DNA of 64,000 nucleotides, from the NCBI GenBank assembly GCA_016195665.1, contig JACPZD010000040.1, positions 1 to 64,000 of the forward strand. Reading direction: 5' to 3'. Below the pieces are notes generated by a model, which searched no databases, was not told the origin of the DNA, and saw nothing but the letters and a program-made list of their open reading frames with translations. Positions 1 to 64,000 of this stretch are shown here, piece by piece. A program made the translations under genes and the position numbers. Each line of letters begins with the position of its first letter. Position 1 is the stretch's first letter. Origin of the DNA: Gammaproteobacteria bacterium (lineage in GTDB: Bacteria; Pseudomonadota; Gammaproteobacteria; SURF-13).

Positions 1-188
1 GACAAAATAGGAGGCAACCGGCACGGCGTAGAGTCACTGTGGGCGCCATGTCGCGCAACGAAGTGTAGCGACGTGGCGGACGCAGGACGAACGCGGGCCG
101 CCGGAGGCAATACACGCCGCCCATTTTTCGCTCCCGAAATCGGATGGATCCATTTCGGGTTTCGCGAAAAATGGCGACGCAATCGAAA

Positions 189-216
189 TAAAAACCCGCC
201 TGTTGGCGGGTTTTTT
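189..216. terminator. Intrinsic terminator
   Basis: Inverted repeat AACCCGCC-TGTT-GGCGGGTT followed by a T-run on the plus strand and preceded by an A-run, so it can act in both directions. It lies just beyond the stop codon of the minus-strand desaturase and probably ends that transcript. Confidence 0.8.
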
Positions 217-233
217 ATCCGTGCCGAGTGATG

Positions 234-1421
234 TCAGGCCGGTTGCAAGGAATAACCGCGTAGCCGTTGAGCAAAGTCCTGCAAGGCTTGGATGCCGGTC
301 GCCTCGGCCTGTTTGCACCACTCCTGCAGGGCTTGCAGCAGATGCTCCTGCGTCGCGGTGGAGCGCTGCCAGATTTCCTGCAGACGCTGCTTGTATTGAT
401 ACACGATCTCCAACCGCTGGCTGACGCTCAACACGCTCTGCAACCGGTGTTTGGCCTCTTCACTCATGAGCGATTCCTCGCGCACCAGTAGGGCCTTGGC
501 GCGTTTTAACATCGCGCGATACGTTCCATTGGCGAGGCGTACTTCTTCCTTGTGGACACGCCCCAGCACGTCTTCAGCGTAGTGCGCCATTACCCGGAAG
601 CGGTGGGTGATGACTGCCCTCACGGTGTCCATGTCTATCATGGGTTTGGCGGTCACTATGACCGGTTCGGGTGCGACCTTCTTCACGCGCGCCAGGCCCA
701 GTATTTCCAGGATGCGGATGTACAGCCAGCCGATGTCGAACTCCCACCACTTGGAGGAGAGCTTGGCGGAACTGCCGAAGGAGTGATGGTTGTTGTGCAG
801 TTCTTCGCCGCCGATGAGGATGCCCCACGGCACGATGTTCCTCGAGGCGTCCGCGCACTCATAGTTGCGGTAGCCCCACCAGTGGCCGATGCCGTTGATC
901 ACGCCTGCGGCGGTGACCGGTATCCAGGCCATTTGCACCGCCCAGATGGTGATGCCGGCCGCGCCAAACAGCACCACGTCGATCACAAACATAATGGCTA
1001 TACCCAAGGCGGAGTGCTTGGTGTAGACATTGCGTTCCAGCCAGTCATCAGGCGTATTGTGGCCGTAATTGTCCAGGGTTTCCTGGTTTTTGGATTCAGC
1101 GCGGTACAGCTCGGCGCCCTGCCAGAACACCTTACGGATGCCATAGATCTGCGGGCTGTGAGGATCGTCTTTGGTTTCCACCTTGGCGTGGTGCTTGCGG
1201 TGTATCGCCACCCATTCCTTGGTTACCATGCCGGTGCTCAGCCACAGCCAGAAGCGGAAGAAGTGGCTGGGGATAGGGTGCAGGTCCAGTCCGCGATGCG
1301 TCTGATGGCGGTGCAGGTAGATAGTGACGCCCGCGATGGTGATGTGGGTCATGATCAGCGCCGCCGCGACATAGCCCCAAAGGGAAAGGTTTAATACACC
1401 GTCTATCATGTAGTGCTCCAA
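234..1421 (-). CDS. Acyl-CoA/fatty-acid delta-9-type desaturase
   Basis: Membrane di-iron desaturase that would introduce a cis double bond into a saturated acyl chain and so tune membrane fluidity. Visible in the 395-residue sequence are the three histidine boxes of the family: HRHQTH (about 37-42), HRKHH (74-78) and HNNHH (209-213), with hydrophobic helices before the first box and between the second and third. The region from about residue 270 to the end is a charged, helix-rich extension beyond the usual bacterial desaturase core, unlike the cytochrome b5 tail of fungal enzymes. It is transcribed alone, with a terminator directly downstream. Substrate (acyl-CoA or acyl-lipid) cannot be decided from the sequence. 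Confidence 0.9.
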   Translation of the reverse strand: MEHYMIDGVLNLSLWGYVAAALIMTHITIAGVTIYLHRHQTHRGLDLHPIPSHFFRFWLWLSTGMVTKEWVAIHRKHHAKVETKDDPHSPQIYGIRKVFWQGAELYRAESKNQETLDNYGHNTPDDWLERNVYTKHSALGIAIMFVIDVVLFGAAGITIWAVQMAWIPVTAAGVINGIGHWWGYRNYECADASRNIVPWGILIGGEELHNNHHSFGSSAKLSSKWWEFDIGWLYIRILEILGLARVKKVAPEPVIVTAKPMIDMDTVRAVITHRFRVMAHYAEDVLGRVHKEEVRLANGTYRAMLKRAKALLVREESLMSEEAKHRLQSVLSVSQRLEIVYQYKQRLQEIWQRSTATQEHLLQALQEWCKQAEATGIQALQDFAQRLRGYSLQPA

Positions 1422-1476
1422 TAGCCTATAAAGTTGAACATACTATAGTGCAATGCGCCGGGTGCGTCTAGCCGAA

Positions 1477-2118
1477 TTACGTCCCGTATTGTTTTCGATA
1501 GGCATGAATCTTGCCTAAGGCCTCTTGGCAATCCGGTTGATGAGTTAGATAGTCGATGATAACATCAAGATTGACGATATTCACTACTTTTAGCCGATAA
1601 AGAGCCTCTGTCTCTTGTATTGCCGACAGTTCGCCCTTGCCGCGCTCCTGACGATCCAGGGCAATCGCGAGCCCCACAGTCTTTGCCCCGGTTGCTGCGA
1701 TGATCTCCACGGACTCCCGCACCGAGGTGCCTGCGGTAATCACGTCATCCACAATCAGCACCCGGCCGGCGAGCGGTGCGCCGACGGTGATGCCCCCCTC
1801 GCCGTGAGTTTTGGCCTCCTTGCGGTTAAAGGCATAGGGCACATCGCGCCCGTGCTGCTCCGCCAAGGCGATGCTGACCGCCGCAACCAAAGGGATGCCC
1901 TTGTAGGCGGGGCCGAACAGCATGTCGTAGGCGATCCCTTCGTTCGTGATGGCGGCTGCATAGTACCGGCCGAGGCGGGCCAGGCTCGCGCCGGTGTTGA
2001 ACAGGCCGCTGTTGAAAAAGTACGGGCTCACGCGTCCGGACTTGAGGGTGAATTCGCCAAAGCGCAGTGCGCCGATCTCCAGGGCGAAGTCGAGAAATTC
2101 ACGTTGATAGTCTTGCAT
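1477..2118 (-). CDS. pyrE: Orotate phosphoribosyltransferase
   Basis: Cytoplasmic enzyme of pyrimidine synthesis that joins orotate and PRPP to give orotidine 5'-phosphate. The 213-residue length is typical. The PRPP-binding signature [13 protein letters not shown] is at residues 120-132, and the N-terminal [16 protein letters not shown] segment and the [13 protein letters not shown] loop (about 97-109) with the catalytic lysine region are both present. The ATG at 2118 is preceded by a short leader. The gene upstream is a decayed chromate-transporter fragment, so pyrE is probably transcribed on its own. Confidence 0.97.
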
Positions 2119-2137
2119 GCGTTGAATGAGGCTCCGT

Positions 2138-2437
2138 TTATACTGATAGTAGAGAATGCACTAGGCCGAGTGTGCCGCAGGCGATAATCACCGGGACTAC
2201 GCCGGCGCGATAATGAACGAGCGCAATAAAGGCCAGCGCGCTCAATAACGCAGAAAACCACGCAAAACTCGCGCCAAACCCCTGCGGCCAGAACACATGA
2301 TACGCAAAAAACAGCGCGAGATTGAGTATCACCCCCACCACGGCGGCAGTGATGGCGGTGAGCGGCGCGGTAAATTTAAATGACTTTTTTAGCAGCGCCC
2401 GGATGTCCGCTCCGCCACGACCCGTTTTTAAACCCAA
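2138..2437 (-). pseudogene. C-terminal remnant of chromate transporter ChrA
   Basis: About 85 residues match the end of the second half of ChrA-type chromate permeases: TAITAAVVGVILNLALFF, then a WF..LL..LAFIAL..YR segment and a GVVPVI.AC...G stretch, three membrane segments in all. A full ChrA is around 400 residues, so the first three quarters are missing. The open frame overlaps the 3' end of the vapC gene, which suggests that arrival of the TA pair, or a linked deletion, removed the 5' part. It is unlikely to be functional. Recognition is from remembered family sequence, not from an alignment. Confidence 0.6.
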
Positions 2438-2838
2438 CTAATTTTTAGTTCATGTTCGACTTGCTTAAATTCCTTGTCACCCGTCACCAGTTCTGCTTTG
2501 TGCTCCTTGGACAGCGCCGCCGCGAAGCAATCCGCAAAGGACATGCGGTGCTTGGCTTTGAATGTTCCGGCAATACGCGCCAGCTTCCAGTCAGCATCCG
2601 CAAATTCGATTCCAAGCAGCCTTAGCCCATCTATTGCCTTGTCCGCCTCGGTTTCGGATATTTCCCTCGCGAGGATGTACCAGACCTCTCCGGCGTTCAC
2701 GACCGGCATGAGCAGCGGTATTCCATGCTCATGGGCGTCGCTGATCAGCTCCGCCACCTTCTGACCCGAGCTTTCGTCCTCCAGGTAGGCCAGCACCGCC
2801 CACGAATCGAGGACGAGCGCCTTGGGTTTACGTGACAT
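2428..2838 (-). CDS. vapC: PIN-domain ribonuclease toxin (VapC family)
   Basis: 136-residue PIN-domain protein. The four acidic positions of the fold are recognisable: D in LVLDSWAVLAYL near the N-terminus, E in NAGEVWY, D in SFADCFAAAL and D in LVTGDKEF. VapC toxins cut RNA, often initiator tRNA or the 23S sarcin-ricin loop. The ATG directly follows the stop of the AbrB-type gene upstream, the normal antitoxin-toxin order. The 3' end overlaps a chrA remnant by 10 bases. Confidence 0.9.
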   Translation of the reverse strand: MSRKPKALVLDSWAVLAYLEDESSGQKVAELISDAHEHGIPLLMPVVNAGEVWYILAREISETEADKAIDGLRLLGIEFADADWKLARIAGTFKAKHRMSFADCFAAALSKEHKAELVTGDKEFKQVEHELKISWV

Positions 2839-3036
2839 TTAGAGTTCCTTTTCGCGCTTCTTTTCAGCCGCCAGCGCCTTGAGCAGCCCCTTGCCCTTGT
2901 ATTTCCCCCGCATGCTCTGGATATACTCATGGGTAATCGGGGTGAGGACAATCTTGTGCGTCTGTTCGTCCACGTCAATCTGGATTCTTGTCCCCTCCTT
3001 CATCCCAAGCCTCCTCCGCACCTTTGACGGGATCAC
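2839..3036 (-). CDS. AbrB/MazE-type antitoxin of the adjacent VapC
   Basis: Small swapped-hairpin DNA-binding protein expected to neutralise the downstream PIN toxin and repress the operon. The given GTG start yields 65 residues starting inside the canonical motif. The frame stays open upstream and encodes TYLTVKGQIV just before the IPSKVRRRLGM segment, which is the normal first strand of the AbrB fold. That upstream part has no ATG, GTG or TTG in a suitable place; the codon at 3067-3069 is ATA. Either a non-standard start is used, or a start-codon mutation leaves a shortened product. The C-terminal lysine-rich tail is the likely toxin-binding part. Confidence 0.75.
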   Translation of the reverse strand: MIPSKVRRRLGMKEGTRIQIDVDEQTHKIVLTPITHEYIQSMRGKYKGKGLLKALAAEKKREKEL

Positions 3037-3253
3037 GATCTGTCCTTTAACGGTCAGGTAAGTTTCTATGGCGATACCCTCTATTTCTGATGTTGTTTGA
3101 ATTTATACCATTATTGAAAATGTAAGTCAAATAGTAAATTTCACACATTCTGTATAAGGTGGACCAAGCTGAATGCTCGCGCGGGCAACCGACACAGCTC
3201 GCATCTGCGCCCAAAGGGGTGCGCCACAGTGCAATTTCAGGTAGGCTTCGAGC

Positions 3254-4027
3254 ATGCGCATCATCACCCTCAACGTCAACGGCGTCCGCTCGGCTTGCAT
3301 CAAGGGGTTTTTCCCTTGGATGCTGAAACAAAAACCCGACGTCGTTTGCTTGCAAGAGACCAAGGCGCAGGAGCATCAGCTACCGGAAGAGGCCCTGCAC
3401 CCGCATGGCTGCCACTCCTATTTTCACGACGCCGTAAAAAAAGGCTACAGCGGCGTCGCGCTGTACTGCAAACGCAAACCGGACAAGGTCATCATGGGCC
3501 TGGGCTGGCCGGATTTCGACGCCGAAGGACGTTATATCGAGGCGCGTTTCGGAAACCTGAGTGTGGTGTCGTTGTATCTGCCATCCGGCTCGTCCGGACC
3601 GGAGCGGCAAGCGGTGAAATTTGATTGCCTGAAGCGCTTTGTCCCGGTGCTCAAAAAAATGCGCAAAAGCAAACGCGAATACATCATCTGCGGCGACTGG
3701 AACATCGCGCACAAAAACATTGACCTCAAAAACTGGCGCGGAAATCAAAAAAACTCCGGCTTCCTGCCCGAAGAGCGCGCCTGGATGGATCAGTTGTTCG
3801 GCAAGCTCGGCTTTGTGGATGCGTTTCGCGTGGTGAATCAGGAACCGGAACAGTATACGTGGTGGTCCAACCGTGGCCAGGCGTGGGCTAAAAATGTGGG
3901 TTGGCGCATTGATTATCACGTTATCACGCCGGGACTCGTGGATAAGATCAAAGCCGCTGCGATTTATAAAGCACAACGCTTCTCCGATCATGCGCCGCTG
4001 ACGATAGATTATGATTATACTTTGTGA
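3254..4027 (+). CDS. Exodeoxyribonuclease III, ExoA-type AP endonuclease
   Basis: Base-excision-repair nuclease that cuts DNA 5' to abasic sites. The 257-residue EEP-fold protein carries LNVNGVRSA at the N-terminus, the metal-binding glutamate in CLQETKAQ, the CGDWNIAHKNIDLKNW catalytic loop, GWRIDYHVIT and the final SDHAPL with catalytic Asp-His. The loop sequence groups it with the Bacillus ExoA / Neisseria NApe branch and not with E. coli XthA, which is represented by the second copy at 50635-51405. It stands alone between two TA pairs. Confidence 0.93.
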   Translation: MRIITLNVNGVRSACIKGFFPWMLKQKPDVVCLQETKAQEHQLPEEALHPHGCHSYFHDAVKKGYSGVALYCKRKPDKVIMGLGWPDFDAEGRYIEARFGNLSVVSLYLPSGSSGPERQAVKFDCLKRFVPVLKKMRKSKREYIICGDWNIAHKNIDLKNWRGNQKNSGFLPEERAWMDQLFGKLGFVDAFRVVNQEPEQYTWWSNRGQAWAKNVGWRIDYHVITPGLVDKIKAAAIYKAQRFSDHAPLTIDYDYTL

Positions 4028-4110
4028 TGGCAAGTTGCTTGAGAAGGTGATGGGTTGCGCTTATGCTCCACCCATCCTAAGAGCAAAATAAATTTGAGTA
4101 GGAGGAACAT

Positions 4111-4335
4111 ATGAAACTGAAGCAAATCGAAGACGAGGCTCTGCATCTATCAGAGAATGAGAGAGCCGAATTGGCACAGAAATTATTGCTTAGTCTTGAT
4201 GCGCCGTCTGAAAACGAAATCGCCGAAGATTGGTTGGTGGAAGCCAAACGGCGGGCACGCGAATTAGACGAAGGAACTGTACAACCTGTTCCTGCAGAGG
4301 AGGTTAGACGTAAGGCGCAGGCGTTATTGCGGTGA
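4111..4335 (+). CDS. Putative addiction-module antitoxin
   Basis: 74-residue acidic helical protein of the unstable-antitoxin family found upstream of ParE/RelE toxins: starts MKLKQIEDEALHLSENERAELAQKL, then LSLD and a charged C-terminus. A strong ribosome-binding site (AGGAGG) sits just before the ATG. The reading frame overlaps the toxin start by 4 bases, so the two are probably translated together. Confidence 0.8.
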   Translation: MKLKQIEDEALHLSENERAELAQKLLLSLDAPSENEIAEDWLVEAKRRARELDEGTVQPVPAEEVRRKAQALLR

Positions 4336-4625
4336 GTTATGTGTTTCATCCAGCCGCAGAGGCTGAGCACCTTGAGTCCGTTGCCTACTTCGAGTTGAAG
4401 AGACCGGGGCTTGGTGCTTCCTACCTTTCGGAGTTCGAAGAAATTATGGCGCAAGTATGTGAGGCGCCGCACCGGTATCCAATCGAAATGGCGTCTGATA
4501 TCAGGCGTATCGGAATGAAACGTTTTCCCTACACAGTACATTTTCGTGAGGTTTCTGGCTCCGTTCAAGTATTGGCAGTTGCGCATCATCGCCGCCAGCC
4601 TGGTTATTGGCTGGGCAGGCTCTAA
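4332..4625 (+). CDS. ParE/RelE-superfamily toxin
   Basis: 97-residue basic protein starting with GTG within the stop region of the antitoxin. YVFHPAAEAEHLESVAYFE, the G...SEFE...MAQV..AP.RYP core and FPYTVHF....VQVLAVAHHRR.P.YW end are typical of the ParE branch of the RelE fold. ParE homologues poison DNA gyrase, while RelE homologues cut mRNA; the sequence favours ParE because the mRNase catalytic residues are not obvious. Function is inferred from the family. Confidence 0.85.
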   Translation: MSYVFHPAAEAEHLESVAYFELKRPGLGASYLSEFEEIMAQVCEAPHRYPIEMASDIRRIGMKRFPYTVHFREVSGSVQVLAVAHHRRQPGYWLGRL

Positions 4626-4640
4626 TTAAACCCATTTTAA

Positions 4641-5915
4641 GTGATACTTAAAGACTACCTCTCCATCTTTACTAACCGCCGCGTGGGCGTGGTGCTGCTG
4701 CTTGGATTTTCCTCCGGCCTGCCGCTGGCGCTTTCCGGCGGCACGTTGCAGGCGTGGATGACGACGGCGGGGGTGGATTTGAAAACCATCGGCATCTTTA
4801 CGCTGGTGGGGTTGCCTTACACGCTCAAGTTTCTCTGGGCGCCGTTCATGGATCGCTTTGTGCCGCCATGGCTGGGGCGGCGGCGTGGCTGGATGGTCGC
4901 CACGCAGCTTGCGCTCATGCTGGGTATTGCGGCGATGGGAGTGGGTTCGCCGCAACATGCGTTGTGGGCCTTGGCGGCGCTCGCCCTGTTTGTCGCCTTC
5001 ACCTCCGCTTCGCAGGACATTGCATTCGACGCCTACCGTGCCGACGTGTTGCGCCCGGTTGAGCGCGGTGCGGGCGCGGCGGTCTCGGTGTTCGGTTACC
5101 GCATCGCCATGCTGGTGTCGGGTGCGGGCGCGTTGATTATGGCCGATTTTCTTGACTGGCGGACGACCTATCTCATTTTGGCGGCGCTGATGACGGTGGG
5201 TGTCCTGGCTACGCTGTGGGGTCCGGAACCCGAGCAACAAGTCGTCCCGCCACGCACGCTGCAAGAGGCGGTATGGGGGCCTCTGCAAGAATTCTTCACC
5301 CGTGACAGCGTCTCCGCAGGGCTGGGGATTTTGATGCTGATCGTCCTGTACAAATTGGGGGATGCCTTCGCCGGCGCCTTGAGCACCGCCTTTTTGTTGC
5401 GCGGCGTGGGTTTTTCATTGAGTGAGGTGGGTGCGGTCAACAAGGCGCTGGGGCTGGCTGCGTTGTTGCTGGGCGCGTTGTTCGGTGGCGTACTGATGCC
5501 CAAGCTGGGACTGTACCGCTCCTTGATGATCTTTGGCATATTGCAGGCGGTCTCGAATCTCAGCTTCATGGTGCTCGCCTGGGTGGGCAAGAGCTATGTG
5601 ATGCTGGTGACGGCCGTGGTGTTTGAGCAGGTCACCGGCGGTATGGGCACGGCGGCCTTTGTCGCGCTGCTCATGGCGTTATGCAATCACCGCTACACCG
5701 CCACGCAATTCGCGCTGTTTTCCGCGCTGGCCGCGTTCGGCAGACAGTATCTCGGTCCGCCGGCGGGTCTGCTTGCGGATTCCCTGGGCTGGGTGACTTT
5801 CTTCTTTATTACCACGCTCGCCGCGCTCCCCGGCCTGTGGCTGTTGCGGAAGATGCGGATTCGTATCAACAGCCTTGATAACAACACGAAGCACGAACAG
5901 GTTTCTCCTCCCTAA
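4641..5915 (+). CDS. ampG: AmpG-family MFS permease (muropeptide transporter)
   Basis: 424-residue, roughly 12-helix inner-membrane transporter of the MFS family. AmpG imports GlcNAc-anhydroMurNAc peptides for cell-wall recycling. Supporting motifs are LLGFSSGLPLALSGGTLQAW near the N-terminus, LPYTLKFLWAPFMDR, the SQDIAFDAYRADVL segment in helix 4 and a second-half repeat of the fold. The start is GTG at 4641. It is separated from the ParE-type toxin by 15 bases. A MITE-like element begins at its stop codon. Confidence 0.9.
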   Translation: MILKDYLSIFTNRRVGVVLLLGFSSGLPLALSGGTLQAWMTTAGVDLKTIGIFTLVGLPYTLKFLWAPFMDRFVPPWLGRRRGWMVATQLALMLGIAAMGVGSPQHALWALAALALFVAFTSASQDIAFDAYRADVLRPVERGAGAAVSVFGYRIAMLVSGAGALIMADFLDWRTTYLILAALMTVGVLATLWGPEPEQQVVPPRTLQEAVWGPLQEFFTRDSVSAGLGILMLIVLYKLGDAFAGALSTAFLLRGVGFSLSEVGAVNKALGLAALLLGALFGGVLMPKLGLYRSLMIFGILQAVSNLSFMVLAWVGKSYVMLVTAVVFEQVTGGMGTAAFVALLMALCNHRYTATQFALFSALAAFGRQYLGPPAGLLADSLGWVTFFFITTLAALPGLWLLRKMRIRINSLDNNTKHEQVSPP

Positions 5916-6118
5916 CAGACTGTTGAAAAAGCCCATCCATGGACTTTTTCAACACGGCCGCTCCTGCGCATCCCTGCGCTCGCGGCATTGGGGCGTCCTG
6001 CCCGGCACAAAGCAAAAAGTGCGATTTTTGCTTTGCTCCATTGTTCAAGCACCTACACCGTGCTTGAACAATGGCGGTTCATCCCTGCACCGCACGCAGG
6101 CTGTTTTTCAACAGCCTG
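5916..6118. mobile_element. MITE-like element, copy 1 (CTGTTGAAAAA ends)
   Basis: Non-coding element of 203 bp. Its ends are CAGACTGTTGAAAAA on the left and the inverted CAGGCTGTTGAAAAA on the right (14 of 15 match), flanked by CTAA on both sides (5912-5915 and 6119-6122), a possible 4-bp target duplication. The left copy of CTAA includes the ampG stop codon. The interior contains a palindromic unit (5957-5986) and a stretch also found in the second copy at 32069-32290 in opposite orientation. It encodes no transposase, so it would have to be moved in trans. Confidence 0.7.
5957..5986. repeat. Palindromic unit copy A
   Basis: Outer stem GCCGC (5957-5961) and GCGGC (5982-5986), inner stem TGCGCA-TCCC-TGCGC. 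It belongs to the family described at 20108, 24697, 32216, 41328, 41407, 48906 and 49713. The outer stem carries a compensating T-A to C-G change relative to most copies. Confidence 0.75.
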
Positions 6119-6326
6119 CTAAACGCTGTCCCCCGCAGTAATTATTACCCCAACCTAATCGTAAAGTCCGCTGCGCATTACATCGGCGGCAACATTGATT
6201 TACATCAATGCCCTGCGACCGCGGGCTTCTTAGCATAAAGTGACCTTCCTGGCGCACCGGCATGCCGTTGGTTCGCCAGGTTCAAGGCAAACCCTTCATC
6301 CAATAAACCTTCAGGAGGATCATCTC

Positions 6327-7637
6327 ATGTCTCAACAATTCATCTATTGGCTGCAAAAATGGCGTTTTCCAGGGGCGTTGGTCCTGTTACTCCAGGTTGG
6401 CGTTATGCTGTTTCCGCAATCAGCGCAGGCTATACCGGCGTTCGCGCGACAATATAATCTTACCTGCGTCACGTGTCATGCCGCCTTTCCCCGGCTCAAC
6501 AGCTTTGGCAAGGACTTCATCTCCCAAAATTACCGGCTGCCGAACTGGAAGGAGACTACCGCGGACATCGGTGACGACATGCTCGCGCTGCCTAAGTTTC
6601 CGCCGTTCGCCATACGCGCGCAGGCCTACGTGACGGGGCGGCAGGGCAAGGAGATAGACCCGGTGACCGGCCCGACGGGCAACAGCGCCAACTTCGATTT
6701 CCAGTCGCCGTATCTTATCAAGCTGATCTCCAGCGCACCATTGTCGGATCACATCACCTATTATTTTTACGGCATCTTCGCGGAGAAGGGGAACAATGGC
6801 AGTACGGTGATTGAAGACGCCTGGTTCCGGCATGACGATTTAGGCGGCACCGGCGTCGGCGGGATGCTCGGCCAGTTTCAGCTCTCCGACCTGATGTACC
6901 AGCGTGAGACGCGCTTGACCGTGCAGGACTTCATGGTCTACCGCATGGCGGGCATCACCTATGATCGCGGCGTGCTGTTCGACCGTGGACTGGGGCCGCT
7001 GACACTGGCGTTGGGGGTGGTCAACGGCAGCGGGATAGATCAAAACTTCAACGTGAACAGTCCGGGGTTCAACCGCCCTGACAGGATGTTCGACAACGAC
7101 CGCGGCAAGAGCGTGTTCGGGCGCCTCGGCGGCAAGCTCGGCCCTGTTTCGGTCGGGTTGTTCGGACTCACCGGTAAGCAGAAGAGTATCGCCATAGGCA
7201 ACGCCGGCACGCAGACCGGCGGCCGCAAGACCGATAAGCGCGTGTTCGGCCTGGACATCTCCGGCGATAACGGCCAGTGGTACTGGTTCGGTCAGGCGTT
7301 GTGGAACAAGTGGGACAAGTTCCTGGATCAAGACCCCGACAAAAACTACAGTTGGTTCGGCGGTTTTGCCGGCGTGGACTATGTGTACAACGACCGTTGG
7401 ACGTTTTCGCTGCTCTATAACTACGCGAACAACGACGGTTTCAAGAATACCGGCACTGTGTTTGAGGGGATCAAGATGAACGCCCTGACCGCTACCGCCT
7501 CGTATTACTTCATGCGCAACGTCAAAGGCGTGATGGAGGCGACGGTGGATTTTCAGAAGAAGGATAATGATCCCGACTTCGTGGGCCATGAGACGAAGGA
7601 GGGTTACGTTCTATTCGGTATTGACGCGGCCTTCTGA
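6327..7637 (+). CDS. Outer-membrane monohaem cytochrome-porin, Cyc2-like layout
   Basis: The ATG at 6327, preceded by AGGAGGA, gives 436 residues. Residues 1-35 form a signal peptide ending AQA. One haem site, CVTCH, is at 47-51, immediately followed by a short linker; the remaining about 370 residues are rich in alternating polar and aromatic strands (for example WYWFGQALWNKWDKF, WTFSLLYNYAN) and end ...FGIDAAF with a terminal phenylalanine, as in outer-membrane beta barrels. This fused cytochrome-barrel layout and length match the Cyc2 family of iron oxidases and its wider relatives, in which the haem plugs the barrel and passes electrons across the outer membrane. Iron oxidation is not proven; other electron donors are possible. 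A terminator follows. Confidence 0.7.
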   Translation: MSQQFIYWLQKWRFPGALVLLLQVGVMLFPQSAQAIPAFARQYNLTCVTCHAAFPRLNSFGKDFISQNYRLPNWKETTADIGDDMLALPKFPPFAIRAQAYVTGRQGKEIDPVTGPTGNSANFDFQSPYLIKLISSAPLSDHITYYFYGIFAEKGNNGSTVIEDAWFRHDDLGGTGVGGMLGQFQLSDLMYQRETRLTVQDFMVYRMAGITYDRGVLFDRGLGPLTLALGVVNGSGIDQNFNVNSPGFNRPDRMFDNDRGKSVFGRLGGKLGPVSVGLFGLTGKQKSIAIGNAGTQTGGRKTDKRVFGLDISGDNGQWYWFGQALWNKWDKFLDQDPDKNYSWFGGFAGVDYVYNDRWTFSLLYNYANNDGFKNTGTVFEGIKMNALTATASYYFMRNVKGVMEATVDFQKKDNDPDFVGHETKEGYVLFGIDAAF

Positions 7638-7663
7638 GCCGGCTTGAAATATTGTTCAGCCTA

Positions 7664-7691
7664 CCCGGCAGCGCAGGCTGCCGGGTTTTTT
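7664..7691 (+). terminator. Intrinsic terminator after the cytochrome-porin
   Basis: CCCGGCAGC-GCAG-GCTGCCGGG, a perfect 9-bp stem with a 4-base loop, followed by seven T residues on the plus strand. Confidence 0.9.
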
Positions 7692-9657
7692 ATTCCAGTT
7701 TCATGGGAATAATAAACATCTGCATACCGCGCAGATGCAACCGCCGCTGCAATGCAAGTGCAGTCTGGTTGTGCAGCAGGCGCGTCAACCAGTTATCGTG
7801 CACGAACACCAGCTTGCTCGCGAAAAACATGCTGTTGGGAAATTCCTTGCCCACCTGTTCCGCGAGTTGCGTCAGCTGCTCGACTGGATCGGTGCCGTAG
7901 CTTTCGTAGGATACAGCCGCCCAGCCGCGACTGTGGCAGTAGTTGACGTGATGATTCAGCGCCGCCCGCACGACGTACTGAAGTGTTTCGAGTGTGTTCT
8001 GCCCCCTGTAGCTTTGCGAATCGACCTCACCCGCGCCGAGAAAAATAAAATTTTTGAAATGTCCCGGAAACAGGCGCTGCACCCACAGCAGTGTGTGCAT
8101 CGCGGCGCCGCGGCTATGACCTGACAGAAACACGGCCGTCGGTTGCTGCGGATCGAGCGGCGGAGGTTTTTCCACCGGCTCGATGGGCGCCGTCGCAAAC
8201 AGTTTATCGATCGCACGTAACTGTGTCCGCGTCTCTTCATAATGGCGCTTGATCACGAGGCAGATTCCAATCACCATGCTGGTGATCAACACCGTCGCCC
8301 AGCCGCCTTCGGTGAATTTTTCCACCACCATAACAAGCAACATGCCGCCCGTGACGGTAAGACCGAGCAGAGACAACGGCAGACGCCAGCGCCATTTTCT
8401 TTCATCGAAGCGGTGCTGCCACCAATAAACGCTCAGGCCCAGCAGCGACAAGGAAAAGGTCAGGAACACATTGATGCTGTAAAGCACTACCAGTGTCCCG
8501 ACGCTGCCCCCGCTCCATATCAATACCGCCAGCGCCGTGAGCCCCATGAGCAACACGCCGTTTTGCGTGACCAGACGGCCGGAGAGATGGAGGAATTGCC
8601 GCGGCACCCAGGAGTCCGCCGCCATATTGGCAAGCACCGCGGGGCCGCCGAGGAAGCCGGTGTTGGCGGCGACAAACAGCAGACCCGCCTCCAACGCCAT
8701 CACAATCAAAAGCAGCGCGTGGCTCACGTCCCAACCCTGCCATTGCAGGCCACTCAGGATGGAACCGAACGTCACGGCGTTGAGTGTCTGGCCGGCGACG
8801 GGTTTCGCGTCCCACAACAAATACAGCAGAATGATTCCTCCCGCGGTAAAGGCAAGTGATGTTGCCAGATAAAACATCGTCCAGCGCCCGGTGCGTACGC
8901 GCGGCTCGGCCAGCGTGTTGACGTTGTTTGACACTGCCTCGAGGCCGGTGTACGTACCGCCGCCCAGCGAGTAGGCGCGCAAAAACAATGCGACAACGAA
9001 TATCCAACCCGCCTGCTGGTTCAAATTCATTGTTTCCTGAATCGTGTCGGGGATGAGGCTGGGCAGGCGCTCGGCGTGAGCTAAAATCCCGTACACGATG
9101 AGCGCGGCATGCGTGAGCACAAAACCCAGAAAGATGGGCATCAACACCTTGATGGACTCCTTCATACCGCGGAGGTTAAGCACGATCAACAGCAGCGTAA
9201 GCGCGATGGCGGTTTCCAGTTTCCATGCCTGTGCCGAGAGCGGCAACAGACTGAACAGGGCGTCCACGCCGCTCGCAATCGAGATTGCAATGGTGAGTAC
9301 ATAGTCCACGATGAGCGCGGCGCCGGAGACCAGGCCGGTGTGTGGGCTGATGAGTTGCGTTGCCACCTTGTAACCGCCGCCGCCCGACGGAAACAGCTCG
9401 ATCACCTGGTTGTAGGCGAGCGATATGATGAACACCGTGAGTGCGGTAACGACGGCGAGATAAAGTCCGAGATGCGTATGCTCACCGAGGGCGAGGAAGC
9501 CGAGTTCCGGCCCGTAGGCGGAGGAGGAAAGTCCATCCGCGCCAAGCCCGACCCAGGCCAGGAAAGCCACCAGCAATATGTGCCGGCGCGTTCCGGGCTC
9601 GAGCGGATTACGCGGCGCCCCTACAAGCAGTTGGCGTATGCGGGAGAAACTCAACAT
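7690..9657 (-). CDS. APC-superfamily permease, KimA-like
   Basis: 655-residue inner-membrane protein. About 12 hydrophobic helices fill residues 25-480, starting with GLGADGLSSSAYGPE, a sequence close to the first helix of KimA-type potassium/proton symporters and related amino-acid permeases. The C-terminal 170 residues are soluble and begin TAVFLSGHSRGAAMHTLLWVQ, similar in placement to the regulatory cytoplasmic domain of KimA, which binds c-di-AMP in Gram-positives; no such ligand can be inferred here. The gene is convergent with the cytochrome-porin. Potassium or amino acid transport are the two leading possibilities. Confidence 0.75.
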   Translation of the reverse strand: MLSFSRIRQLLVGAPRNPLEPGTRRHILLVAFLAWVGLGADGLSSSAYGPELGFLALGEHTHLGLYLAVVTALTVFIISLAYNQVIELFPSGGGGYKVATQLISPHTGLVSGAALIVDYVLTIAISIASGVDALFSLLPLSAQAWKLETAIALTLLLIVLNLRGMKESIKVLMPIFLGFVLTHAALIVYGILAHAERLPSLIPDTIQETMNLNQQAGWIFVVALFLRAYSLGGGTYTGLEAVSNNVNTLAEPRVRTGRWTMFYLATSLAFTAGGIILLYLLWDAKPVAGQTLNAVTFGSILSGLQWQGWDVSHALLLIVMALEAGLLFVAANTGFLGGPAVLANMAADSWVPRQFLHLSGRLVTQNGVLLMGLTALAVLIWSGGSVGTLVVLYSINVFLTFSLSLLGLSVYWWQHRFDERKWRWRLPLSLLGLTVTGGMLLVMVVEKFTEGGWATVLITSMVIGICLVIKRHYEETRTQLRAIDKLFATAPIEPVEKPPPLDPQQPTAVFLSGHSRGAAMHTLLWVQRLFPGHFKNFIFLGAGEVDSQSYRGQNTLETLQYVVRAALNHHVNYCHSRGWAAVSYESYGTDPVEQLTQLAEQVGKEFPNSMFFASKLVFVHDNWLTRLLHNQTALALQRRLHLRGMQMFIIPMKLE

Positions 9658-9700
9658 GATTTGGTGAGAAATATCTTACGCCGGCATGACTGGCCAGCGC

Positions 9701-10324
9701 TCAAGCGTTCCCGCTCGACTCGGGCGGCCGGCGTTGAAAGCGGTACAGCGCAATCTCGCCCAGCAGATTGGGCAACAGCCGCATCCACCAATTGGTCCGG
9801 TGCGCCTGATCCACCACGGTGCGCTGCAATATGATGATGCCCTTTTTTGCGCACAGGCGCTCGAAATCCTTCAGTGTGCAGAGGTGGATATTCGGCGTGC
9901 TGTACCAGTCGTTGGGAAGATTGCGCGACACGGGCATGTGGCCGCCGAACAGGATCTGCAGGCGGTTCGGCCAGTAGCCGAAGTTGGGAAAGCTCACGAT
10001 GCCCTCGCGACCGACGCGCAGCATTTCGTCCAGCAAGCGCTCAGGGTAGAACACCGCCTGCAAGGTCTGCGACAGCACCACATAGTCGAACGAATCGGCG
10101 TCGAAATCGGACAGCCCGGCGTCGAGGTCGGTCTGGATCACGTTGACCCCGGACTCGATGCACTTCAGGATTTTGTCCTCGTCTATCTCCAGGCCGTAGC
10201 CGTTTACCCTGCGGCTGGCATGCAAATAGGCGAGCAGTGAGCCGTCGCCGCAGCCCAGGTCGAGCACGCGGCTGTCAGGCGCGATCCACTCGCTGATGAT
10301 CTCGAGATCGGGACGTAAGACCAT
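9701..10324 (-). CDS. metW: Methionine biosynthesis protein MetW
   Basis: 207-residue SAM-dependent methyltransferase-fold protein with the glycine-rich motif VLDLGCGDGSLLAYL near the N-terminus and the family-typical SFPNFGYWPNRLQILFGGHMPV segment. MetW works with MetX and is needed for its activity or for methionine synthesis in proteobacteria that acylate homoserine with MetX. Its ATG overlaps the metX stop (TGATG), which indicates translational coupling. Confidence 0.95.
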   Translation of the reverse strand: MVLRPDLEIISEWIAPDSRVLDLGCGDGSLLAYLHASRRVNGYGLEIDEDKILKCIESGVNVIQTDLDAGLSDFDADSFDYVVLSQTLQAVFYPERLLDEMLRVGREGIVSFPNFGYWPNRLQILFGGHMPVSRNLPNDWYSTPNIHLCTLKDFERLCAKKGIIILQRTVVDQAHRTNWWMRLLPNLLGEIALYRFQRRPPESSGNA

Positions 10325-11472
10325 CAGGCGCCGACCTCTTTGGCGATCCGGCCGAGATAGGCGTGCAGGATCGCCAGATAGCGCGGGTTAGGGATGAGAA
10401 AGGCATCGTGTCCCTCTTGCGAGGCGATCTCGGCATAGCTCACGTCGAGATCATTATCCTGCAAGGCGTGCACGATCTCGTGCGAGCGCGCGGGCGGGAA
10501 GCGCCAGTCGCTGGTGAACGCAAGCACCAGAAAACGCGCCGTCGCCCGCTTAAGCGCCGCCGAGAGGCTATGATCGAATTCCGCGGCGGGATCGAAGTAA
10601 TCGAGCGCCTTGGTCATCAGCAGATAGGTGTTGGCGTCGAAGCGCTCGACAAACGACTGCCCCTGGTAGCGCAGATAGCTCTCGACCTGGAACTCCACGT
10701 CGAAGCCGAAACTGAGTTTGCCCTCGCGCAGCTCGCGTCCGAATTTGGCGCGCATCGCATCATCGGAGAGATAGGTGATATGACCCAACATGCGGGCGAG
10801 CATCAGTCCGCGGCGCGGCACTACACCCTGTTCATAGTAATGCCCCGCGTGAAAGTCTGGATCGGACATGATGGCTTGGCGCGCGATCTCGTTGAAGGCG
10901 ATATTTTGGGCGGACAATTTGGGCGCCGCGGCAATCACAATCGCATGGCGCAGGCCGTCGGGATAATCCATCGCCCACTGCAGGGCCTGCATCCCGCCGA
11001 GGCTGCCGCCGATGATCGCCGCCCACTGTTTGATTCCCAATGCTGCGCCGAGGCGCGCCTGACTGTTCACCCAGTCGCGCACCGTGATGATGGGGAAGTC
11101 CGGGCCGTAAGGCTTGCCGGTGGCCGGATTAACGGTGGTCGGGCCGGTGGAGCCCTTGCAGCCACCGAGATTATTGGGAGAGACCACAAAGAAGCGGCGC
11201 GTGTCGAAGGGTTTCCCCGGGCCGATGCAACTGTCCCACCAGCCCGGTTTTTTGTCCGCCATGCTGTGGAAGCCTGCCGCATGGTGATCGCCGGAGAGCG
11301 CGTGGCAGATGAGAATCGCGTTGCTGCGTGAGGCGTTCAGCTCGCCGTAGGTCTCATAGATCAGTTCGTAGTTGTCGAGCGTGCGCCCGCAGTCGAGCGC
11401 CAGCGGTTCATCAAAGCGCAGCGTTTTCGGCGTGACCAGTCCGGCCGAATCGGCCGGAATCGTAATGGGCAT
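10324..11472 (-). CDS. metX: Homoserine O-acyltransferase
   Basis: 382-residue alpha/beta-hydrolase-fold enzyme that activates homoserine by acyl transfer (acetyl-CoA or succinyl-CoA) in methionine synthesis. Nucleophile elbow [12 protein letters not shown] near residue 145, oxyanion region [12 protein letters not shown], and catalytic His in [11 protein letters not shown] close to the C-terminus are visible. Acetyl or succinyl specificity cannot be called with confidence. It is the first gene of a metX-metW operon divergent from the ubiquinone hydroxylase. No SAM riboswitch was recognised in the 127-bp spacer. Confidence 0.95.
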
Positions 11473-11599
11473 CTCAGCGTAACGGTCTATTGTCCAAGTG
11501 GCCGCTCAGTCTAATGACTACTGCATAACAGCGCAACAGGCGTGGAAATACGCCTTGACCTGATGCGCGTAACATAAGACATTACGCCTGAGCATTGCT

Positions 11600-12859
11600 A
11601 TGAATCAAACTGAAAACATTTATGATGTAGCCATCGCCGGCGGCGGCATCGTCGGGGCGACGCTGGCCTGCGCGCTGAGTGGCGGCGGCATGCGTGTGGC
11701 GGTGATCGAGGCCAAACAGCCCGAGGCCTCTACTGAACGGATAGACCCTCGCGTCAGCGCCATCAGCCGCGGCTCGGTGCGGATTCTTGAGTCGCTGGGC
11801 GTGTGGCGGGCCATGACCGCGCAGCGCGTGAGCCCGTTTCGCGAGATGCAGGTGTGGGATGCCAGCGGCTCTGGCAACATCCACTTCGACAGCGCCGATA
11901 CCGGCATGGATACGCTGGGTTATATCGTCGGAAACAGTGTGATTCTGGTGGCGCTATGGGAGAAGCTGCACAATTCCACGGCAATAGATATGTACTGTCC
12001 CGCGCGGATCGCCACCGCAACCTGGCGGGGGGAGCGCGTCACGCTGACGCTCGATGACGGGCGGCTACTTGACGCCAGGCTGCTCATCGGCGCCGACGGG
12101 ACGGATTCGACGGGACGGCGTCTTGCGGACATCACGACGCGCGGCTGGGATTACCATCAAACCGCCCTGGTGGCGACGGTGCGCACGTCGCACCCCCATC
12201 ACGAGACCGCCTGGCAGCGCTTTTTGCCGGGCGGCCCGCTGGCCTTTCTGCCGCTTGCCGATGGCTCATCGTCCATTGTCTGGACGCTTCCCACCGAGCA
12301 GGCCGCACGCTTGCTCACTCTGAGCGACGACGCCTTTGTAAACGAATTGCAGAAGGCTCTGGGTGTTCCGCCCGTGCACGGTTATCAGGGCTTGGGGCTG
12401 GGCAAGATACTCGAGGCCGGGCCTCGGCTCAGTTTTCCGCTCCGGCTCATCCATGCCGACCAGTATGTCAAGGAGCGCCTCGCGCTCATCGGCGACGCCG
12501 CCCACACCATTCATCCGCTCGCGGGCCAAGGCGTCAATCTGGGTATCAGCGACGCGGCGGCGCTGGCCGAGGTGTTGGGCGAGGCCCGCTCTCAAGGCAA
12601 AGACATCGGCGCGCTCAGGGTGTTGCGCCGCTATGAGCGCTGGCGTAAGGGTGATAATCTCATCATGATCGCGGCGCTGGAGGGGATTAAACGACTGTTT
12701 GCGGCCAACCTGCCCCCGCTGCGCTGGGCGCGCAGCCAGGGGCTTGCCCTCACGGACCGCGCCTGGCCTGTGAAGAATATGATCATGCGCCTCGCCATGG
12801 GCATGGCGGGGGATTTACCCAAGCGGGCGCGGAGCGGTCTGAATGAGACGATGTGCTAA
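11600..12859 (+). CDS. UbiH/UbiF/COQ6-family FAD monooxygenase
   Basis: 419-residue class A flavoprotein hydroxylase expected to hydroxylate the aromatic ring of a ubiquinone precursor. It shows the N-terminal dinucleotide motif IAGGGIVGATLACAL, the DPRVSAISRGSVRILESLGVW family segment, the middle LIGADGTDSTGR motif (DG motif) and the FAD-ribityl motif GDAAHTIHPLAGQGVNLGI. Which ring carbon it oxidises (UbiI, UbiH, UbiF or broad-specificity UbiM role) cannot be settled from sequence alone. It stands apart from other ubi genes; ubiD is 40 kb away. Confidence 0.9.
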   Translation: MNQTENIYDVAIAGGGIVGATLACALSGGGMRVAVIEAKQPEASTERIDPRVSAISRGSVRILESLGVWRAMTAQRVSPFREMQVWDASGSGNIHFDSADTGMDTLGYIVGNSVILVALWEKLHNSTAIDMYCPARIATATWRGERVTLTLDDGRLLDARLLIGADGTDSTGRRLADITTRGWDYHQTALVATVRTSHPHHETAWQRFLPGGPLAFLPLADGSSSIVWTLPTEQAARLLTLSDDAFVNELQKALGVPPVHGYQGLGLGKILEAGPRLSFPLRLIHADQYVKERLALIGDAAHTIHPLAGQGVNLGISDAAALAEVLGEARSQGKDIGALRVLRRYERWRKGDNLIMIAALEGIKRLFAANLPPLRWARSQGLALTDRAWPVKNMIMRLAMGMAGDLPKRARSGLNETMC

Positions 12860-12880
12860 TGGCCTGCTTTGTGCAGACTA

Positions 12881-13024
12881 AGAGCTTATCCACAAATAAT
12901 TTACCGCAGAGGACGCAGAGGAATACCTTCAAGAAGGGTTTGTTTCTCCTCCGCGCCCTCCGTGGTGAAGCCTTTTCATCGCAAGGGAGACACAGGGGAG
13001 CTATTTATGGATATGCTCTAAGGC
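12881..13024 (+). repeat. 140-bp dispersed repeat, copy R1
   Basis: Begins near AGAGCTTATCCA and ends near GGATATGCTCTAAGG, with internal CCGCAGAGGACGCAGAGG and its inverted partner CCGCGCCCTCCGTGG. A closely similar copy (R2) occurs in opposite orientation at 19912-20055. Shorter relatives lie near 22497, 43603 and 50478. Confidence 0.85.
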
Positions 13025-13046
13025 TATCGCGGTATACTAGAACAAT

Positions 13047-13128
13047 GCGAAAGTGGCGAAATCGGTAGACGCGCTGGTTTTAGGTGCCAGTGGGGCAACC
13101 CGTGAGAGTTCGAGTCTCTCCTTTCGCA
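13047..13128 (+). tRNA. tRNA-Leu (anticodon UAG)
   Basis: Acceptor GCGAAAG pairs with CTTTCGC, the anticodon stem-loop is CTGGT-TTTAGGT-GCCAG, and there is a long variable arm and a T-arm GAGAGTTCGAGTCTCTC. The 3' CCA is not encoded. A TATACT box ends 9 bases upstream of the 5' end. Confidence 0.95.
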
Positions 13129-13189
13129 CACTGACACCTTAAAAAAACCTGTCCGCCACCCAATATTGATGACAATGAGGTAGTAAGCG

Positions 13190-14509
13190 ATGCACGTTTC
13201 AGTTGAAGCCACAAAAGGTCTTGAGCGTTCTATCACGGTCGAGGTGCCCGAAGAACATATTGCGCAAGAGGTCCAGAAGCGCCTCAAGTCGCTGGCCGGC
13301 CGGGTCAAGCTGGACGGTTTTCGCCCCGGCAAGGTGCCGCTGCAGGTGGTGGAGCAGCGTTTCAAGGGTCAGGTGCGCGAGGAGGTGGTGCGGGATACCC
13401 TCCGCAGCAGCTTCGAGGAGGCCGTTGCCAAGGAAAACCTGCGTCCGGCGGGCGGTACCGACATCAAGAGCGTTGAAGGGCAACCCGGCCGGGGTCTGAG
13501 CTATAAGGCCACCTTCGAGGTCTACCCTGAGATCAATCTCGCCTCCTTCGAAGGGTTCAAGGTCACCAAGCCCGAGGCGGCGATTACCGAGCAGGACGTG
13601 GACAAGATGCTCGAGACCCTGCGCAAGCAGCGCCAGGGCTGGCAACCCGCCGATCGGGAGGCGCGTGACGGAGACCAGCTACAGGTCAGCTTCACGCTGC
13701 TGAACGAGGAGGGCGAGCAGGTCGGCCCCGACAGCCAGACCAGCGTGGTGCTCGGCGCCAGCATACTGGGCAAGGACATCGAAGCAAAGCTGCTGGGCCT
13801 GAAAGCAGGGTCTGATGTGGTTATCGAGAAAACCGCTCCCGCTAATCATCCCGACCCGGCGCGCGCCAGCAAAACGGAGCGCTATCGCATCAAGCTGATC
13901 TCGCTGTTTGAGCCGATCCTGCCGGAATTAGATGAGGCCTTTATCCGCGACTTCGGCATAGAGTCCGGTTCGCTCGACGAATTGCGTGTCGAGGTGCGAG
14001 CCAACATGCAGCGCGAACTGATTCAGGCCGTCAAAGATAAAATAAAACAGCAGGTGATAGACTGGCTCTATGAGGCCCACCCGATTGAGATCCCCAGGGC
14101 CCTGATTGAGAACGAGGCGGCCACTCTGCTCAATAGCGAACGCAATAAACGCGGTCTGCCGCCCGCTGCGGCAGAAGATATTGCCGCACAACGTGCGGCC
14201 TACGAATCCCAGGCCAGGCACAGGGTGGCCCTGGGTCTGCTGCTCGCCGAGATCATCAGGAACAACGGTATCAAGGTGGACCCCGCCCAGGTGCGCGCCA
14301 GTATCGAGGCCGTCGCGGCGACCTACGAGGATCCCCAGGAGGTCATACAATGGTATTATGGTACACCTCAGCGCTTGAATCAGATCGAGTCGCTGGTGCT
14401 GGAGGATCAGGTTGTGGAATGGCTGCTCAAGCACGCCGAGGTGGCCACGGTCGCCTCCAGCTTTGATGCGATAATTCACCCTGAACTGCCGGGCACAAGC
14501 AGGCTCTAA
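13190..14509 (+). CDS. tig: Trigger factor
   Basis: 439-residue ribosome-associated chaperone and prolyl isomerase. The N-terminal ribosome-binding domain has the signature [17 protein letters not shown] (about 43-59). The FKBP-like domain spans about 155-245 and the helical chaperone arms follow, including [20 protein letters not shown]. It is first in the gammaproteobacterial order tig-clpP-clpX-lon-hupB. It handles nascent chains while the following protease genes remove failures. Confidence 0.98.
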
Positions 14510-14528
14510 CGCTAAAGGACGTAAAACG

Positions 14529-15170
14529 ATGACCGATACCAGGAATATGGGAGGCGCCGTCAACACCACCAGTCTCAATCTGGTGCCCATGGTGGTGGAG
14601 CAATCCGCCCGTGGCGAACGCGCCTACGACATCTACTCCCGCCTGCTCAAGGAGCGGGTGATCTTCATCGTGGGCCAGGTTGAAGACCACATGGCCAATC
14701 TGATCGTCGCCCAGCTCCTGTTTCTCGAGTCGGAGAACCCGGACAAGGACATTCACCTTTATATCAATTCACCGGGAGGCTCGGTGAGCGCCGGCATGGC
14801 GATCTACGACACCATGCAATTCATCAAGCCCGATGTCAGCACCATGTGCATCGGGCAGGCCGCCAGCATGGGTGCGCTGCTGCTTACGGGCGGCACGGCG
14901 GGCAAGCGCTATTGCCTGCCGCACTCCCGGATCATGATTCATCAACCGCTGGGAGGCTTTCAGGGCCAGGCCACGGATATTGACATCCATGCCCGTGAGA
15001 TATTATTAGTAAGAGAACGCCTCAACAGGATTCTGGCGAAGCACACCGGTCAGACGATAGAACGGATACGCGTAGACACCGACCGCGATAATTTCATGAC
15101 CGCAGAGGGCGCCAAGGAGTATGGCCTGATTGATGCCGTATTGACTGAACGGCAGGTCAAAAGCGCATAG
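14529..15170 (+). CDS. clpP: ATP-dependent Clp protease proteolytic subunit
   Basis: 213-residue serine peptidase that forms the double-heptamer chamber. The catalytic serine lies in [11 protein letters not shown], histidine in [12 protein letters not shown], and aspartate follows in the [19 protein letters not shown] region. The hydrophobic-pocket segment [20 protein letters not shown] is intact. It lies 19 bases after tig and 145 bases before its ATPase partner clpX. Confidence 0.98.
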
Positions 15171-15242
15171 CAGGATTGTGCGCCAAGTAGCAATTTTATA
15201 GTTACTAAGCAGTTCATTTAAGGCGATACTCTCCTATACGTT

Positions 15243-15266
15243 CCCTCCCCCTGTTCAGGGGGAGGG
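15243..15266. repeat. CCCTCCCCCT palindrome between clpP and clpX
   Basis: Inverted repeat CCCTCCCCCTG-TTC-AGGGGGAGGG. Related C-rich palindromes are at about 38052-38090 and 38130-38152, and this is a common class of dispersed hairpin in proteobacteria. No T-run follows, so a terminator role is doubtful. Confidence 0.7.
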
Positions 15267-15315
15267 ACAGGGTGGGGGTAAGTAAAACAGGGTTATAGGC
15301 GAAGACGAAACAGCT

Positions 15316-16617
15316 ATGATAGACGACAAGCACAGCGGCGGTGAAGGCAGCGATAAGCTGCTGTATTGCTCATTCTGCGGCAAGAGCCAGCATGAAGTCC
15401 GTAAGCTCATCGCCGGTCCGTCGGTGTTTGTCTGCGACGAGTGCGTCGAGCTTTGCAACGACATCATCCGTGAAGAGGTGCAGGAAAAGTTTGCCGCCAA
15501 TCGCGGCAACAAGCTGCCCACGCCTCATGAGATCAAACAGATACTGGATGAGTACGTCATCGGCCAGACCCGAGCCAAGAAGATCCTCGCGGTGGCGGTG
15601 TACAACCACTACAAACGCCTGGAATCCGCGCAAAAGAAAGACGACATCGAGATTTCCAAGAGCAATATCCTGCTGATCGGTCCCACCGGTTCGGGCAAGA
15701 CCCTGCTCGCCGAGACCCTCGCGCGCCTGCTCAACGTGCCCTTCACCATCGCCGACGCCACCACGTTGACCGAGGCGGGCTATGTCGGCGAAGACGTGGA
15801 GAACATCATCCAGAAGCTGTTGCAGAAGGCCGAATACGACGTCGAGAAGGCGCAGACCGGCATTGTCTACATAGACGAGATAGACAAGATCTCGCGCAAA
15901 TCGGACAACCCCTCGATTACCCGCGACGTATCGGGCGAAGGCGTGCAGCAGGCCCTGCTCAAGCTGATCGAGGGCACCATCGCCTCGGTGCCTCCGCAGG
16001 GCGGCCGCAAGCATCCCCAGCAGGAGTTCCTGCAGGTCAACACGCGCAACATCCTGTTCATCTGCGGCGGCGCGTTTTCCGGTCTCGATAAGGTGATCCG
16101 CGACCGTTCGGAGAAGGGCGGCATCGGCTTTTCCGCCGAACTCAAGACCAAAAGCGATAAGCGCGGCGCCAACAAGATCCTGCACAGCGTGGAGCCGGAA
16201 GATCTCATCAAATACGGCCTCATCCCCGAATTCGTCGGCCGCCTGCCGGTGGTGGCGGTGCTCGATGAACTCGATGAGGATGCGCTGATGCGCATCCTCA
16301 TCGAGCCACGCAACGCCATCACCAAGCAGTTCCGCAAACTGTTTGAAATGGAAGGCACCGACATCGAGTTCCGCGATGACGCCTTGCGCGCCGTGGCTAC
16401 CAAGGCCATGGAGCGTAAAACCGGTGCCCGCGGGCTGCGATCCATCCTGGAGAAGGTGCTGCTCGACACCATGTTCGATCTGCCTTCGCTCGGCAAGGTC
16501 AGCAAGGTGGTGGTGGACGCGGGCGTCATCAACGGCCAGTCCGAGCCCTTGATGATTATTGATGGCGCGGGCGGCGATCAGCAGCGGACGGCGACACATC
16601 AAAACAAACCCGCTTGA
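15316..16617 (+). CDS. clpX: Clp protease ATP-binding subunit ClpX
   Basis: 433-residue AAA+ unfoldase. The N-terminal four-cysteine zinc domain runs from CSFCGKS to VCDECVELC (about 16-39), Walker A is GPTGSGKT, Walker [11 protein letters not shown], and the pore-loop and ClpP-docking IGF-type region ([10 protein letters not shown]) are present. It recognises tagged substrates and feeds ClpP. The stop codon overlaps the -35 element of the predicted heat-shock promoter for lon. Confidence 0.98.
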
Positions 16618-16641
16618 TTTAGGCATCAATAGGCCCCATCT
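16613..16641 (+). promoter_or_regulatory. Sigma32-like heat-shock promoter for lon
   Basis: CTTGAT at 16613-16618 and CCCCATCT at 16634-16641, separated by 15 bases, closely match the RpoH consensus CTTGAA-N13-17-CCCCATNT. It is 99 bases before the lon ATG and lon is a classical RpoH target. Confidence 0.75.
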
Positions 16642-16739
16642 CGGTCTAAAGAGTTGTTGTTAACTGCCGTTAATGGCTAGAGAGCTTCCGAATTTGGAAG
16701 CCTCTGCGAGCAGTCCGACCTAACCCAAAGGGCCCCTAC

Positions 16740-19181
<2,442 letters not shown>

Positions 19182-19221
19182 GATCTAACACACTCATCTG
19201 CAAAGGAAATTCTTTTTTTGT

Positions 19222-19255
19222 CCAACGCTGCGCGAGGCGTCTCGCGCAGCGTTGG
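19222..19255. repeat. 15-bp perfect palindrome downstream of lon
   Basis: CCAACGCTGCGCGAG and its exact inverted copy, separated by GCGT. The T-run (19212-19219) lies before the hairpin on the plus strand and none follows it, so this is not a standard terminator. It may stabilise the lon mRNA 3' end or bind a protein. Confidence 0.8.
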
Positions 19256-19323
19256 CGTAACATTACCGTTGCGAATATTCTCAGCCAAGCTTATCGAAGT
19301 TCATAACATCTTCTCTCATTGGC

Positions 19324-19353
19324 TTGACACGGCTTTCGCGCAGTTGGTATAAA
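19324..19353 (+). promoter_or_regulatory. Sigma70 promoter for hupB
   Basis: TTGACA (19324-19329), an 18-bp spacer and TATAAA (19348-19353), nearly consensus. The expected start point is about 60 bases before the hupB GTG. Confidence 0.8.
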
Positions 19354-19421
19354 GTCCATTAGTAATGCGCAGTACACTACCCAACGTTTATCCTGACCTA
19401 CTAAAGAGGGGAGTTATAAAA

Positions 19422-19694
19422 GTGAATAAAGCCGAACTCATAGATGCAGTAGCCGCCTCAGCCGATATCTCCAAAGCAGACTCCAGCCGCGCCTTGGACG
19501 CCGTCATTGCAGCGATCGGTAAGGCCCTCAAGAAGGGCGACCAAGTCACGCTGGTGGGCTTTGGGACCTTCCTGGTGCGCAAGCGCGCAGCGCGTACCGG
19601 ACGCAATCCCCGCACCGGGGACGCAATCAAGATCAAGGCCTCCAAAGTACCCGCCTTCAAGGCTGGTAAAGCACTCAAGGATACCGTAAACTGA
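19422..19694 (+). CDS. hupB: DNA-binding protein HU
   Basis: The GTG at 19422, after AGAGGGGAG, gives the normal 90-residue HU protein starting [11 protein letters not shown]. The DNA-bending arm has the signature [18 protein letters not shown] and the C-terminus [16 protein letters not shown]. An in-frame upstream ATG would add 19 non-conserved residues and is rejected. It has its own strong promoter and is followed by two tRNA genes. Confidence 0.97.
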
Positions 19695-19705
19695 TCGGCT
19701 TCCTT

Positions 19706-19781
19706 GGGTGCTTAGCTCAGCTGGTAGAGCGTCGCCTTTACACGGCGAATGTCGGGGGTTCGATCCCCTCAGCACCCACCA
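19706..19781 (+). tRNA. tRNA-Val (anticodon UAC)
   Basis: Acceptor GGGTGCT pairs with AGCACCC; anticodon loop TTTACAC within CGCC/GGCG; T-arm GGGGGTTCGATCCCCTC; CCA is encoded. Confidence 0.96.
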
Positions 19782-19787
19782 GCATGA

Positions 19788-19864
19788 GGAGTGGTAGTTC
19801 AGCTGGTTAGAATACCTGCCTGTCACGCAGGGGGTCGCGGGTTCGAGTCCCGTCCACTCCGCCA
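19788..19864 (+). tRNA. tRNA-Asp (anticodon GUC)
   Basis: Acceptor GGAGTGG pairs with CCACTCC, anticodon loop CTGTCAC within CCTGC/GCAGG, discriminator G and encoded CCA. It lies 6 bases after tRNA-Val and is surely co-transcribed. Confidence 0.96.
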
Positions 19865-19879
19865 CTATGGTTGTCATGA

Positions 19880-19906
19880 GGGCGCTCCGTCAGGTGCGCC
19901 CTTTTT
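19880..19906 (+). terminator. Intrinsic terminator after the tRNA pair
   Basis: GGGCGC and GCGCCC stem with a 10-base loop, followed by TTTTT. Confidence 0.8.
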
Positions 19907-19911
19907 ATTAA

Positions 19912-20055
19912 GGGCTTAGAGCATATCCATAAATAGTTCCCCTGCGTCCCCCGAGATAAAAAGGCTTCACCGCGGAGGGCGCGGAGAAGAAACAAACCTT
20001 TCTTGAGGGCATTCCTCTGCGTCCTCCGCGGTAAATTATTTATGGATACGTTCTT
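19912..20055 (-). repeat. 140-bp dispersed repeat, copy R2 (inverted)
   Basis: Reverse-oriented near copy of the repeat at 12881-13024, with most differences being single substitutions. Together they bracket tRNA-Leu to tRNA-Asp. Confidence 0.85.
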
Positions 20056-20107
20056 GGTCAAAATACTCTGCTGCACAGGGAAGAGCGCAGCGAAGGGTTC
20101 TGCGAAT

Positions 20108-20137
20108 GTCGCGGACGCATGGATGCGTATGAGCGAC
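20108..20137. repeat. Palindromic unit copy B
   Basis: Outer stem GTCGC (20108-20112) and GCGAC (20133-20137), inner palindrome GCAT-GG-ATGC. It is a free-standing copy 22 bases before the ppiD start. The inner stem differs from other copies while pairing is kept. Confidence 0.7.
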
Positions 20138-20158
20138 CCGAAGCTTGGAGACTAGCTG

Positions 20159-22066
20159 ATGTTACAAAGCATTCGAGACCGTGCCCAGGGTTGGCTGGCA
20201 TGGATAATCGTTGGGCTCATTATCATCCCCTTTGCGCTGTGGGGCGTTCAAGAATATGAGGGCGCCGGCGCCGGCGTGAATGTCGCCACGGTCAACGGCG
20301 TAGACATCACCCAGCAACGCTTTCAGCGTGTTTATGACCAGCAGCGCCAGCGGTTGCGTGCGCAGCTCGGCGGCGATTTCAACTCCCAGGATGAGACCAG
20401 GATCAAGCAGACCGTGCTCGATAATCTTATCCGCGACGAGGTGATACGCCAAACCGCTGAGGCCCTGAAGCTGCGCGTCAGCAACGCCCAGCTTGCCCAG
20501 GAGGTCGGCGCTATTCCTCAATTCCAGGAGAACGGCCAGTTTTCTCCGCAGCTTTTCCAGCAGGCGTTGCGCGCCCAAGGGCTGTCCCCGGAGGGCCTGG
20601 AATCGCAACTGCGCCAGGGTTTGATCATGGAGCAATTAAATACCGGTGTGACCGTCACCTCGATCATCACGCCAGCCGAGCTGGATCAGGCGATACGCAT
20701 CAAGAATCAGCAGCGTGACATCGGCTACCTGGTGTTGCCCTGGGCCAGTTTCAAGGAGGGCGTAAATCCCGATGAGGGGGCCGTCCAAAAATATTATGAA
20801 CAAAACCGGGAGCAACTGGCGAGCCCCGAGCAGGTCAGCATTGAATATATAGAGTTGTCCGCGCAGGCGCTGGCCTCACAGATCATCCTTGACGAACAGG
20901 AGCTGCATAAACTCTACGAAGAGCATGCGGCCACTTACGCCACCCCCGAGCAACGCCGCGCCAGCCATATCCTGATTACCGTGGACAAGGCGGCCGATGA
21001 GGCCGCTGTGACTGCCGCCAAAGCCAAGGCGGAGGAAATCCGTCAGCGGCTGATAAAGGGGGAGGACTTCGCCAAGGTCGCCAAAGAGGTTTCACAGGAT
21101 CCCGGCTCGGCCCCGCGGGGCGGCGACCTGGGCTTTTTCGGCAAGGGCGCGATGGACAAGGCCTTCGAGGATCGCGTGTTCAGCCTCAAGGCCGGCGAAT
21201 TGAGCGAACCGGTCAGGAGTACGTTCGGTTTTCACATTATAAAGCTCGCAGAGATCAAACCGGCGGTGACCAAGGGATTTGCCGAGGTGCGCCCTGATCT
21301 GGTCAAGGAACTGCAACAGCGCAAGACGCAACAAATGTTCTTTGAAAAAACCGAACCGCTCACCAACCTCAGCTTTGAAAACCCGGATACCCTGGCCGTC
21401 GCCTCCAAAGAACTGGGACTGCCCATACAGAGCAGCGACTTATTTGACCGCAAGGGCGGGGAAGGAATTACCTCCAACCCCAAGGTTGTGACGGCGGCGT
21501 TCAGCGAGGACATCCTGAAGCGTGGTTTTAATAGCGAGCCCATCGAGACAGGCGATAACCGGCTGGTAGTGCTGCGTGTCAAGGAGCACAAACCGGCCGC
21601 GCAACGCTCCCTGGAAGAGGTGCGCCAGACCATCGTCGAGCAGTTGCGCACCGAGATGGCGCAGGCCAAGGCGCGCGCAGCCGGAGAGGTCTTCATGGAG
21701 CGGCTCAAGAAAGGTGAAGACCCTGCCGCTATAGCTAAGGAGTACCGGGTTGAATGGGTCAAATCCGGCCTGATCGGGCGCGATGAGACCAAAATCAACC
21801 CGCAGATCGTGCGTGCCGCCTTCAGATTGAACAAGCCGGCCAAGGATGCCCTCCCCGCTGTGGGTGGGGAGTCTCTGGAAAGCGGCGATTACGCGGTGCC
21901 GGCGGTATACGCGGTGCGTGAGGGTGACCCTGCCGGCATGGAGTCCGCCGCCCGTACCGCGCTCAAGCGCGAATTGCAGCGCAATCTGGCGCAAAGCGAA
22001 TATGATCTGCTCGTCGCGGAGGCTAAAAACGAGGCAAAGATCGTCATTCACCCCGATAAGCTTTGA
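20159..22066 (+). CDS. ppiD: Periplasmic peptidyl-prolyl isomerase PpiD
   Basis: 635-residue inner-membrane-anchored periplasmic chaperone. One membrane segment follows a short cytoplasmic N-terminus (GWLAWIIVGLIIIPFALWG, about 13-31), then a SurA-like helical domain, and a parvulin domain at about 255-365 with RRASHILI, GGDLGFFGKG and STFGFHIIKL. PpiD sits near the Sec translocon and helps newly exported outer-membrane proteins. Location after hupB is the same as in E. coli. Confidence 0.95.
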   Translation: MLQSIRDRAQGWLAWIIVGLIIIPFALWGVQEYEGAGAGVNVATVNGVDITQQRFQRVYDQQRQRLRAQLGGDFNSQDETRIKQTVLDNLIRDEVIRQTAEALKLRVSNAQLAQEVGAIPQFQENGQFSPQLFQQALRAQGLSPEGLESQLRQGLIMEQLNTGVTVTSIITPAELDQAIRIKNQQRDIGYLVLPWASFKEGVNPDEGAVQKYYEQNREQLASPEQVSIEYIELSAQALASQIILDEQELHKLYEEHAATYATPEQRRASHILITVDKAADEAAVTAAKAKAEEIRQRLIKGEDFAKVAKEVSQDPGSAPRGGDLGFFGKGAMDKAFEDRVFSLKAGELSEPVRSTFGFHIIKLAEIKPAVTKGFAEVRPDLVKELQQRKTQQMFFEKTEPLTNLSFENPDTLAVASKELGLPIQSSDLFDRKGGEGITSNPKVVTAAFSEDILKRGFNSEPIETGDNRLVVLRVKEHKPAAQRSLEEVRQTIVEQLRTEMAQAKARAAGEVFMERLKKGEDPAAIAKEYRVEWVKSGLIGRDETKINPQIVRAAFRLNKPAKDALPAVGGESLESGDYAVPAVYAVREGDPAGMESAARTALKRELQRNLAQSEYDLLVAEAKNEAKIVIHPDKL

Positions 22067-22151
22067 GTGAAAAAGGGAAAAGCCTCGACCTGAACCAAGT
22101 TATTTATACTATGTCTAATTTTCTGTAAAATGCGCTACCCAGAGGTAGATC

Positions 22152-22475
22152 ATGGAAGCACTGAAGTTGAAGGAAGGTATGCTGAAGCAAGAATGTAAGT
22201 TAGTAATTGAAAGTGTCAATGAGGACGGTAAAAAGTTCAGACCCAGCGATTGGATAGAACGGATCTCGACCTCTTTAGCTACCTTCGGGCCGGATCATCG
22301 TTTGCATTATTCCAAGACGGCTCAACCCAAGGTTGTCAACGGCGAGAAGTGTCTGGTGGTGGATACGGCGCTGCACGAAAAAGATCCGGCCGCCTTCGAG
22401 TACATTCTTAATTTCGCCAAGTCGAACCGGCTGCGTGTCCATGAGGAATGCGTGGATCTGGAAACTAAAAACTAG
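22152..22475 (+). CDS. DUF3579 domain protein
   Basis: 107-residue soluble protein of unknown function. The segments VNEDGKKFRPSDWIERI, TFGPDHRLHYS, VVNGEKCLVVD and NFAKSNRLRVHEEC fit the DUF3579 family of beta- and gammaproteobacteria. It starts 85 bases after ppiD, with AGAGGTAGATC as a weak ribosome-binding region. No catalytic motif is evident. Confidence 0.7.
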   Translation: MEALKLKEGMLKQECKLVIESVNEDGKKFRPSDWIERISTSLATFGPDHRLHYSKTAQPKVVNGEKCLVVDTALHEKDPAAFEYILNFAKSNRLRVHEECVDLETKN

Positions 22476-22496
22476 GGAAATTCTGATCAATCCATA

Positions 22497-22580
22497 TTGA
22501 ACCGCCAAGACGCCAAGTACGCCAAGATTTTTTCTCTATAATTCAAGAGTTTTTTCCTTGGTGACCTTGGCGGTTGACGA
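22497..22580. repeat. Short CCGCCAAG palindromic repeat (R3)
   Basis: Begins AACCGCCAAGACGCCAAG and ends CCTTGGCGGTTG, an inverted pair around a T-rich middle. It is related to the repeat class at 12881, 19912, 43603 and 50478. It separates DUF3579 and dksA, which converge here, so it may also end transcripts. Confidence 0.7.
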
Positions 22581-22606
22581 TATATTTTTCAGCCTGTCGG
22601 ATAGCA

Positions 22607-23047
22607 TCAAGCCATCTGTTTTTCGCGGATCTCGTCCAAAATCTTGCAGTCTATGCATTGCGTCGCAGTAGGACGCGCCTCCAGGCGCCGGATGCCGATC
22701 TCAACACCGCAGGCATCGCAAAAGCCGTAATCGTTCATGTCGAGTTTGACCAGCGACTCGTCAATCTTTTTGATGAGCTTGCGTTCGCGGTCACGCGCGC
22801 GCAGTTCCATCGTGATCTCCGATTCCTGGCTGGCCCGGTCATTCGGGTCCGGGTAGTTGATGGCCTCATCCTGCATGTGATGAACGGTGCGGTCCACCTC
22901 TTCCATGAGCTCCCGTTTCCAGGCCAGGAGTATCTCCCGGAAATGCTGTACCTGTTTCTCATTCATGTACTCCTCACCCTTCTTTTCCTTGTAGGGTGCG
23001 AAGCCTAGCGCGGCGCTCTTGGAGCCGCTCATCCTGGTTACCGCCAT
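22607..23047 (-). CDS. dksA: RNA polymerase-binding transcription factor DksA
   Basis: 146-residue regulator that enters the RNA polymerase secondary channel and works with ppGpp. The coiled-coil region has the conserved DRASQESE tip segment, and the zinc site is CDAC...CIDC within [18 protein letters not shown]. The C-terminus EIREKQMA is as in E. coli. The start could be 23047 or a Met shortly downstream; the [17 protein letters not shown] segment supports a long N-terminus. Confidence 0.96.
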
Positions 23048-23204
23048 CTACTTGTCTCCTGATACCGCCTCTGATGCTAACGGGCGAAACTCCCGCCTGA
23101 AGAACGCTTATTATAGCGTATATATCGTCAATCCGAAACCAAGCTAAAGCCCTTGGGAAGCCGGCCCGGTAGTTTGTTAGAATACTCCCTTTTTGAATTT
23201 AGTC

Positions 23205-23993
23205 ATGGCTATGCTCGAGGCACTCATTTTTGATGTAGACGGCACCCTCGCGGATACCGAGCGCGATGGTCATCGGGTCTCCTTCAACGCCGCCTTTGCC
23301 GAGGCGGGGCTGGATTGGGAATGGTCCGTCCCGCTGTACGGGGAGCTGCTCGCCATTACCGGGGGCAAGGAGCGTATTCGCCACTATCTGGATCACTACA
23401 ATACGGCCTTCGAGCGACCGACCGGCCTGGACAGTTTGATCGCCGGTCTGCACGCCTCCAAGACCCGCCACTATACCGGGATGTTGGCGGCCGGCAGTAT
23501 TCCGCTGCGGCCCGGTGTGCGGCGCCTGCTGGGGGAGGCGCGCGCCGAGGGGGTGCGCCTGGCGATTGCGACCACCACTACGCCGGCCAATGTAATGGCC
23601 CTGCTGGAGCATGCGAGCCCGGAGATTCCCGCTTCCTGGTTTGAGACGATTGCCGCCGGGGATGTGGTCGCGGCCAAAAAGCCCGCCCCGGACATTTTTA
23701 ACTATGCTCTGGAGCAGATGGGTTTAGACCCCTCCCGGTGTATCGCGCTGGAAGACTCTGAAAACGGCCTCAGGGCGGCGCGCGGGGCGGGGTTGAGGAC
23801 AGTGATTACAACCAATGACTACACCCGCGACCAGGATTTTACGGACGCGGAGTTGGTGCTGAATCATCTCGGTGAGCCCGGCCGGCCCTTTACCGTGTTA
23901 AAAGGCGCTGTGAACGGCAAGTCCTATCTGGATTTGGATACTTTGCGGCAGCTCACGCAGGACGCGCGAGACGCTCCAGATACAGTGCGGTAG
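23205..23993 (+). CDS. HAD-family phosphatase, CbbY-like
   Basis: 262-residue haloacid-dehalogenase hydrolase. Nucleophile motif DVDGTLADTE is at the N-terminus, motif II is TTTTPANV, motif III lysine is in AAKKPAPDIFNYAL and motif IV is EDSENGLRAARGAG. The CbbY subfamily removes xylulose-1,5-bisphosphate, an inhibitor of Rubisco, but close relatives act on other sugar phosphates. No cbb gene is in this window. The ATG at 23205 is preferred over the upstream TTG. The 3' end overlaps that of cysZ by 41 bases on opposite strands. Confidence 0.85.
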   Translation: MAMLEALIFDVDGTLADTERDGHRVSFNAAFAEAGLDWEWSVPLYGELLAITGGKERIRHYLDHYNTAFERPTGLDSLIAGLHASKTRHYTGMLAAGSIPLRPGVRRLLGEARAEGVRLAIATTTTPANVMALLEHASPEIPASWFETIAAGDVVAAKKPAPDIFNYALEQMGLDPSRCIALEDSENGLRAARGAGLRTVITTNDYTRDQDFTDAELVLNHLGEPGRPFTVLKGAVNGKSYLDLDTLRQLTQDARDAPDTVR

Positions 23994-24687
23994 CACCGGC
24001 GACCGCCACCGGCATCACGATCAGATTGACGCCGGGAATAAGCGTCGCGAGCAGCACTGCGCCTCCGAAGCCCAGGCTCACACGCCACTGCCGGGCAAGC
24101 GTGCGCCGCTGCTCACGAAAGGACAGGCGATGATTGCCCATCACATAATCGGTGTATTGCAGGCACAGCATCCAGGCGCCGAAGACCATCCACAGCAGCG
24201 GCGCGGCCAGATTCAGCGGAGGGATGAACGAGACCAGCAACAACGGCAAGGCCCACAGCAGAAAATACCCGATCTTGCGTAGCTCGCCTAACAGGGCGGG
24301 GACAATGTCCAGCAACAGCCTGCCCCATGATTGATCCGACGCAGCGTGTCCCGTGAGATGCGTTTCGACCGCCTCGGCAAGCAGGCCGTTAAAAGGCGCG
24401 CCGATCAGATTTAACAACAGGCTGAAACCAAAATAGATTACCACCAGGGCAACTAATACCAATAGCGGCCATAACAACCATTGCAGCCAATCGAGCCAGC
24501 CGGGCAGAACAGACGTCAGTTGGGCCGTCAAGGTCTGGAGCCAGTGAGCGGCGTAGGCGGTCAATACGGCAAAGATCAGGGTGTTCAACAGGAGCGGTAT
24601 CGCCACGTAGCGGCGCACGCCCGGCTGCCGAATCAACCGGAAGCCGCGGAGTAAGTAGCTTGCGCCGGTGATGATGCCGTTGCTCAT
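23953..24687 (-). CDS. cysZ: Sulfate transporter CysZ / EI24-family membrane protein
   Basis: 244-residue inner-membrane protein with several long hydrophobic helices. The start MSNGIITGASYLLRGFRLI and the central LNLIGAPFNGLLAEAVE segment are characteristic of CysZ, which imports sulfate for cysteine synthesis. The ATG at 24687 overlaps the stop of the upstream kinase (ATGA). The frame is open 19 residues further upstream only because it reads through a palindromic repeat, so the longer start is rejected. Confidence 0.88.
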   Translation of the reverse strand: MSNGIITGASYLLRGFRLIRQPGVRRYVAIPLLLNTLIFAVLTAYAAHWLQTLTAQLTSVLPGWLDWLQWLLWPLLVLVALVVIYFGFSLLLNLIGAPFNGLLAEAVETHLTGHAASDQSWGRLLLDIVPALLGELRKIGYFLLWALPLLLVSFIPPLNLAAPLLWMVFGAWMLCLQYTDYVMGNHRLSFREQRRTLARQWRVSLGFGGAVLLATLIPGVNLIVMPVAVAGATALYLERLARPA

Positions 24688-26042
24688 GGAGTGCGTGGTC
24701 GCTCCCGGCATCCTGCCTCCCGCGACATTAGTACATCCCTGCACGTCACTTGTTGTACGCCGCGCAGGGCCAACAGCGCCGCGCCATAGGCCGCTTCGCT
24801 CTGTGCAGGTATGGTCATAGCCGTATTTAATAACCGTTTACGGATTTCTGTCCATGCCTCGTTGACCGCGCCGCCGCCGACGCTGAGTATGGAGGTGGGG
24901 TAGGGCGCGCCGAGACTGGCAAGCAATTGATAACCGCGCTGTTCAATGCGCGCGATGCCTTCCAGCAGGCCCTGAAAAAACAGTATGTCATCGGCGGGCC
25001 GCGGTGTAACACGGGGGGGCAGGGTCGCGTCGTTTATGGGGAACCGTTCGCCGGGCGCGGGCAGCGGATAGTAATCCAAACCGGTGGGTTGATCGGGTTT
25101 TAACAAGGGCGTCATGGCGGCCATCTGCTCAGGTGTGAAATAGTGTAGCAGCACGGCGCCGCCGCTGTTCGAGCCCCCTCCCGCCAGCCAGAGATCGCCC
25201 AGGCGGTGGCTGTAGACGCCGTATTCGGGGGCGAAGACGGGTTTTTCAGAGAGCACCTTGACGACCAGCGTGGAGCCGAGCGAGGTGACGGCCTCGCCGG
25301 GGGCGCAGGCCCCTGTGGCGATAAAGGCGGCGGTGGCGTCGGTCGTGCCGGCGACGAGCAGGGTGTCCGCGGCAAGATTGAATTCACGGGCGGCGGCGGC
25401 GCTGACCGCGCCGAGCGGCGTGCCGGCGGGGACGGCTTCAGGGAGCCAATCCCGGCGCACGCCGAGGCGATCAAGCCATGCAGGCCAGCGGCGTTCGAGC
25501 ACGTCATAGCCCAGCTTTAGACAATTGTGCTCGTCGCTTACGCCATACTGGCCGCGCAGTTTCCCGGTGATCCAGTCGGCCGGGCTCAGCGCATGGCGGG
25601 TAGCGGCGGGAGCTAGTGTTTGCAGCGTGAGGAGCTTGGCCAGGCCGCTGCTGGCCCCATGCGCGGCGGTGGTGGGCGGCGCTACCTCGGCGATAGTGGC
25701 CGCTGCGCATTGACTGCGGGCGTCGTTATACATGAGCGCCGGGCCGAGCGGTTCGCCTCGATCATCGGTGAGCAGCAGGGTGCTGGAGGTGCCGTCCACG
25801 GCGATGGCGCGAATATGCTTGGAGGGAACCTTGACCAACACGGCGCGCAAGGCGCTCTCCACCGCTCGCCACCAGAGCTGAGGGTCTTGCTCGACTTCCG
25901 CTCCGCGGCGGAGCGGGGCTGGGAGCGGGATGGCCGCCTGGGCTTGCAGCGTACCCGCGGCATCTATAACCATCGCCCGGCAACCGCTGGTGCCGAGGTC
26001 TATGCCTAGATAAAGTGGCAAGTGACAAGTAGCAAGCGGCAA
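24684..26042 (-). CDS. FGGY-family sugar kinase, D-ribulose-kinase-like
   Basis: 452-residue kinase with the actin-like ATPase fold. N-terminal phosphate loop YLGIDLGTSGCRAMVID, TSSTLLLTDDRGEPLGPALMYNDAR, the catalytic-aspartate region GTTDATAAFI, and a late SILSVGGGAVNEAW motif are visible. The plant and cyanobacterial D-ribulose kinase branch looks closest; xylulokinase is the alternative. The start appears to be TTG. The last residues, about 437-450, are encoded by a palindromic repeat inserted at the 3' end; the stop overlaps the cysZ start, so the two are coupled. Confidence 0.8.
   Translation of the reverse strand: MPLATCHLPLYLGIDLGTSGCRAMVIDAAGTLQAQAAIPLPAPLRRGAEVEQDPQLWWRAVESALRAVLVKVPSKHIRAIAVDGTSSTLLLTDDRGEPLGPALMYNDARSQCAAATIAEVAPPTTAAHGASSGLAKLLTLQTLAPAATRHALSPADWITGKLRGQYGVSDEHNCLKLGYDVLERRWPAWLDRLGVRRDWLPEAVPAGTPLGAVSAAAAREFNLAADTLLVAGTTDATAAFIATGACAPGEAVTSLGSTLVVKVLSEKPVFAPEYGVYSHRLGDLWLAGGGSNSGGAVLLHYFTPEQMAAMTPLLKPDQPTGLDYYPLPAPGERFPINDATLPPRVTPRPADDILFFQGLLEGIARIEQRGYQLLASLGAPYPTSILSVGGGAVNEAWTEIRKRLLNTAMTIPAQSEAAYGAALLALRGVQQVTCRDVLMSREAGCRERPRTP
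24697..24748 (-). repeat. Palindromic element copy C, inside the FGGY kinase
   Basis: Outer stem GTCGC/GCGAC (24698-24702, 24722-24726), inner stem GGCA-TCC-TGCC, and a second hairpin GTAC...GCAC (24731-24744). It is nearly identical to copies at 49713-49764 and 48906-48958. It supplies kinase codons in one frame and extends the open frame upstream of cysZ in another. Confidence 0.85.
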
Positions 26043-26046
26043 GTAT

Positions 26047-26445
26047 TCACGGGAGATTCACCGCTACGGGCGGAGTCCAACCGGATACGCGATGTTCGGC
26101 AATCACCGTCGTATAGATGCCACCCCTTACGTAGAACTCGGCCGTGAGCCGCATGAATCTCGGCTGGCAGGCCTTGGCGAGGTCATCGAGGATGAGGTTG
26201 GTGACCGCCTCGTGGAAGGCGCCTTCGTTGCGGTAAGACCACATGTAGAGCTTTAGGGATTTAAGCTCAATACAAAGCTTATCAGGCACATACTCGATGT
26301 GCAGGGTCGCAAAGTCGGGCTGGCCCGTCTTGGGGCATAGACAGGTAAACTCCGGGACCTCCATGCGGATGGTATAATCGCGCTCGGGTGTCGGGTTGGA
26401 AAACGTCTCGAGTTGTTTAGTGGGTTGGGTAGGCATGTCGTTCAC
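26047..26445 (-). CDS. queF: NADPH-dependent 7-cyano-7-deazaguanine reductase
   Basis: Short (132-residue, unimodular) QueF that reduces preQ0 to preQ1 in queuosine synthesis for tRNA. The active-site cysteine lies in [14 protein letters not shown], and the NADPH-binding [20 protein letters not shown] motif and the GG.YTTV.AEH strand are present. MNDM or the second methionine (MPTQ) could be the start. It is divergent from smc. Confidence 0.96.
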
Positions 26446-26500
26446 TCTATGTTAGCTTTGCACATCACATCATAACTTAACCTCTTCCAGATTTATAACC

Positions 26501-29500
26501 ATGCGCCTCAGCAAGATCAAACTCGCCGGTTTCAAGTCCTTTGTGGACCCCACCACCATCCACCTGCCCAGCAATCTGGTGGGCATCGTGGGGCCGAACG
26601 GCTGCGGCAAGTCCAACGTCATTGACGCGGTGCGCTGGGTGATGGGCGAAAGCTCCGCCAAGAGCCTGCGCGGCGACTCCATGGCGGATGTGATCTTCAA
26701 CGGCTCGACCTCGCGCAAACCGGTCAGCCAGGCCTCCATCGAGCTTATCTTCGACAACAGCGATGGCGCGCTGGGCGGGGCCTATGCGGAATACGGCGAG
26801 ATTTCCATCAAGCGACAGGTCGGGCGCGACGGTCATTCCGATTATTTCCTGAACGGCGTGCGCTGCCGGCGGCGCGATATCACTGACCTGTTTTTGGGCA
26901 CCGGCCTCGGCCCGCACAGCTATGCCATCATCGAGCAGAACATGATCTCGCGCCTGATCGAGGCCAAGCCCGATGATCTCAGAATCATGCTGGAAGAGGC
27001 GGCGGGGATTTCCAGATACAAGGAGCGGCGCCGCGAAACAGAGACGCGCATGCGCCACACGCGCGAGAACATTGACCGGCTCAATGACGTGCGCGAGGAA
27101 CTGGGCAAGCAGCTCGAACGCTTGCAACGCCAGGCGAACAGTGCGGAAAAATACAAGCTCCTGAAGGAACAGGAACGTCAGGTCAAGGCGCAACTGCTGG
27201 CCTTGCGCTGGCGGGCGCTACACGACGAAGTCGAGGCGCAGGGCCGCATGGTCAGTGAACAGGAGACGGAGCTGGAGGCGCATATCGCGCAACAGCGCGC
27301 GGCCGAGACGGCGATTGAGAAGCAGCGCGAACAACAGGGCGAGGCCGCCGAGGTGTTTAATGCGGTGCAGGGCAGATTTTACGGGGCGGGCGCCGAGATC
27401 GCCCGTCTGGAGCAATCCTTGTTGCACGCCAGGGAAAGGCGGCGTCAGCTCCAGCAGGATCTTGAACAGTTAGAGCAGGCCTGGCGCGACATCGAACAGC
27501 ATCTCGAAGCGGACCGGCAACAGCTCGCCGGCCTGACCCGCGAACTCGAGCAGGCCGAACCCGGTTGGCGCGAGGCGCAAACGGGCGCGGAGGCGGCCCG
27601 CCAGGCGCTCGCCGAGGCGGAGCAGGCCGTGCATGCAGGTCAAATAGAATGGGACAGCTTCAATCAGCGCGCGGCGCAGAGTATGCAGACTGTCCAGGTG
27701 GAAGGCGCCCGCGTGCAACATCTCGAACAGCAACTGCAGCAGCTTCAACAGCGGCGCTCGCGCCTCGAAGAGGAGCGGCGCACGCTCGCCGACGCGAACC
27801 TGCAACAGCAGAACACGCAACTGCTGGAACAGCGCGACGGCTGTGAGCGAGAGGCCGCGCAACGGCAGCAGAGTCTGCAAGAGACACTTAACAGGATCAC
27901 GGTGCTGCGCGAACAGAGCCACCAGCACAGTACTCAACTTGATTCCGTACGCAGCCGCCTGGAAGAACGGCGCGGACGCCTGGCCTCGCTGGAGGCCTTG
28001 CAGCAAGCGGCGCTCGGCAAGGCCTCGACGCAACTCAGCGCCTGGCTCAAGGATCATGGGCTGGGTGATGCGCCGCGTCTCGCTCAAGGCCTGACGGTGG
28101 AGGAGGGCTGGGAGCATGCGGTGGAGTGCGTGCTGGGCGCGCATTTGGAGGCGGTCTGCGTTGCAGATCTGGCGGACGTGATGAAGCTGCTCGATGCGCC
28201 TCCGGAAGGAGCCTTGAGCCTGTTTGACACCTCGTCAGCCGCGGCGGCCGCCGCGAACAAACATCGCGCGCCGCCGTTGCAGGACAAGGTGCGCGCCCCG
28301 TGGCCTCTCGGCGGTGTGCTCGCGGATGTCTATGCGGCGGATTCCCTGGCGCAGGCCGGGACCCTTTATCCCCAATTGCAAGCACATGAGTCCGTCATCA
28401 CCCGTGGCGGCGTTTGGCTGGGCAAGGGATGGCTGCGGGTTGCGAATCAGAAGGACATCCATGCCGGCGTCCTGCACCGCGAGCAGGAGATCAAGTCGCT
28501 GCATGAAACGGTGACGCAGGATCAGGCTGCGCTCGAACATCTGCAAGAAGAATTAGCGGCGCAGCGCGCCCAGTTGCAGGAGTTGGAACAGCAGCGCGAA
28601 ACCTCCCAAGCTGCGCTCAGTCAGGCCCAACATCAGCTTGCGGAGGTGCACGGGCAACTCAGCGGCCACCGGATACGCCTGGAGCAAACGACGGCGCGCG
28701 CCGCTCAAGTGCAGGCCGAGTTGCAGGAGATAGAAAAACAGGTTGCGGCGTTGAGCGGTGAATTGGATACCGCCCGTGCCCGTTTGCAGGAGGCCACCGC
28801 GCACAGCGAGACCCTGACTCAGGAAAGGACGGTTTTACAACAGCGGCGTGAAGCGCAGCGCATTACGCTCGATGAACTGCGTCTCAAGGCCCGCGCCGAC
28901 GGCGACCGCGTCCACCAGCTTGCGTTGCGTATCGAGGCGCTGCGCAGCACGCTCGCTTCCACCGGACAAAATCTGCAACGCATGCAAGATCAACTCGGTC
29001 AAATGGCCGCGAGGCGTGAGGACTTGCGCAGCCAGCTTGCCGGCGGCGTGGCTCCCTTGGAGGCTGCCCAGGCCGAACTCGAACAGCAACTCGCCAAGCG
29101 CTCGGAGATCGAGACCGAACTCAATCATGCGCGCCGTGTGGTCGAGGAGTTTGACCACGTCCTGCGTCAATTGAATGAACAGCGCCACCAAAAAGAACAA
29201 AAGGTGCAGGATCTGCGCACGGTCCTGGAGCAGACCCGTCTGACCTACCAGGAGGGCAGGGTGCGCTCCCAATCGCTGGAGGAGCAGATCGTAGAGTCGG
29301 GGTTTGAGTTGCAGCCGGTGCTGGAGGCCCTCTCTGCGGAGGCGAATGAACAGGATAGTCATGCGCAAGTAGAGCAGATCACGCAAAAGATTCAGCGTCT
29401 CGGCCCGATCAATCTCGCCGCGATAGACGAATACGCCGAACTGTCGCAGCGCAAGAACTATCTCGACGCGCAAAATGCCGATTTGACCGAAGCCCTCACC

Positions 29501-30013
29501 ACCCTCGAGAACGCCATCCGCAAGATAGACCGCGAGACCCGCACCCGCTTCCAGGAGACCTTCGACAAGGTCAACACCAGCCTGCAGGCCACCTTCCCGC
29601 GTCTGTTCGGCGGCGGTCACGCCTATCTGGAGCTGACCGGAGAAGACCTGCTCGATACCGGCGTGACCGTCATGGCGCGTCCGCCCGGCAAGCGCAACAG
29701 CACCATTCATTTATTGTCCGGCGGCGAAAAGGCGCTCACCGCGGTCGCTTTGGTGTTTTCGATCTTCGAACTCAACCCCGCGCCTTTCTGCATGCTGGAC
29801 GAGGTGGACGCCTCGCTGGACGAGGCCAACGTCGGGCGCTTTTGCCGGTTGCTCCATGAGATGTCCGAGCGCATTCAGTTTATTTACATCACCCACAACA
29901 AGGCCAGCATGGAGATCGCCCGGCACCTGACCGGCGTCACCATGCACGAGCCCGGCGTGTCGCGCCTGGTGGCCGTGGATGTGGACGAGGCGGTGCAGTT
30001 GGCGGCGGTGTAA
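26501..30013 (+). CDS. smc: Chromosome segregation protein SMC
   Basis: 1170-residue condensin ATPase. N-terminal Walker A GPNGCGKSNVIDAVRWVMGE (about residues 32-51), long coiled coils at about 170-500 and 670-1000 rich in Q and E, a hinge at about 510-640, and a C-terminal ABC signature LSGGEKALTAVAL followed by Walker B FCMLDEVDASLDEANV. It loops and compacts DNA for segregation. ligA follows after 17 bases; zipA, which often lies between the two in gammaproteobacteria, is not there. Confidence 0.98.
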   Translation: MRLSKIKLAGFKSFVDPTTIHLPSNLVGIVGPNGCGKSNVIDAVRWVMGESSAKSLRGDSMADVIFNGSTSRKPVSQASIELIFDNSDGALGGAYAEYGEISIKRQVGRDGHSDYFLNGVRCRRRDITDLFLGTGLGPHSYAIIEQNMISRLIEAKPDDLRIMLEEAAGISRYKERRRETETRMRHTRENIDRLNDVREELGKQLERLQRQANSAEKYKLLKEQERQVKAQLLALRWRALHDEVEAQGRMVSEQETELEAHIAQQRAAETAIEKQREQQGEAAEVFNAVQGRFYGAGAEIARLEQSLLHARERRRQLQQDLEQLEQAWRDIEQHLEADRQQLAGLTRELEQAEPGWREAQTGAEAARQALAEAEQAVHAGQIEWDSFNQRAAQSMQTVQVEGARVQHLEQQLQQLQQRRSRLEEERRTLADANLQQQNTQLLEQRDGCEREAAQRQQSLQETLNRITVLREQSHQHSTQLDSVRSRLEERRGRLASLEALQQAALGKASTQLSAWLKDHGLGDAPRLAQGLTVEEGWEHAVECVLGAHLEAVCVADLADVMKLLDAPPEGALSLFDTSSAAAAAANKHRAPPLQDKVRAPWPLGGVLADVYAADSLAQAGTLYPQLQAHESVITRGGVWLGKGWLRVANQKDIHAGVLHREQEIKSLHETVTQDQAALEHLQEELAAQRAQLQELEQQRETSQAALSQAQHQLAEVHGQLSGHRIRLEQTTARAAQVQAELQEIEKQVAALSGELDTARARLQEATAHSETLTQERTVLQQRREAQRITLDELRLKARADGDRVHQLALRIEALRSTLASTGQNLQRMQDQLGQMAARREDLRSQLAGGVAPLEAAQAELEQQLAKRSEIETELNHARRVVEEFDHVLRQLNEQRHQKEQKVQDLRTVLEQTRLTYQEGRVRSQSLEEQIVESGFELQPVLEALSAEANEQDSHAQVEQITQKIQRLGPINLAAIDEYAELSQRKNYLDAQNADLTEALTTLENAIRKIDRETRTRFQETFDKVNTSLQATFPRLFGGGHAYLELTGEDLLDTGVTVMARPPGKRNSTIHLLSGGEKALTAVALVFSIFELNPAPFCMLDEVDASLDEANVGRFCRLLHEMSERIQFIYITHNKASMEIARHLTGVTMHEPGVSRLVAVDVDEAVQLAAV

Positions 30014-30021
30014 CCGATTGA

Positions 30022-32043
<2,022 letters not shown>

Positions 32044-32068
32044 TCTGCGTTTATTAAATTCTGTAGGG

Positions 32069-32290
32069 CCAGCAGGTTGTTGAAAATCTCATTTTCAACA
32101 ACCTGCGTGCGGTACATGGATGTGCCGCCATTTTTCAAGCACGGTGTAGGTGCTTGAAAAATGGAGCAAAGCAAAAATCGCACTTTTTGCTTTGTGCCGG
32201 GTAGGAAGCCCCAATGCCGCGGGCGCACGGATGCGCAGGAGCGGCCGAGTTGAAGAAGCCCACGGATGGGCTTCTTCAACAACCTGCTGG
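32069..32290. mobile_element. MITE-like element, copy 2 (CCAGCAGGTTGTTGAA ends)
   Basis: 222-bp non-coding element with perfect 16-bp inverted ends (32069-32084 and 32275-32290), each backed by a further local hairpin. The interior, including a CAAAGCAAAAA...TTTTTGCTTTG hairpin and palindromic unit D, is an inverted counterpart of the element at 5916-6118. It lies between ligA and the TA island. Confidence 0.75.
32216..32245. repeat. Palindromic unit copy D
   Basis: Outer stem GCCGC (32216-32220) and GCGGC (32241-32245), inner stem GCGCA-CGGA-TGCGC. It has the C-G version of the outer stem, as copy A does. Confidence 0.75.
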
Positions 32291-32312
32291 TGGCGTAAGC
32301 TGCTGGGCGGCT

Positions 32313-32373
32313 ATACTTGAGGAACCGTGCGCTTTCCGACCACATTCGCCGCAAGATCAAGTTAGCCGCCCAG
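32313..32373 (+). pseudogene. 5' fragment of an MNT nucleotidyltransferase gene
   Basis: About 60 bases nearly repeat 33887-33950, that is, the leader, the GTG start and roughly the first 16 codons of the MNT gene, with one base missing after the start. The copy ends abruptly at GCCGCCCAG. The intervening 1.5 kb carries vapBC, a DUF4926 gene and a truncated transposase. Confidence 0.7.
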
Positions 32374-32391
32374 ACAGAATGAAGCACTACA

Positions 32392-32802
32392 CTAGGTTTC
32401 CACCCAATAAAGCTTGAACGGCAAGTAGCGGCTGAACTGCGCGAAATCGCGGTCCGCGGAGACCAGTTCCAGGTTATGACGATGAGCCACGGCGCAGAGC
32501 AGAAAATCAGTATTGGAGCCCTGCATGCCCTTGCTGCGGCAGATGTTAAAAAACTCGGCTGCCGTCTCATAATCTTCATACTGTAAAGGATGGTCAGGGA
32601 AGGCGCGCAATTTATCCCTGAGACGTTTAAACTGCTTTTTATCCCTGATTCCGGACAACAACTCTTGGCGGATCGGGCCTATCATCGTCACCCGAAATTC
32701 CCGAATAAGCCGGGTGAGCATCTTTACTGCGGGTGAATCAGGATTGAATTTTCTGCGCCGCAGCGCCAACGACCATATCGAGGTATCAACCAACGCCTTC
32801 AT
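32392..32802 (-). CDS. vapC: PIN-domain toxin VapC
   Basis: 136 residues beginning MKALVDTSIWSLALRR, with the acidic PIN residues in VDTSIW, GPIRQELLSGI, GSNTDFLLCAVA and LVSADRDF. It resembles the VapC group that cuts tRNA or rRNA. Its ATG overlaps the antitoxin stop by 4 bases. It is the first module of the 32-41 kb island and is convergent with the fragment at 32313. Confidence 0.92.
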   Translation of the reverse strand: MKALVDTSIWSLALRRRKFNPDSPAVKMLTRLIREFRVTMIGPIRQELLSGIRDKKQFKRLRDKLRAFPDHPLQYEDYETAAEFFNICRSKGMQGSNTDFLLCAVAHRHNLELVSADRDFAQFSRYLPFKLYWVET

Positions 32803-32999
32803 GGGCGTTTACGCTGCCGTTTGTAATGATATAAAGGGTCGTAATCAACCGCGCCATATTCGGCCAATATTGCCTGCTGTTGCAGGTGCTGGACGTATTC
32901 ATCCAAAGCCTGTGTCACAGCCTCGCGTTTGGTGTGATGCTTGCCAAGCCGCTTGGCTTTATCGATCAGCTTATCGTCCAGGGCTAAATTAGTCGCCAT
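32799..32999 (-). CDS. vapB: VapB-type antitoxin
   Basis: 66 residues from the ATG at 32999: MATNLALDDKLIDKAKRLG, then HHTKREAVTQALDEYVQHLQ, the ribbon-helix-helix pattern of VapB proteins of the type found with this VapC class. The longer open frame upstream is poorly conserved and is rejected. The antitoxin normally represses its own promoter, which would lie near 33040, where AT-rich TTACACATTTTAATGTGTAA forms a palindrome that may be the operator. Confidence 0.88.
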   Translation of the reverse strand: MATNLALDDKLIDKAKRLGKHHTKREAVTQALDEYVQHLQQQAILAEYGAVDYDPLYHYKRQRKRP

Positions 33000-33030
33000 C
33001 GGTATTTCCTCCAGACAGAGTGAAGCTTTC

Positions 33031-33053
33031 ATATTACACATTTTAATGTGTAA
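33031..33053. promoter_or_regulatory. Candidate VapB operator palindrome
   Basis: The stretch TTACACATTTTAATGTGTAA is a perfect 9-bp inverted repeat with a short centre, located about 35 bases upstream of the vapB start, where autorepressor sites of ribbon-helix-helix antitoxins lie. Confidence 0.55.
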
Positions 33054-33237
33054 GTCAACCGGGCGCTTGCATGGGCGAGGGATTGGATGGGGATGAACAA
33101 ACTGATAGGGCGAATGGTGCTGGGATACGCTGCGCCTCATCCCAGCCTACGGGCTTAACGCGAAATACCTTCTATTGTACCTATCCAGCCTATGGTATTA
33201 CGCCGCGACACGGCGGGCGTGAGCGATTTCCTTGTGA

Positions 33238-33423
33238 TCAATGGGGCGAACCTGCGAGGCAAGCAGGGTAGTAACCGCTAGGGTCTCCATCCAGCGTGGC
33301 AAACTCGACTTCGTAGCCAGCACCCTTTGCATGCACCATCACGACCGTACCGATATCACCGCTCGCGAGCCCATATTCGGGAATGTCCGAGGTCAGAACA
33401 ACACTATCAAGTTCTTTAATCAT
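33238..33423 (-). CDS. DUF4926 domain protein, possibly with altered C-terminus
   Basis: 61 residues: MIKELDSVVLTSDIPEYGLASGDIGTVV and YEVEFATLDG match the small DUF4926 family, SH3-like proteins often found beside TA genes and mobile elements. The C-terminus (DPSGYYPACLAGSPH) departs from the usual family ending, which suggests a frameshift or a junction near 33285. Function unknown. Confidence 0.6.
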   Translation of the reverse strand: MIKELDSVVLTSDIPEYGLASGDIGTVVMVHAKGAGYEVEFATLDGDPSGYYPACLAGSPH

Positions 33424-33433
33424 CGCACCATGT

Positions 33434-33772
33434 TCATTCGCATGTCGGATCAGGGCTCGACTTATAGCGGCTTTCCCACAATGTGCCGGTGCGTCCTTCC
33501 AGCCGATTGTGGCATCTCGTCTGCCGGCCGGCTAAGCGTTTCATCAACTGCCCGAGTCCCGTAATCTGTTCTGGCGCGACGAGCAAATGGACGTGGTTCG
33601 TCATCAGGCAATAAGCATAAACCCTGACGCCGAAGACATCCTTGAACGTGGCCAGTGTTTCGAGATACCTCTCGAAATCACGCACCTCGGCAAAAACAAC
33701 CTGCCGATTATGCCCGCGCTGAATGATGTGATGCGGATAGTATGGCAAGATAGTTCTACCCACCCGTGGCAT
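33434..33772 (-). pseudogene. REP-associated transposase (Y1 family), truncated
   Basis: 112 residues of an IS200-like single-strand transposase: PRVGRTILPYYPHHIIQRGHNRQ and MTNHVHLLV, the HUH metal site, are intact, but the frame ends soon after GTLWESRYKSS. The usual helix with the catalytic tyrosine (Y..NPV) is missing; full members are around 200-240 residues. The DUF4926 gene starts 10 bases beyond the break. It is therefore inactive. Confidence 0.8.
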
Positions 33773-33824
33773 GGCAGTCCTCCCGGGATCTTATTTTTTC
33801 TGACGGGAAAGTCTACCACGTTGA

Positions 33825-33851
33825 CTTTAAATAAATCTGTCCCCCTTTTTC
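33825..33851. repeat. 27-bp repeat associated with RAYT
   Basis: Identical to 36058-36084. On the minus strand it includes GGGGGACAGATTTATTTAAA, a sequence often seen next to REP-type transposases. Here it is 53 bases upstream of the truncated transposase. Confidence 0.75.
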
Positions 33852-33901
33852 TCTTGAGAGTCTGGCGGCAAAAGTTGCCAGGCATGTATACTTAAGGAAC
33901 C

Positions 33902-34195
33902 GTGCGCCTTTCCGAACACATTCGCCGCGAGATCAAGTTAGCCGCCCAGCGCTACTTCAAGGATGCGCCGGTCTACTTGTTCGGCTCACGCCTGGATGAT
34001 GCCCGGCGCGGCGGAGATATTGATCTGTATATTGAGACCGCAATGCCAGACAGTGAAGTAGCGCAGGCCAAGATCAAAATGACAGCGCAGCTTTACCGGC
34101 GCATTGGCGAACGCAAGATAGACATCGTGGTCAATAACGGCGGCGCAATGCTGCCTATTTTTCAGCGTGCGCGCCTGGAGGGGGTTCCCCTATGA
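33902..34195 (+). CDS. MNT-type nucleotidyltransferase (antitoxin)
   Basis: 97 residues with the minimal nucleotidyltransferase signature YLFGSRLDDARRGGDIDLYIE, including the GSR and D-x-D catalytic motifs. In MNT/HEPN pairs this protein inactivates the HEPN RNase by adding AMP units to it. It starts with GTG and overlaps the HEPN gene by 4 bases. A partial copy of its 5' end is at 32313-32373. Confidence 0.85.
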   Translation: MRLSEHIRREIKLAAQRYFKDAPVYLFGSRLDDARRGGDIDLYIETAMPDSEVAQAKIKMTAQLYRRIGERKIDIVVNNGGAMLPIFQRARLEGVPL

Positions 34196-34635
34196 GCAAA
34201 CGACTACCCGCCCAGCTACTCGAATGCCGAAGGCATATTCACTTTATCGAACATGCCAGACGTCACATCCCTGCACCCACCGCAGTGCTGCTGCAAAACC
34301 CGCCGGATGAACTCGTCGCGGCACTGGATCAGTTTGTCTACCGCTTCAGCAAGTTGCAAGATACACTGGGACGGAAAGTATTACGCGCCGTTCTGGTCGA
34401 GCATTTTCGTGAGCCATATGAAGATGCGCCGTTTCGTGACGTGCTCGACCGCCTCGAAGCGTTGCGTATTGTTGACTCCGCAGATCGCTGGGACGAGTAC
34501 CGCGCGGTCCGAAATGCGCTTGTCCATGACTATCCGGAATCCGCGGCGGAAAAGGCGCGAGTGCTCAGCGAAGGATTCGCCATGTCCATGGAGCTGGCGA
34601 GCTTAGTAGACCGTCTCACCGAATTGTTGAAATAG
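34192..34635 (+). CDS. HEPN-domain ribonuclease toxin
   Basis: 147-residue all-helical protein. The RNase motif R-x4-H is present as RNALVH in RAVRNALVHDYPES (about residues 104-117). With the preceding MNT gene it forms the common HEPN/MNT toxin-antitoxin pair. The ATG overlaps the MNT stop, so the pair is translated together. Confidence 0.85.
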   Translation: MSKRLPAQLLECRRHIHFIEHARRHIPAPTAVLLQNPPDELVAALDQFVYRFSKLQDTLGRKVLRAVLVEHFREPYEDAPFRDVLDRLEALRIVDSADRWDEYRAVRNALVHDYPESAAEKARVLSEGFAMSMELASLVDRLTELLK

Positions 34636-34745
34636 TCCCATCAGGAACCTCTGATTAAGCTTGCAGAAAATCCAAGCCCCGTTAAATATCGAGCCCATCA
34701 TTTTTGCCCATTGACAATAGGACACAAATGTCCTAGTTTACTCAT

Positions 34746-34943
34746 GTGAAGGCCAAACAATTCATACAAAAACTGCAAAGGCTCGGCGCGGAGATCATCA
34801 AGTGGCGCGGCAAAGGCGGCCACTATCTCGTGAAATACAAAGGCCGTCAAACCACTGTCCCAGTCCATGGCGATGCCGATATGAGCCCGGTCTTCATCGG
34901 AAAAATTTGTAAACAACTGGACATTGACCCCAACGAGATTTGA
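34746..34943 (+). CDS. hicA: HicA toxin, pair 1
   Basis: 65-residue double-stranded-RNA-binding-like mRNA interferase. KAKQFIQKLQRLG at the start and WRGKGGHYLVKY with the catalytic histidine, then TTVPVHG.. .GKICKQL, are the HicA pattern. It is followed by its antitoxin with a 4-base overlap (hicA first, the common order). Confidence 0.88.
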   Translation: MKAKQFIQKLQRLGAEIIKWRGKGGHYLVKYKGRQTTVPVHGDADMSPVFIGKICKQLDIDPNEI

Positions 34944-35374
34944 CTATGTTACAAGCCTATCCTGTCATACTGACGCACGATGACGACGCGGTGATTGCTG
35001 AATTTCCCGACGTACCGGAAGCGATTACCCATGGCGCCGATGAAAAAAGCGCATTGGAGTGGGCGCAAGACGCCCTTGTGGTCGCGCTCTCCGGTTATCT
35101 GGAGGACCACCGAGACATCCCGCAACCCTCAAAACCTAAGCGCGGGCAGTCTGTCGTGGCGCTGCCGCCGATGGTCGGCACGAAGCTGGCCATTTACCAG
35201 GCTCTGCGTGACCAGGGCGTTACGCAGTTGGAACTTGCCGAACGGTTGAATTGTGACGCGCGCCAAATACGTCGCATCTTGGACTTGGATCACAGCTCGC
35301 GGCTGGATCAACTTGAAGCATCCTTGAGGGCGCTGGGTAAAAAACTGTCCGTGGACATCCAGGACGCGGCTTAG
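34940..35374 (+). CDS. hicB: HicB antitoxin, pair 1
   Basis: 144 residues: a partly degraded RNase-H-like HicB domain (about 1-70; YPVILTHDDDAVIAEFPDVPEAIT, DALVVALSGYLEDHRDIPQPS) and a C-terminal helix-turn-helix (about 85-140; VTQLELAERLNCDARQIRRILD) used for autorepression. It pairs with the hicA just upstream. Confidence 0.88.
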   Translation: MTMLQAYPVILTHDDDAVIAEFPDVPEAITHGADEKSALEWAQDALVVALSGYLEDHRDIPQPSKPKRGQSVVALPPMVGTKLAIYQALRDQGVTQLELAERLNCDARQIRRILDLDHSSRLDQLEASLRALGKKLSVDIQDAA

Positions 35375-35499
35375 ACACGCCCTTACGCTGCGCCTCGACC
35401 ATGGCCTTTTTACCGATACGCCATTTTAGGCATTATAGTAAACCATGCCGCAATTGAGGCGGATCTCCATAGAGTATTGGCGACCAACAGATATTTACC
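35375..35499. other. Spacer between hicAB and the convergent small genes
   Basis: 125 bp without a supported gene. Its AT-rich part (35425-35450) has no clear repeat or hairpin. Confidence 0.4.
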
Positions 35500-35730
35500 C
35501 TATGCAAAGAACGGCAAACAGACACATTTAATTATATCGCTTAATGAAGTATTCTCAGATAAAATTTTGTCGATTGCCCCTAAATAAACACGACATGCTT
35601 CGTGAATATCGGCAAGATCAACAAATAGCTGACTTTCAAGAAGCGATACCGGTAGCGACTTTTCAAACTTTTTTCGAAGCGCCTTTACTAGATCGACGGT
35701 AATTTTTGTTTTCATTTCCATTATTGACAC
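35500..35730 (-). CDS. Small hypothetical protein, possible immunity partner
   Basis: 76 residues, no signal peptide, helical: LVKALRKKFEKSLPVSLLES, ADIHEACRVYLGAIDKIL. It is not recognised. It overlaps the 3' end of the gene upstream (35721-35939) by 10 bases, so they form a unit. The upstream fragment looks like the end of a larger protein, and small genes in this position after a polymorphic toxin are often immunity genes. That role is only a guess. The start may be at the internal ATG (35721 or 35715). Confidence 0.45.
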   Translation of the reverse strand: MSIMEMKTKITVDLVKALRKKFEKSLPVSLLESQLFVDLADIHEACRVYLGAIDKILSENTSLSDIIKCVCLPFFA

Positions 35731-35939
35731 TGGTCACCCTTTGGTAGGCGTTTTTTTAACCGGTCAATTCGATCTTTCCAGGTTTTTATTTCCTTTTGCC
35801 AACCGGGAACATCTCTACTGTCCGGGTCATTACGTATTTTTTCCTCATGTTCTTTTACTCTATCATCCAGTAGTAGGGTGGGCACGGTTTTTGTGCCCGC
35901 GCGGTAAAGGCCCGAAGAATCCGACACTATAAAATTCAC
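35721..35939 (-). pseudogene. C-terminal fragment of a larger protein, fused to a REP
   Basis: 72-codon frame. Residues 12-24 (YRAGTKTVPTLLL) are simply the translation of a REP palindrome (35873-35903), so the 5' end is not native. The remaining 50 residues, with HEEKIRNDPDSRDVPGWQKE and IDRLKKRLPKGDQ, are charged and helical and look like the tail of a longer protein, perhaps an Rhs-like polymorphic toxin. The family is not certain. Confidence 0.4.
35873..35903. repeat. REP palindrome 1 (GGGTGGGCAC family)
   Basis: GTAGGGTGGGCAC-GGTTTTT-GTGCCCGC. Same family as repeats at 35970, 36024, 36523, 37137 and 37267, all close to the transposase at 36587. Confidence 0.8.
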
Positions 35940-35969
35940 CGTCCCTCATGCATCACGTTCATTCGATAC

Positions 35970-36053
35970 GCGTGGGCAAACAAAAAGATGTGCCCACCCT
36001 ACCCGGCTTTCACCTATTCTTTCACGTGGGCACAAACAACGTGCCCACCCTAC
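35970..36053. repeat. REP palindromes 2 and 3 (tandem)
   Basis: Two head-to-tail copies, 35970-36003 and 36024-36053, each CGTGGGCA...TGCCCACCCTACCCGGCTTT. The 27-bp repeat at 36058-36084 follows directly. Confidence 0.8.
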
Positions 36054-36057
36054 CCGG

Positions 36058-36084
36058 CTTTAAATAAATCTGTCCCCCTTTTTC
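36058..36084. repeat. 27-bp repeat, second copy
   Basis: Identical to 33825-33851; joined to the 3' end of a REP palindrome. Confidence 0.75.
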
Positions 36085-36132
36085 CAGGTATGCTATTTTG
36101 AAAAAATTAGAACTAGCAAGAGGATTCATACT

Positions 36133-36336
36133 ATGACGACTCTGACACTCGAATATTGGCAGGATGAGGGGTGGTTTGTTGGCCACTTGCGAGAAATTCC
36201 TGGATGTTTCAGCCAAGGAGAGACCTTGGAAGATCTGGAGCGCAACATTGCTGAGGTGTATAAACTGCTACACGAAGAAACCGATCTGCCCATACCACCT
36301 AATGTAACCACCAAGCCCATCCTGCTGCCTGCATGA
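36133..36336 (+). CDS. hicB: HicB-like antitoxin, pair 2
   Basis: 67-residue short HicB: TLTLEYWQDEGWFVGHLREIPGCFSQGETLEDLERNI matches the RNase-H-like antitoxin domain; no DNA-binding domain follows. The stop overlaps the hicA start by 4 bases. This pair is in hicB-hicA order, opposite to pair 1. Confidence 0.85.
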   Translation: MTTLTLEYWQDEGWFVGHLREIPGCFSQGETLEDLERNIAEVYKLLHEETDLPIPPNVTTKPILLPA

Positions 36337-36518
36337 AGATGCGTGATCTGATTCGACTACTTGTCGCTCATCAGTGTCATCTTCACCGTCATGGAAGTAA
36401 CCATGATGTTTACATCAATGTGCGAAATAGTCGTAAAGCGCCTATTCCCCGGCATAGTGAAATCAGAGAAAGCCTTGTCAAACTTATCCTCAAGCAATTG
36501 GATGTTGGAATTAAATAG
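36333..36518 (+). CDS. hicA: HicA toxin, pair 2
   Basis: 61 residues: MKMRDLIRLLVAHQCHLHRHGSNHDVYIN contains the catalytic-histidine motif GSNHDVY, and PIPRHSEIRESLVKLILKQL is the usual C-terminal helix. It would cleave mRNA when freed from its antitoxin. A REP palindrome begins five bases after the stop. Confidence 0.83.
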   Translation: MKMRDLIRLLVAHQCHLHRHGSNHDVYINVRNSRKAPIPRHSEIRESLVKLILKQLDVGIK

Positions 36519-36522
36519 CCAA

Positions 36523-36553
36523 GTAGGGTGGGCACGCCGTTTGTGCCCACGCG
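36523..36553. repeat. REP palindrome 4, 5' of the RAYT gene
   Basis: GTAGGGTGGGCAC-GCCGTTT-GTGCCCAC, inverted relative to the copy 3' of the transposase gene (37137-37167). Paired, inverted REPs on both sides of a tnpA-REP gene are the usual arrangement. Confidence 0.85.
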
Positions 36554-36586
36554 CAATGAGAAGGTGAACAACAAGGCCGTATAACC

Positions 36587-37135
36587 ATGCCACGATACCG
36601 GCGCGCAAACGCAGAGGGGGCCACCTATTTCTTCACTGTGGTCAGTTACCGCCGCCAAGCAATATTATGCGACGAACCCATCCGGACGGCACTGCGTCAA
36701 GCGATCAAGCAGGTGCAGGGTTTGCACCCATTTACCATTGACGCCTGGGTATTGTTACCTGATCATTTACATTGTATCTGGACATTGCCTGATGGTGACA
36801 GCGACTTTGCCACTCGTTGGAGCATGATTAAACGCAAGGTCAGTCTGGCCTGCGCAAATCAATACAAACGTGAAGACTGGATAACGCCCTCGAAGCGTAA
36901 ACACCGGGAATCCACGATTTGGCAGCGGCGCTATTGGGAGCATCAAATCCGGGATGACGGCGATTTTATGCGCCATGTTGGTTACATTCATTACAACCCG
37001 GTGAAGCATGGACACTGCGAGCGTGCCGCTCTATGGCCTTACTCGACATTTTACCGCTATGTCAAACAGGGCATTTACCCGGTGGATTGGGGAGCTGCCG
37101 ATACAAGATTGGAGGAAGGGACGTTTGGTGAATAA
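36587..37135 (+). CDS. REP-associated tyrosine transposase (RAYT)
   Basis: 182-residue Y1/HUH transposase that would cut and join single-stranded REP sequences. Start MPRYRRANAEGATYFFTVVSYRRQ, HUH site LLPDHLHCIWTLP (about 56-68), and the catalytic-tyrosine helix RHVGYIHYNPVKHG are all present, followed by WPYSTFYRYV. It appears intact. It is bracketed by matching REP palindromes, and six copies of that REP lie within 1.5 kb. The last 94 bases plus the 3' REP are duplicated in tandem downstream. Confidence 0.93.
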   Translation: MPRYRRANAEGATYFFTVVSYRRQAILCDEPIRTALRQAIKQVQGLHPFTIDAWVLLPDHLHCIWTLPDGDSDFATRWSMIKRKVSLACANQYKREDWITPSKRKHRESTIWQRRYWEHQIRDDGDFMRHVGYIHYNPVKHGHCERAALWPYSTFYRYVKQGIYPVDWGAADTRLEEGTFGE

Positions 37136-37301
37136 ACACGTGGGCACAAACGGCGTGCCCACCCTACTTGGCTCGACATTTTCCCGCTACGTCAAACAGG
37201 GCATTTACCCGGTGGATTGGGGAGCTGCCGATACAAGATTGGAGGAAGGGACGTTTGGTGAATAAACACGTGGGCACAAACGGCGTGCCCACCCTACTTG
37301 G
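37042..37301 (+). repeat. 130-bp tandem duplication of RAYT 3' end plus REP
   Basis: Unit 1 is 37042-37171 and unit 2 is 37172-37301; they differ at only two positions that I could see (37053/37183 and 37060/37190). Each holds the last about 31 codons of the transposase, its stop and one REP palindrome (37137-37167; 37267-37297). The second unit has no start codon of its own. Confidence 0.92.
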
Positions 37302-37340
37302 CTTGGCTTGACGAGCGAGACGGTATCTACTTGGCTCCCG

Positions 37341-37763
37341 CTACCTACAAGAGCCGGGTACGTATTGTGCTGGGGTACCGGCACAGACCCATGTAAGAGT
37401 TTGATTGGGTGCAGTTCCCGCTATCGCGGGGGTTAAGGTAATAGTCACAGCTGCACCTACGCTAGAGGTAGCTGCGCTGCCGCTGACAGTTATGAGACCG
37501 GTACTGGTACCCACTGAAGCAGCAGTCACCTTCCCCAGAACCGGAATAGTTATTCCGTTCCCGCAGTTTGTGAGAGTCCCCGTGCTTTGGAAGCATTCGG
37601 TAATCGATGTTCTTGCGGAGCTGGCAGCAAGTACCAACTCGGATACCTTAGCTCTTATTGTATAATCTTGGTAACTTGGAATCGCAATCGCCGCCAATAT
37701 CCCGATGATGGCGACCACAATCATCAACTCAATAAGGGTAAAACCTTGTTGTAGCTTTTTCAT
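37341..37763 (-). CDS. Type IV pilin (PilA-like)
   Basis: 140 residues from the ATG at 37763, preceded by AAAGGAG. The prepilin leader MKKLQQG is followed by the processing site and [20 protein letters not shown], with the conserved Glu5. The mature part is small and rich in Thr, Ser and Ala; two cysteine pairs are possible ([12 protein letters not shown] and [15 protein letters not shown]), the second forming the C-terminal disulfide loop of pilins. An upstream start 33 residues earlier is rejected. It stands alone among TA genes, without other pil genes. Confidence 0.95.
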
Positions 37764-37863
37764 GATAAATCTCCTTTGTTTATTAACTTTCAAAATGACC
37801 AGAAGCCCATTCCCCGCGCTCCCGTTCATCATCTCCCCGCAGGCCGGTTGCCCTGACCGCAAG

Positions 37864-38243
37864 TAAGCGTTGTGCTTGGCAAATGCGATGCAGGATGTGT
37901 GCCAGAATGCCTGGGGACTGGGTTATGGGCCTGAAACCCGTATCGTAGCGTTTCTGTGCGAACGTTGAGGGCCGTTTTAAATGGGCGCGCGCAGCGCACC
38001 CTACGGTAGCCGGGTCAAAAAGTGACCAAAAAGGTCAGTCGGTTTCATTTCACCCTCCCCCTCCCCCCCCCGTCAAGGGAGGGGGAAAGATCGGAATTAC
38101 CCTTGTATGTCCACCCCCCCCATCCCAACCTTCCCCCGTCAGGGGAGGGGTATTGAGGGCATCAGCCTACGGAGGCAATTGTTTATAATGCCCCATTGAA
38201 ATATAATATGACATTATTTCTTATATTGGCATTTTAATAAAAT
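37864..38243. other. Intergenic region with C-rich palindromes
   Basis: No gene supported. It has a segment GGGCGCGCGCAGCGCACCCTACGG near 37984-38007 of the kind seen in dispersed repeats, and two CCCTCCCC/GGGGAGGG palindromes (38052-38090 and 38130-38152). The last 60 bases are AT-rich and probably hold the promoter of the next TA operon. Confidence 0.6.
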
Positions 38244-38492
38244 ATGGCAAATCATAAGGCAAAGCTCACCCAAGGTGGACGTATGGTGATCCCCGCTGAG
38301 TATCGCAGGGCGGTCGGGCTTGATGTGGGCGATGAGGTGGTAATGCGCATCGAGGGCGGGGAAATCAGATTGACACCGCTGCATCAGTCCATAAAGCGGG
38401 CGCAGGAGATGGTGCGCCGCTATGTTCCGAAAGGTCGCTCGCTAGCGAAGGAGTTGATCGCCGAGCGTAAAGAGGAAAAGAAGCGTGAGTGA
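38244..38492 (+). CDS. AbrB-type antitoxin
   Basis: 82 residues: KAKLTQGGRMVIPAEYRRAVGLDVGDEVVMRIEGGEIRL is a full AbrB/MazE swapped-hairpin domain, followed by a basic toxin-binding tail (RYVPKGRSLAKELIAERKEE). The stop overlaps the start of the PIN toxin by 8 bases. Confidence 0.9.
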   Translation: MANHKAKLTQGGRMVIPAEYRRAVGLDVGDEVVMRIEGGEIRLTPLHQSIKRAQEMVRRYVPKGRSLAKELIAERKEEKKRE

Positions 38493-38874
38493 CTACGTCC
38501 TGGACGCCTCGGCGGTGCTGGTATTGCTTAACCAGGAACCCGGAAGCGAGGTGGTTGAGGAAGCGCTCTCCGGGGAGGCGACTGTGATGAACGCCGTTAA
38601 TTATACCGAGGTGGTTTCTAAATTGGCGTCGGTGGGTATGCCTCCCAAGACGATAGCCGGCGCGCTAGAACCTCTTGGTCTCACTGTTCAACATCACGAC
38701 CGTGCGGTTGCGGAACAAGCCGGTTTGCTCTATCCCGCCACGCATAGGCAAGGTCTGTCACTCGGCGACCGCAGTTGCCTTGCGCTGGCTAAAAGTCTGA
38801 AGCTGCCCGCGCTGACTGCGGACAAGGCATGGGTGGGATTGGATATCGGAGTGAAGGTCAAATTGGTTCGCTAA
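38485..38874 (+). CDS. vapC: PIN-domain toxin VapC
   Basis: 129 residues: YVLDASAVLVLLNQEPG with the first acidic residue, NYTEVVSKL, LSLGDRSCLALA and ALTADKAW supply the others. GTG start. It is paired with the AbrB-type antitoxin just upstream and is followed by a truncated HigB gene. Confidence 0.92.
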   Translation: MSDYVLDASAVLVLLNQEPGSEVVEEALSGEATVMNAVNYTEVVSKLASVGMPPKTIAGALEPLGLTVQHHDRAVAEQAGLLYPATHRQGLSLGDRSCLALAKSLKLPALTADKAWVGLDIGVKVKLVR

Positions 38875-38876
38875 GA

Positions 38877-38975
38877 AGCACGGACAGTATTTGGATTAAT
38901 GACCAATGGCGCATATGCTTCGTTTGGAAAGCCGGTGACGCCCATGAGGTCGAAATAGTGGACTACCACGATCTG
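38877..38975 (+). pseudogene. Remnant of a HigB toxin gene
   Basis: The frame around 38880-38972 encodes SIWINDQWRICFVWKAGDAHEVEIVDYH, the C-terminal third of HigB/RelE-type toxins, without the first 60 or so residues. The next frame continues into HLMADRLVREVLVRAA, perhaps a shortened HigA piece. A complete HigBA pair follows at 39119, so this is an older, decayed module. Confidence 0.75.
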
Positions 38976-39118
38976 GAGCGCCAAAAACATTTAATGGCTG
39001 ATCGGCTGGTGCGTGAGGTGCTGGTGCGTGCAGCTTAAGGAATGTCAGGCGGCTCGCAGTCTGGCCCACTGAGAGTTGTGGGTTGCCATATGTAACCCTA
39101 CAAGTTACAATTTAGCCG

Positions 39119-39397
39119 GTGATAAAAACATTCAAGCATAAGGGGCTGGAACGGTTCTTTCTCGTCGGAGAGCGTCGCTTGCTAGATGCGAAGTGGCTCG
39201 GGCGACTGGAAATTTTCCTGGATGTCTTGGATAAAGCCAGAACTGCCGAGGATTTAGCCGTCCCCGGCGCGGGGCTACACCGGCTGAGCGGCGATAGAAA
39301 AAGCACATGGAGTATGAAGGTATCAGGGAATTGGAGATTGACCTTTCGTTTTGAAGGCGGGCACGCCTATGAAGTGAATTTGGAGGATTATCACTGA
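39119..39397 (+). CDS. higB: HigB-type mRNA interferase toxin
   Basis: 92 residues of the RelE superfamily: MIKTFKHKGLERFF, LDVLDKARTAEDLAVPG.GLHRLSGDRK and the strand SGNWRLTFRF.GG.AYEVNLEDYH. HigB proteins cut mRNA on the ribosome. GTG start. The stop overlaps the higA start (TGATG), toxin first, as usual for this system. Confidence 0.92.
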   Translation: MIKTFKHKGLERFFLVGERRLLDAKWLGRLEIFLDVLDKARTAEDLAVPGAGLHRLSGDRKSTWSMKVSGNWRLTFRFEGGHAYEVNLEDYH

Positions 39398-39699
39398 TGG
39401 AAACATTGGCATTTAAGGGTAGACGTCCGACGCATCCTGGAGCAGTGTTGCGGGAGATGGTTATACCGGAACTGAAACTCACTCAGGTAGAATTGGCCAA
39501 AGCGCTGGGCGTTTCGCGGCGCACTATTTCCGAAATCATTCACGAACACAGACCGGTGACTCCGGATATGGCCATGCGCTTGGGTCGGTTTTGCGGCAAT
39601 GGCCCCCGGCTGTGGCTGAACATGCAGCAGGCTTTGGACTTGTGGGAGTTGGAGCACCGCAAGGCCAAGGAGTACGGCAAGATTAAGAAGTGTGCGTGA
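39397..39699 (+). CDS. higA: HigA-type antitoxin
   Basis: 100 residues with an Xre-like helix-turn-helix: RRPTHPGAVLREMVIPELKLTQVELAKALGVSRRTISEIIH, then MAMRLGRFCGNGPRLWLNMQQALDLW, characteristic of HigA/VapI. It binds HigB and represses the operon. Confidence 0.94.
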   Translation: METLAFKGRRPTHPGAVLREMVIPELKLTQVELAKALGVSRRTISEIIHEHRPVTPDMAMRLGRFCGNGPRLWLNMQQALDLWELEHRKAKEYGKIKKCA

Positions 39700-39742
39700 A
39701 GATGCAGACAAAAAAATTCAGTCTCATTAAGCCACTGATTAA

Positions 39743-40765
<1,023 letters not shown>

Positions 40766-40876
40766 CCACATTAGGGTTCGTCGGTCATGCACCGCACGCT
40801 TGGACCGGTCTGCGGGGCGCATGGATGTGGCATCGTGCGAATGAATTCGCACCTACCTGAGAGATGAACGTTGTTG

Positions 40877-41179
40877 ATGGGCTATATGAAAATGACCTTC
40901 ATAACCGAAACAAAAAGACAGCTGAGCAGGTTGTTGGATGCGGTACGTCACGGCGAAACCGTGCTGATTGTGCATCGGGGCAAGCCTGTGGCGCGGCTTG
41001 TGCCTGTAGTTACAAACAACTCTGGTGATACTGATGGTCGTCTCTCCCGGCTGGAGAGCGATGGCATAATCCGTCGTGCGACCGCCAGCCCATCCAAAAA
41101 ATTACTGAAACAACGCCCACCACCCGCAAATTGGAGCATTGTGCAGGCCCTGTTACAGGATCGTAACGAGGAGTGGTGA
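40877..41179 (+). CDS. Phd/YefM-family antitoxin, without intact toxin
   Basis: About 100 residues; MTFITETKRQLSRLLDAVRHGETVLIVHRGKPVARLVPV is the Phd/YefM DNA-binding domain. A Met at 40886 is an equally good start. The gene is followed not by a toxin but by a 20-codon stub (41176-41238), so the module has lost its toxin; the DNA-binding domain may still act as a repressor. Confidence 0.82.
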   Translation: MGYMKMTFITETKRQLSRLLDAVRHGETVLIVHRGKPVARLVPVVTNNSGDTDGRLSRLESDGIIRRATASPSKKLLKQRPPPANWSIVQALLQDRNEEW

Positions 41180-41238
41180 AGTTCTGGGCTAGTCTAGCCC
41201 GCGAGACCCTCGTGTCGCTTGTCATGCAACTGTCATAA
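41176..41238 (+). pseudogene. Stub of a PIN toxin gene
   Basis: GTG overlaps the antitoxin stop (GTGA) as in Phd-VapC pairs. The first codons read VKFW, as in many VapC proteins starting MKFWD.S, then diverge and stop after 20 residues. It looks like a frame-shifted, truncated toxin. Confidence 0.45.
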
Positions 41239-41247
41239 ATCCTTCAT
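41230..41247 (+). promoter_or_regulatory. Pho box (PhoB site) upstream of ppk1
   Basis: CTGTCAT-AAAT-CCTTCAT, two 7-base half sites with a 4-base AT spacer, against the consensus CTGTCAT-AWAW-CTGTCAT. It is in the correct orientation for ppk1, a classical Pho-regulon gene, but a MITE insertion has moved it to about 270 bases from the start codon. Confidence 0.7.
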
Positions 41248-41327
41248 ACCATAGCAGGATGACTGACGGGCGCCTCTAAAAATAGTGGATTTTGGCTTTA
41301 GGCAAGGCGAAATTCTGCGAGGAAGCG

Positions 41328-41357
41328 GTCGCTCCTGCGCATCCCTGCGCCCGCGAC
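41328..41357. repeat. Palindromic unit copy E1
   Basis: Outer stem GTCGC (41328-41332) and GCGAC (41353-41357); inner stem TGCGCA-TCCC-TGCGC. Left half of the inverted pair in the ppk1 MITE. Confidence 0.8.
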
Positions 41358-41406
41358 ATTCGGGCTTCCTGCCCAGCACAGTGTACACGATAGTACATGA
41401 GCATTC

Positions 41407-41458
41407 CGACGTACAGGGATGTACTAGTGTCGCGGGAGGCAGGACGCCGGAAGCGACC
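41407..41458. repeat. Palindromic element copy E2
   Basis: GTAC-AGGGAT-GTAC hairpin (41411-41424) followed by outer stem GTCGC/GCGAC (41429-41433, 41453-41457). It is the long version shared with the copies inside prlC and the FGGY kinase. Confidence 0.85.
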
Positions 41459-41515
41459 GAGTAGAATTTCAACGCCGCATAAAGACAAAAGACGCATTTT
41501 TAGAGGCGCCCTGAC

Positions 41516-43576
41516 GTGGATCTCAAACAACCCGAACTGTACATCAACCGCGAACTCAGCCTGCTGGAATTCAACAAGCGCGTCCTGGAGCAGTCCATTG
41601 ATGTGAGCATCCCGCTGCTGGAGCGGCTGCGGTTTCTGTGCATTTGCAGCACCAATCTCGACGAGTTTTTCGAGATCCGCGTCGCGGGTCTGAAGCAGCA
41701 AGTGACGTACGGGGCGGTGCAGGCCGGGCCGGACAACATCGGTCCGGCGGAGGCGCTCAAACGCATCAGCGAAGCGGCGCACCGCTTGGTCGCCGAGCAG
41801 TACCGCTTGCTCAACGAGACTATCATCCCCGAATTGGCGAAGGAGAATATCCGCTTCGTGCGGCGCACGCAGTGGAAACCCCGTCAGGCGGCCTGGGTGA
41901 AGCGTTACTTCACCAATGAACTGCTGCCGGTGTTGAGCCCTCTCGGGCTGGACCCCTCGCACCCCTTTCCGCGCGTACTCAATAAAAGCCTTAATTTTAT
42001 CGTTTCCCTGGAAGGCAAGGATGCCTTCGGGCGCAGCAGCGGCGTCGCGGTGGTGCAGGCGCCGCGGTCTCTGCCGCGGCTGATTCATCTCCCCAAGGAA
42101 TATTCCAAGGGGCCATACGATTTTGTCTTTCTTTCCTCCATCATTCACGCGCATGTGGGCGAGCTGTTCCCCGGCATGAAGGCCACGGGCTGTTTTCAGT
42201 TTCGCCTGACGCGCAACAGCGATTTGTTTGTGGAGGAAGAGGAGATCAAGGACCTGCGTCTCGCGCTGGAGGGCGAGCTGTCCACCCGTCAGTACGGCGA
42301 TGCGGTGCGTCTGGAGGTGTCCGACAACTGTCCGGTCGAGATGGCCAATTTTCTGGTACAGCAATTTGGTTTGGGCCAGGAGGATCTTTATCAAGTGACC
42401 GGGCCGGTGAATCTGAATCGTTTGCTTGCGATCTATGATTTGGTGGAGCGGCCCGATCTGAAATATCCGGCCTTTGCGCCGAGTGTGCCGCGCCGCATTG
42501 AACAAGCGGCCGACATCTTCAGTGTCGTCCGGCGCGGCGATGTGCTGCTCAATCACCCTTACGAATCGTTTGCGCCGGTGGTGGATTTTGCGCGCCAGGC
42601 GGCGACTGATCCCGATGTGCTGGCGATCAAACAGACGCTTTACCGTACCGGTTCCGATTCCGTGCTGGCGGACGTGCTGGTGGACGCCGCCCGTGCAGGC
42701 AAAGAGGTGACGGTGGTCGTGGAACTGCGCGCGCGCTTTGACGAGGCGGACAATATTAACGTCGCGACCCGTTTGCAGGATGCCGGTGCGCATGTGGTGT
42801 ACGGCGTGGTGGGCTATAAGACGCATGCCAAGATGATTCTGGTGTTGCGGCGCGAGGGCAAGCGGTTGCGGCGTTACGTGCACCTCGGCACCGGGAACTA
42901 TCACGCCCGCACCGCGCGCGTGTACACGGATTATGGTTTGCTCACGTGCGACAAGGCGATCGGCGATGATGTGCATAAGCTCTTTCAACAGCTCACCGGT
43001 TTGGGCCGTGCGACTAAATTAAAGAAGATTTTGCAGTCGCCCTTCACCCTGCACAAGGCGATGCTGGGGCTGATCGCGCGCGAGGCCGAACACGCGAAGC
43101 AGGGTAAGCAAGCGCATATCATTGCCAAGATGAATGCGATTGATAATCCGCAAATCATGCAGGCGTTGTACGAAGCCTCGCAGGCGGGCGTGAAGATTGA
43201 TCTCATCATACGCGGAATGTGTTGCCTGCGGCCGGGTGTTGCTGGGGTGTCGGAGAATATTCAGGTGCGTTCCATCGTGGGCCGGTTTCTGGAGCACAGC
43301 CGGGTGTTTTATTTCCTGAATGACGGCAATCCGGATTTTTATTGTTCGAGCGCCGATTGGATGAGCCGCAATTTCTACAGGCGCGTGGAGACCTGCTTTC
43401 CGGTCGAGGACAGCCGCCTGCAGGCGCGGTTGCTGAACGAAGGGCTGCTGCCGTATCTCGCCGACAATACCCAGACCTGGCTGATGCAGAGTGATGGAAC
43501 GTATAAGCGTCTCAAGCCGGGCAATCAAAAACCTCGTTCGGCTCAGCAGTTTCTCTTGCAGGAGTTGGCAGAGTAA
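41516..43576 (+). CDS. ppk1: Polyphosphate kinase 1
   Basis: 686-residue enzyme that makes inorganic polyphosphate from ATP, reversibly. It starts (GTG) MDLKQPELYINRELSLLEFNKRVLEQ, as in the family. The catalytic C-terminal PLD-like domains are intact: TLYRTG, VELRARFDEADNI, the autophosphorylated-histidine region HAKMILV and YVHLGTGNYHARTARVYTDYGLLT. The gene is convergent with ppx. Its upstream region has a Pho box separated from the start by a 244-bp MITE. Confidence 0.97.
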   Translation: MDLKQPELYINRELSLLEFNKRVLEQSIDVSIPLLERLRFLCICSTNLDEFFEIRVAGLKQQVTYGAVQAGPDNIGPAEALKRISEAAHRLVAEQYRLLNETIIPELAKENIRFVRRTQWKPRQAAWVKRYFTNELLPVLSPLGLDPSHPFPRVLNKSLNFIVSLEGKDAFGRSSGVAVVQAPRSLPRLIHLPKEYSKGPYDFVFLSSIIHAHVGELFPGMKATGCFQFRLTRNSDLFVEEEEIKDLRLALEGELSTRQYGDAVRLEVSDNCPVEMANFLVQQFGLGQEDLYQVTGPVNLNRLLAIYDLVERPDLKYPAFAPSVPRRIEQAADIFSVVRRGDVLLNHPYESFAPVVDFARQAATDPDVLAIKQTLYRTGSDSVLADVLVDAARAGKEVTVVVELRARFDEADNINVATRLQDAGAHVVYGVVGYKTHAKMILVLRREGKRLRRYVHLGTGNYHARTARVYTDYGLLTCDKAIGDDVHKLFQQLTGLGRATKLKKILQSPFTLHKAMLGLIAREAEHAKQGKQAHIIAKMNAIDNPQIMQALYEASQAGVKIDLIIRGMCCLRPGVAGVSENIQVRSIVGRFLEHSRVFYFLNDGNPDFYCSSADWMSRNFYRRVETCFPVEDSRLQARLLNEGLLPYLADNTQTWLMQSDGTYKRLKPGNQKPRSAQQFLLQELAE

Positions 43577-43602
43577 AAGTTAAATATGCGACTAATAGCT
43601 CA

Positions 43603-43676
43603 CCGCAGAGGACGCAGAGGTGTTGTGGGTTTGAAATAACGCATATTCTCTGCGACCTCTGCGGTTATATTTTGTC
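43603..43676. repeat. CCGCAGAGG dispersed repeat (R4)
   Basis: TCACCGCAGAGGACGCAGAGG on the left and its inverted partner CTCTGCGACCTCTGCGGTTAT on the right, between the convergent ppk1 and ppx genes. A hairpin here could end both transcripts. Confidence 0.75.
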
Positions 43677-43680
43677 GTAC

Positions 43681-45195
43681 TTACACAATTCTTAATCTGA
43701 TCTTCGCAGCTTTCAAATATTTTATTTCCTGAGCCAGATCGGCTTGGGTAAGCGGGTGTTTGTTGAGCCAGCCGGCGGGGAAACTGATCTGCAAGACATC
43801 CGCCTTTGCGGTAATGGAAAATTTCGGCAGGGCTTGGCGGCTGCGGCTGCGGTTTAATAACACCGCGAGCCTCAGTAAGACGCATAAACGTTTCGCCGCT
43901 CTCGCCCGCTCCGCCTGAAGATCCGTAAATACGGCAAGCGGGAATTTGCTGCGCTGGCCGAGGATAAGCGTGGCCAGAAGTTGCTGTTCCTGGCGCGAAA
44001 AACCGGGCATATCGGAGTGCTCGACCAGGTAGGCGCCGTGTTTGCGATACTGACTGTGCGAGATGGCGAGCCCGATCTCGTGCAGCCGCGCGCTCCAGCC
44101 GAGCATGGGTTGGTATGAGTCGAGCTTCCATTGTGGGAGCTGCTTCAGGCAGCGCAAGGCCGTCTGCTCGGCGCGCTTGGCCTGATCGGTGTCTACGTGA
44201 TACTGGATGCTGAGCCGCGCGACGCTGCGGTCGCGGATGTCCTTGTGACGTATGCGGCCGAGCAGATCATAGAGCAGTCCTTCGCGCAGGGCCCCGCCTG
44301 TGGCGTGCATCCGCTCTATGCCGAGACTCTCAAACACGGCGAGCAGGATAGCGACGCCGCCCGGCAAGACGGGCGCGCGGTCGCTGCGTAGTCCGGGGAG
44401 CTGGAGACGATTTACATGCCCGGCGGCGAGCAGGCGCTTGCGTAGTTTTTTCAGGCTGGAGCGGGTGATGCCGTCCCGGCTCCAGCGATTGGCAGCAATG
44501 ATTTCCTGAATGGCGTTGATGGTGCCCGAGGAACCGATACAGTTCGTCCAGCCGATGCTGCGATAGTGTCTGGTGAGGTTCTGTAATTCTTGTTGCGCGG
44601 CGATTTCGGCGCGCCGCATCGAGGCCGCGGTGATAACGCCGCCGGGAAAGTGGCTGAGACTGCTCGTCACGCAGCCCATTTGCAGGCTTTCCATCTGCAG
44701 GGGCTCGAAACGCTCTCCGATGATGAGTTCGGTACTGCCTCCGCCGATGTCCACCACCAAACGTTTCCCGGCATCGTCGGCGAGACTGTGCGCGACGCCG
44801 AGATAGATGAGTCGCGCCTCTTCCCGTCCGCCGATGATCTCGATAGGATGACCTAATGCTTGTTGGGCGCGCTGCAAAAAAAACTCGGCGTTTTGGGCGT
44901 GCCGCAGGGTGTTGGTGCCCACCGCCCGCACGCTCCCCGGCGCGATAGCGGCGATGCGTTGACCGAAACGTTTCAGGCAGTCGAGCGCGCGTCTTTGCAC
45001 CTTCGCCGTGAGGCGGTTGTTTTTATCGAGGCCCGCCGCGATCCGTGTGGTTTCACGCAGCCGATCGAGGATGTACAGTTTGCCGCGGGTGATGCGAGCG
45101 ATAACCAAGTGAAAGCTGTTGGAGCCGAGATCCACCGCGGCGATGATCTCCGGCGGCGGGGGCGGGGGGGTGATTTTTTTGGCCAAAGCGTTCAC
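43681..45195 (-). CDS. ppx: Exopolyphosphatase (Ppx/GppA family)
   Basis: 504-residue phosphatase that shortens polyphosphate from its end, or hydrolyses pppGpp in GppA homologues. AAVDLGSNSFHLVIARI (about 20-36) is the first phosphate loop, and LVVDIGGGSTELIIGE the second; the C-terminal HD-like helical domain (RLHEIGLAISHSQYRKHGAYLVEHSDMPGF) is present. Its association with ppk1 favours Ppx. Confidence 0.94.
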   Translation of the reverse strand: MNALAKKITPPPPPPEIIAAVDLGSNSFHLVIARITRGKLYILDRLRETTRIAAGLDKNNRLTAKVQRRALDCLKRFGQRIAAIAPGSVRAVGTNTLRHAQNAEFFLQRAQQALGHPIEIIGGREEARLIYLGVAHSLADDAGKRLVVDIGGGSTELIIGERFEPLQMESLQMGCVTSSLSHFPGGVITAASMRRAEIAAQQELQNLTRHYRSIGWTNCIGSSGTINAIQEIIAANRWSRDGITRSSLKKLRKRLLAAGHVNRLQLPGLRSDRAPVLPGGVAILLAVFESLGIERMHATGGALREGLLYDLLGRIRHKDIRDRSVARLSIQYHVDTDQAKRAEQTALRCLKQLPQWKLDSYQPMLGWSARLHEIGLAISHSQYRKHGAYLVEHSDMPGFSRQEQQLLATLILGQRSKFPLAVFTDLQAERARAAKRLCVLLRLAVLLNRSRSRQALPKFSITAKADVLQISFPAGWLNKHPLTQADLAQEIKYLKAAKIRLRIV

Positions 45196-45248
45196 TTAGT
45201 TGCTATGATCGTAGGGGTACTATACATTGAAAACGTTACAAAATACCC

Positions 45249-46103
45249 ATGTCATCCTTATTCGATTTTGACCGGCAAGAAGAGCGTTATGCGGTGATGG
45301 GTAATCCGGTGGCGCACAGTAAGTCGCCGCTGATCCACGCCGCCTTTGCGCGCCAGTTTGGGTTAAAGATCATCTATACCGCCATCCAGGTGGATGCCGG
45401 CGGTTTTCTCCAGGCGGTGGGCAATTTTCAGGCCGCCGGCGGCAAGGGTTTGAATATCACTGTGCCCTTTAAGCGCGAGGCGTGGCTGATGTCGGACGTG
45501 CGTACGCCGCGGGCTGAATTAGCCGGCGCGGTGAATACCCTGACTCTCAAGCCCGACGGCAGCCGCCACGGAGATAATACCGACGGCATCGGTCTGGTGC
45601 GGGATATTATGCGGAATCACGCCGGCCGTATCAGCGGGCAACGTGTCCTGCTGTTGGGGGCCGGCGGCGCGGTGCGGGGAGTATTAGGACCGTTGCTGGG
45701 AGAAAAACCTGCGCAGTTGATTATTGTTAACCGCGATGTGGAAAAGGCGCGGGAGCTGGCGACGGTGTTTGCCGGGATGGCCAAGATAGAAGTCTGCGCC
45801 TATCCGGCACTGACGGGACGAGAGTTTGATCTCATCATTAACGGTACCTCGGCAAGTTTGAGTGGCGAACTGCCCCCTATCCCTAACGGGATCTTGGCGA
45901 AGGACGGTTGGTGTTACGACATGATGTATGCGGTCACGCCCACGGTCTTTGTGCGCTGGAGCGAGGAGCAGGGCGCAATGAAGTCACTCGATGGGCTGGG
46001 CATGCTGGTGGAACAAGCGGCCGAGTCGTTTTTTGTCTGGCATGGAGTGCATCCAGAGACTCTGCCAGTAATTCAAGAGTTGCGACAGAAACTTAAGCAA
46101 TAA
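45249..46103 (+). CDS. aroE: Shikimate dehydrogenase
   Basis: 284-residue NADPH enzyme reducing 3-dehydroshikimate in aromatic amino-acid synthesis. Substrate-binding [16 protein letters not shown], catalytic-lysine region [24 protein letters not shown], and the NADP loop [13 protein letters not shown] are all present. It is followed 10 bases later by ald. Confidence 0.97.
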
Positions 46104-46113
46104 GGTGCGAGCC

Positions 46114-47226
46114 ATGATTATCGGCGTGCCGAAAGAGATCAAGGACGGTGAGTACCGTGTCGGCCTGGTGCCCGCCGGGGTCAAGGCCTTGCGTGATGCG
46201 GGCGGCACGGTGTTGATCGAGCGTGCGGCAGGGGCGGGAAGCGGCATCAAGGATCAGGAGTACGCCGCCGCGGGCGCCGAGATGGCGGCGGAGGCGTCCG
46301 AAATCTGGGAACGCGCGCAACTGATCGTCAAGGTCAAGGAGCCGATCGAGCCGGAGTACGATCTGCTGCGGGAGGGACAGGTTTTGTTCACCTATTTGCA
46401 TCTGGCGCCAGCCGCTGAATTGACGCGCCTATTACTGCAAAAAAAGGTGACGGGGATCGCCTATGAAACAATCACCAACGCCCTGGGTGAACTGCCCTTA
46501 CTTATACCCATGAGCGAGATCGCCGGCCGCATGTCCATACAGGTCGGCGCCACCTACCTCGAACGGACCTACGGCGGACGCGGTGTATTGCTGAGCGGCG
46601 TGCCGGGTGTGCTGCCGGCCAAGGTCGTCATCATCGGCGGCGGCGCGGTGGGCAAGAACGCGGCCAGGATGGCCGTGGGGCTCGGTGCGCAGGTGACGAT
46701 CATCGATATCAGGCTGGAGCATCTGCGTCACCTGGACGATCTCTTTCAGGGTGGCGTCCGTACCCTTGTTTCCAACAGCTACAACATTTGGAACGCCATT
46801 GAGAACGCCGATGTGGTGATTGGCGCGGTGTTGATCCCGGGCGCCTCTGCGCCCAAACTCATCACGCGCGAGATGCTCTCCTTCATGCACAAAGGCGCGG
46901 TGATCGTGGATGTCTCGGTGGACCAGGGCGGTTGCGTGGAGACTTCGCACCCGACGACGCACAGTCACCCCACTTTCGTGGTGGATGATGTGGTGCACTA
47001 TGGTGTCGCCAATATGCCCGGCGCCGTGCCGCGTACCGCGACCTTCGCATTGACCAACGCCACCTTGCCCTATGTGCTCAGGTTGGCCACGCAAGGTTTT
47101 AAAAACGCGATAAACGCCGATGCCGGTCTCAAGGCAGGCGTGAATACCTATCAAGGTCATGTTACTTACCAGGCCGTTGCAACGGCGCAGGGTCTCACGT
47201 ATACGCCGCTTGAAAAAGTGATTTAA
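46114..47226 (+). CDS. ald: Alanine dehydrogenase
   Basis: 370 residues from the ATG at 46114, with [22 protein letters not shown], the NAD-binding Rossmann motif [17 protein letters not shown] and the H-containing [12 protein letters not shown] segment. The enzyme interconverts alanine and pyruvate plus ammonia using NAD. The GTG at 46105 would add three residues and is not favoured. The 3' end overlaps that of srkA by 4 bases. Confidence 0.96.
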
Positions 47227-48245
47227 TCCCACTCCAATGGCGGCTCATCCAGCAGCGCGGCCTGTTCGCGCAATGCGAGGATCTGTTCCTGCCAGTAACG
47301 CTGCGTGTTGAACCACGGGAAATTGAGCGGGAAGCTCGGATCTTGCCAGCGCCGCGCGAGCCAGGCGGAGTAGTGAATCATGCGCAGGATGCGCAGCGGT
47401 TCGATGATCTGTAGCTCGCGCGGGTCGAAGTTGTGAAAATCGCAATAACCCTCGAGAATGTCTGTGAGTTGGATCGTCTGTTCGGCGCGCTCTCCGGAGA
47501 GCAACATCCAGATATCCTGCACCGCCGGACCCATCCGGCAGTCGTCAAAGTCCACAAAATGCGGACCGCGGTCGGTCCATAAGATATTGCCGGGATGACA
47601 ATCGCCGTGCAGGCGTATGTGTTGTATGCTTCCCGCGCGCGCGAATAGATCCGCCACCTGCTTTAACAAACCTTCTACCAGAGTGCGATAGGCAATCTCC
47701 AAATCCGCGGGAATGAAGCCGTGTTCCAGTAAAAATCGTGCGGCGTCGTGGCCGAACTCCTGTACGGTGAGCGTGGGCCGATGACGAAAGATCTGTGTCG
47801 CTCCAATAGCATGGATGCGTCCTATAAAACGACCCACCCACTCGCGTTGCCCGGGATCTTCTAGGTCAGGGCAACGCCCGCCCTGACGCGGGAACAGGGC
47901 AAAGCGGAAACCTTTATAATGAAAAAGAGTGTTTCCGTCCATTCCCGGCAATGGAGGCACTACCGGAATTTCATGCTCGGCCAGTTGCAGCGTGTAGGCG
48001 TGCTCCTCCAGGATGGCTTCATCGGACCAGCGCCCCGGCCGGTAAAACTTCGCCACCAATGGGGCGCCGTCTTCGATACCGACCTGATAGACGCGATTCT
48101 CATAGCTGTTGAGCGTGAGGAACGCCCCCGTGCAGCGGACTCCATAACTTTCTACGGCGTCGAGAATGACATCGGGGCTTAGGGCGTAGTAGGGTGTTTC
48201 GCTGCTCGCAACAGTCTGTTCGGACTTGTCAAGATGTTCGGTCAT
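47223..48245 (-). CDS. srkA: Stress response kinase A (YihE/RdoA family)
   Basis: 340-residue small-molecule-kinase-like serine/threonine kinase that protects cells from stress-induced death in E. coli. [22 protein letters not shown] at the N-terminus, catalytic loop [11 protein letters not shown] and metal site [11 protein letters not shown] are present. It is divergent from prlC with a 52-bp spacer. Confidence 0.93.
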
Positions 48246-48297
48246 GATCGCTCGTGGTAGATTATTAAGGACTTAACGAATAAAGGTAACATAATTC

Positions 48298-50439
48298 ATG
48301 ACCAATCCCTTGTTGGAATTCAGCGGCCTGCCACGGTTTTCCGTCATTCTGCCTGAGCATGTCGAGCCGGCAGTTGACGCCCTGCTGGCCGGTAATCGCA
48401 CCCGCATTGCGGCGTTGCTGGATGCCACGGCGCACTACACCTGGGATAATCTGATACAACCCATTGAAGATCTGGAGGAGCGCCTGGAGCATGCATGGTC
48501 CACCGTCAGTCATCTCAACGCCGTGGTCAATTCGGAGGCGCTGCGCGCGGCCTACAACGCCTGTCTTCCCAAGCTCAGCGACTACGCGGCCGAGATGGGA
48601 CAAAACGCACGCCTCTATCAGGCCTACAAAGCCATCGCCGCAGGGCCTGAATACACTGCACTGAGCGTGGCGCAGAAAAAGATCATTGACAATGCCTTGC
48701 GTGATTTTCACCTTTCCGGCATTGACCTCAATCCCGCCGCCCAGGCGCGCTACAAGGCCATCACGCAAGAGCTTTCCAAACTCGCCAGTCAATTCGAGGA
48801 GCATCTGCTGGACGCGACTCACGGCTGGACTCGCCACGTGACAGACGCGGCCGGGCTTGCCGGGCTGCCGCCCACCGCGGTCGCGCTGGCCCGGCAACGC
48901 GCGGAGGTCGCTCCCGGCTTCCTGCCTCCCGCGACATTAGTACCTCCGTGTACGTCACAGGACAAACTGGACGGCTGGCTGTTCACCCTGGAACTGCCTT
49001 CTTATCTGCCGGTGATGAAATACGCTGATCACCGCACGCTGCGCCATGAGATGTACGAGGCCTATGTCACGCGCGCCAGCGAACTCGGGCCCAATGCAGG
49101 CAAGTGGGATAATGGCCCGATTATTGAAAAATTATTGCCGCTGCGTCACGAGTTGGCGCAACTGTTGGGTTTTAATAATTACGCTGAGCTGTCACTCGCA
49201 AAAAAAATGGCCAAGAGCAGCTCCCAGGTTATGGGTTTTCTCAATGACCTGGCGCGCCGCTCGAAACCGATGGCTGAGCATGAGTTCACCGAACTCAGGG
49301 AATTCGCGCACGCCCAGGGAATCGAGACGCTGGAGGCATGGGACATTCCCTACTACACCGAAAAACTCAGCCAGCACAAATACGCCATCTCACAAGAGGA
49401 CCTGCGCCCCTACTTTCCCGAGCCGCGGGTGCTGGAGGGTTTGTTTGCAATCATGAACCGTCTCTACAATCTCAGCGTCAGGGAGGTCAAGGGCGTGGAA
49501 GTCTGGCGTCCCGATGTGCGTTTCTATGAAGTCCGCGATGCCGCTACCCAAGAAGTGCGCGGCCAATTTTATCTTGACCTGTACGCGCGTCCGCACAAGC
49601 GCGGAGGCGCATGGATGGCCGAGTGCATCACCCGCAAGCGCACTGCGGCCGGGGTGCAGACCCCGGTCGCCTATCTGACCTGTAATTTCAGCGCACCGAT
49701 CGGCGACGATCCTGACGTACAGGGACGTACTAATGTCGCGGGAGGCAGGATGCCGGGAGCGACCGCGCTGTTCACCCACGACGAGGTGCTCACCCTGTTT
49801 CACGAGTTCGGCCACGGCCTGCATCACCTGCTCACGCGCGTGGATTATGCCGGTGTGGCCGGCATCAACGGCGTCGCGTGGGATGCAGTGGAACTGCCCA
49901 GCCAATTCATGGAGAACTGGTGTTGGGAGCGTGAGGCGCTGGATCTGATCGCCGGACACTATCAGACCGGCGCACCGCTGCCGCAGTCCATGTTGGACAA
50001 GATGCTCGCTGCAAAAAACTTCCAGTCAGGCCTGCACATGCTCCGGCAACTGGAATTTTCGCTGTTCGATTTTCGCCTGCACCTGGAGTTTGACCCGCAA
50101 AAAGGCCCGCAGGTGCGCGAGTTGCTCGATGAGGTGCGTGCGGAGGTCGCCGTCATTCGACCGCCCGCCTTCAATCGTTTTGCCAACAGCTTCTCGCATA
50201 TCTTCGCCGGCGACTACGGTGCGGGTTATTACAGCTACAAATGGGCTGAAGTCTTGTCCTCCGACGCATACGCCAAGTTCGAGGAGCGCGGCATCTTTGA
50301 TCGCGCCACCGGCCTGCATTTCCTGCACACCGTCCTTGAGCAGGGCGGCAGCCGCGAGCCGATGGAGCTGTTCGTAGAGTTTCGCGGCCGGGAACCGACC
50401 ATAGATGCGTTATTGCAACATAGTGGCATTGCGACATGA
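48298..50439 (+). CDS. prlC: Oligopeptidase A (M3 metallopeptidase) with two repeat-encoded insertions
   Basis: 713-residue cytoplasmic zinc peptidase that degrades signal peptides and short peptides. The active site HEFGH is at residues 502-506, within LTLFHEFGHGLHHLLTRV. E. coli OpdA has 680 residues; the excess of 33 is almost exactly two 17-codon inserts. Residues about 204-220 (VAPGFLPPATLVPPCTS) and 473-489 (DVQGRTNVAGGRMPGAT) are encoded by palindromic elements in opposite orientations, and neither stretch has a counterpart in E. coli OpdA, where the flanking sequence is otherwise collinear. The second insert ends 12 residues before the active-site motif. The frame is open throughout, so the protein is probably made. 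Confidence 0.95.
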   Translation: MTNPLLEFSGLPRFSVILPEHVEPAVDALLAGNRTRIAALLDATAHYTWDNLIQPIEDLEERLEHAWSTVSHLNAVVNSEALRAAYNACLPKLSDYAAEMGQNARLYQAYKAIAAGPEYTALSVAQKKIIDNALRDFHLSGIDLNPAAQARYKAITQELSKLASQFEEHLLDATHGWTRHVTDAAGLAGLPPTAVALARQRAEVAPGFLPPATLVPPCTSQDKLDGWLFTLELPSYLPVMKYADHRTLRHEMYEAYVTRASELGPNAGKWDNGPIIEKLLPLRHELAQLLGFNNYAELSLAKKMAKSSSQVMGFLNDLARRSKPMAEHEFTELREFAHAQGIETLEAWDIPYYTEKLSQHKYAISQEDLRPYFPEPRVLEGLFAIMNRLYNLSVREVKGVEVWRPDVRFYEVRDAATQEVRGQFYLDLYARPHKRGGAWMAECITRKRTAAGVQTPVAYLTCNFSAPIGDDPDVQGRTNVAGGRMPGATALFTHDEVLTLFHEFGHGLHHLLTRVDYAGVAGINGVAWDAVELPSQFMENWCWEREALDLIAGHYQTGAPLPQSMLDKMLAAKNFQSGLHMLRQLEFSLFDFRLHLEFDPQKGPQVRELLDEVRAEVAVIRPPAFNRFANSFSHIFAGDYGAGYYSYKWAEVLSSDAYAKFEERGIFDRATGLHFLHTVLEQGGSREPMELFVEFRGREPTIDALLQHSGIAT
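48906..48958 (-). repeat. Palindromic element copy F1, in-frame in prlC
   Basis: Outer stem GTCGC (48907-48911) and GCGAC (48931-48935), inner region CCGGCTTCCTGCC, then the GTAC...GTAC hairpin (48940-48953). It is in the opposite orientation to F2, and about 51 bp long, a multiple of three. Confidence 0.88.
49713..49764 (+). repeat. Palindromic element copy F2, in-frame in prlC
   Basis: Hairpin GTAC-AGGGAC-GTAC (49717-49730), then outer stem GTCGC (49735-49739) and GCGAC (49759-49763) around GGCA-GGA-TGCC. It differs from the copy in the FGGY kinase at very few positions. Confidence 0.9.
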
Positions 50440-50477
50440 CAGATTTCACGCAAAGGGGCAAAAATATTTATAGAACT

Positions 50478-50640
50478 ACATTCACCGCAGAGGATGCAGA
50501 GAAACGCAAAGAAAAATACACAAACCGCCAAAGGCGCAGAGAAATAAGATCAAAAAAACTTGGCTTCTACTCCGCGTCCTCTGCGGTGAATAGTTTTTAA
50601 TTTGGCGCCTTTGCGTCTTGGCGTGACATAAGCAATGCTG
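50478..50640. repeat. CCGCAGAGG dispersed repeat (R5)
   Basis: TTCACCGCAGAGGATGCAGAG and the inverted CTCTGCGGTGAA partner surround a second inverted pair built on CCGCCAAAGGCGCAGAG and TTGGCGCCTTTGCGTC. It fills the prlC to xthA spacer. Confidence 0.8.
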
Positions 50641-51405
50641 AAAATCGCCACCTGGAACGTGAACTCCTTGCGCGTGCGTCTGCCGCATCTGTTGGACTGT
50701 CTGGTGGCCACTCAGCCCGACATCGTCGCTCTACAGGAGACCAAACTGCCCGACAGCGATTTTCCGCTCGCTGAAATTCAGCAGGCGGGTTATCAAGCCG
50801 TCTTCTCCGGTCAAAGGACTTACAACGGTGTCGCCATCCTCAGCCGCACGCCCGCCGGCGACATGCTCACGGATATCCCCGGGCTGGACGATGAGCAGCG
50901 CCGCATCCTGGCGGTGTCATTTAATGGACTACGCGTCGTCAATGTGTATATTCCAAACGGGGCATGTGTCGGCTCGGATAAATACCATTATAAATTGGCG
51001 TGGCTGGAGAAGCTGACGGCCTACCTGCATCACGAACTGGAGCGCCACCCCCGGCTGGTTCTGCTCGGTGACTTCAACATAGCGCCCGAAGACCGCGATG
51101 TACATGATCCCAAGGCGTGGGAAGGACAGGTGCTGGTGAGCGAGCCGGAACGGGCCTATTTCAGGAAACTGTTGGACCTGGGGTTCGCCGACAGCTTCAG
51201 GTTATTCGAACAGGCCCCGGAAACCTATAGCTGGTGGGATTACCGCATGGGCGCCTTTCGACGCAATATGGGTTTGCGCATAGACCACATCATGGTGAGC
51301 CCGGAGCTGCGCGCCCTCTGCCGCGCGGCGTGGATAGACAAGTCTATGCGTAAATTGGAGCGGCCTTCGGACCATGCTCCGGTGTTTGCCGAGCTTGAAT
51401 TGTAG
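50635..51405 (+). CDS. xthA: Exodeoxyribonuclease III, XthA type
   Basis: 256-residue EEP nuclease for abasic-site repair and 3' end cleaning. MLKIATWNVNSLRVRLPHLLD, the glutamate in VALQETKLPDSDFP, the GDFNIAPEDRDVHDP loop, GLRIDHIMVS and SDHAPVFAEL identify the E. coli XthA branch. It is a paralogue of the ExoA-type gene at 3254, so the cell has both kinds, like Neisseria. Confidence 0.96.
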   Translation: MLKIATWNVNSLRVRLPHLLDCLVATQPDIVALQETKLPDSDFPLAEIQQAGYQAVFSGQRTYNGVAILSRTPAGDMLTDIPGLDDEQRRILAVSFNGLRVVNVYIPNGACVGSDKYHYKLAWLEKLTAYLHHELERHPRLVLLGDFNIAPEDRDVHDPKAWEGQVLVSEPERAYFRKLLDLGFADSFRLFEQAPETYSWWDYRMGAFRRNMGLRIDHIMVSPELRALCRAAWIDKSMRKLERPSDHAPVFAELEL

Positions 51406-51424
51406 GGCCGAATTTATTCGGCCT

Positions 51425-51820
51425 TTATGTTCTGCGCGGCGGATAGGCGATGAAGGTCACCACGACTAACAGCCCAAAGCCGCTATAGATAGAGGCAAAT
51501 ATCCACTCGGGAGCAGAATAAAACAGGATGCGGTTGAGCCAGTATCCGATAAAGCTCAACTCGTAACCTGCCTGTCCCGCCATCTCACGCAAACGGTTTT
51601 CCAAAACGGTGAGCGGGCAGTTTACCCCCAGCCAGGCCTCGAGGATGACAAACAGAATTGCGGCTAGATGACTTATGCGGAAGGGGGGGTTGCGGGCCCA
51701 ACGCCAATTTCTGAGCCAGCCGATCAGGATCCCTATCTCGCCACCCATCACAAATAGGACAAATGACGCATGTAAGGTTACCGTGGCATCGGCAAGCCAC
51801 GCATAGGCTTGGGCGCTCAC
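51425..51820 (-). CDS. DUF2784 membrane protein
   Basis: 131 residues from a GTG at 51820 that overlaps the ubiD stop (GTGA). Four hydrophobic segments: [39 protein letters not shown], a third near [11 protein letters not shown] and a final [13 protein letters not shown]. The [15 protein letters not shown] motif is the mark of DUF2784. Function unknown. The longer frame upstream runs inside ubiD and is rejected. It is the last gene of the operon starting at 57244. Confidence 0.85.
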
Positions 51821-53292
51821 CTGTCCGCAAAGATTCCCAGCGCCTGCCAGATTTCGTCCACGCGCTGTTTCACCTCCGCGCTCATGGTGATGGGTTCGCC
51901 CCACTCACGGGTGGTTTCACCCGGCCACTTGTTAGTGGCGTCGAAGCCGATCTTGGAGCCGAGGCCGGACACCGGCGAGGCGAAGTCGAGATAGTCAATC
52001 GGCGTGTTTTCGATGATAGTCGTATCACGCGCCGGGTCCATGCGAGTGGTCATGGCCCAGATGACATCCTTCCAGTCACGGATGTTTACATCATCATCGG
52101 TGACGATGACAAACTTGGTGTACATGAATTGACGCAGGAACGACCACACGCCGAACATCACCCGCTTGGCGTGGCCGGGATATTGTTTTTTCATGCTCAC
52201 CACGGCAAGCCGATACGAACAGCCCTCCGGCGGCAAATAGAAATCGCTGATCTCGGGAAACTGACGCTGTAGCAGGGGCACGAAAACCTCGTTCAGCGCG
52301 ACGCCCAATACCGCGGGCTCGTCAGGCGGGCGGCCGGTGTAGGTGCTGTGATAAATAGGGTTGTTGCGGTGCGTGATGCGCTCGATCGTAAACACCGGAA
52401 ATTTTTCCACCTCGTTGTAATAACCGGTGTGGTCGCCGAAGGGGCCTTCGAGCGCCTCTTCACCCGGTTCGATGTAGCCCTCCAACACGAACTCGGCGCT
52501 GGCCGGTACCTGTAGATCATTGCCCAGACATTTCACCAGCTCGGTCTTGGCGCGACGCAGGAGTCCCGCGAAGGCATATTCGGAAAGGGTGTCCGGCGCC
52601 GGCGTCACCGCGCCCAGTATCGTGGCGGGATCGGCGCCCAGCGCGACCGCGACCGGAAAGCGTTCGCCGGGACGCGCAATCTGCCAGTCGCGAAAATCCA
52701 GCGCACCGCCGCGATGCGCCAGCCAACGCATGATAAGTTTGTTGCGCGCAAGCACTTGCTGGCGGTAAATCCCCAAATTATGCCGGTCCTTGAACGGCCC
52801 CTTGGTGACCACCAGGGCCCAGGTAATGAGCGGCCCTGCGTCGCCTGGCCAACACGTTTGGATGGGGAGTTTGGATAAGTCTACTGCGTCGGCCTCGATG
52901 ATATTCTCCTGACAGGGTGCTTTACTGACCACCTTCGGCGCCATGCTCAACACCTGTTTGAGCACCGGCAGCTTGTCCCAGGCATCACGCCAGCCCTTGG
53001 GCGGTTCAGGTTCCTTCAGATAGGCAAGGAGCTTACCCACCTCGCGCAGCGCCTCTACCGAATCCTGTCCCATGCCCAACGCCACGCGCCGCGCTGTGCC
53101 AAACAGATTGGCCAAAACTGGAATGCTGCTGCCCTTGGGGTTTTCAAACAGCAAGGCCGGCCCGCCCGCACGCAAGGTGCGGTCGCAGATCTCCGTCATT
53201 TCCAAATAGGGATCAACGGAAAGCGTGATGCGCTTAAGCTCACCCTGCCGCTCAAGTTGGGCGATGAAATCACGCAGGTCGTTGTATTTCAT
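51817..53292 (-). CDS. ubiD: 4-hydroxy-3-polyprenylbenzoate decarboxylase UbiD
   Basis: 491 residues from the ATG at 53292 ([19 protein letters not shown]), which overlaps the stop of the membrane-protein gene upstream (ATGA). UbiD uses prenylated FMN to decarboxylate the ubiquinone precursor. The conserved metal and cofactor residues lie in the [29 protein letters not shown] and [11 protein letters not shown] segments. The longer start within the neighbouring frame is rejected. It is unusual in being an internal gene of an exopolysaccharide operon. Confidence 0.96.
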
Positions 53293-54668
53293 GTGGGAGC
53301 TCGATGTACCGTCAGCCAGCGCGGCAAGACTATCCCTTCCCGATAAAGAACCATCATATAGAACATCAACATGGGGACAATATGCAACAGGGCGCGATTC
53401 AGAGTCGAGAAATCGGCGACCCAAATGTGCGCCTTACTGAAGAAGAACACAATCGCAAGAAAATAAAAATCGGTGAGGACTAAGATAGTCATGACCCGCA
53501 GCGGCGCCGAAAATAGGCGTGTCAAAGCAAACAGCCATAATGCGATGAACAAATACCAAAACAGGTGCCAGTTATCCATGACGAACATATTCTTTAAGAT
53601 CGGTTCTCCTACAGGGCTGAATTCAGTATGCAGGGTGTAGCCCAAAATGACCAGTTGTGTCCGGCCAAGTAGGAACAGCGCAGCACCGCCGACGAGTGCT
53701 ACACCGATCATTCCGGTGCGCGGCATTAAGGCCACCCACAAGGCCGGCAGAAAGGTCAGCATCCATATTTGGCCGGGTATCTTGATGAGCGGGCAGCTTA
53801 GCACGAGCAACAAGGCCAATAGCCCCTGCCGATGATCGCGGGTTCGGGCCCAGTGGAAAAAGGCCATGGCCGCCAGCCCGTAAACCGTGGCCATGAACAG
53901 ATCCGCATAACCGGCCAGGGCGATATGCGTGTCGAGCAGCGGCAGCGACAGCAAAAAATAGGTAAAAATCATGGCGGCCAAAGGCGAAACACCCCACAGT
54001 CTGGCCTGACCGTAAAAGGCCAAACCGAGCGCAATGCCGCATTGTAACCAGGGCAGGTTCATCAAGGAGTCATCCCACCGTCCCAAACTGTAACTCATCC
54101 ATACTTGCAACAGAGGTATGGTCGCGGGATAGTGCGGCGCAGAGTCGGTGTACGCCTGTGTGGCGCCTGAAGAGAGCCAGATGTCCGCAGGGACGAATGG
54201 AACTAATCGCCCCAATTCATACCAGACACGGGCCTTGGTGGCCCATTGGCTCCAGGCATCCCATGCAAACAAGGGCCGCCAGATAATTTCCAGCCCTAAC
54301 CCGGCAAAGCGCAGAATGATTATCGCGAATAAAAAAATGAACAGGGTGTGTTGCCAGCGTATTGGATTACGCCAGCTATCGGCCACCAGGTCACTGGTAC
54401 TGTTGCGTAAAGGTATTTTCCAGTGTAACGGCGCGCCCAGCGTCGTTATGGCGACCAAAGGCAGACTGATACTCACGAAGCTAAAGGGGATGCCGAGTAA
54501 GTCCAGCAGACGCATGACCAGTGTTGTGACCAGCGCACCTAGCACATAACCATAGCCGAGCCAGACAGGCCAGGCCTTGGCACCCCTGTCGCGCCACAAA
54601 ACCCTCAGCCAGACCACGCCCAGCAGCCAGGGCAGCAGCATGCCCGCGGTCAATCCTAAAAATCCCAT
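53289..54668 (-). CDS. Polytopic membrane protein of the exopolysaccharide operon
   Basis: 459 residues with about 11-12 membrane helices. [16 protein letters not shown] in the first periplasmic loop, then a [13 protein letters not shown] segment, resemble the GT-C type glycosyltransferase/ligase layout, but no family is recognised with certainty. Its ATG directly follows the TAA of the gene upstream, and its stop overlaps ubiD. A sugar-transferring or polymer-handling role is inferred from position only. Confidence 0.65.
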
Positions 54669-55838
54669 TTAACGTACCTTCAGCAATCCGTAACCGTTGC
54701 CCCAGAGAATGAGATCAACGGGAATTTCCTGATTATTACCCAACAAGAGTTTTTGGGCAGTGGGGTTGTATTGCAACTCTGCTTTTTGGTAGAAGGCGAT
54801 GTACTCACCTGATCGAAAATTTTGAATAGAGGGAAACCCCGCACTTTTATAAACATTATGCGGATAAAGATAGTAAGCCCCGCGGCCTCGCAAGTAATCC
54901 AGGTCGGAAAAAAACAAAATCCTTACTGGTGCGGTTGGCAGATTTTCCTTTACCTTCATTACAAAAACAAATAAATCATCGTCCTCGGCCGATTTGTGCC
55001 GTTCTGCCCAGGTCTTCCCTGCATAGTTATGGGAAGTCGCTGACAGCTCATTCAAAAGATTAAACTGCCAGCGCAAATCAAGTAATAGCCAAGCACTGAA
55101 AAATAACGTGGGGACTACCAGCGGGTTAAATGCCATAACTCGCAGCCAAACCAGAACAAAATAAAGTCCGCAGGCAATGACTACAATAGCCACTGCTGTG
55201 ACTAAAAGTGGAAGGGTGGGATATGGTGTTCCTCCATAGAGAAAATTAATGGACGCAGCACTCCAGGGTTCATGGGTCAGCCACTCGGCCACGAGATCGG
55301 ACAGGGTTGGCTGAGCGTTGACGGGGATGAGTGTGAGACGATGAATCACCAAAGGCCCGGTGAGCGGCGCGGTGATGGCCAGCCCAATCTCGCTGAGCTT
55401 GCCGCGCCAGGCGGCGTCATCACTGACGCGCAAAGATAGCGTCTGCTGGTCATCCTTATTGAGGGGTAGAGTAAAAATCTCGCCGGGATTATCAGCCCGG
55501 CGCCAAAGAACAAACAAACCTGAGCTTGGGGGTGTGCCGCCGATTTCCAGCCGCACCGTTGAATAATCGGTGGCTTCGATCTGGATAGAGGACGCCGATG
55601 CGATGGCCACACCCTTATCAGACAAGGCCTCTACTGCAAGCGTATCCTGGCCTTTGTGCCCTTTGCCTTCTACCAGATTCAACTCAACGCCTGTCCACTG
55701 CTGCAGAGCGGGAGGGTGTGGCGGCGCCCGCCAGGCGATAAGCTGCAAAACGGCAGTAAGAAGAAAGACTGCGCTAATCGCCAATAACAGCGGGGCACTG
55801 ATCCACCACTCTCGCCAAACAGATCTAAGCAACGTCAT
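54669..55838 (-). CDS. Membrane-anchored protein of the exopolysaccharide operon
   Basis: 389 residues, not recognised. One N-terminal membrane helix (LLLAISAVFLLTAVLQLIA), a periplasmic beta-rich domain of about 150 residues (STVRLEIGGTPPSSGLFVLW, TLSLRVSDDAAW), two further helices at about 205-260 and a C-terminal soluble domain with ILFFSDLDYLRGRGAYYLYPH. The start overlaps the sugar-transferase stop (ATGA). It probably acts together with the next membrane protein. Confidence 0.65.
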   Translation of the reverse strand: MTLLRSVWREWWISAPLLLAISAVFLLTAVLQLIAWRAPPHPPALQQWTGVELNLVEGKGHKGQDTLAVEALSDKGVAIASASSIQIEATDYSTVRLEIGGTPPSSGLFVLWRRADNPGEIFTLPLNKDDQQTLSLRVSDDAAWRGKLSEIGLAITAPLTGPLVIHRLTLIPVNAQPTLSDLVAEWLTHEPWSAASINFLYGGTPYPTLPLLVTAVAIVVIACGLYFVLVWLRVMAFNPLVVPTLFFSAWLLLDLRWQFNLLNELSATSHNYAGKTWAERHKSAEDDDLFVFVMKVKENLPTAPVRILFFSDLDYLRGRGAYYLYPHNVYKSAGFPSIQNFRSGEYIAFYQKAELQYNPTAQKLLLGNNQEIPVDLILWGNGYGLLKVR

Positions 55839-57244
55839 TGCGCGTTCTGGCTCTTAAAAATCTGGAAAATGCTTAGGAAGATGATTCGCAAGTCAAACCA
55901 TACTGACCAGTTATTGATGTAATACAAATCATACTTCACGCGCATTTCCATTTTTTCCAGGTCGCCGGTTTCACCGCGTAGTCCATTAATCTGGGCCCAG
56001 CCTGTTATACCCGGTTTAACACGTTGACGGAGCAGATAGGGGTCAATACGTTTTTTGTAAAACTCGTTGTGTTCAAGCGCGTGCGGGCGTGGACCGACGA
56101 TAGACATCTCTCCCCGCAGCACATTAAAGAACTGCGGCAATTCGTCGAGACTGGTGCGTCGCAAAAAAGCGCCAAACGGCGTGATACGCGGATCATTGGG
56201 TTTGGCCTGAGTCACCGTTCCCTCGGGCTCGGCGTGTACCTTCATGCTGCGAAACTTCCAGATCCGGATTTCGTCTTTTTCCAACCCGCCGCGTTTCTGT
56301 TTAAATAGTACCGGGCCGGGTGAGCTGAGTTTCACGCCCATCGCAATCAAGATCATAAGGGGACTGGTCAGGACTAGAATCAGCGCCGCCAGGATCTTGT
56401 CCTCAAGCATCTTGACTATAGCATTGATACCGCTCAGAGGGCTGTCCATCAGGTTAATGACCGGGAAGCCCGCCACCTCGGTGATGGAGTGGTGCAAAAG
56501 TTGGAAGCCGTAAATGTTGGGCACCAGGCGGACCTGCACATTGGCATGACGCAGTTCATACAAGAGTGTCTTCATGCGTTCCTCGGCACGCAAGGGGAGT
56601 GCAATCCACACCTGATCTATTGCGTCACGTTCCAGATCGCCGGCCAGGCGATTTGTCGTTCCTCTCACCTCGATCCCTTCCAGATGACGGCCGCACAATT
56701 GAGGGTCATCGTCATAAAATGCGGTGATGTGGAGGCCCATCCAGGGGGAGTTCTTGATACGCTGGGCGACTTCCCGTCCCAGCGAACCGGCGCCTACAAT
56801 CACAATATAACGGAGGTTAAAGCCCTTGCGGCGTATATGACGCAACCCCAGCCGCAACAGGATTCTGAAAAGGGTCAACGCCGCAAAGCCGAGTCCTGCC
56901 CACAGACCCATCCACTGGCGCGAAAAATCCGTGCCTGTTTTGGTGGCGAACATGACCACCACCAGGCCGGCAATGACAACAAGCCAGGCGCTGAACAGTG
57001 TCTGGATTTCAGCCCATAGGCTCGCGCCGCGCTGGGCTTGATACACTCTAAAAAACGGGAAGATGAGAAAACAGAGCAGAAAGGCAGCGATGAAAGCCAC
57101 CAAATAATGTAACGGGAACTGCAAATTCTCAAATCGAAGGAAGTAAGCTACCACACCGGCCAAGCCTACCAGCAGTGGGTCTAACAGCCGCAGGGCATAT
57201 TCTAATAGCCCGGAATTTTCCTTCAATAAGCTGCGGGGTGTCAC
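55835..57244 (-). CDS. Polyprenyl-phosphate sugar-1-phosphate transferase (WcaJ/EpsB-like)
   Basis: 469-residue initiating enzyme of exopolysaccharide synthesis that places the first sugar phosphate on undecaprenyl phosphate. Five N-terminal membrane helices, a Rossmann-like middle ([16 protein letters not shown]), and a C-terminal bacterial sugar-transferase domain with [42 protein letters not shown] and [19 protein letters not shown]. Glucose is the usual substrate of this group. It heads the five-gene overlapping operon down to DUF2784. Confidence 0.93.
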
Positions 57245-57274
57245 GGTGTGGCTGCCCTTGGCATTGCCTGATAT

Positions 57275-57706
57275 TTATGCGGTATTCGCATCCAGCACCG
57301 GAAGTCCTTCCGCAGTGGCTGCCTGGTTGAGCCGCACGTCGAAGGATGAAAAGGCGATCCGGACGCTGGGAGAAATTTGCCGTAAGTCTAAAGCGGCGGC
57401 GAGATGAATGGCATCGAGGCCACGCAGTGCGTGCTTGACTGCCAGGTCCCCTGCTTCTGTTTCAGCAAGGTCGAGAACGGCAAAGTCCCGCCATTGCTGC
57501 TTCAGCATCAGCAACACGCGCTTAAAAGCATCCGGGTCTAGATCGCCCTCCCGGCTCCGGCGCGCCAAAGCCGCCACCGCCTCCGGATAGGCGACCCGCG
57601 ACGTGGCAAGCACTTCTGCGTCAAGCGCCCAGCGGCGCACTGAATCTGCGCGGGCCTCGTCAAGGTAGAGTTTGATCAGACTGCTGGTGTCCAGGTAAAG
57701 GATCAC
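57275..57706 (-). CDS. vapC: PIN-domain toxin VapC
   Basis: 143 residues: MILYLDTSSLIKLYLDE with the first aspartate, SRVAYPEAVAALARR with the glutamate, LDAIHLAAALDL and IAFSSFDVRLN with the later acidic residues. The start overlaps the antitoxin stop by 4 bases. The pair splits the polysaccharide locus between the sugar transferase and a glycosyltransferase. Confidence 0.92.
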   Translation of the reverse strand: MILYLDTSSLIKLYLDEARADSVRRWALDAEVLATSRVAYPEAVAALARRSREGDLDPDAFKRVLLMLKQQWRDFAVLDLAETEAGDLAVKHALRGLDAIHLAAALDLRQISPSVRIAFSSFDVRLNQAATAEGLPVLDANTA

Positions 57707-57963
57707 CGCCGATCTTTAAGCACGGTCTCGCTCAGTGGTTTGCCGCGTACTGCAATCCCGCCCAGTCCCGCAGGTTTGCCTCCAGACCATTTGAGTTTGC
57801 CCTGTGAGGCGAGCAACAAGGCGGCCTCACGCTCAGAACTCAGCGGCACGAGTTCCGCTACCTCCTCGCCCCGATCGGTAATGATGACCCGTTCACCTCG
57901 TTGCGCTTGTTGCACATAGCGGCTCAGATGCGCCTTGAGTTCCTTGATGCCCACTGTTTTCAT
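57703..57963 (-). CDS. Phd/YefM-family antitoxin
   Basis: 86 residues: MKTVGIKELKAHLSRYVQQAQRGERVIITDRGEEVAELVPL is a full Phd-type domain; the C-terminal part (LKWSGGKPAGL) binds the toxin. It precedes and overlaps vapC. Confidence 0.92.
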   Translation of the reverse strand: MKTVGIKELKAHLSRYVQQAQRGERVIITDRGEEVAELVPLSSEREAALLLASQGKLKWSGGKPAGLGGIAVRGKPLSETVLKDRR

Positions 57964-58056
57964 ATTAATTAACCCTGAGGTGACTGTGAGGTAGTCACAT
58001 CAACAGTATATTTGTGATCCCCACAAAATGCAATGGAAACCGGCAAGGCTATTGTG

Positions 58057-58177
58057 CGTTCCCCCCCTTTGTAAAAGGGGAGAGATGGCAAGCCGTCGAA
58101 CGCCAAGCCACGGATGGCTTGGCTGGACTTTCGCGCGTAGCAGGATGCGTAGCGTAGAAAGAGGGGGATTTGCGTAG
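58057..58177. repeat. Composite dispersed repeat (CCCCCTTTGTAAAAGGGG type)
   Basis: CCCCCCTTTGTAAAAGGGGAG at the left and GAAAGAGGGGGATTTGCG at the right, enclosing a CCAAGCCACGGATGGCTTGG hairpin. These ends occur widely as intergenic repeats in proteobacteria. No gene lies in 57964-58193. Confidence 0.65.
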
Positions 58178-58193
58178 TGGTCATCCCCATTTT

Positions 58194-59345
58194 TCAATGA
58201 GTGGCCTGTTTCTTAAATTTACTGTTTTGGAAATTCTTCCAGGCTGCATCTACAAATGCCTTAAACTCTTGCCGAAAACGCTCTTGTCGAAAGTGCATGG
58301 CATTCTCTCTGCACCTTTCGGCGGAAATCCGGTCGCGCGCCTGTTCGAACTCTTCGATTGCATTGACTATCGCTGCGGCATTCTGCTCTTTAAAAAATAC
58401 GCCGGTGGGATGTTCATCATTCAGTCCACGTATCGTTTCGAGCACACCCCCCTTAGCATAGGCGATTACAGGTGTGCCACAGGCTTGCGCCTCCAGTGGG
58501 GAGATTCCAAAGTCCTCCTCGGCGGCAAATACAAAAGCCTTAGCGCGCTGCATAAAAGTTTTTAGACGATCTTGTTCTTGGTAACCCAGCAGCGTTATAT
58601 TCTGGTTCGCTTTTGCTTGGATCTTTTTGAAATCCGGCCCGTCGCCTATCACGACCAGCCTTTTGTCAGGCATTCCATTAAAAGCCTCAACAATAAGATC
58701 AATTTTCTTATAAGGCACCAGGCGTGACGCGGTAAGATAGAAATCTTCTTTTTGCTCGTGAAGTGCAAAGCTTGTGGTGTCTACCGGGGGATAAATTACA
58801 CTCGCCTCACGCCGATATACTTTCCAAATGCGTTTGGCGATAAAATGCGAGATGGCGATGAAACTATCCACACCGTTAGCCGTGCGCGCATCCCAGAGCC
58901 TCATTTTATGAAGCACCCATTTAGCCAGCCACCCTTTAATCCCCTTATCCAGACCCGTTTCTCGCAAATACTGATGCTGCAAGTCCCATGCATAACGCAT
59001 AGGAGAATAAACATAACTGATATGCAGTTGATCGGGGCCGGTTATAACGCCTTTTGCCACGGCATAGCTGCTGGAAATCACCAGATCGTAACCCGACAAG
59101 TCAAACTGCTCGATTGCGTAAGGCATCAAGCATAAATAGTGGCGATACTTGGTGCGGGCAAACGGTAATTTCTGGAGAAAAGAAGTATGTACTGGCTTGT
59201 TATAGATAAACCCACGTTGTGTCTCAGGAAGAAAATCAACCAGGCTAAATAGATCGGCGTCCGGGTAAAGGTGCAAAATCTGCTCAAGTACTCGTTCAGC
59301 CCCCGCGTAAACGGTTAACCAGTCATGGACGATAGCGATCTTCAT
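58194..59345 (-). CDS. GT4-family glycosyltransferase, first copy
   Basis: 383-residue GT-B enzyme that adds a sugar, often mannose, to a growing lipid-linked polysaccharide. KIAIVHDWLTVYAGAERVLEQI at the start, YVYSPMRYAWD and FIAISHFIAKRIWKVY in the N-domain, and donor-site motifs SRLVPYKKIDLIVEAFN, VIGDGPDFKKI and FAAEEDFGISPLEAQACGTPVIAY in the C-domain match the WbaZ-like branch of GT4. Substrate unknown. Confidence 0.92.
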   Translation of the reverse strand: MKIAIVHDWLTVYAGAERVLEQILHLYPDADLFSLVDFLPETQRGFIYNKPVHTSFLQKLPFARTKYRHYLCLMPYAIEQFDLSGYDLVISSSYAVAKGVITGPDQLHISYVYSPMRYAWDLQHQYLRETGLDKGIKGWLAKWVLHKMRLWDARTANGVDSFIAISHFIAKRIWKVYRREASVIYPPVDTTSFALHEQKEDFYLTASRLVPYKKIDLIVEAFNGMPDKRLVVIGDGPDFKKIQAKANQNITLLGYQEQDRLKTFMQRAKAFVFAAEEDFGISPLEAQACGTPVIAYAKGGVLETIRGLNDEHPTGVFFKEQNAAAIVNAIEEFEQARDRISAERCRENAMHFRQERFRQEFKAFVDAAWKNFQNSKFKKQATH

Positions 59346-59693
59346 ATACCTTTCCTGTGGACACTCTGAAACCCAGGGGTTCGTTGTATCATAACGAACG
59401 GGTTTGCAAAGAGCTAAGCGGTGCTGTAACTGAACAGGCCAACCAAGAAACCCTTACCCCGAGGCCCAAGCGTAGCAGGTAGCGCAACGCAGGGGCATAG
59501 CCCAGGAAGAGTTTTTTAGCCTTTCTCTAAGTATAGCAAACCACCACATGGGTATAGGAGACACCCCCTCTGGGTGCTAGAATGGCCCAGATGCAACAGT
59601 CAGCTCTGGAGGTCAGTCAGCGCCACCTGGGCGGGACGATTTCTACCCGAGAGGTAGATCTGTGGCGCCGACACTGGAGGCTAAGGTTCTCTC
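59346..59693. other. Intergenic region with palindrome and IS-like scar
   Basis: The inverted repeat GTTCGTT-GTATCAT-AACGAAC (59379-59399) is close to the start of the glycosyltransferase gene and could be an operator. From about 59540 the sequence has a low-quality open frame (MAQMQQSALEVSQRHLGG...) that resembles the end of a small insertion-sequence protein but is not identifiable. Confidence 0.5.
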
Positions 59694-59942
59694 ATGAAAG
59701 TCAGACTGCATCCACATGCTCAGGATCGATTGCAAGAGCGTGGGGCGACGGAAGAAGAGGTTATTGCAACAATCGAGCGCGGAGAACGTTTCGCCGCCAA
59801 GCATGGCAGGACAGGGTTCCGCTGTAACTTTCCATTCGACGGCGAGTGGAATAACAGACGATACTCAACAAAACAGGTTGAGGCGTACGCCGTTGAGGAA
59901 GATGGTTGGCTGGTGATCACAATAATCGTAAAATTCTTTTGA
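59694..59942 (+). CDS. DUF4258 domain protein (putative toxin-like)
   Basis: 82 residues: VRLHPHAQDRLQERGATEEEVIATIERGERF and ...NNRRYSTKQVEAYAVEEDGWLVITIIVKFF match the DUF4258 family, which shares a BrnT/RelE-like fold. It is followed 15 bases later by a DUF2283 gene; the two families are repeatedly found as pairs and have been proposed as TA-like modules. Activity is not established. Confidence 0.8.
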   Translation: MKVRLHPHAQDRLQERGATEEEVIATIERGERFAAKHGRTGFRCNFPFDGEWNNRRYSTKQVEAYAVEEDGWLVITIIVKFF

Positions 59943-59957
59943 TGAGCGGAGGCTGTT

Positions 59958-60188
59958 ATGAAACTCAGTTATGATTCGAAGTATAACGTTGCATATATAC
60001 GGTTCCATGAGAAGACAGGCCAGGTGACGACTATCAAGATCAGCGACGACATGAACATTGACATTGCCCCGGACGGTACCGTCTACGGTATTGAGTTGCT
60101 GAACGCAAATGAACAACTGACCAAGGACCACGGCACATTGATTGTTGAGTCAGGTGGCCAGCGCCAGGAAATAACCCTTGTGGCATGA
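59958..60188 (+). CDS. DUF2283 domain protein
   Basis: 76 residues: MKLSYDSKYNVAYIRFHEKTG..., DDMNIDIAPDGTVYGIELLNANEQL is the DUF2283 signature. It is likely to be the partner, possibly antitoxin, of the preceding DUF4258 protein. Confidence 0.82.
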   Translation: MKLSYDSKYNVAYIRFHEKTGQVTTIKISDDMNIDIAPDGTVYGIELLNANEQLTKDHGTLIVESGGQRQEITLVA

Positions 60189-60314
60189 AATTCCGGACAC
60201 CCTTCGCCCAGCGGAATTCTTCACGCCGCCGCCTGACCCGTGCATGCCGCCGATCACACCACTCAAGCAAGGTCTCTTGCGCTTGGAGGGATTGGAGAGT
60301 TTTGCGAAGGCTCA

Positions 60315-61445
60315 TCAACCAATTACTTTACGATACACGGCCAACGTCTTTTCCGCCGTTTGCCGCCACGTCATCTGCTGAGCCTTAATCAAGCCTTTTT
60401 CTATCAACCTGTCTCTGATGGCCCCATTGCTCACCACATAAAGCATGGCCTCGGTAATTTCGTCCACCGATTCCGGGTTGACCAGAATTGCCGCATCTCC
60501 GGCCACTTCGGGAAACGAGGTGGTATTCGACGTAATTACGGGAAGGCGGGATGCGAACGCTTCCAGCACAGGCAGCCCAAATCCTTCATAGAGAGACGGA
60601 AATACCAATGTACCCGCAGACTGAAGCAGTGCGCGTTTATCCTCCTCCGGGACATATTTTAGCCAACGCCCAACGCCAGCCAAATCCAGTTCGGCCAGTT
60701 TGGGAAGTAGGTCATCCACTCCCCAGCCCGCGCGTCCTGCAATGACCAAGGGGAGATCATATCTAATTTCCTCCGGCAGACGCAGAAACGCCTCAATTAC
60801 GCGTCCCAAGTTCTTTCTGGGTTGCAGCGTCCCGATAAACAGGAAATAGCCGGGCTTCAAGTTGTACTTGCCCAAGACCCGCCTCTTTTCATCTTCGTCC
60901 ACGGGATCAAAGTAGACGTTATCCACGGCAAGCGGAATAACGGTGATCCTTTCCGGAGAGATTTGGAAGTACCGTACTAAGTCGTCCACAACGAACTCGG
61001 AGATGGCGACATAATGATCCGCTGTCCTTACCATACGCTGGAACAACCAATTCTTTGCGCGCCTCAATCCCCGGCTGGCCCATTCAGGGCGCATCAGGGG
61101 AATAGGGTCCATAAGGGTAGCGACCACCGGTATACCACGCAGTTTGGGGATAAAATGGTCCGGGGCGTGAAAAAGATCAACACAGCCCTTGATTGACGCA
61201 CTGCCCGGGAAGGGTACGCCTGATATCGCGGTGAGCGCGGCGTTGACCGCATAGCGGCCGTGCAGAAGCTGTACGCCAGCCACCCTGGGATCGAAAGCCC
61301 CCTTGGCAAATGCATAGGTCTGTAGCGAACAACCCGGCGCCACAGACAAGTGCCCCAAGAGATGCCGGGTGTAAGTCCCGATTCCGTCCAACTGGCCAGA
61401 AACCAGTCCGGCATTAAGGACGGTGACGCCCAAGCCAACGCGCAT
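60315..61445 (-). CDS. GT4-family glycosyltransferase, second copy
   Basis: 376-residue GT-B enzyme. The N-domain begins MRVGLGVTVLNAGLVSGQLDGIGTYTRHLL, typical of the mannosyltransferase B-like branch; donor-site segments are FLFIGTLQPRKNLGRVIEAFL, VIAGRAGWG and VFPSLYEGFGLPVLEAFASRLPVITSN. Start codon overlaps the stop of the epimerase pseudogene (TGATG), so the two were once co-translated. Confidence 0.93.
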   Translation of the reverse strand: MRVGLGVTVLNAGLVSGQLDGIGTYTRHLLGHLSVAPGCSLQTYAFAKGAFDPRVAGVQLLHGRYAVNAALTAISGVPFPGSASIKGCVDLFHAPDHFIPKLRGIPVVATLMDPIPLMRPEWASRGLRRAKNWLFQRMVRTADHYVAISEFVVDDLVRYFQISPERITVIPLAVDNVYFDPVDEDEKRRVLGKYNLKPGYFLFIGTLQPRKNLGRVIEAFLRLPEEIRYDLPLVIAGRAGWGVDDLLPKLAELDLAGVGRWLKYVPEEDKRALLQSAGTLVFPSLYEGFGLPVLEAFASRLPVITSNTTSFPEVAGDAAILVNPESVDEITEAMLYVVSNGAIRDRLIEKGLIKAQQMTWRQTAEKTLAVYRKVIG

Positions 61446-61730
61446 CAGGCCGCTCCCTCGTACATCCAGCGCAATGTCCCTTTGATGGGCGGATAGCTCT
61501 CTCCGCCAAGGGCCTGGTGAAGCCGCTTATTGCACCCGGCCAGATGATTTATTTCATTCTCACGCACGAAAGCGGAGTTTACATCTACCTGAATCTAGTA
61601 GCCAGCGATCTTGGCCATGGCGTCCAACCAGGTGGCCACCATGTATGATCCATCATCAGCTTGCTGGCGGCGTAATGGTTCACCGGTTGCGGGTACACAG
61701 TTTCGTCGATGCCTTCGACCCCCGAATTTC
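61445..61730 (-). pseudogene. Decayed NAD-dependent epimerase/GDP-6-deoxymannose reductase-like
   Basis: On the minus strand one frame reads ETVYPQPVNHYAASKLMMDH, an SDR YxxxK active-site helix. A frameshift follows, then MVATWLDAMAKIAGY, a stop codon, and in the same frame RENEINHLAGCNKRLHQALG and PPIKGTLRWMYEGAA, the C-terminus of Rmd-type nucleotide-sugar reductases. About 100 residues between the two parts are deleted. It directly precedes the glycosyltransferase and may originally have supplied a GDP-deoxysugar such as rhamnose. Confidence 0.7.
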
Positions 61731-61759
61731 CGCACAGACAACCGGGGACAGACCACGGT

Positions 61760-61930
61760 TTTTTGAACAACTTTTTGAGTATTTCCCTGGGATCGTTGGC
61801 CGAACTCGAAGCCCAGCTTCTTAGCGCCTCTCGCCTCGGGTACGCGAACGTCGAAGCGGTTCTGGACAGAATCTATCGCGTCCGCGCTCTGATACTTGGC
61901 CTGAGAAATCACGTCAGGCGAAAATCATGA
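61760..61930 (+). pseudogene. Fragment of a four-helix-bundle (23S IVS-like) protein
   Basis: FLNNFLSISLGSLAELEAQL, LSASRLGYANVEAVLDRI and a basic end RNHVRRKS match the last two helices of the family of S23-type four-helix-bundle proteins. The first half is missing at the junction with the epimerase pseudogene. Confidence 0.6.
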
Positions 61931-62182
61931 TCCGGAAGTTGCCGCTTCACGTACCGCGCACGTTGAGAGTCTCCTCTCTGAAGGAGCACATGGAAGCGAG
62001 GGAGCGATAGCGGACGAGCGGTGTGCGACGACCCCCGCGTAGCCGTAGGGCCGGATGTTTTGTCGGACGCGAAGCGGGAGACAAAACATAAGGCAATGGG
62101 ATGGACTCCTCCTCCCCTAAACGGCATCTAGGCGCCAGACTGGAGGTCTCCCAAACCAGTTCCCAGGAAGAAGGAGTCCACG
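61931..62182 (+). mobile_element. 5' non-coding end of an IS110-family element
   Basis: About 250 bases with no credible gene immediately before a truncated IS110 transposase. It has several short inverted repeats (for example GTTTTGTC-GGACGCGAAGCGGGA-GACAAAAC, 62056-62085). In IS110-group elements this region encodes the structured bridge RNA. An intact bridge RNA cannot be shown here. Confidence 0.55.
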
Positions 62183-62400
62183 ATGAAGATTATCCGCGTT
62201 GGTGTAGATTTGGCAAAGAACGTTTTTCAGGTTCACGGGGTTGATCGGCATGAGAAGCCGGTATGGCGCCGGAGACTGAGCCGCGCCGAATGGGTGAAGG
62301 TGTTGCTGAACATGATCGAGCCAGGCTGCGAGATTGGGATGGAAGCCTGCGGTGGCGCCCACCACTGGGCCCGTCAACTGCAGCGGCACGGGATTACCTT
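62183..62400 (+). pseudogene. IS110-family transposase, N-terminal fragment
   Basis: MKIIRVGVDLAKNVFQVHGVD is the N-terminal RuvC-like DEDD motif with the first catalytic aspartate, and EIGMEACGGAHHWARQLQRHG carries the second acidic residue. The homology ends near codon 72, where LIAP..VKPYVK should follow; the rest of the frame is unrelated sequence leading into the methyltransferase gene. Inactive. Confidence 0.85.
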
Positions 62401-62450
62401 CTCACCCACAACATATTTTAACTGTGAGCCAGACTTGAGCAATTTTCCAA

Positions 62451-63689
62451 TTAGACAATTTCTATCTCGGGGAAGGGAAAAATCATATTCCCGCCACTGG
62501 AAAGAAATTCCTTCTCTCTGCGAATGATGCCGTCCTTGAAATGCCAAGGTAGTACAAGGAAGTAATCTGGCCGCATAGCCTTGGCGTCAGCCTCAGACAC
62601 AATAGGAATATGGCTGCCAGGCGTTACACAACCGAACTTATCCGGATTGACTTCGGCGATTGCCGGGATGTCTTTTTCGGTAAAACCACAGAATTGCAGT
62701 AGCACGTTGCCCTTGGTCGAGGCGCCATAACCAAGAATCTTTTTCCCATCCGCATTAAGCGAGCGAATCAGGCGCGTCAGATCGTCGCGATGGCGGAACA
62801 CACGCTCCTCGAAGTCGCGGTACGGTTTGGGCGTCTTTAACCCCATACGGTCTTCCTGTTCGAGCAGCCAGTCGATCACCGCCTGGTTGACTTTAATCGA
62901 CTTGTTAGACACCTTGGCCGCAGTTACCGCAAAGCTACCTCCATTAACTGCATTCATCACCACGTCCACCAGCCTCAAGCCGGCTCGCTCCAAAATCGTT
63001 TTAACAACCCCCAGCGAGTAATATTCGAGATGTTCATGGCAGATGGTGTCATAAGAATTCGTCCGTAACATTGACGGCATATAACTCTGCTCGAAATGCC
63101 AAATACCACCTTCGGCCAGAATAGACTCGATCTGCCGCGCAAACTCCACCGGGGCGTCAAGGTCATAAAACATCGCTATTGATGTCACGATCCGTGCAGG
63201 CCGCTGCTCAACCGAGTGGTACGCATCGGCAGAAAAGAAATCCGGAACCAGCGCAATGTCTGTTTGGTAGTATTGGGAAAATTTCTTGCCGGTAGGATCG
63301 ATACCTATGCGCCGAATACCCGCACTACGATATGCCTTCAGGGTGGTGGCATCGTTGCTGCCGATGTCCACCACAACATCGCCTGGATTGAGCGAAATCA
63401 ATCGCTCGAGGTAGGCCACTTTGTCAGTGAGATGGTTAACCATCGATTGATTGAGCCCCGAGCGATAGCCATAGTTGTCCCCGTACATTTCCGATGGCTC
63501 ATAAGTGTGCTTGAGCTGTAGAAGCCCGCTGTCCGGACACAACACCAACTCCAGCGGTCCTTCTGTTACCTTCTGGTCAGCACTTTTTGGGAATACGCCG
63601 GTCAGTGCTTGCACCCCAAGATTGAGCACAGAGATGAGGTGATCAGAGTCTCCTACTCTGCAGCGTTTTATTTCTTTGTATAAGTTCAC
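62451..63689 (-). CDS. SAM-dependent C-methyltransferase of deoxysugar/polysaccharide type
   Basis: 412 residues with the three-part layout of NDP-hexose C-methyltransferases: an N-terminal small domain (CRVGDSDHLISVLNLGVQALTG), a central SAM-binding domain with VVDIGSNDATTLKAY, and a C-terminal Rossmann-like domain (KKILGYGASTKGNVLLQF, VNPDKFG...). In the family the first domain holds a four-cysteine zinc site; here the expected second cysteine appears replaced (CRVGD for CRxCGS), so zinc binding may be weakened. It would methylate a nucleotide sugar for the polysaccharide. Confidence 0.85.
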   Translation of the reverse strand: MNLYKEIKRCRVGDSDHLISVLNLGVQALTGVFPKSADQKVTEGPLELVLCPDSGLLQLKHTYEPSEMYGDNYGYRSGLNQSMVNHLTDKVAYLERLISLNPGDVVVDIGSNDATTLKAYRSAGIRRIGIDPTGKKFSQYYQTDIALVPDFFSADAYHSVEQRPARIVTSIAMFYDLDAPVEFARQIESILAEGGIWHFEQSYMPSMLRTNSYDTICHEHLEYYSLGVVKTILERAGLRLVDVVMNAVNGGSFAVTAAKVSNKSIKVNQAVIDWLLEQEDRMGLKTPKPYRDFEERVFRHRDDLTRLIRSLNADGKKILGYGASTKGNVLLQFCGFTEKDIPAIAEVNPDKFGCVTPGSHIPIVSEADAKAMRPDYFLVLPWHFKDGIIRREKEFLSSGGNMIFPFPEIEIV

Positions 63690-63692
63690 TTG

Positions 63693-64000
63693 CTACTCCG
63701 TCATCCAATTGTCATCGAAAACAACACTTAAAAGTGCACCTGCGCTTTGCTCCCAAGTCATTCGCGCCATTTTTCGGGTGTCAGGCAATTGCTGAACCAG
63801 CTTCCTATCCCACCACACCGTCAACTCACGCGCCAATAAGTCCGCGTCTTCGAAATTCACGTAGGTAGCGAAATCTCCTGCGATTTCGTGAAATACGCGA
63901 ATGTCCGAGCAAATTATCGGCGTGCCATGAGTGGCTGCTTCAACCAGAGGCAAGCCAAATCCTTCACCCTTTGAGAGAAAAAGCAGGCCTGCCGCTTGGG
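63693..64000 (-). CDS. GT4-family glycosyltransferase, C-terminal part
   Basis: The frame runs off the right edge. QAAGLLFLSKGEGFGLPLVE followed by AATHGTPIICSDIRVFHEIAGD is the donor-binding E-x7-E region of GT4 enzymes, and the last residues read SVVFDDNWMTE. The stop lies 3 bases before the methyltransferase start, so the two genes are in one operon. Confidence 0.85.
   Translation of the reverse strand, partial: QAAGLLFLSKGEGFGLPLVEAATHGTPIICSDIRVFHEIAGDFATYVNFEDADLLARELTVWWDRKLVQQLPDTRKMARMTWEQSAGALLSVVFDDNWMTE

Follow-up and report, generated by a model that had tools for sequence, protein, structure and literature searches.

Opposite copies of a dispersed 51-nt palindromic repeat lie in frame in the oligopeptidase A gene of a gammaproteobacterium

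The oligopeptidase A gene (prlC) of a gammaproteobacterium carries two segments of 17 codons each, which are copies, in opposite orientations, of a single 51-nt palindromic repeat. We regard it as highly probable that these segments arose by insertion of a short, non-autonomous mobile unit, a double hairpin like REPs or Rickettsia palindromic elements (RPEs) with a net length of 51 nt, and that the resulting 17-residue peptides are translated and tolerated. The gene was studied in a stretch of 64,000 nt (hereinafter the window), along with the rest of its genome (G000) and those of relatives. With a length that is a multiple of three and four of its six frames open, the element yields a 17-residue in-frame peptide in most genic insertions. 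Its persistence may then be pictured as follows: PrlC and no fewer than 36 further proteins of the genome would have this peptide translated as a flexible loop accepted by the fold; and, the host gene surviving with its loop, the selfish DNA would persist.

The two inserts of PrlC and their distribution in relatives

The features of the gene, with the evidence for each, are as follows:

48298..50439, + strand: prlC, oligopeptidase A (M3 metallopeptidase), 713 aa; Pfam, PDB match and relatives
48907..48957, + strand: insert 1, residues 204-220, VAPGFLPPATLVPPCTS, the 51-nt repeat in forward orientation; repeat match at 48906-48957, gap in the readable relatives, pLDDT < 50
49714..49764, - strand: insert 2, residues 473-489, DVQGRTNVAGGRMPGAT, the repeat reversed and read by prlC on the + strand; repeat match at 49713-49764, gap in the readable relatives except G005, pLDDT < 50
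49801..49815, + strand: HEFGH zinc motif, residues 502-506, 12 residues past insert 2; 40-sequence alignment

PrlC is an M3 oligopeptidase A by its Peptidase_M3 domain (Pfam, 3e-149, with TOP_N at 9e-29), its HEFGH zinc motif and its TOP fold. Its best solved relatives are the Arabidopsis oligopeptidase A proteins (PDB 4ka8, E=2e-166), its identity to relatives ranges from 42 to 73%, and H502, E503 and H506 are invariant in an alignment of 40 sequences. A repeat search of the window recovers the two arms in prlC as 52-nt matches that are 94% complementary and spaced by 755 nt; the net insertion per copy is 51 nt rather than 52-53, and each translates to exactly 17 aa. A sequence-only reading of this DNA had described two inserts of about 17 codons in opposite orientations, had attributed to them the excess in length over E. 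coli OpdA, and had placed the end of the second 12 residues ahead of the zinc motif. All three points stand: the two inserts account in full for the excess of 713 over about 679 aa.

Among 26 aligned PrlC sequences drawn from whole genomes, with 24 relatives usable and row G020 (read on the wrong strand) left out, both inserts appear as clean 17-aa gaps with all flanking residues kept, the sole exception being insert 2 in G005, a genome of the same family and another genus. A second alignment of 40 PrlC sequences from public genomes has neither insert in any other row, and the element occurs in none of 80 named prlC loci within the stretches examined. Conversely, a pattern for the first hairpin of the repeat (the repeat arm), allowing up to 3 mismatches, has 105 matches in the 2.38 Mb genome, as against none for the reversed control pattern. 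The derivation of the peptides from a mobile repeat, also proposed in that reading, is thus supported. A chance similarity or a convergent loop sequence with no link to mobile DNA, the coincidence that it had named as its refutation, has practically no probability left: relatives without the repeat are also without the residues, DNA identity to dozens of copies is high, and the control is empty.

The AlphaFold2 model of PrlC, built from the window protein and 39 relatives, has a mean pLDDT of 91 and a pTM of 0.90, with pLDDT falling below 50 only at residues 206-220 and 473-486, both within the inserts; in Foldseek it superposes on 4ka7 and 4ka8 with a TM-score of 0.91. The prediction is hence of an intact enzyme fold in which each insert forms a disordered loop, in keeping with the surface loops on an otherwise well-conserved protein that had been anticipated.

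Insert 2 of G005 calls for separate consideration. It lies at the same codon and in the same orientation as in G000, is 98% identical in DNA (50/51) against 72% for prlC overall, and is followed by a run of 41 nt identical in both genomes. The prlC of G001 is 90% identical to that of G005, yet lacks the insert, which is also missing from G003 (like G001, of the same genus as G005) and from G002. The common site, orientation, trailing run and near-identity could mean a single ancestral insertion lost elsewhere, or a short-tract gene transfer, rather than two independent insertions. We give this reading, which is compatible with the insertion of a tolerated mobile element, somewhat less than an even chance: an old neutral insert should have diverged as its flanks did; the 120-nt flanks (82/85% between G000 and G005, against 72/87% for G001 and 80/86% for G002) are not more alike than the overall expectation; and an ancestral insertion requires several precise losses. 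Given the divergence expected of one old insertion, the shared insert probably stems either from two separate hits on this site or from the transfer of a short tract.

The same near-identity at one codon in a diverged gene, together with the presence of two copies in prlC, might be taken to indicate a selected function, i.e., loops retained for an effect on PrlC in substrate access, partner binding or regulation, with insert 2 adjoining the active site. We consider this improbable, as insert 2 is missing from G001, G002 and G003, the loops are predicted to be unstructured, and the same peptides occur in dozens of unrelated proteins.

Other peculiarities were seen in homologous prlC genes. Just 5' of the empty insert-2 site, the G001 gene (L013) reads YLTCTTAQP in place of YLTCNFSAP, which looks like the outcome of compensating small indels. 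In an uncultured proteobacterium (Loc080925 bin 0372; prlC at L115:1373-3454) an unrelated in-frame insert, MFHVKQSTNDANDSAMFHVEQS (L115:1982-2044), occupies the place of insert 1 and holds two parS-like 16-mers, TGTTCCACGTGAAACA and its inverse TGTTTCACGTGGAACA; palindromic DNA of various kinds may thus be received in this loop. Finally, the PrlC of Candidatus Thiosymbion (L119:1436-3625) has an in-frame insert of ~50 aa, unrelated to the 51-nt repeat, ahead of its GELRGQFYLD strand.

Structure, spread and movement of the 51-nt element

The consensus of the element, GTCGCTCCCGGCNTCCTGCCTCCCGCGACAYTAGYACNTCCNTGYRCGTCR, forms two hairpins, of which the first encloses a further, inner one; the stems measure 5, 4 and 4-5 bp and have G-C pairs at their base. 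Columns 36-47 covary between T-A and C-G in 113 of 118 copies, as do columns 32-52, which flank hairpin 2 on both sides, in 117 of 118; columns 34-50 are also coupled, and the pairing is kept alike in genic and non-genic copies. Full copies span 52 columns in 119 of 130 cases, 70 columns (+18) in six and other amounts in five. The length is nearly the same within and outside genes; hence, its being a multiple of three is mainly a property of the element itself rather than the result of a filter. The longer version (+18 nt, likewise a multiple of three) has the module AGAACCCTTCGCTGTCGCTC and is also found in frame in genes, at L053:5500-5569, L063:1755-1822 and L058:601-668.

Further members in the window, beyond those in prlC, are two full copies and three copies of a sister repeat (type B), which has the same first hairpin and a different second one:

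24697..24748, + strand: full 51-nt copy, not classed as intragenic; repeat match
41408..41458, - strand: full 51-nt copy, not classed as intragenic; repeat match
41327..41378, + strand: type B; repeat comparison
32195..32245, - strand: type B; repeat comparison
5957..6007, + strand: type B; repeat comparison

Type B was found in genes in 0 of 16 cases (Fisher P = 5e-5, for copies that have flanks in common and are not independent). Another dispersed repeat family, ACCGCAGAGGACGCAGAGG, is present in inverted arrangement just 3' of prlC (window 50473-50502 and 50570-50596), with more copies at window 12892, 15088, 19958 and 43591.

The element is matched in 50 of 369 gammaproteobacterial genomes (about 14%; 44 of the 314 of good quality). 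Carriage by plasmids or phages was considered and rejected, as the plasmid search returned no match and the phage search a single weak one of half length. A scan of three element loci with Rfam yielded nothing at the gathering score.

The precision of insertion is apparent from nested copies (L049 6500-6602, L049 13621-13723 and L067 994-1096), in which each composite measures 103 nt, that is, 52 + 51. Therefore, the inserted unit is 51 nt long, no more than one base being ambiguous, and comes without target duplication. A weak target preference, approximately C-A-G-G, is seen 3' of the element end, and the element inserts into coding and non-coding DNA alike. Covarying hairpin ends and the absence of a target duplication are suggestive of a single-strand mechanism like that of IS200/IS605/RAYT (Y1/HUH) units. 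Mobilisation in trans, by a transposase of that type recognising the end hairpin, would fit, although we hold it only tentatively. Among the nine genes of the genome with the Y1 transposase domain (PF01797), seven examined with the stretches around them and two in the window, none has a linked full copy there, and the repeats beside those inspected are their own GTAG-type repeats or others; a RAYT as mobiliser was thus rejected. In G005, whose prlC bears the element, PF01797 has no match. Coevolution of a guide in the element with the target bases of its flank was also explored and set aside, the couplings being weak and none of a pattern that would prove retargeting. The two Y1 (RAYT-like) transposase genes of the window lie at 33455-33733 and 36626-36991, the latter among GTAG-type hairpins GTAGGGTGGGCAC...GTGCCCAC (35872, 36023, 36522, 37137 and 37267) as a classical REP/RAYT locus.

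Host genes, reading frames and selection

In a census of the stretches around 90 full copies in the genome, with codon usage scored on both sides and some, mostly diverged, copies falling outside, at least 46 of the 90 are genic, in at least 37 genes and every one in an open frame; some of these calls rest on codon-usage scores rather than on homologous empty sites. The hosts named by Pfam include enolase, iPGM, phosphofructokinase, a SucC-type ATP-grasp ligase and a LysA-type decarboxylase; DnaG, PriA, UvrA and RecG-like and RecB-like helicases; MnmE, QueC, a PcnB-type poly(A) polymerase and valyl-tRNA synthetase; and ManC, a bifunctional penicillin-binding protein and CsoS2. Hosts in relatives include TsaD, topoisomerase I, TGT, GlyS, RNase E/G, GCV_T and AnmK, and in other gammaproteobacterial families two copies (L044 and L260) are also open through a gene-like frame. 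Many inserts fall within a single Pfam domain match of the host protein. The hosts are conserved enzymes that look intact: against the E. coli chains, enolase and SucC have a surplus of exactly 17 aa across the aligned range, and in iPGM and UvrA the insert is visible as a local gap.

The element is borne by a P-type ATPase in three genera and by valyl-tRNA synthetase in two genera, at sites that differ. The ATPase homologues (L067, L205 and L227, apparently with different sites) are 86-88% identical, above the level for prlC, which suggests transfer. The carboxysome shell protein CsoS2 (L077:1333-4200) holds four copies, of which two adjoin head to tail (17 + 17 aa); as the genome encodes CsoS2, the organism is probably an autotroph.

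The element adds 51 nt and the frame is kept automatically. The sequence-only reading had held that two in-frame hits in one gene would be improbable if insertion were random and unselected. That argument fails: with four of six frames open, two open hits have P near 0.44, and two hits in some gene among 46 copies have P of about 0.49, so that the doubled insertion in prlC is in itself no sign of selection. Across the genome, seven genes have two or more copies against 0.65 expected, an excess that would accord with a selected function; however, genes that are insertion-tolerant or rich in targets explain it as well, with no benefit needed.

Selection is visible elsewhere. When insertion of the element into the window was simulated at random and scored with the same gene classifier, 42.6% of insertions were genic-open, 18.7% genic-closed and 38.7% other; the observed copies (n=90) number 46, 0 and 44, respectively. 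Closed frames thus make up 0 of 46 genic copies as against about 31% expected (P = 5e-8), and 0 of 68 once G001, G002 and G005 are added (P = 2e-11). The genic share, 51%, compares with 52% expected after removal of closed copies. A general avoidance of genes, entertained from raw coding density, was dropped, the classifier calling 61% of random insertions genic against the observed 51% (P = 0.05). As about one true genic site in three escapes the classifier, the true genic count is probably above 46.

The open frames are not used evenly: the frame encoding DVQGRTNVAGGRMPGAT accounts for 40 of the 68 genic copies, where the target preference in coding DNA predicts 17.5; in the remaining open frames there are 16, 8 and 4, with 24.7, 11.9 and 13.9 predicted (chi-square P = 8e-9). 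Such a bias suggests better tolerance of the Gly/Ala-rich peptide DVQGRTNVAGGRMPGAT, with an orientation effect of insertion not fully separable from it. Taken together, the missing closed frames, the multi-hit genes and the excess of one peptide point to purifying selection and tolerance rather than to a benefit of the PrlC loops.

These data also bear on whether the inserts might be skipped, i.e., removed from the mRNA or bypassed by the ribosome to give a normal protein. There is precedent for bypass in the translational bypassing elements of Magnusiomyces mitochondria, and both the transcript hairpins (-15.6 and -17 kcal/mol) and the placement of short GC-rich elements within essential genes would fit it. 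Skipping, however, would tolerate frames containing stops, which are absent from all 68 genic copies, and the frame use is biased beyond the target preference; we hence deem it very unlikely. The lack of closed frames instead supports translation of the host proteins through the element, and on these sequence grounds the host enzymes would be expected to contain the peptides and remain active.

Relationship to known elements and significance

In-frame insertion of palindromic DNA is already known from RPEs and intragenic REPs. The RPEs of Rickettsia (Ogata et al. 2000, 2002, summarised in PMC10969869), originally given a length of about 150 nt, come from alphaproteobacterial intracellular genomes. 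Like the element, they and their Wolbachia equivalent are short, mobile and palindromic, and lie in frame within many genes of unrelated function as tolerated peptides, with intergenic copies too; the present element, a dispersed palindromic repeat with many in-frame copies in conserved genes, is RPE-like in this sense. It differs in its length of 51 (or 69) nt, in having no known sequence relation to RPEs, and in belonging to a gammaproteobacterial family and a probable autotroph.

The GTAG- and CGTC-tagged REPs (Di Nocera et al. 2013, PMC3733652) are palindromes of 20-40 bp that are mostly intergenic; some lie in ORFs, in many cases those of DNA repair or tRNA-related genes. They resemble the element in being palindromic, scattered and of high copy number, with some units in ORFs and repair and tRNA genes among the hosts. 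The CGTC families, with stems of 8-9 bp and a CCA tail, have no dedicated or linked transposase reported (PMC3733652), a further likeness. In contrast, our element is one 51-nt double-hairpin unit with stems of 4-5 bp, and about half or more of its copies are genic. CGTC REPs have an unpaired CGTC (or TGTC/CCTC) at one end; the element ends in GTACGTC(A/G), and the C of CGTC is paired in the stem. The CGTC-REP stem (8-9 bp, A-T start, loop of 4-5 nt) is not matched by its stems. The GTAG tag was not found in the 51-nt consensus, nor was a full copy found in the stretches around the nine PF01797 genes.

With IS200/IS605 ends and RAYT-mobilised REPs, the element has in common subterminal hairpins, the lack of terminal inverted repeats and of a long target duplication, and covariation of the bases flanking the end hairpin (columns 32-52 and 34-50). 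However, no Y1 transposase is flanked by the 51-nt element, and its target preference is at the 3' flank, in the orientation with seemingly guide-like covariation, whereas in the classical IS200/IS605 case it is 5' of the left end. MITEs are likewise short, non-autonomous and capable of in-frame fusions, but the element, with ends GTCGC.../...GTCA, has neither terminal inverted repeats nor target-site duplication. Sequence words of the element were not found in the literature searched. Thus, it is apparently an undescribed family, set apart from the RPE and REP families, as these are described, by its 51-nt unit, its short stems and its high genic share.

The element might even be adapted to intragenic life. 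With a length fixed at 51 or 69 nt, both divisible by three, with four open frames out of six and with a Gly/Ala/Thr-rich loop peptide encoded in the preferred one, it could have coding DNA as an ordinary habitat. We raise this as a possibility that is less likely than not; if true, the element would be a natural loop-insertion mutagen of the whole proteome.

RPEs have passed for an oddity confined to intracellular genomes; the present, far shorter element does likewise in a probable autotroph and across a lineage of Gammaproteobacteria, and is present in essential enzymes such as enolase, iPGM, valyl-tRNA synthetase, DnaG, PriA and UvrA. Each copy amounts to a natural experiment on where a protein accepts a 17-residue loop, for which the empty sites of relatives provide the before state. 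Two questions thereby come within reach of a test: does selfish DNA steadily supply novelty in protein length and sequence, and can an element evolve harmlessness in coding DNA?
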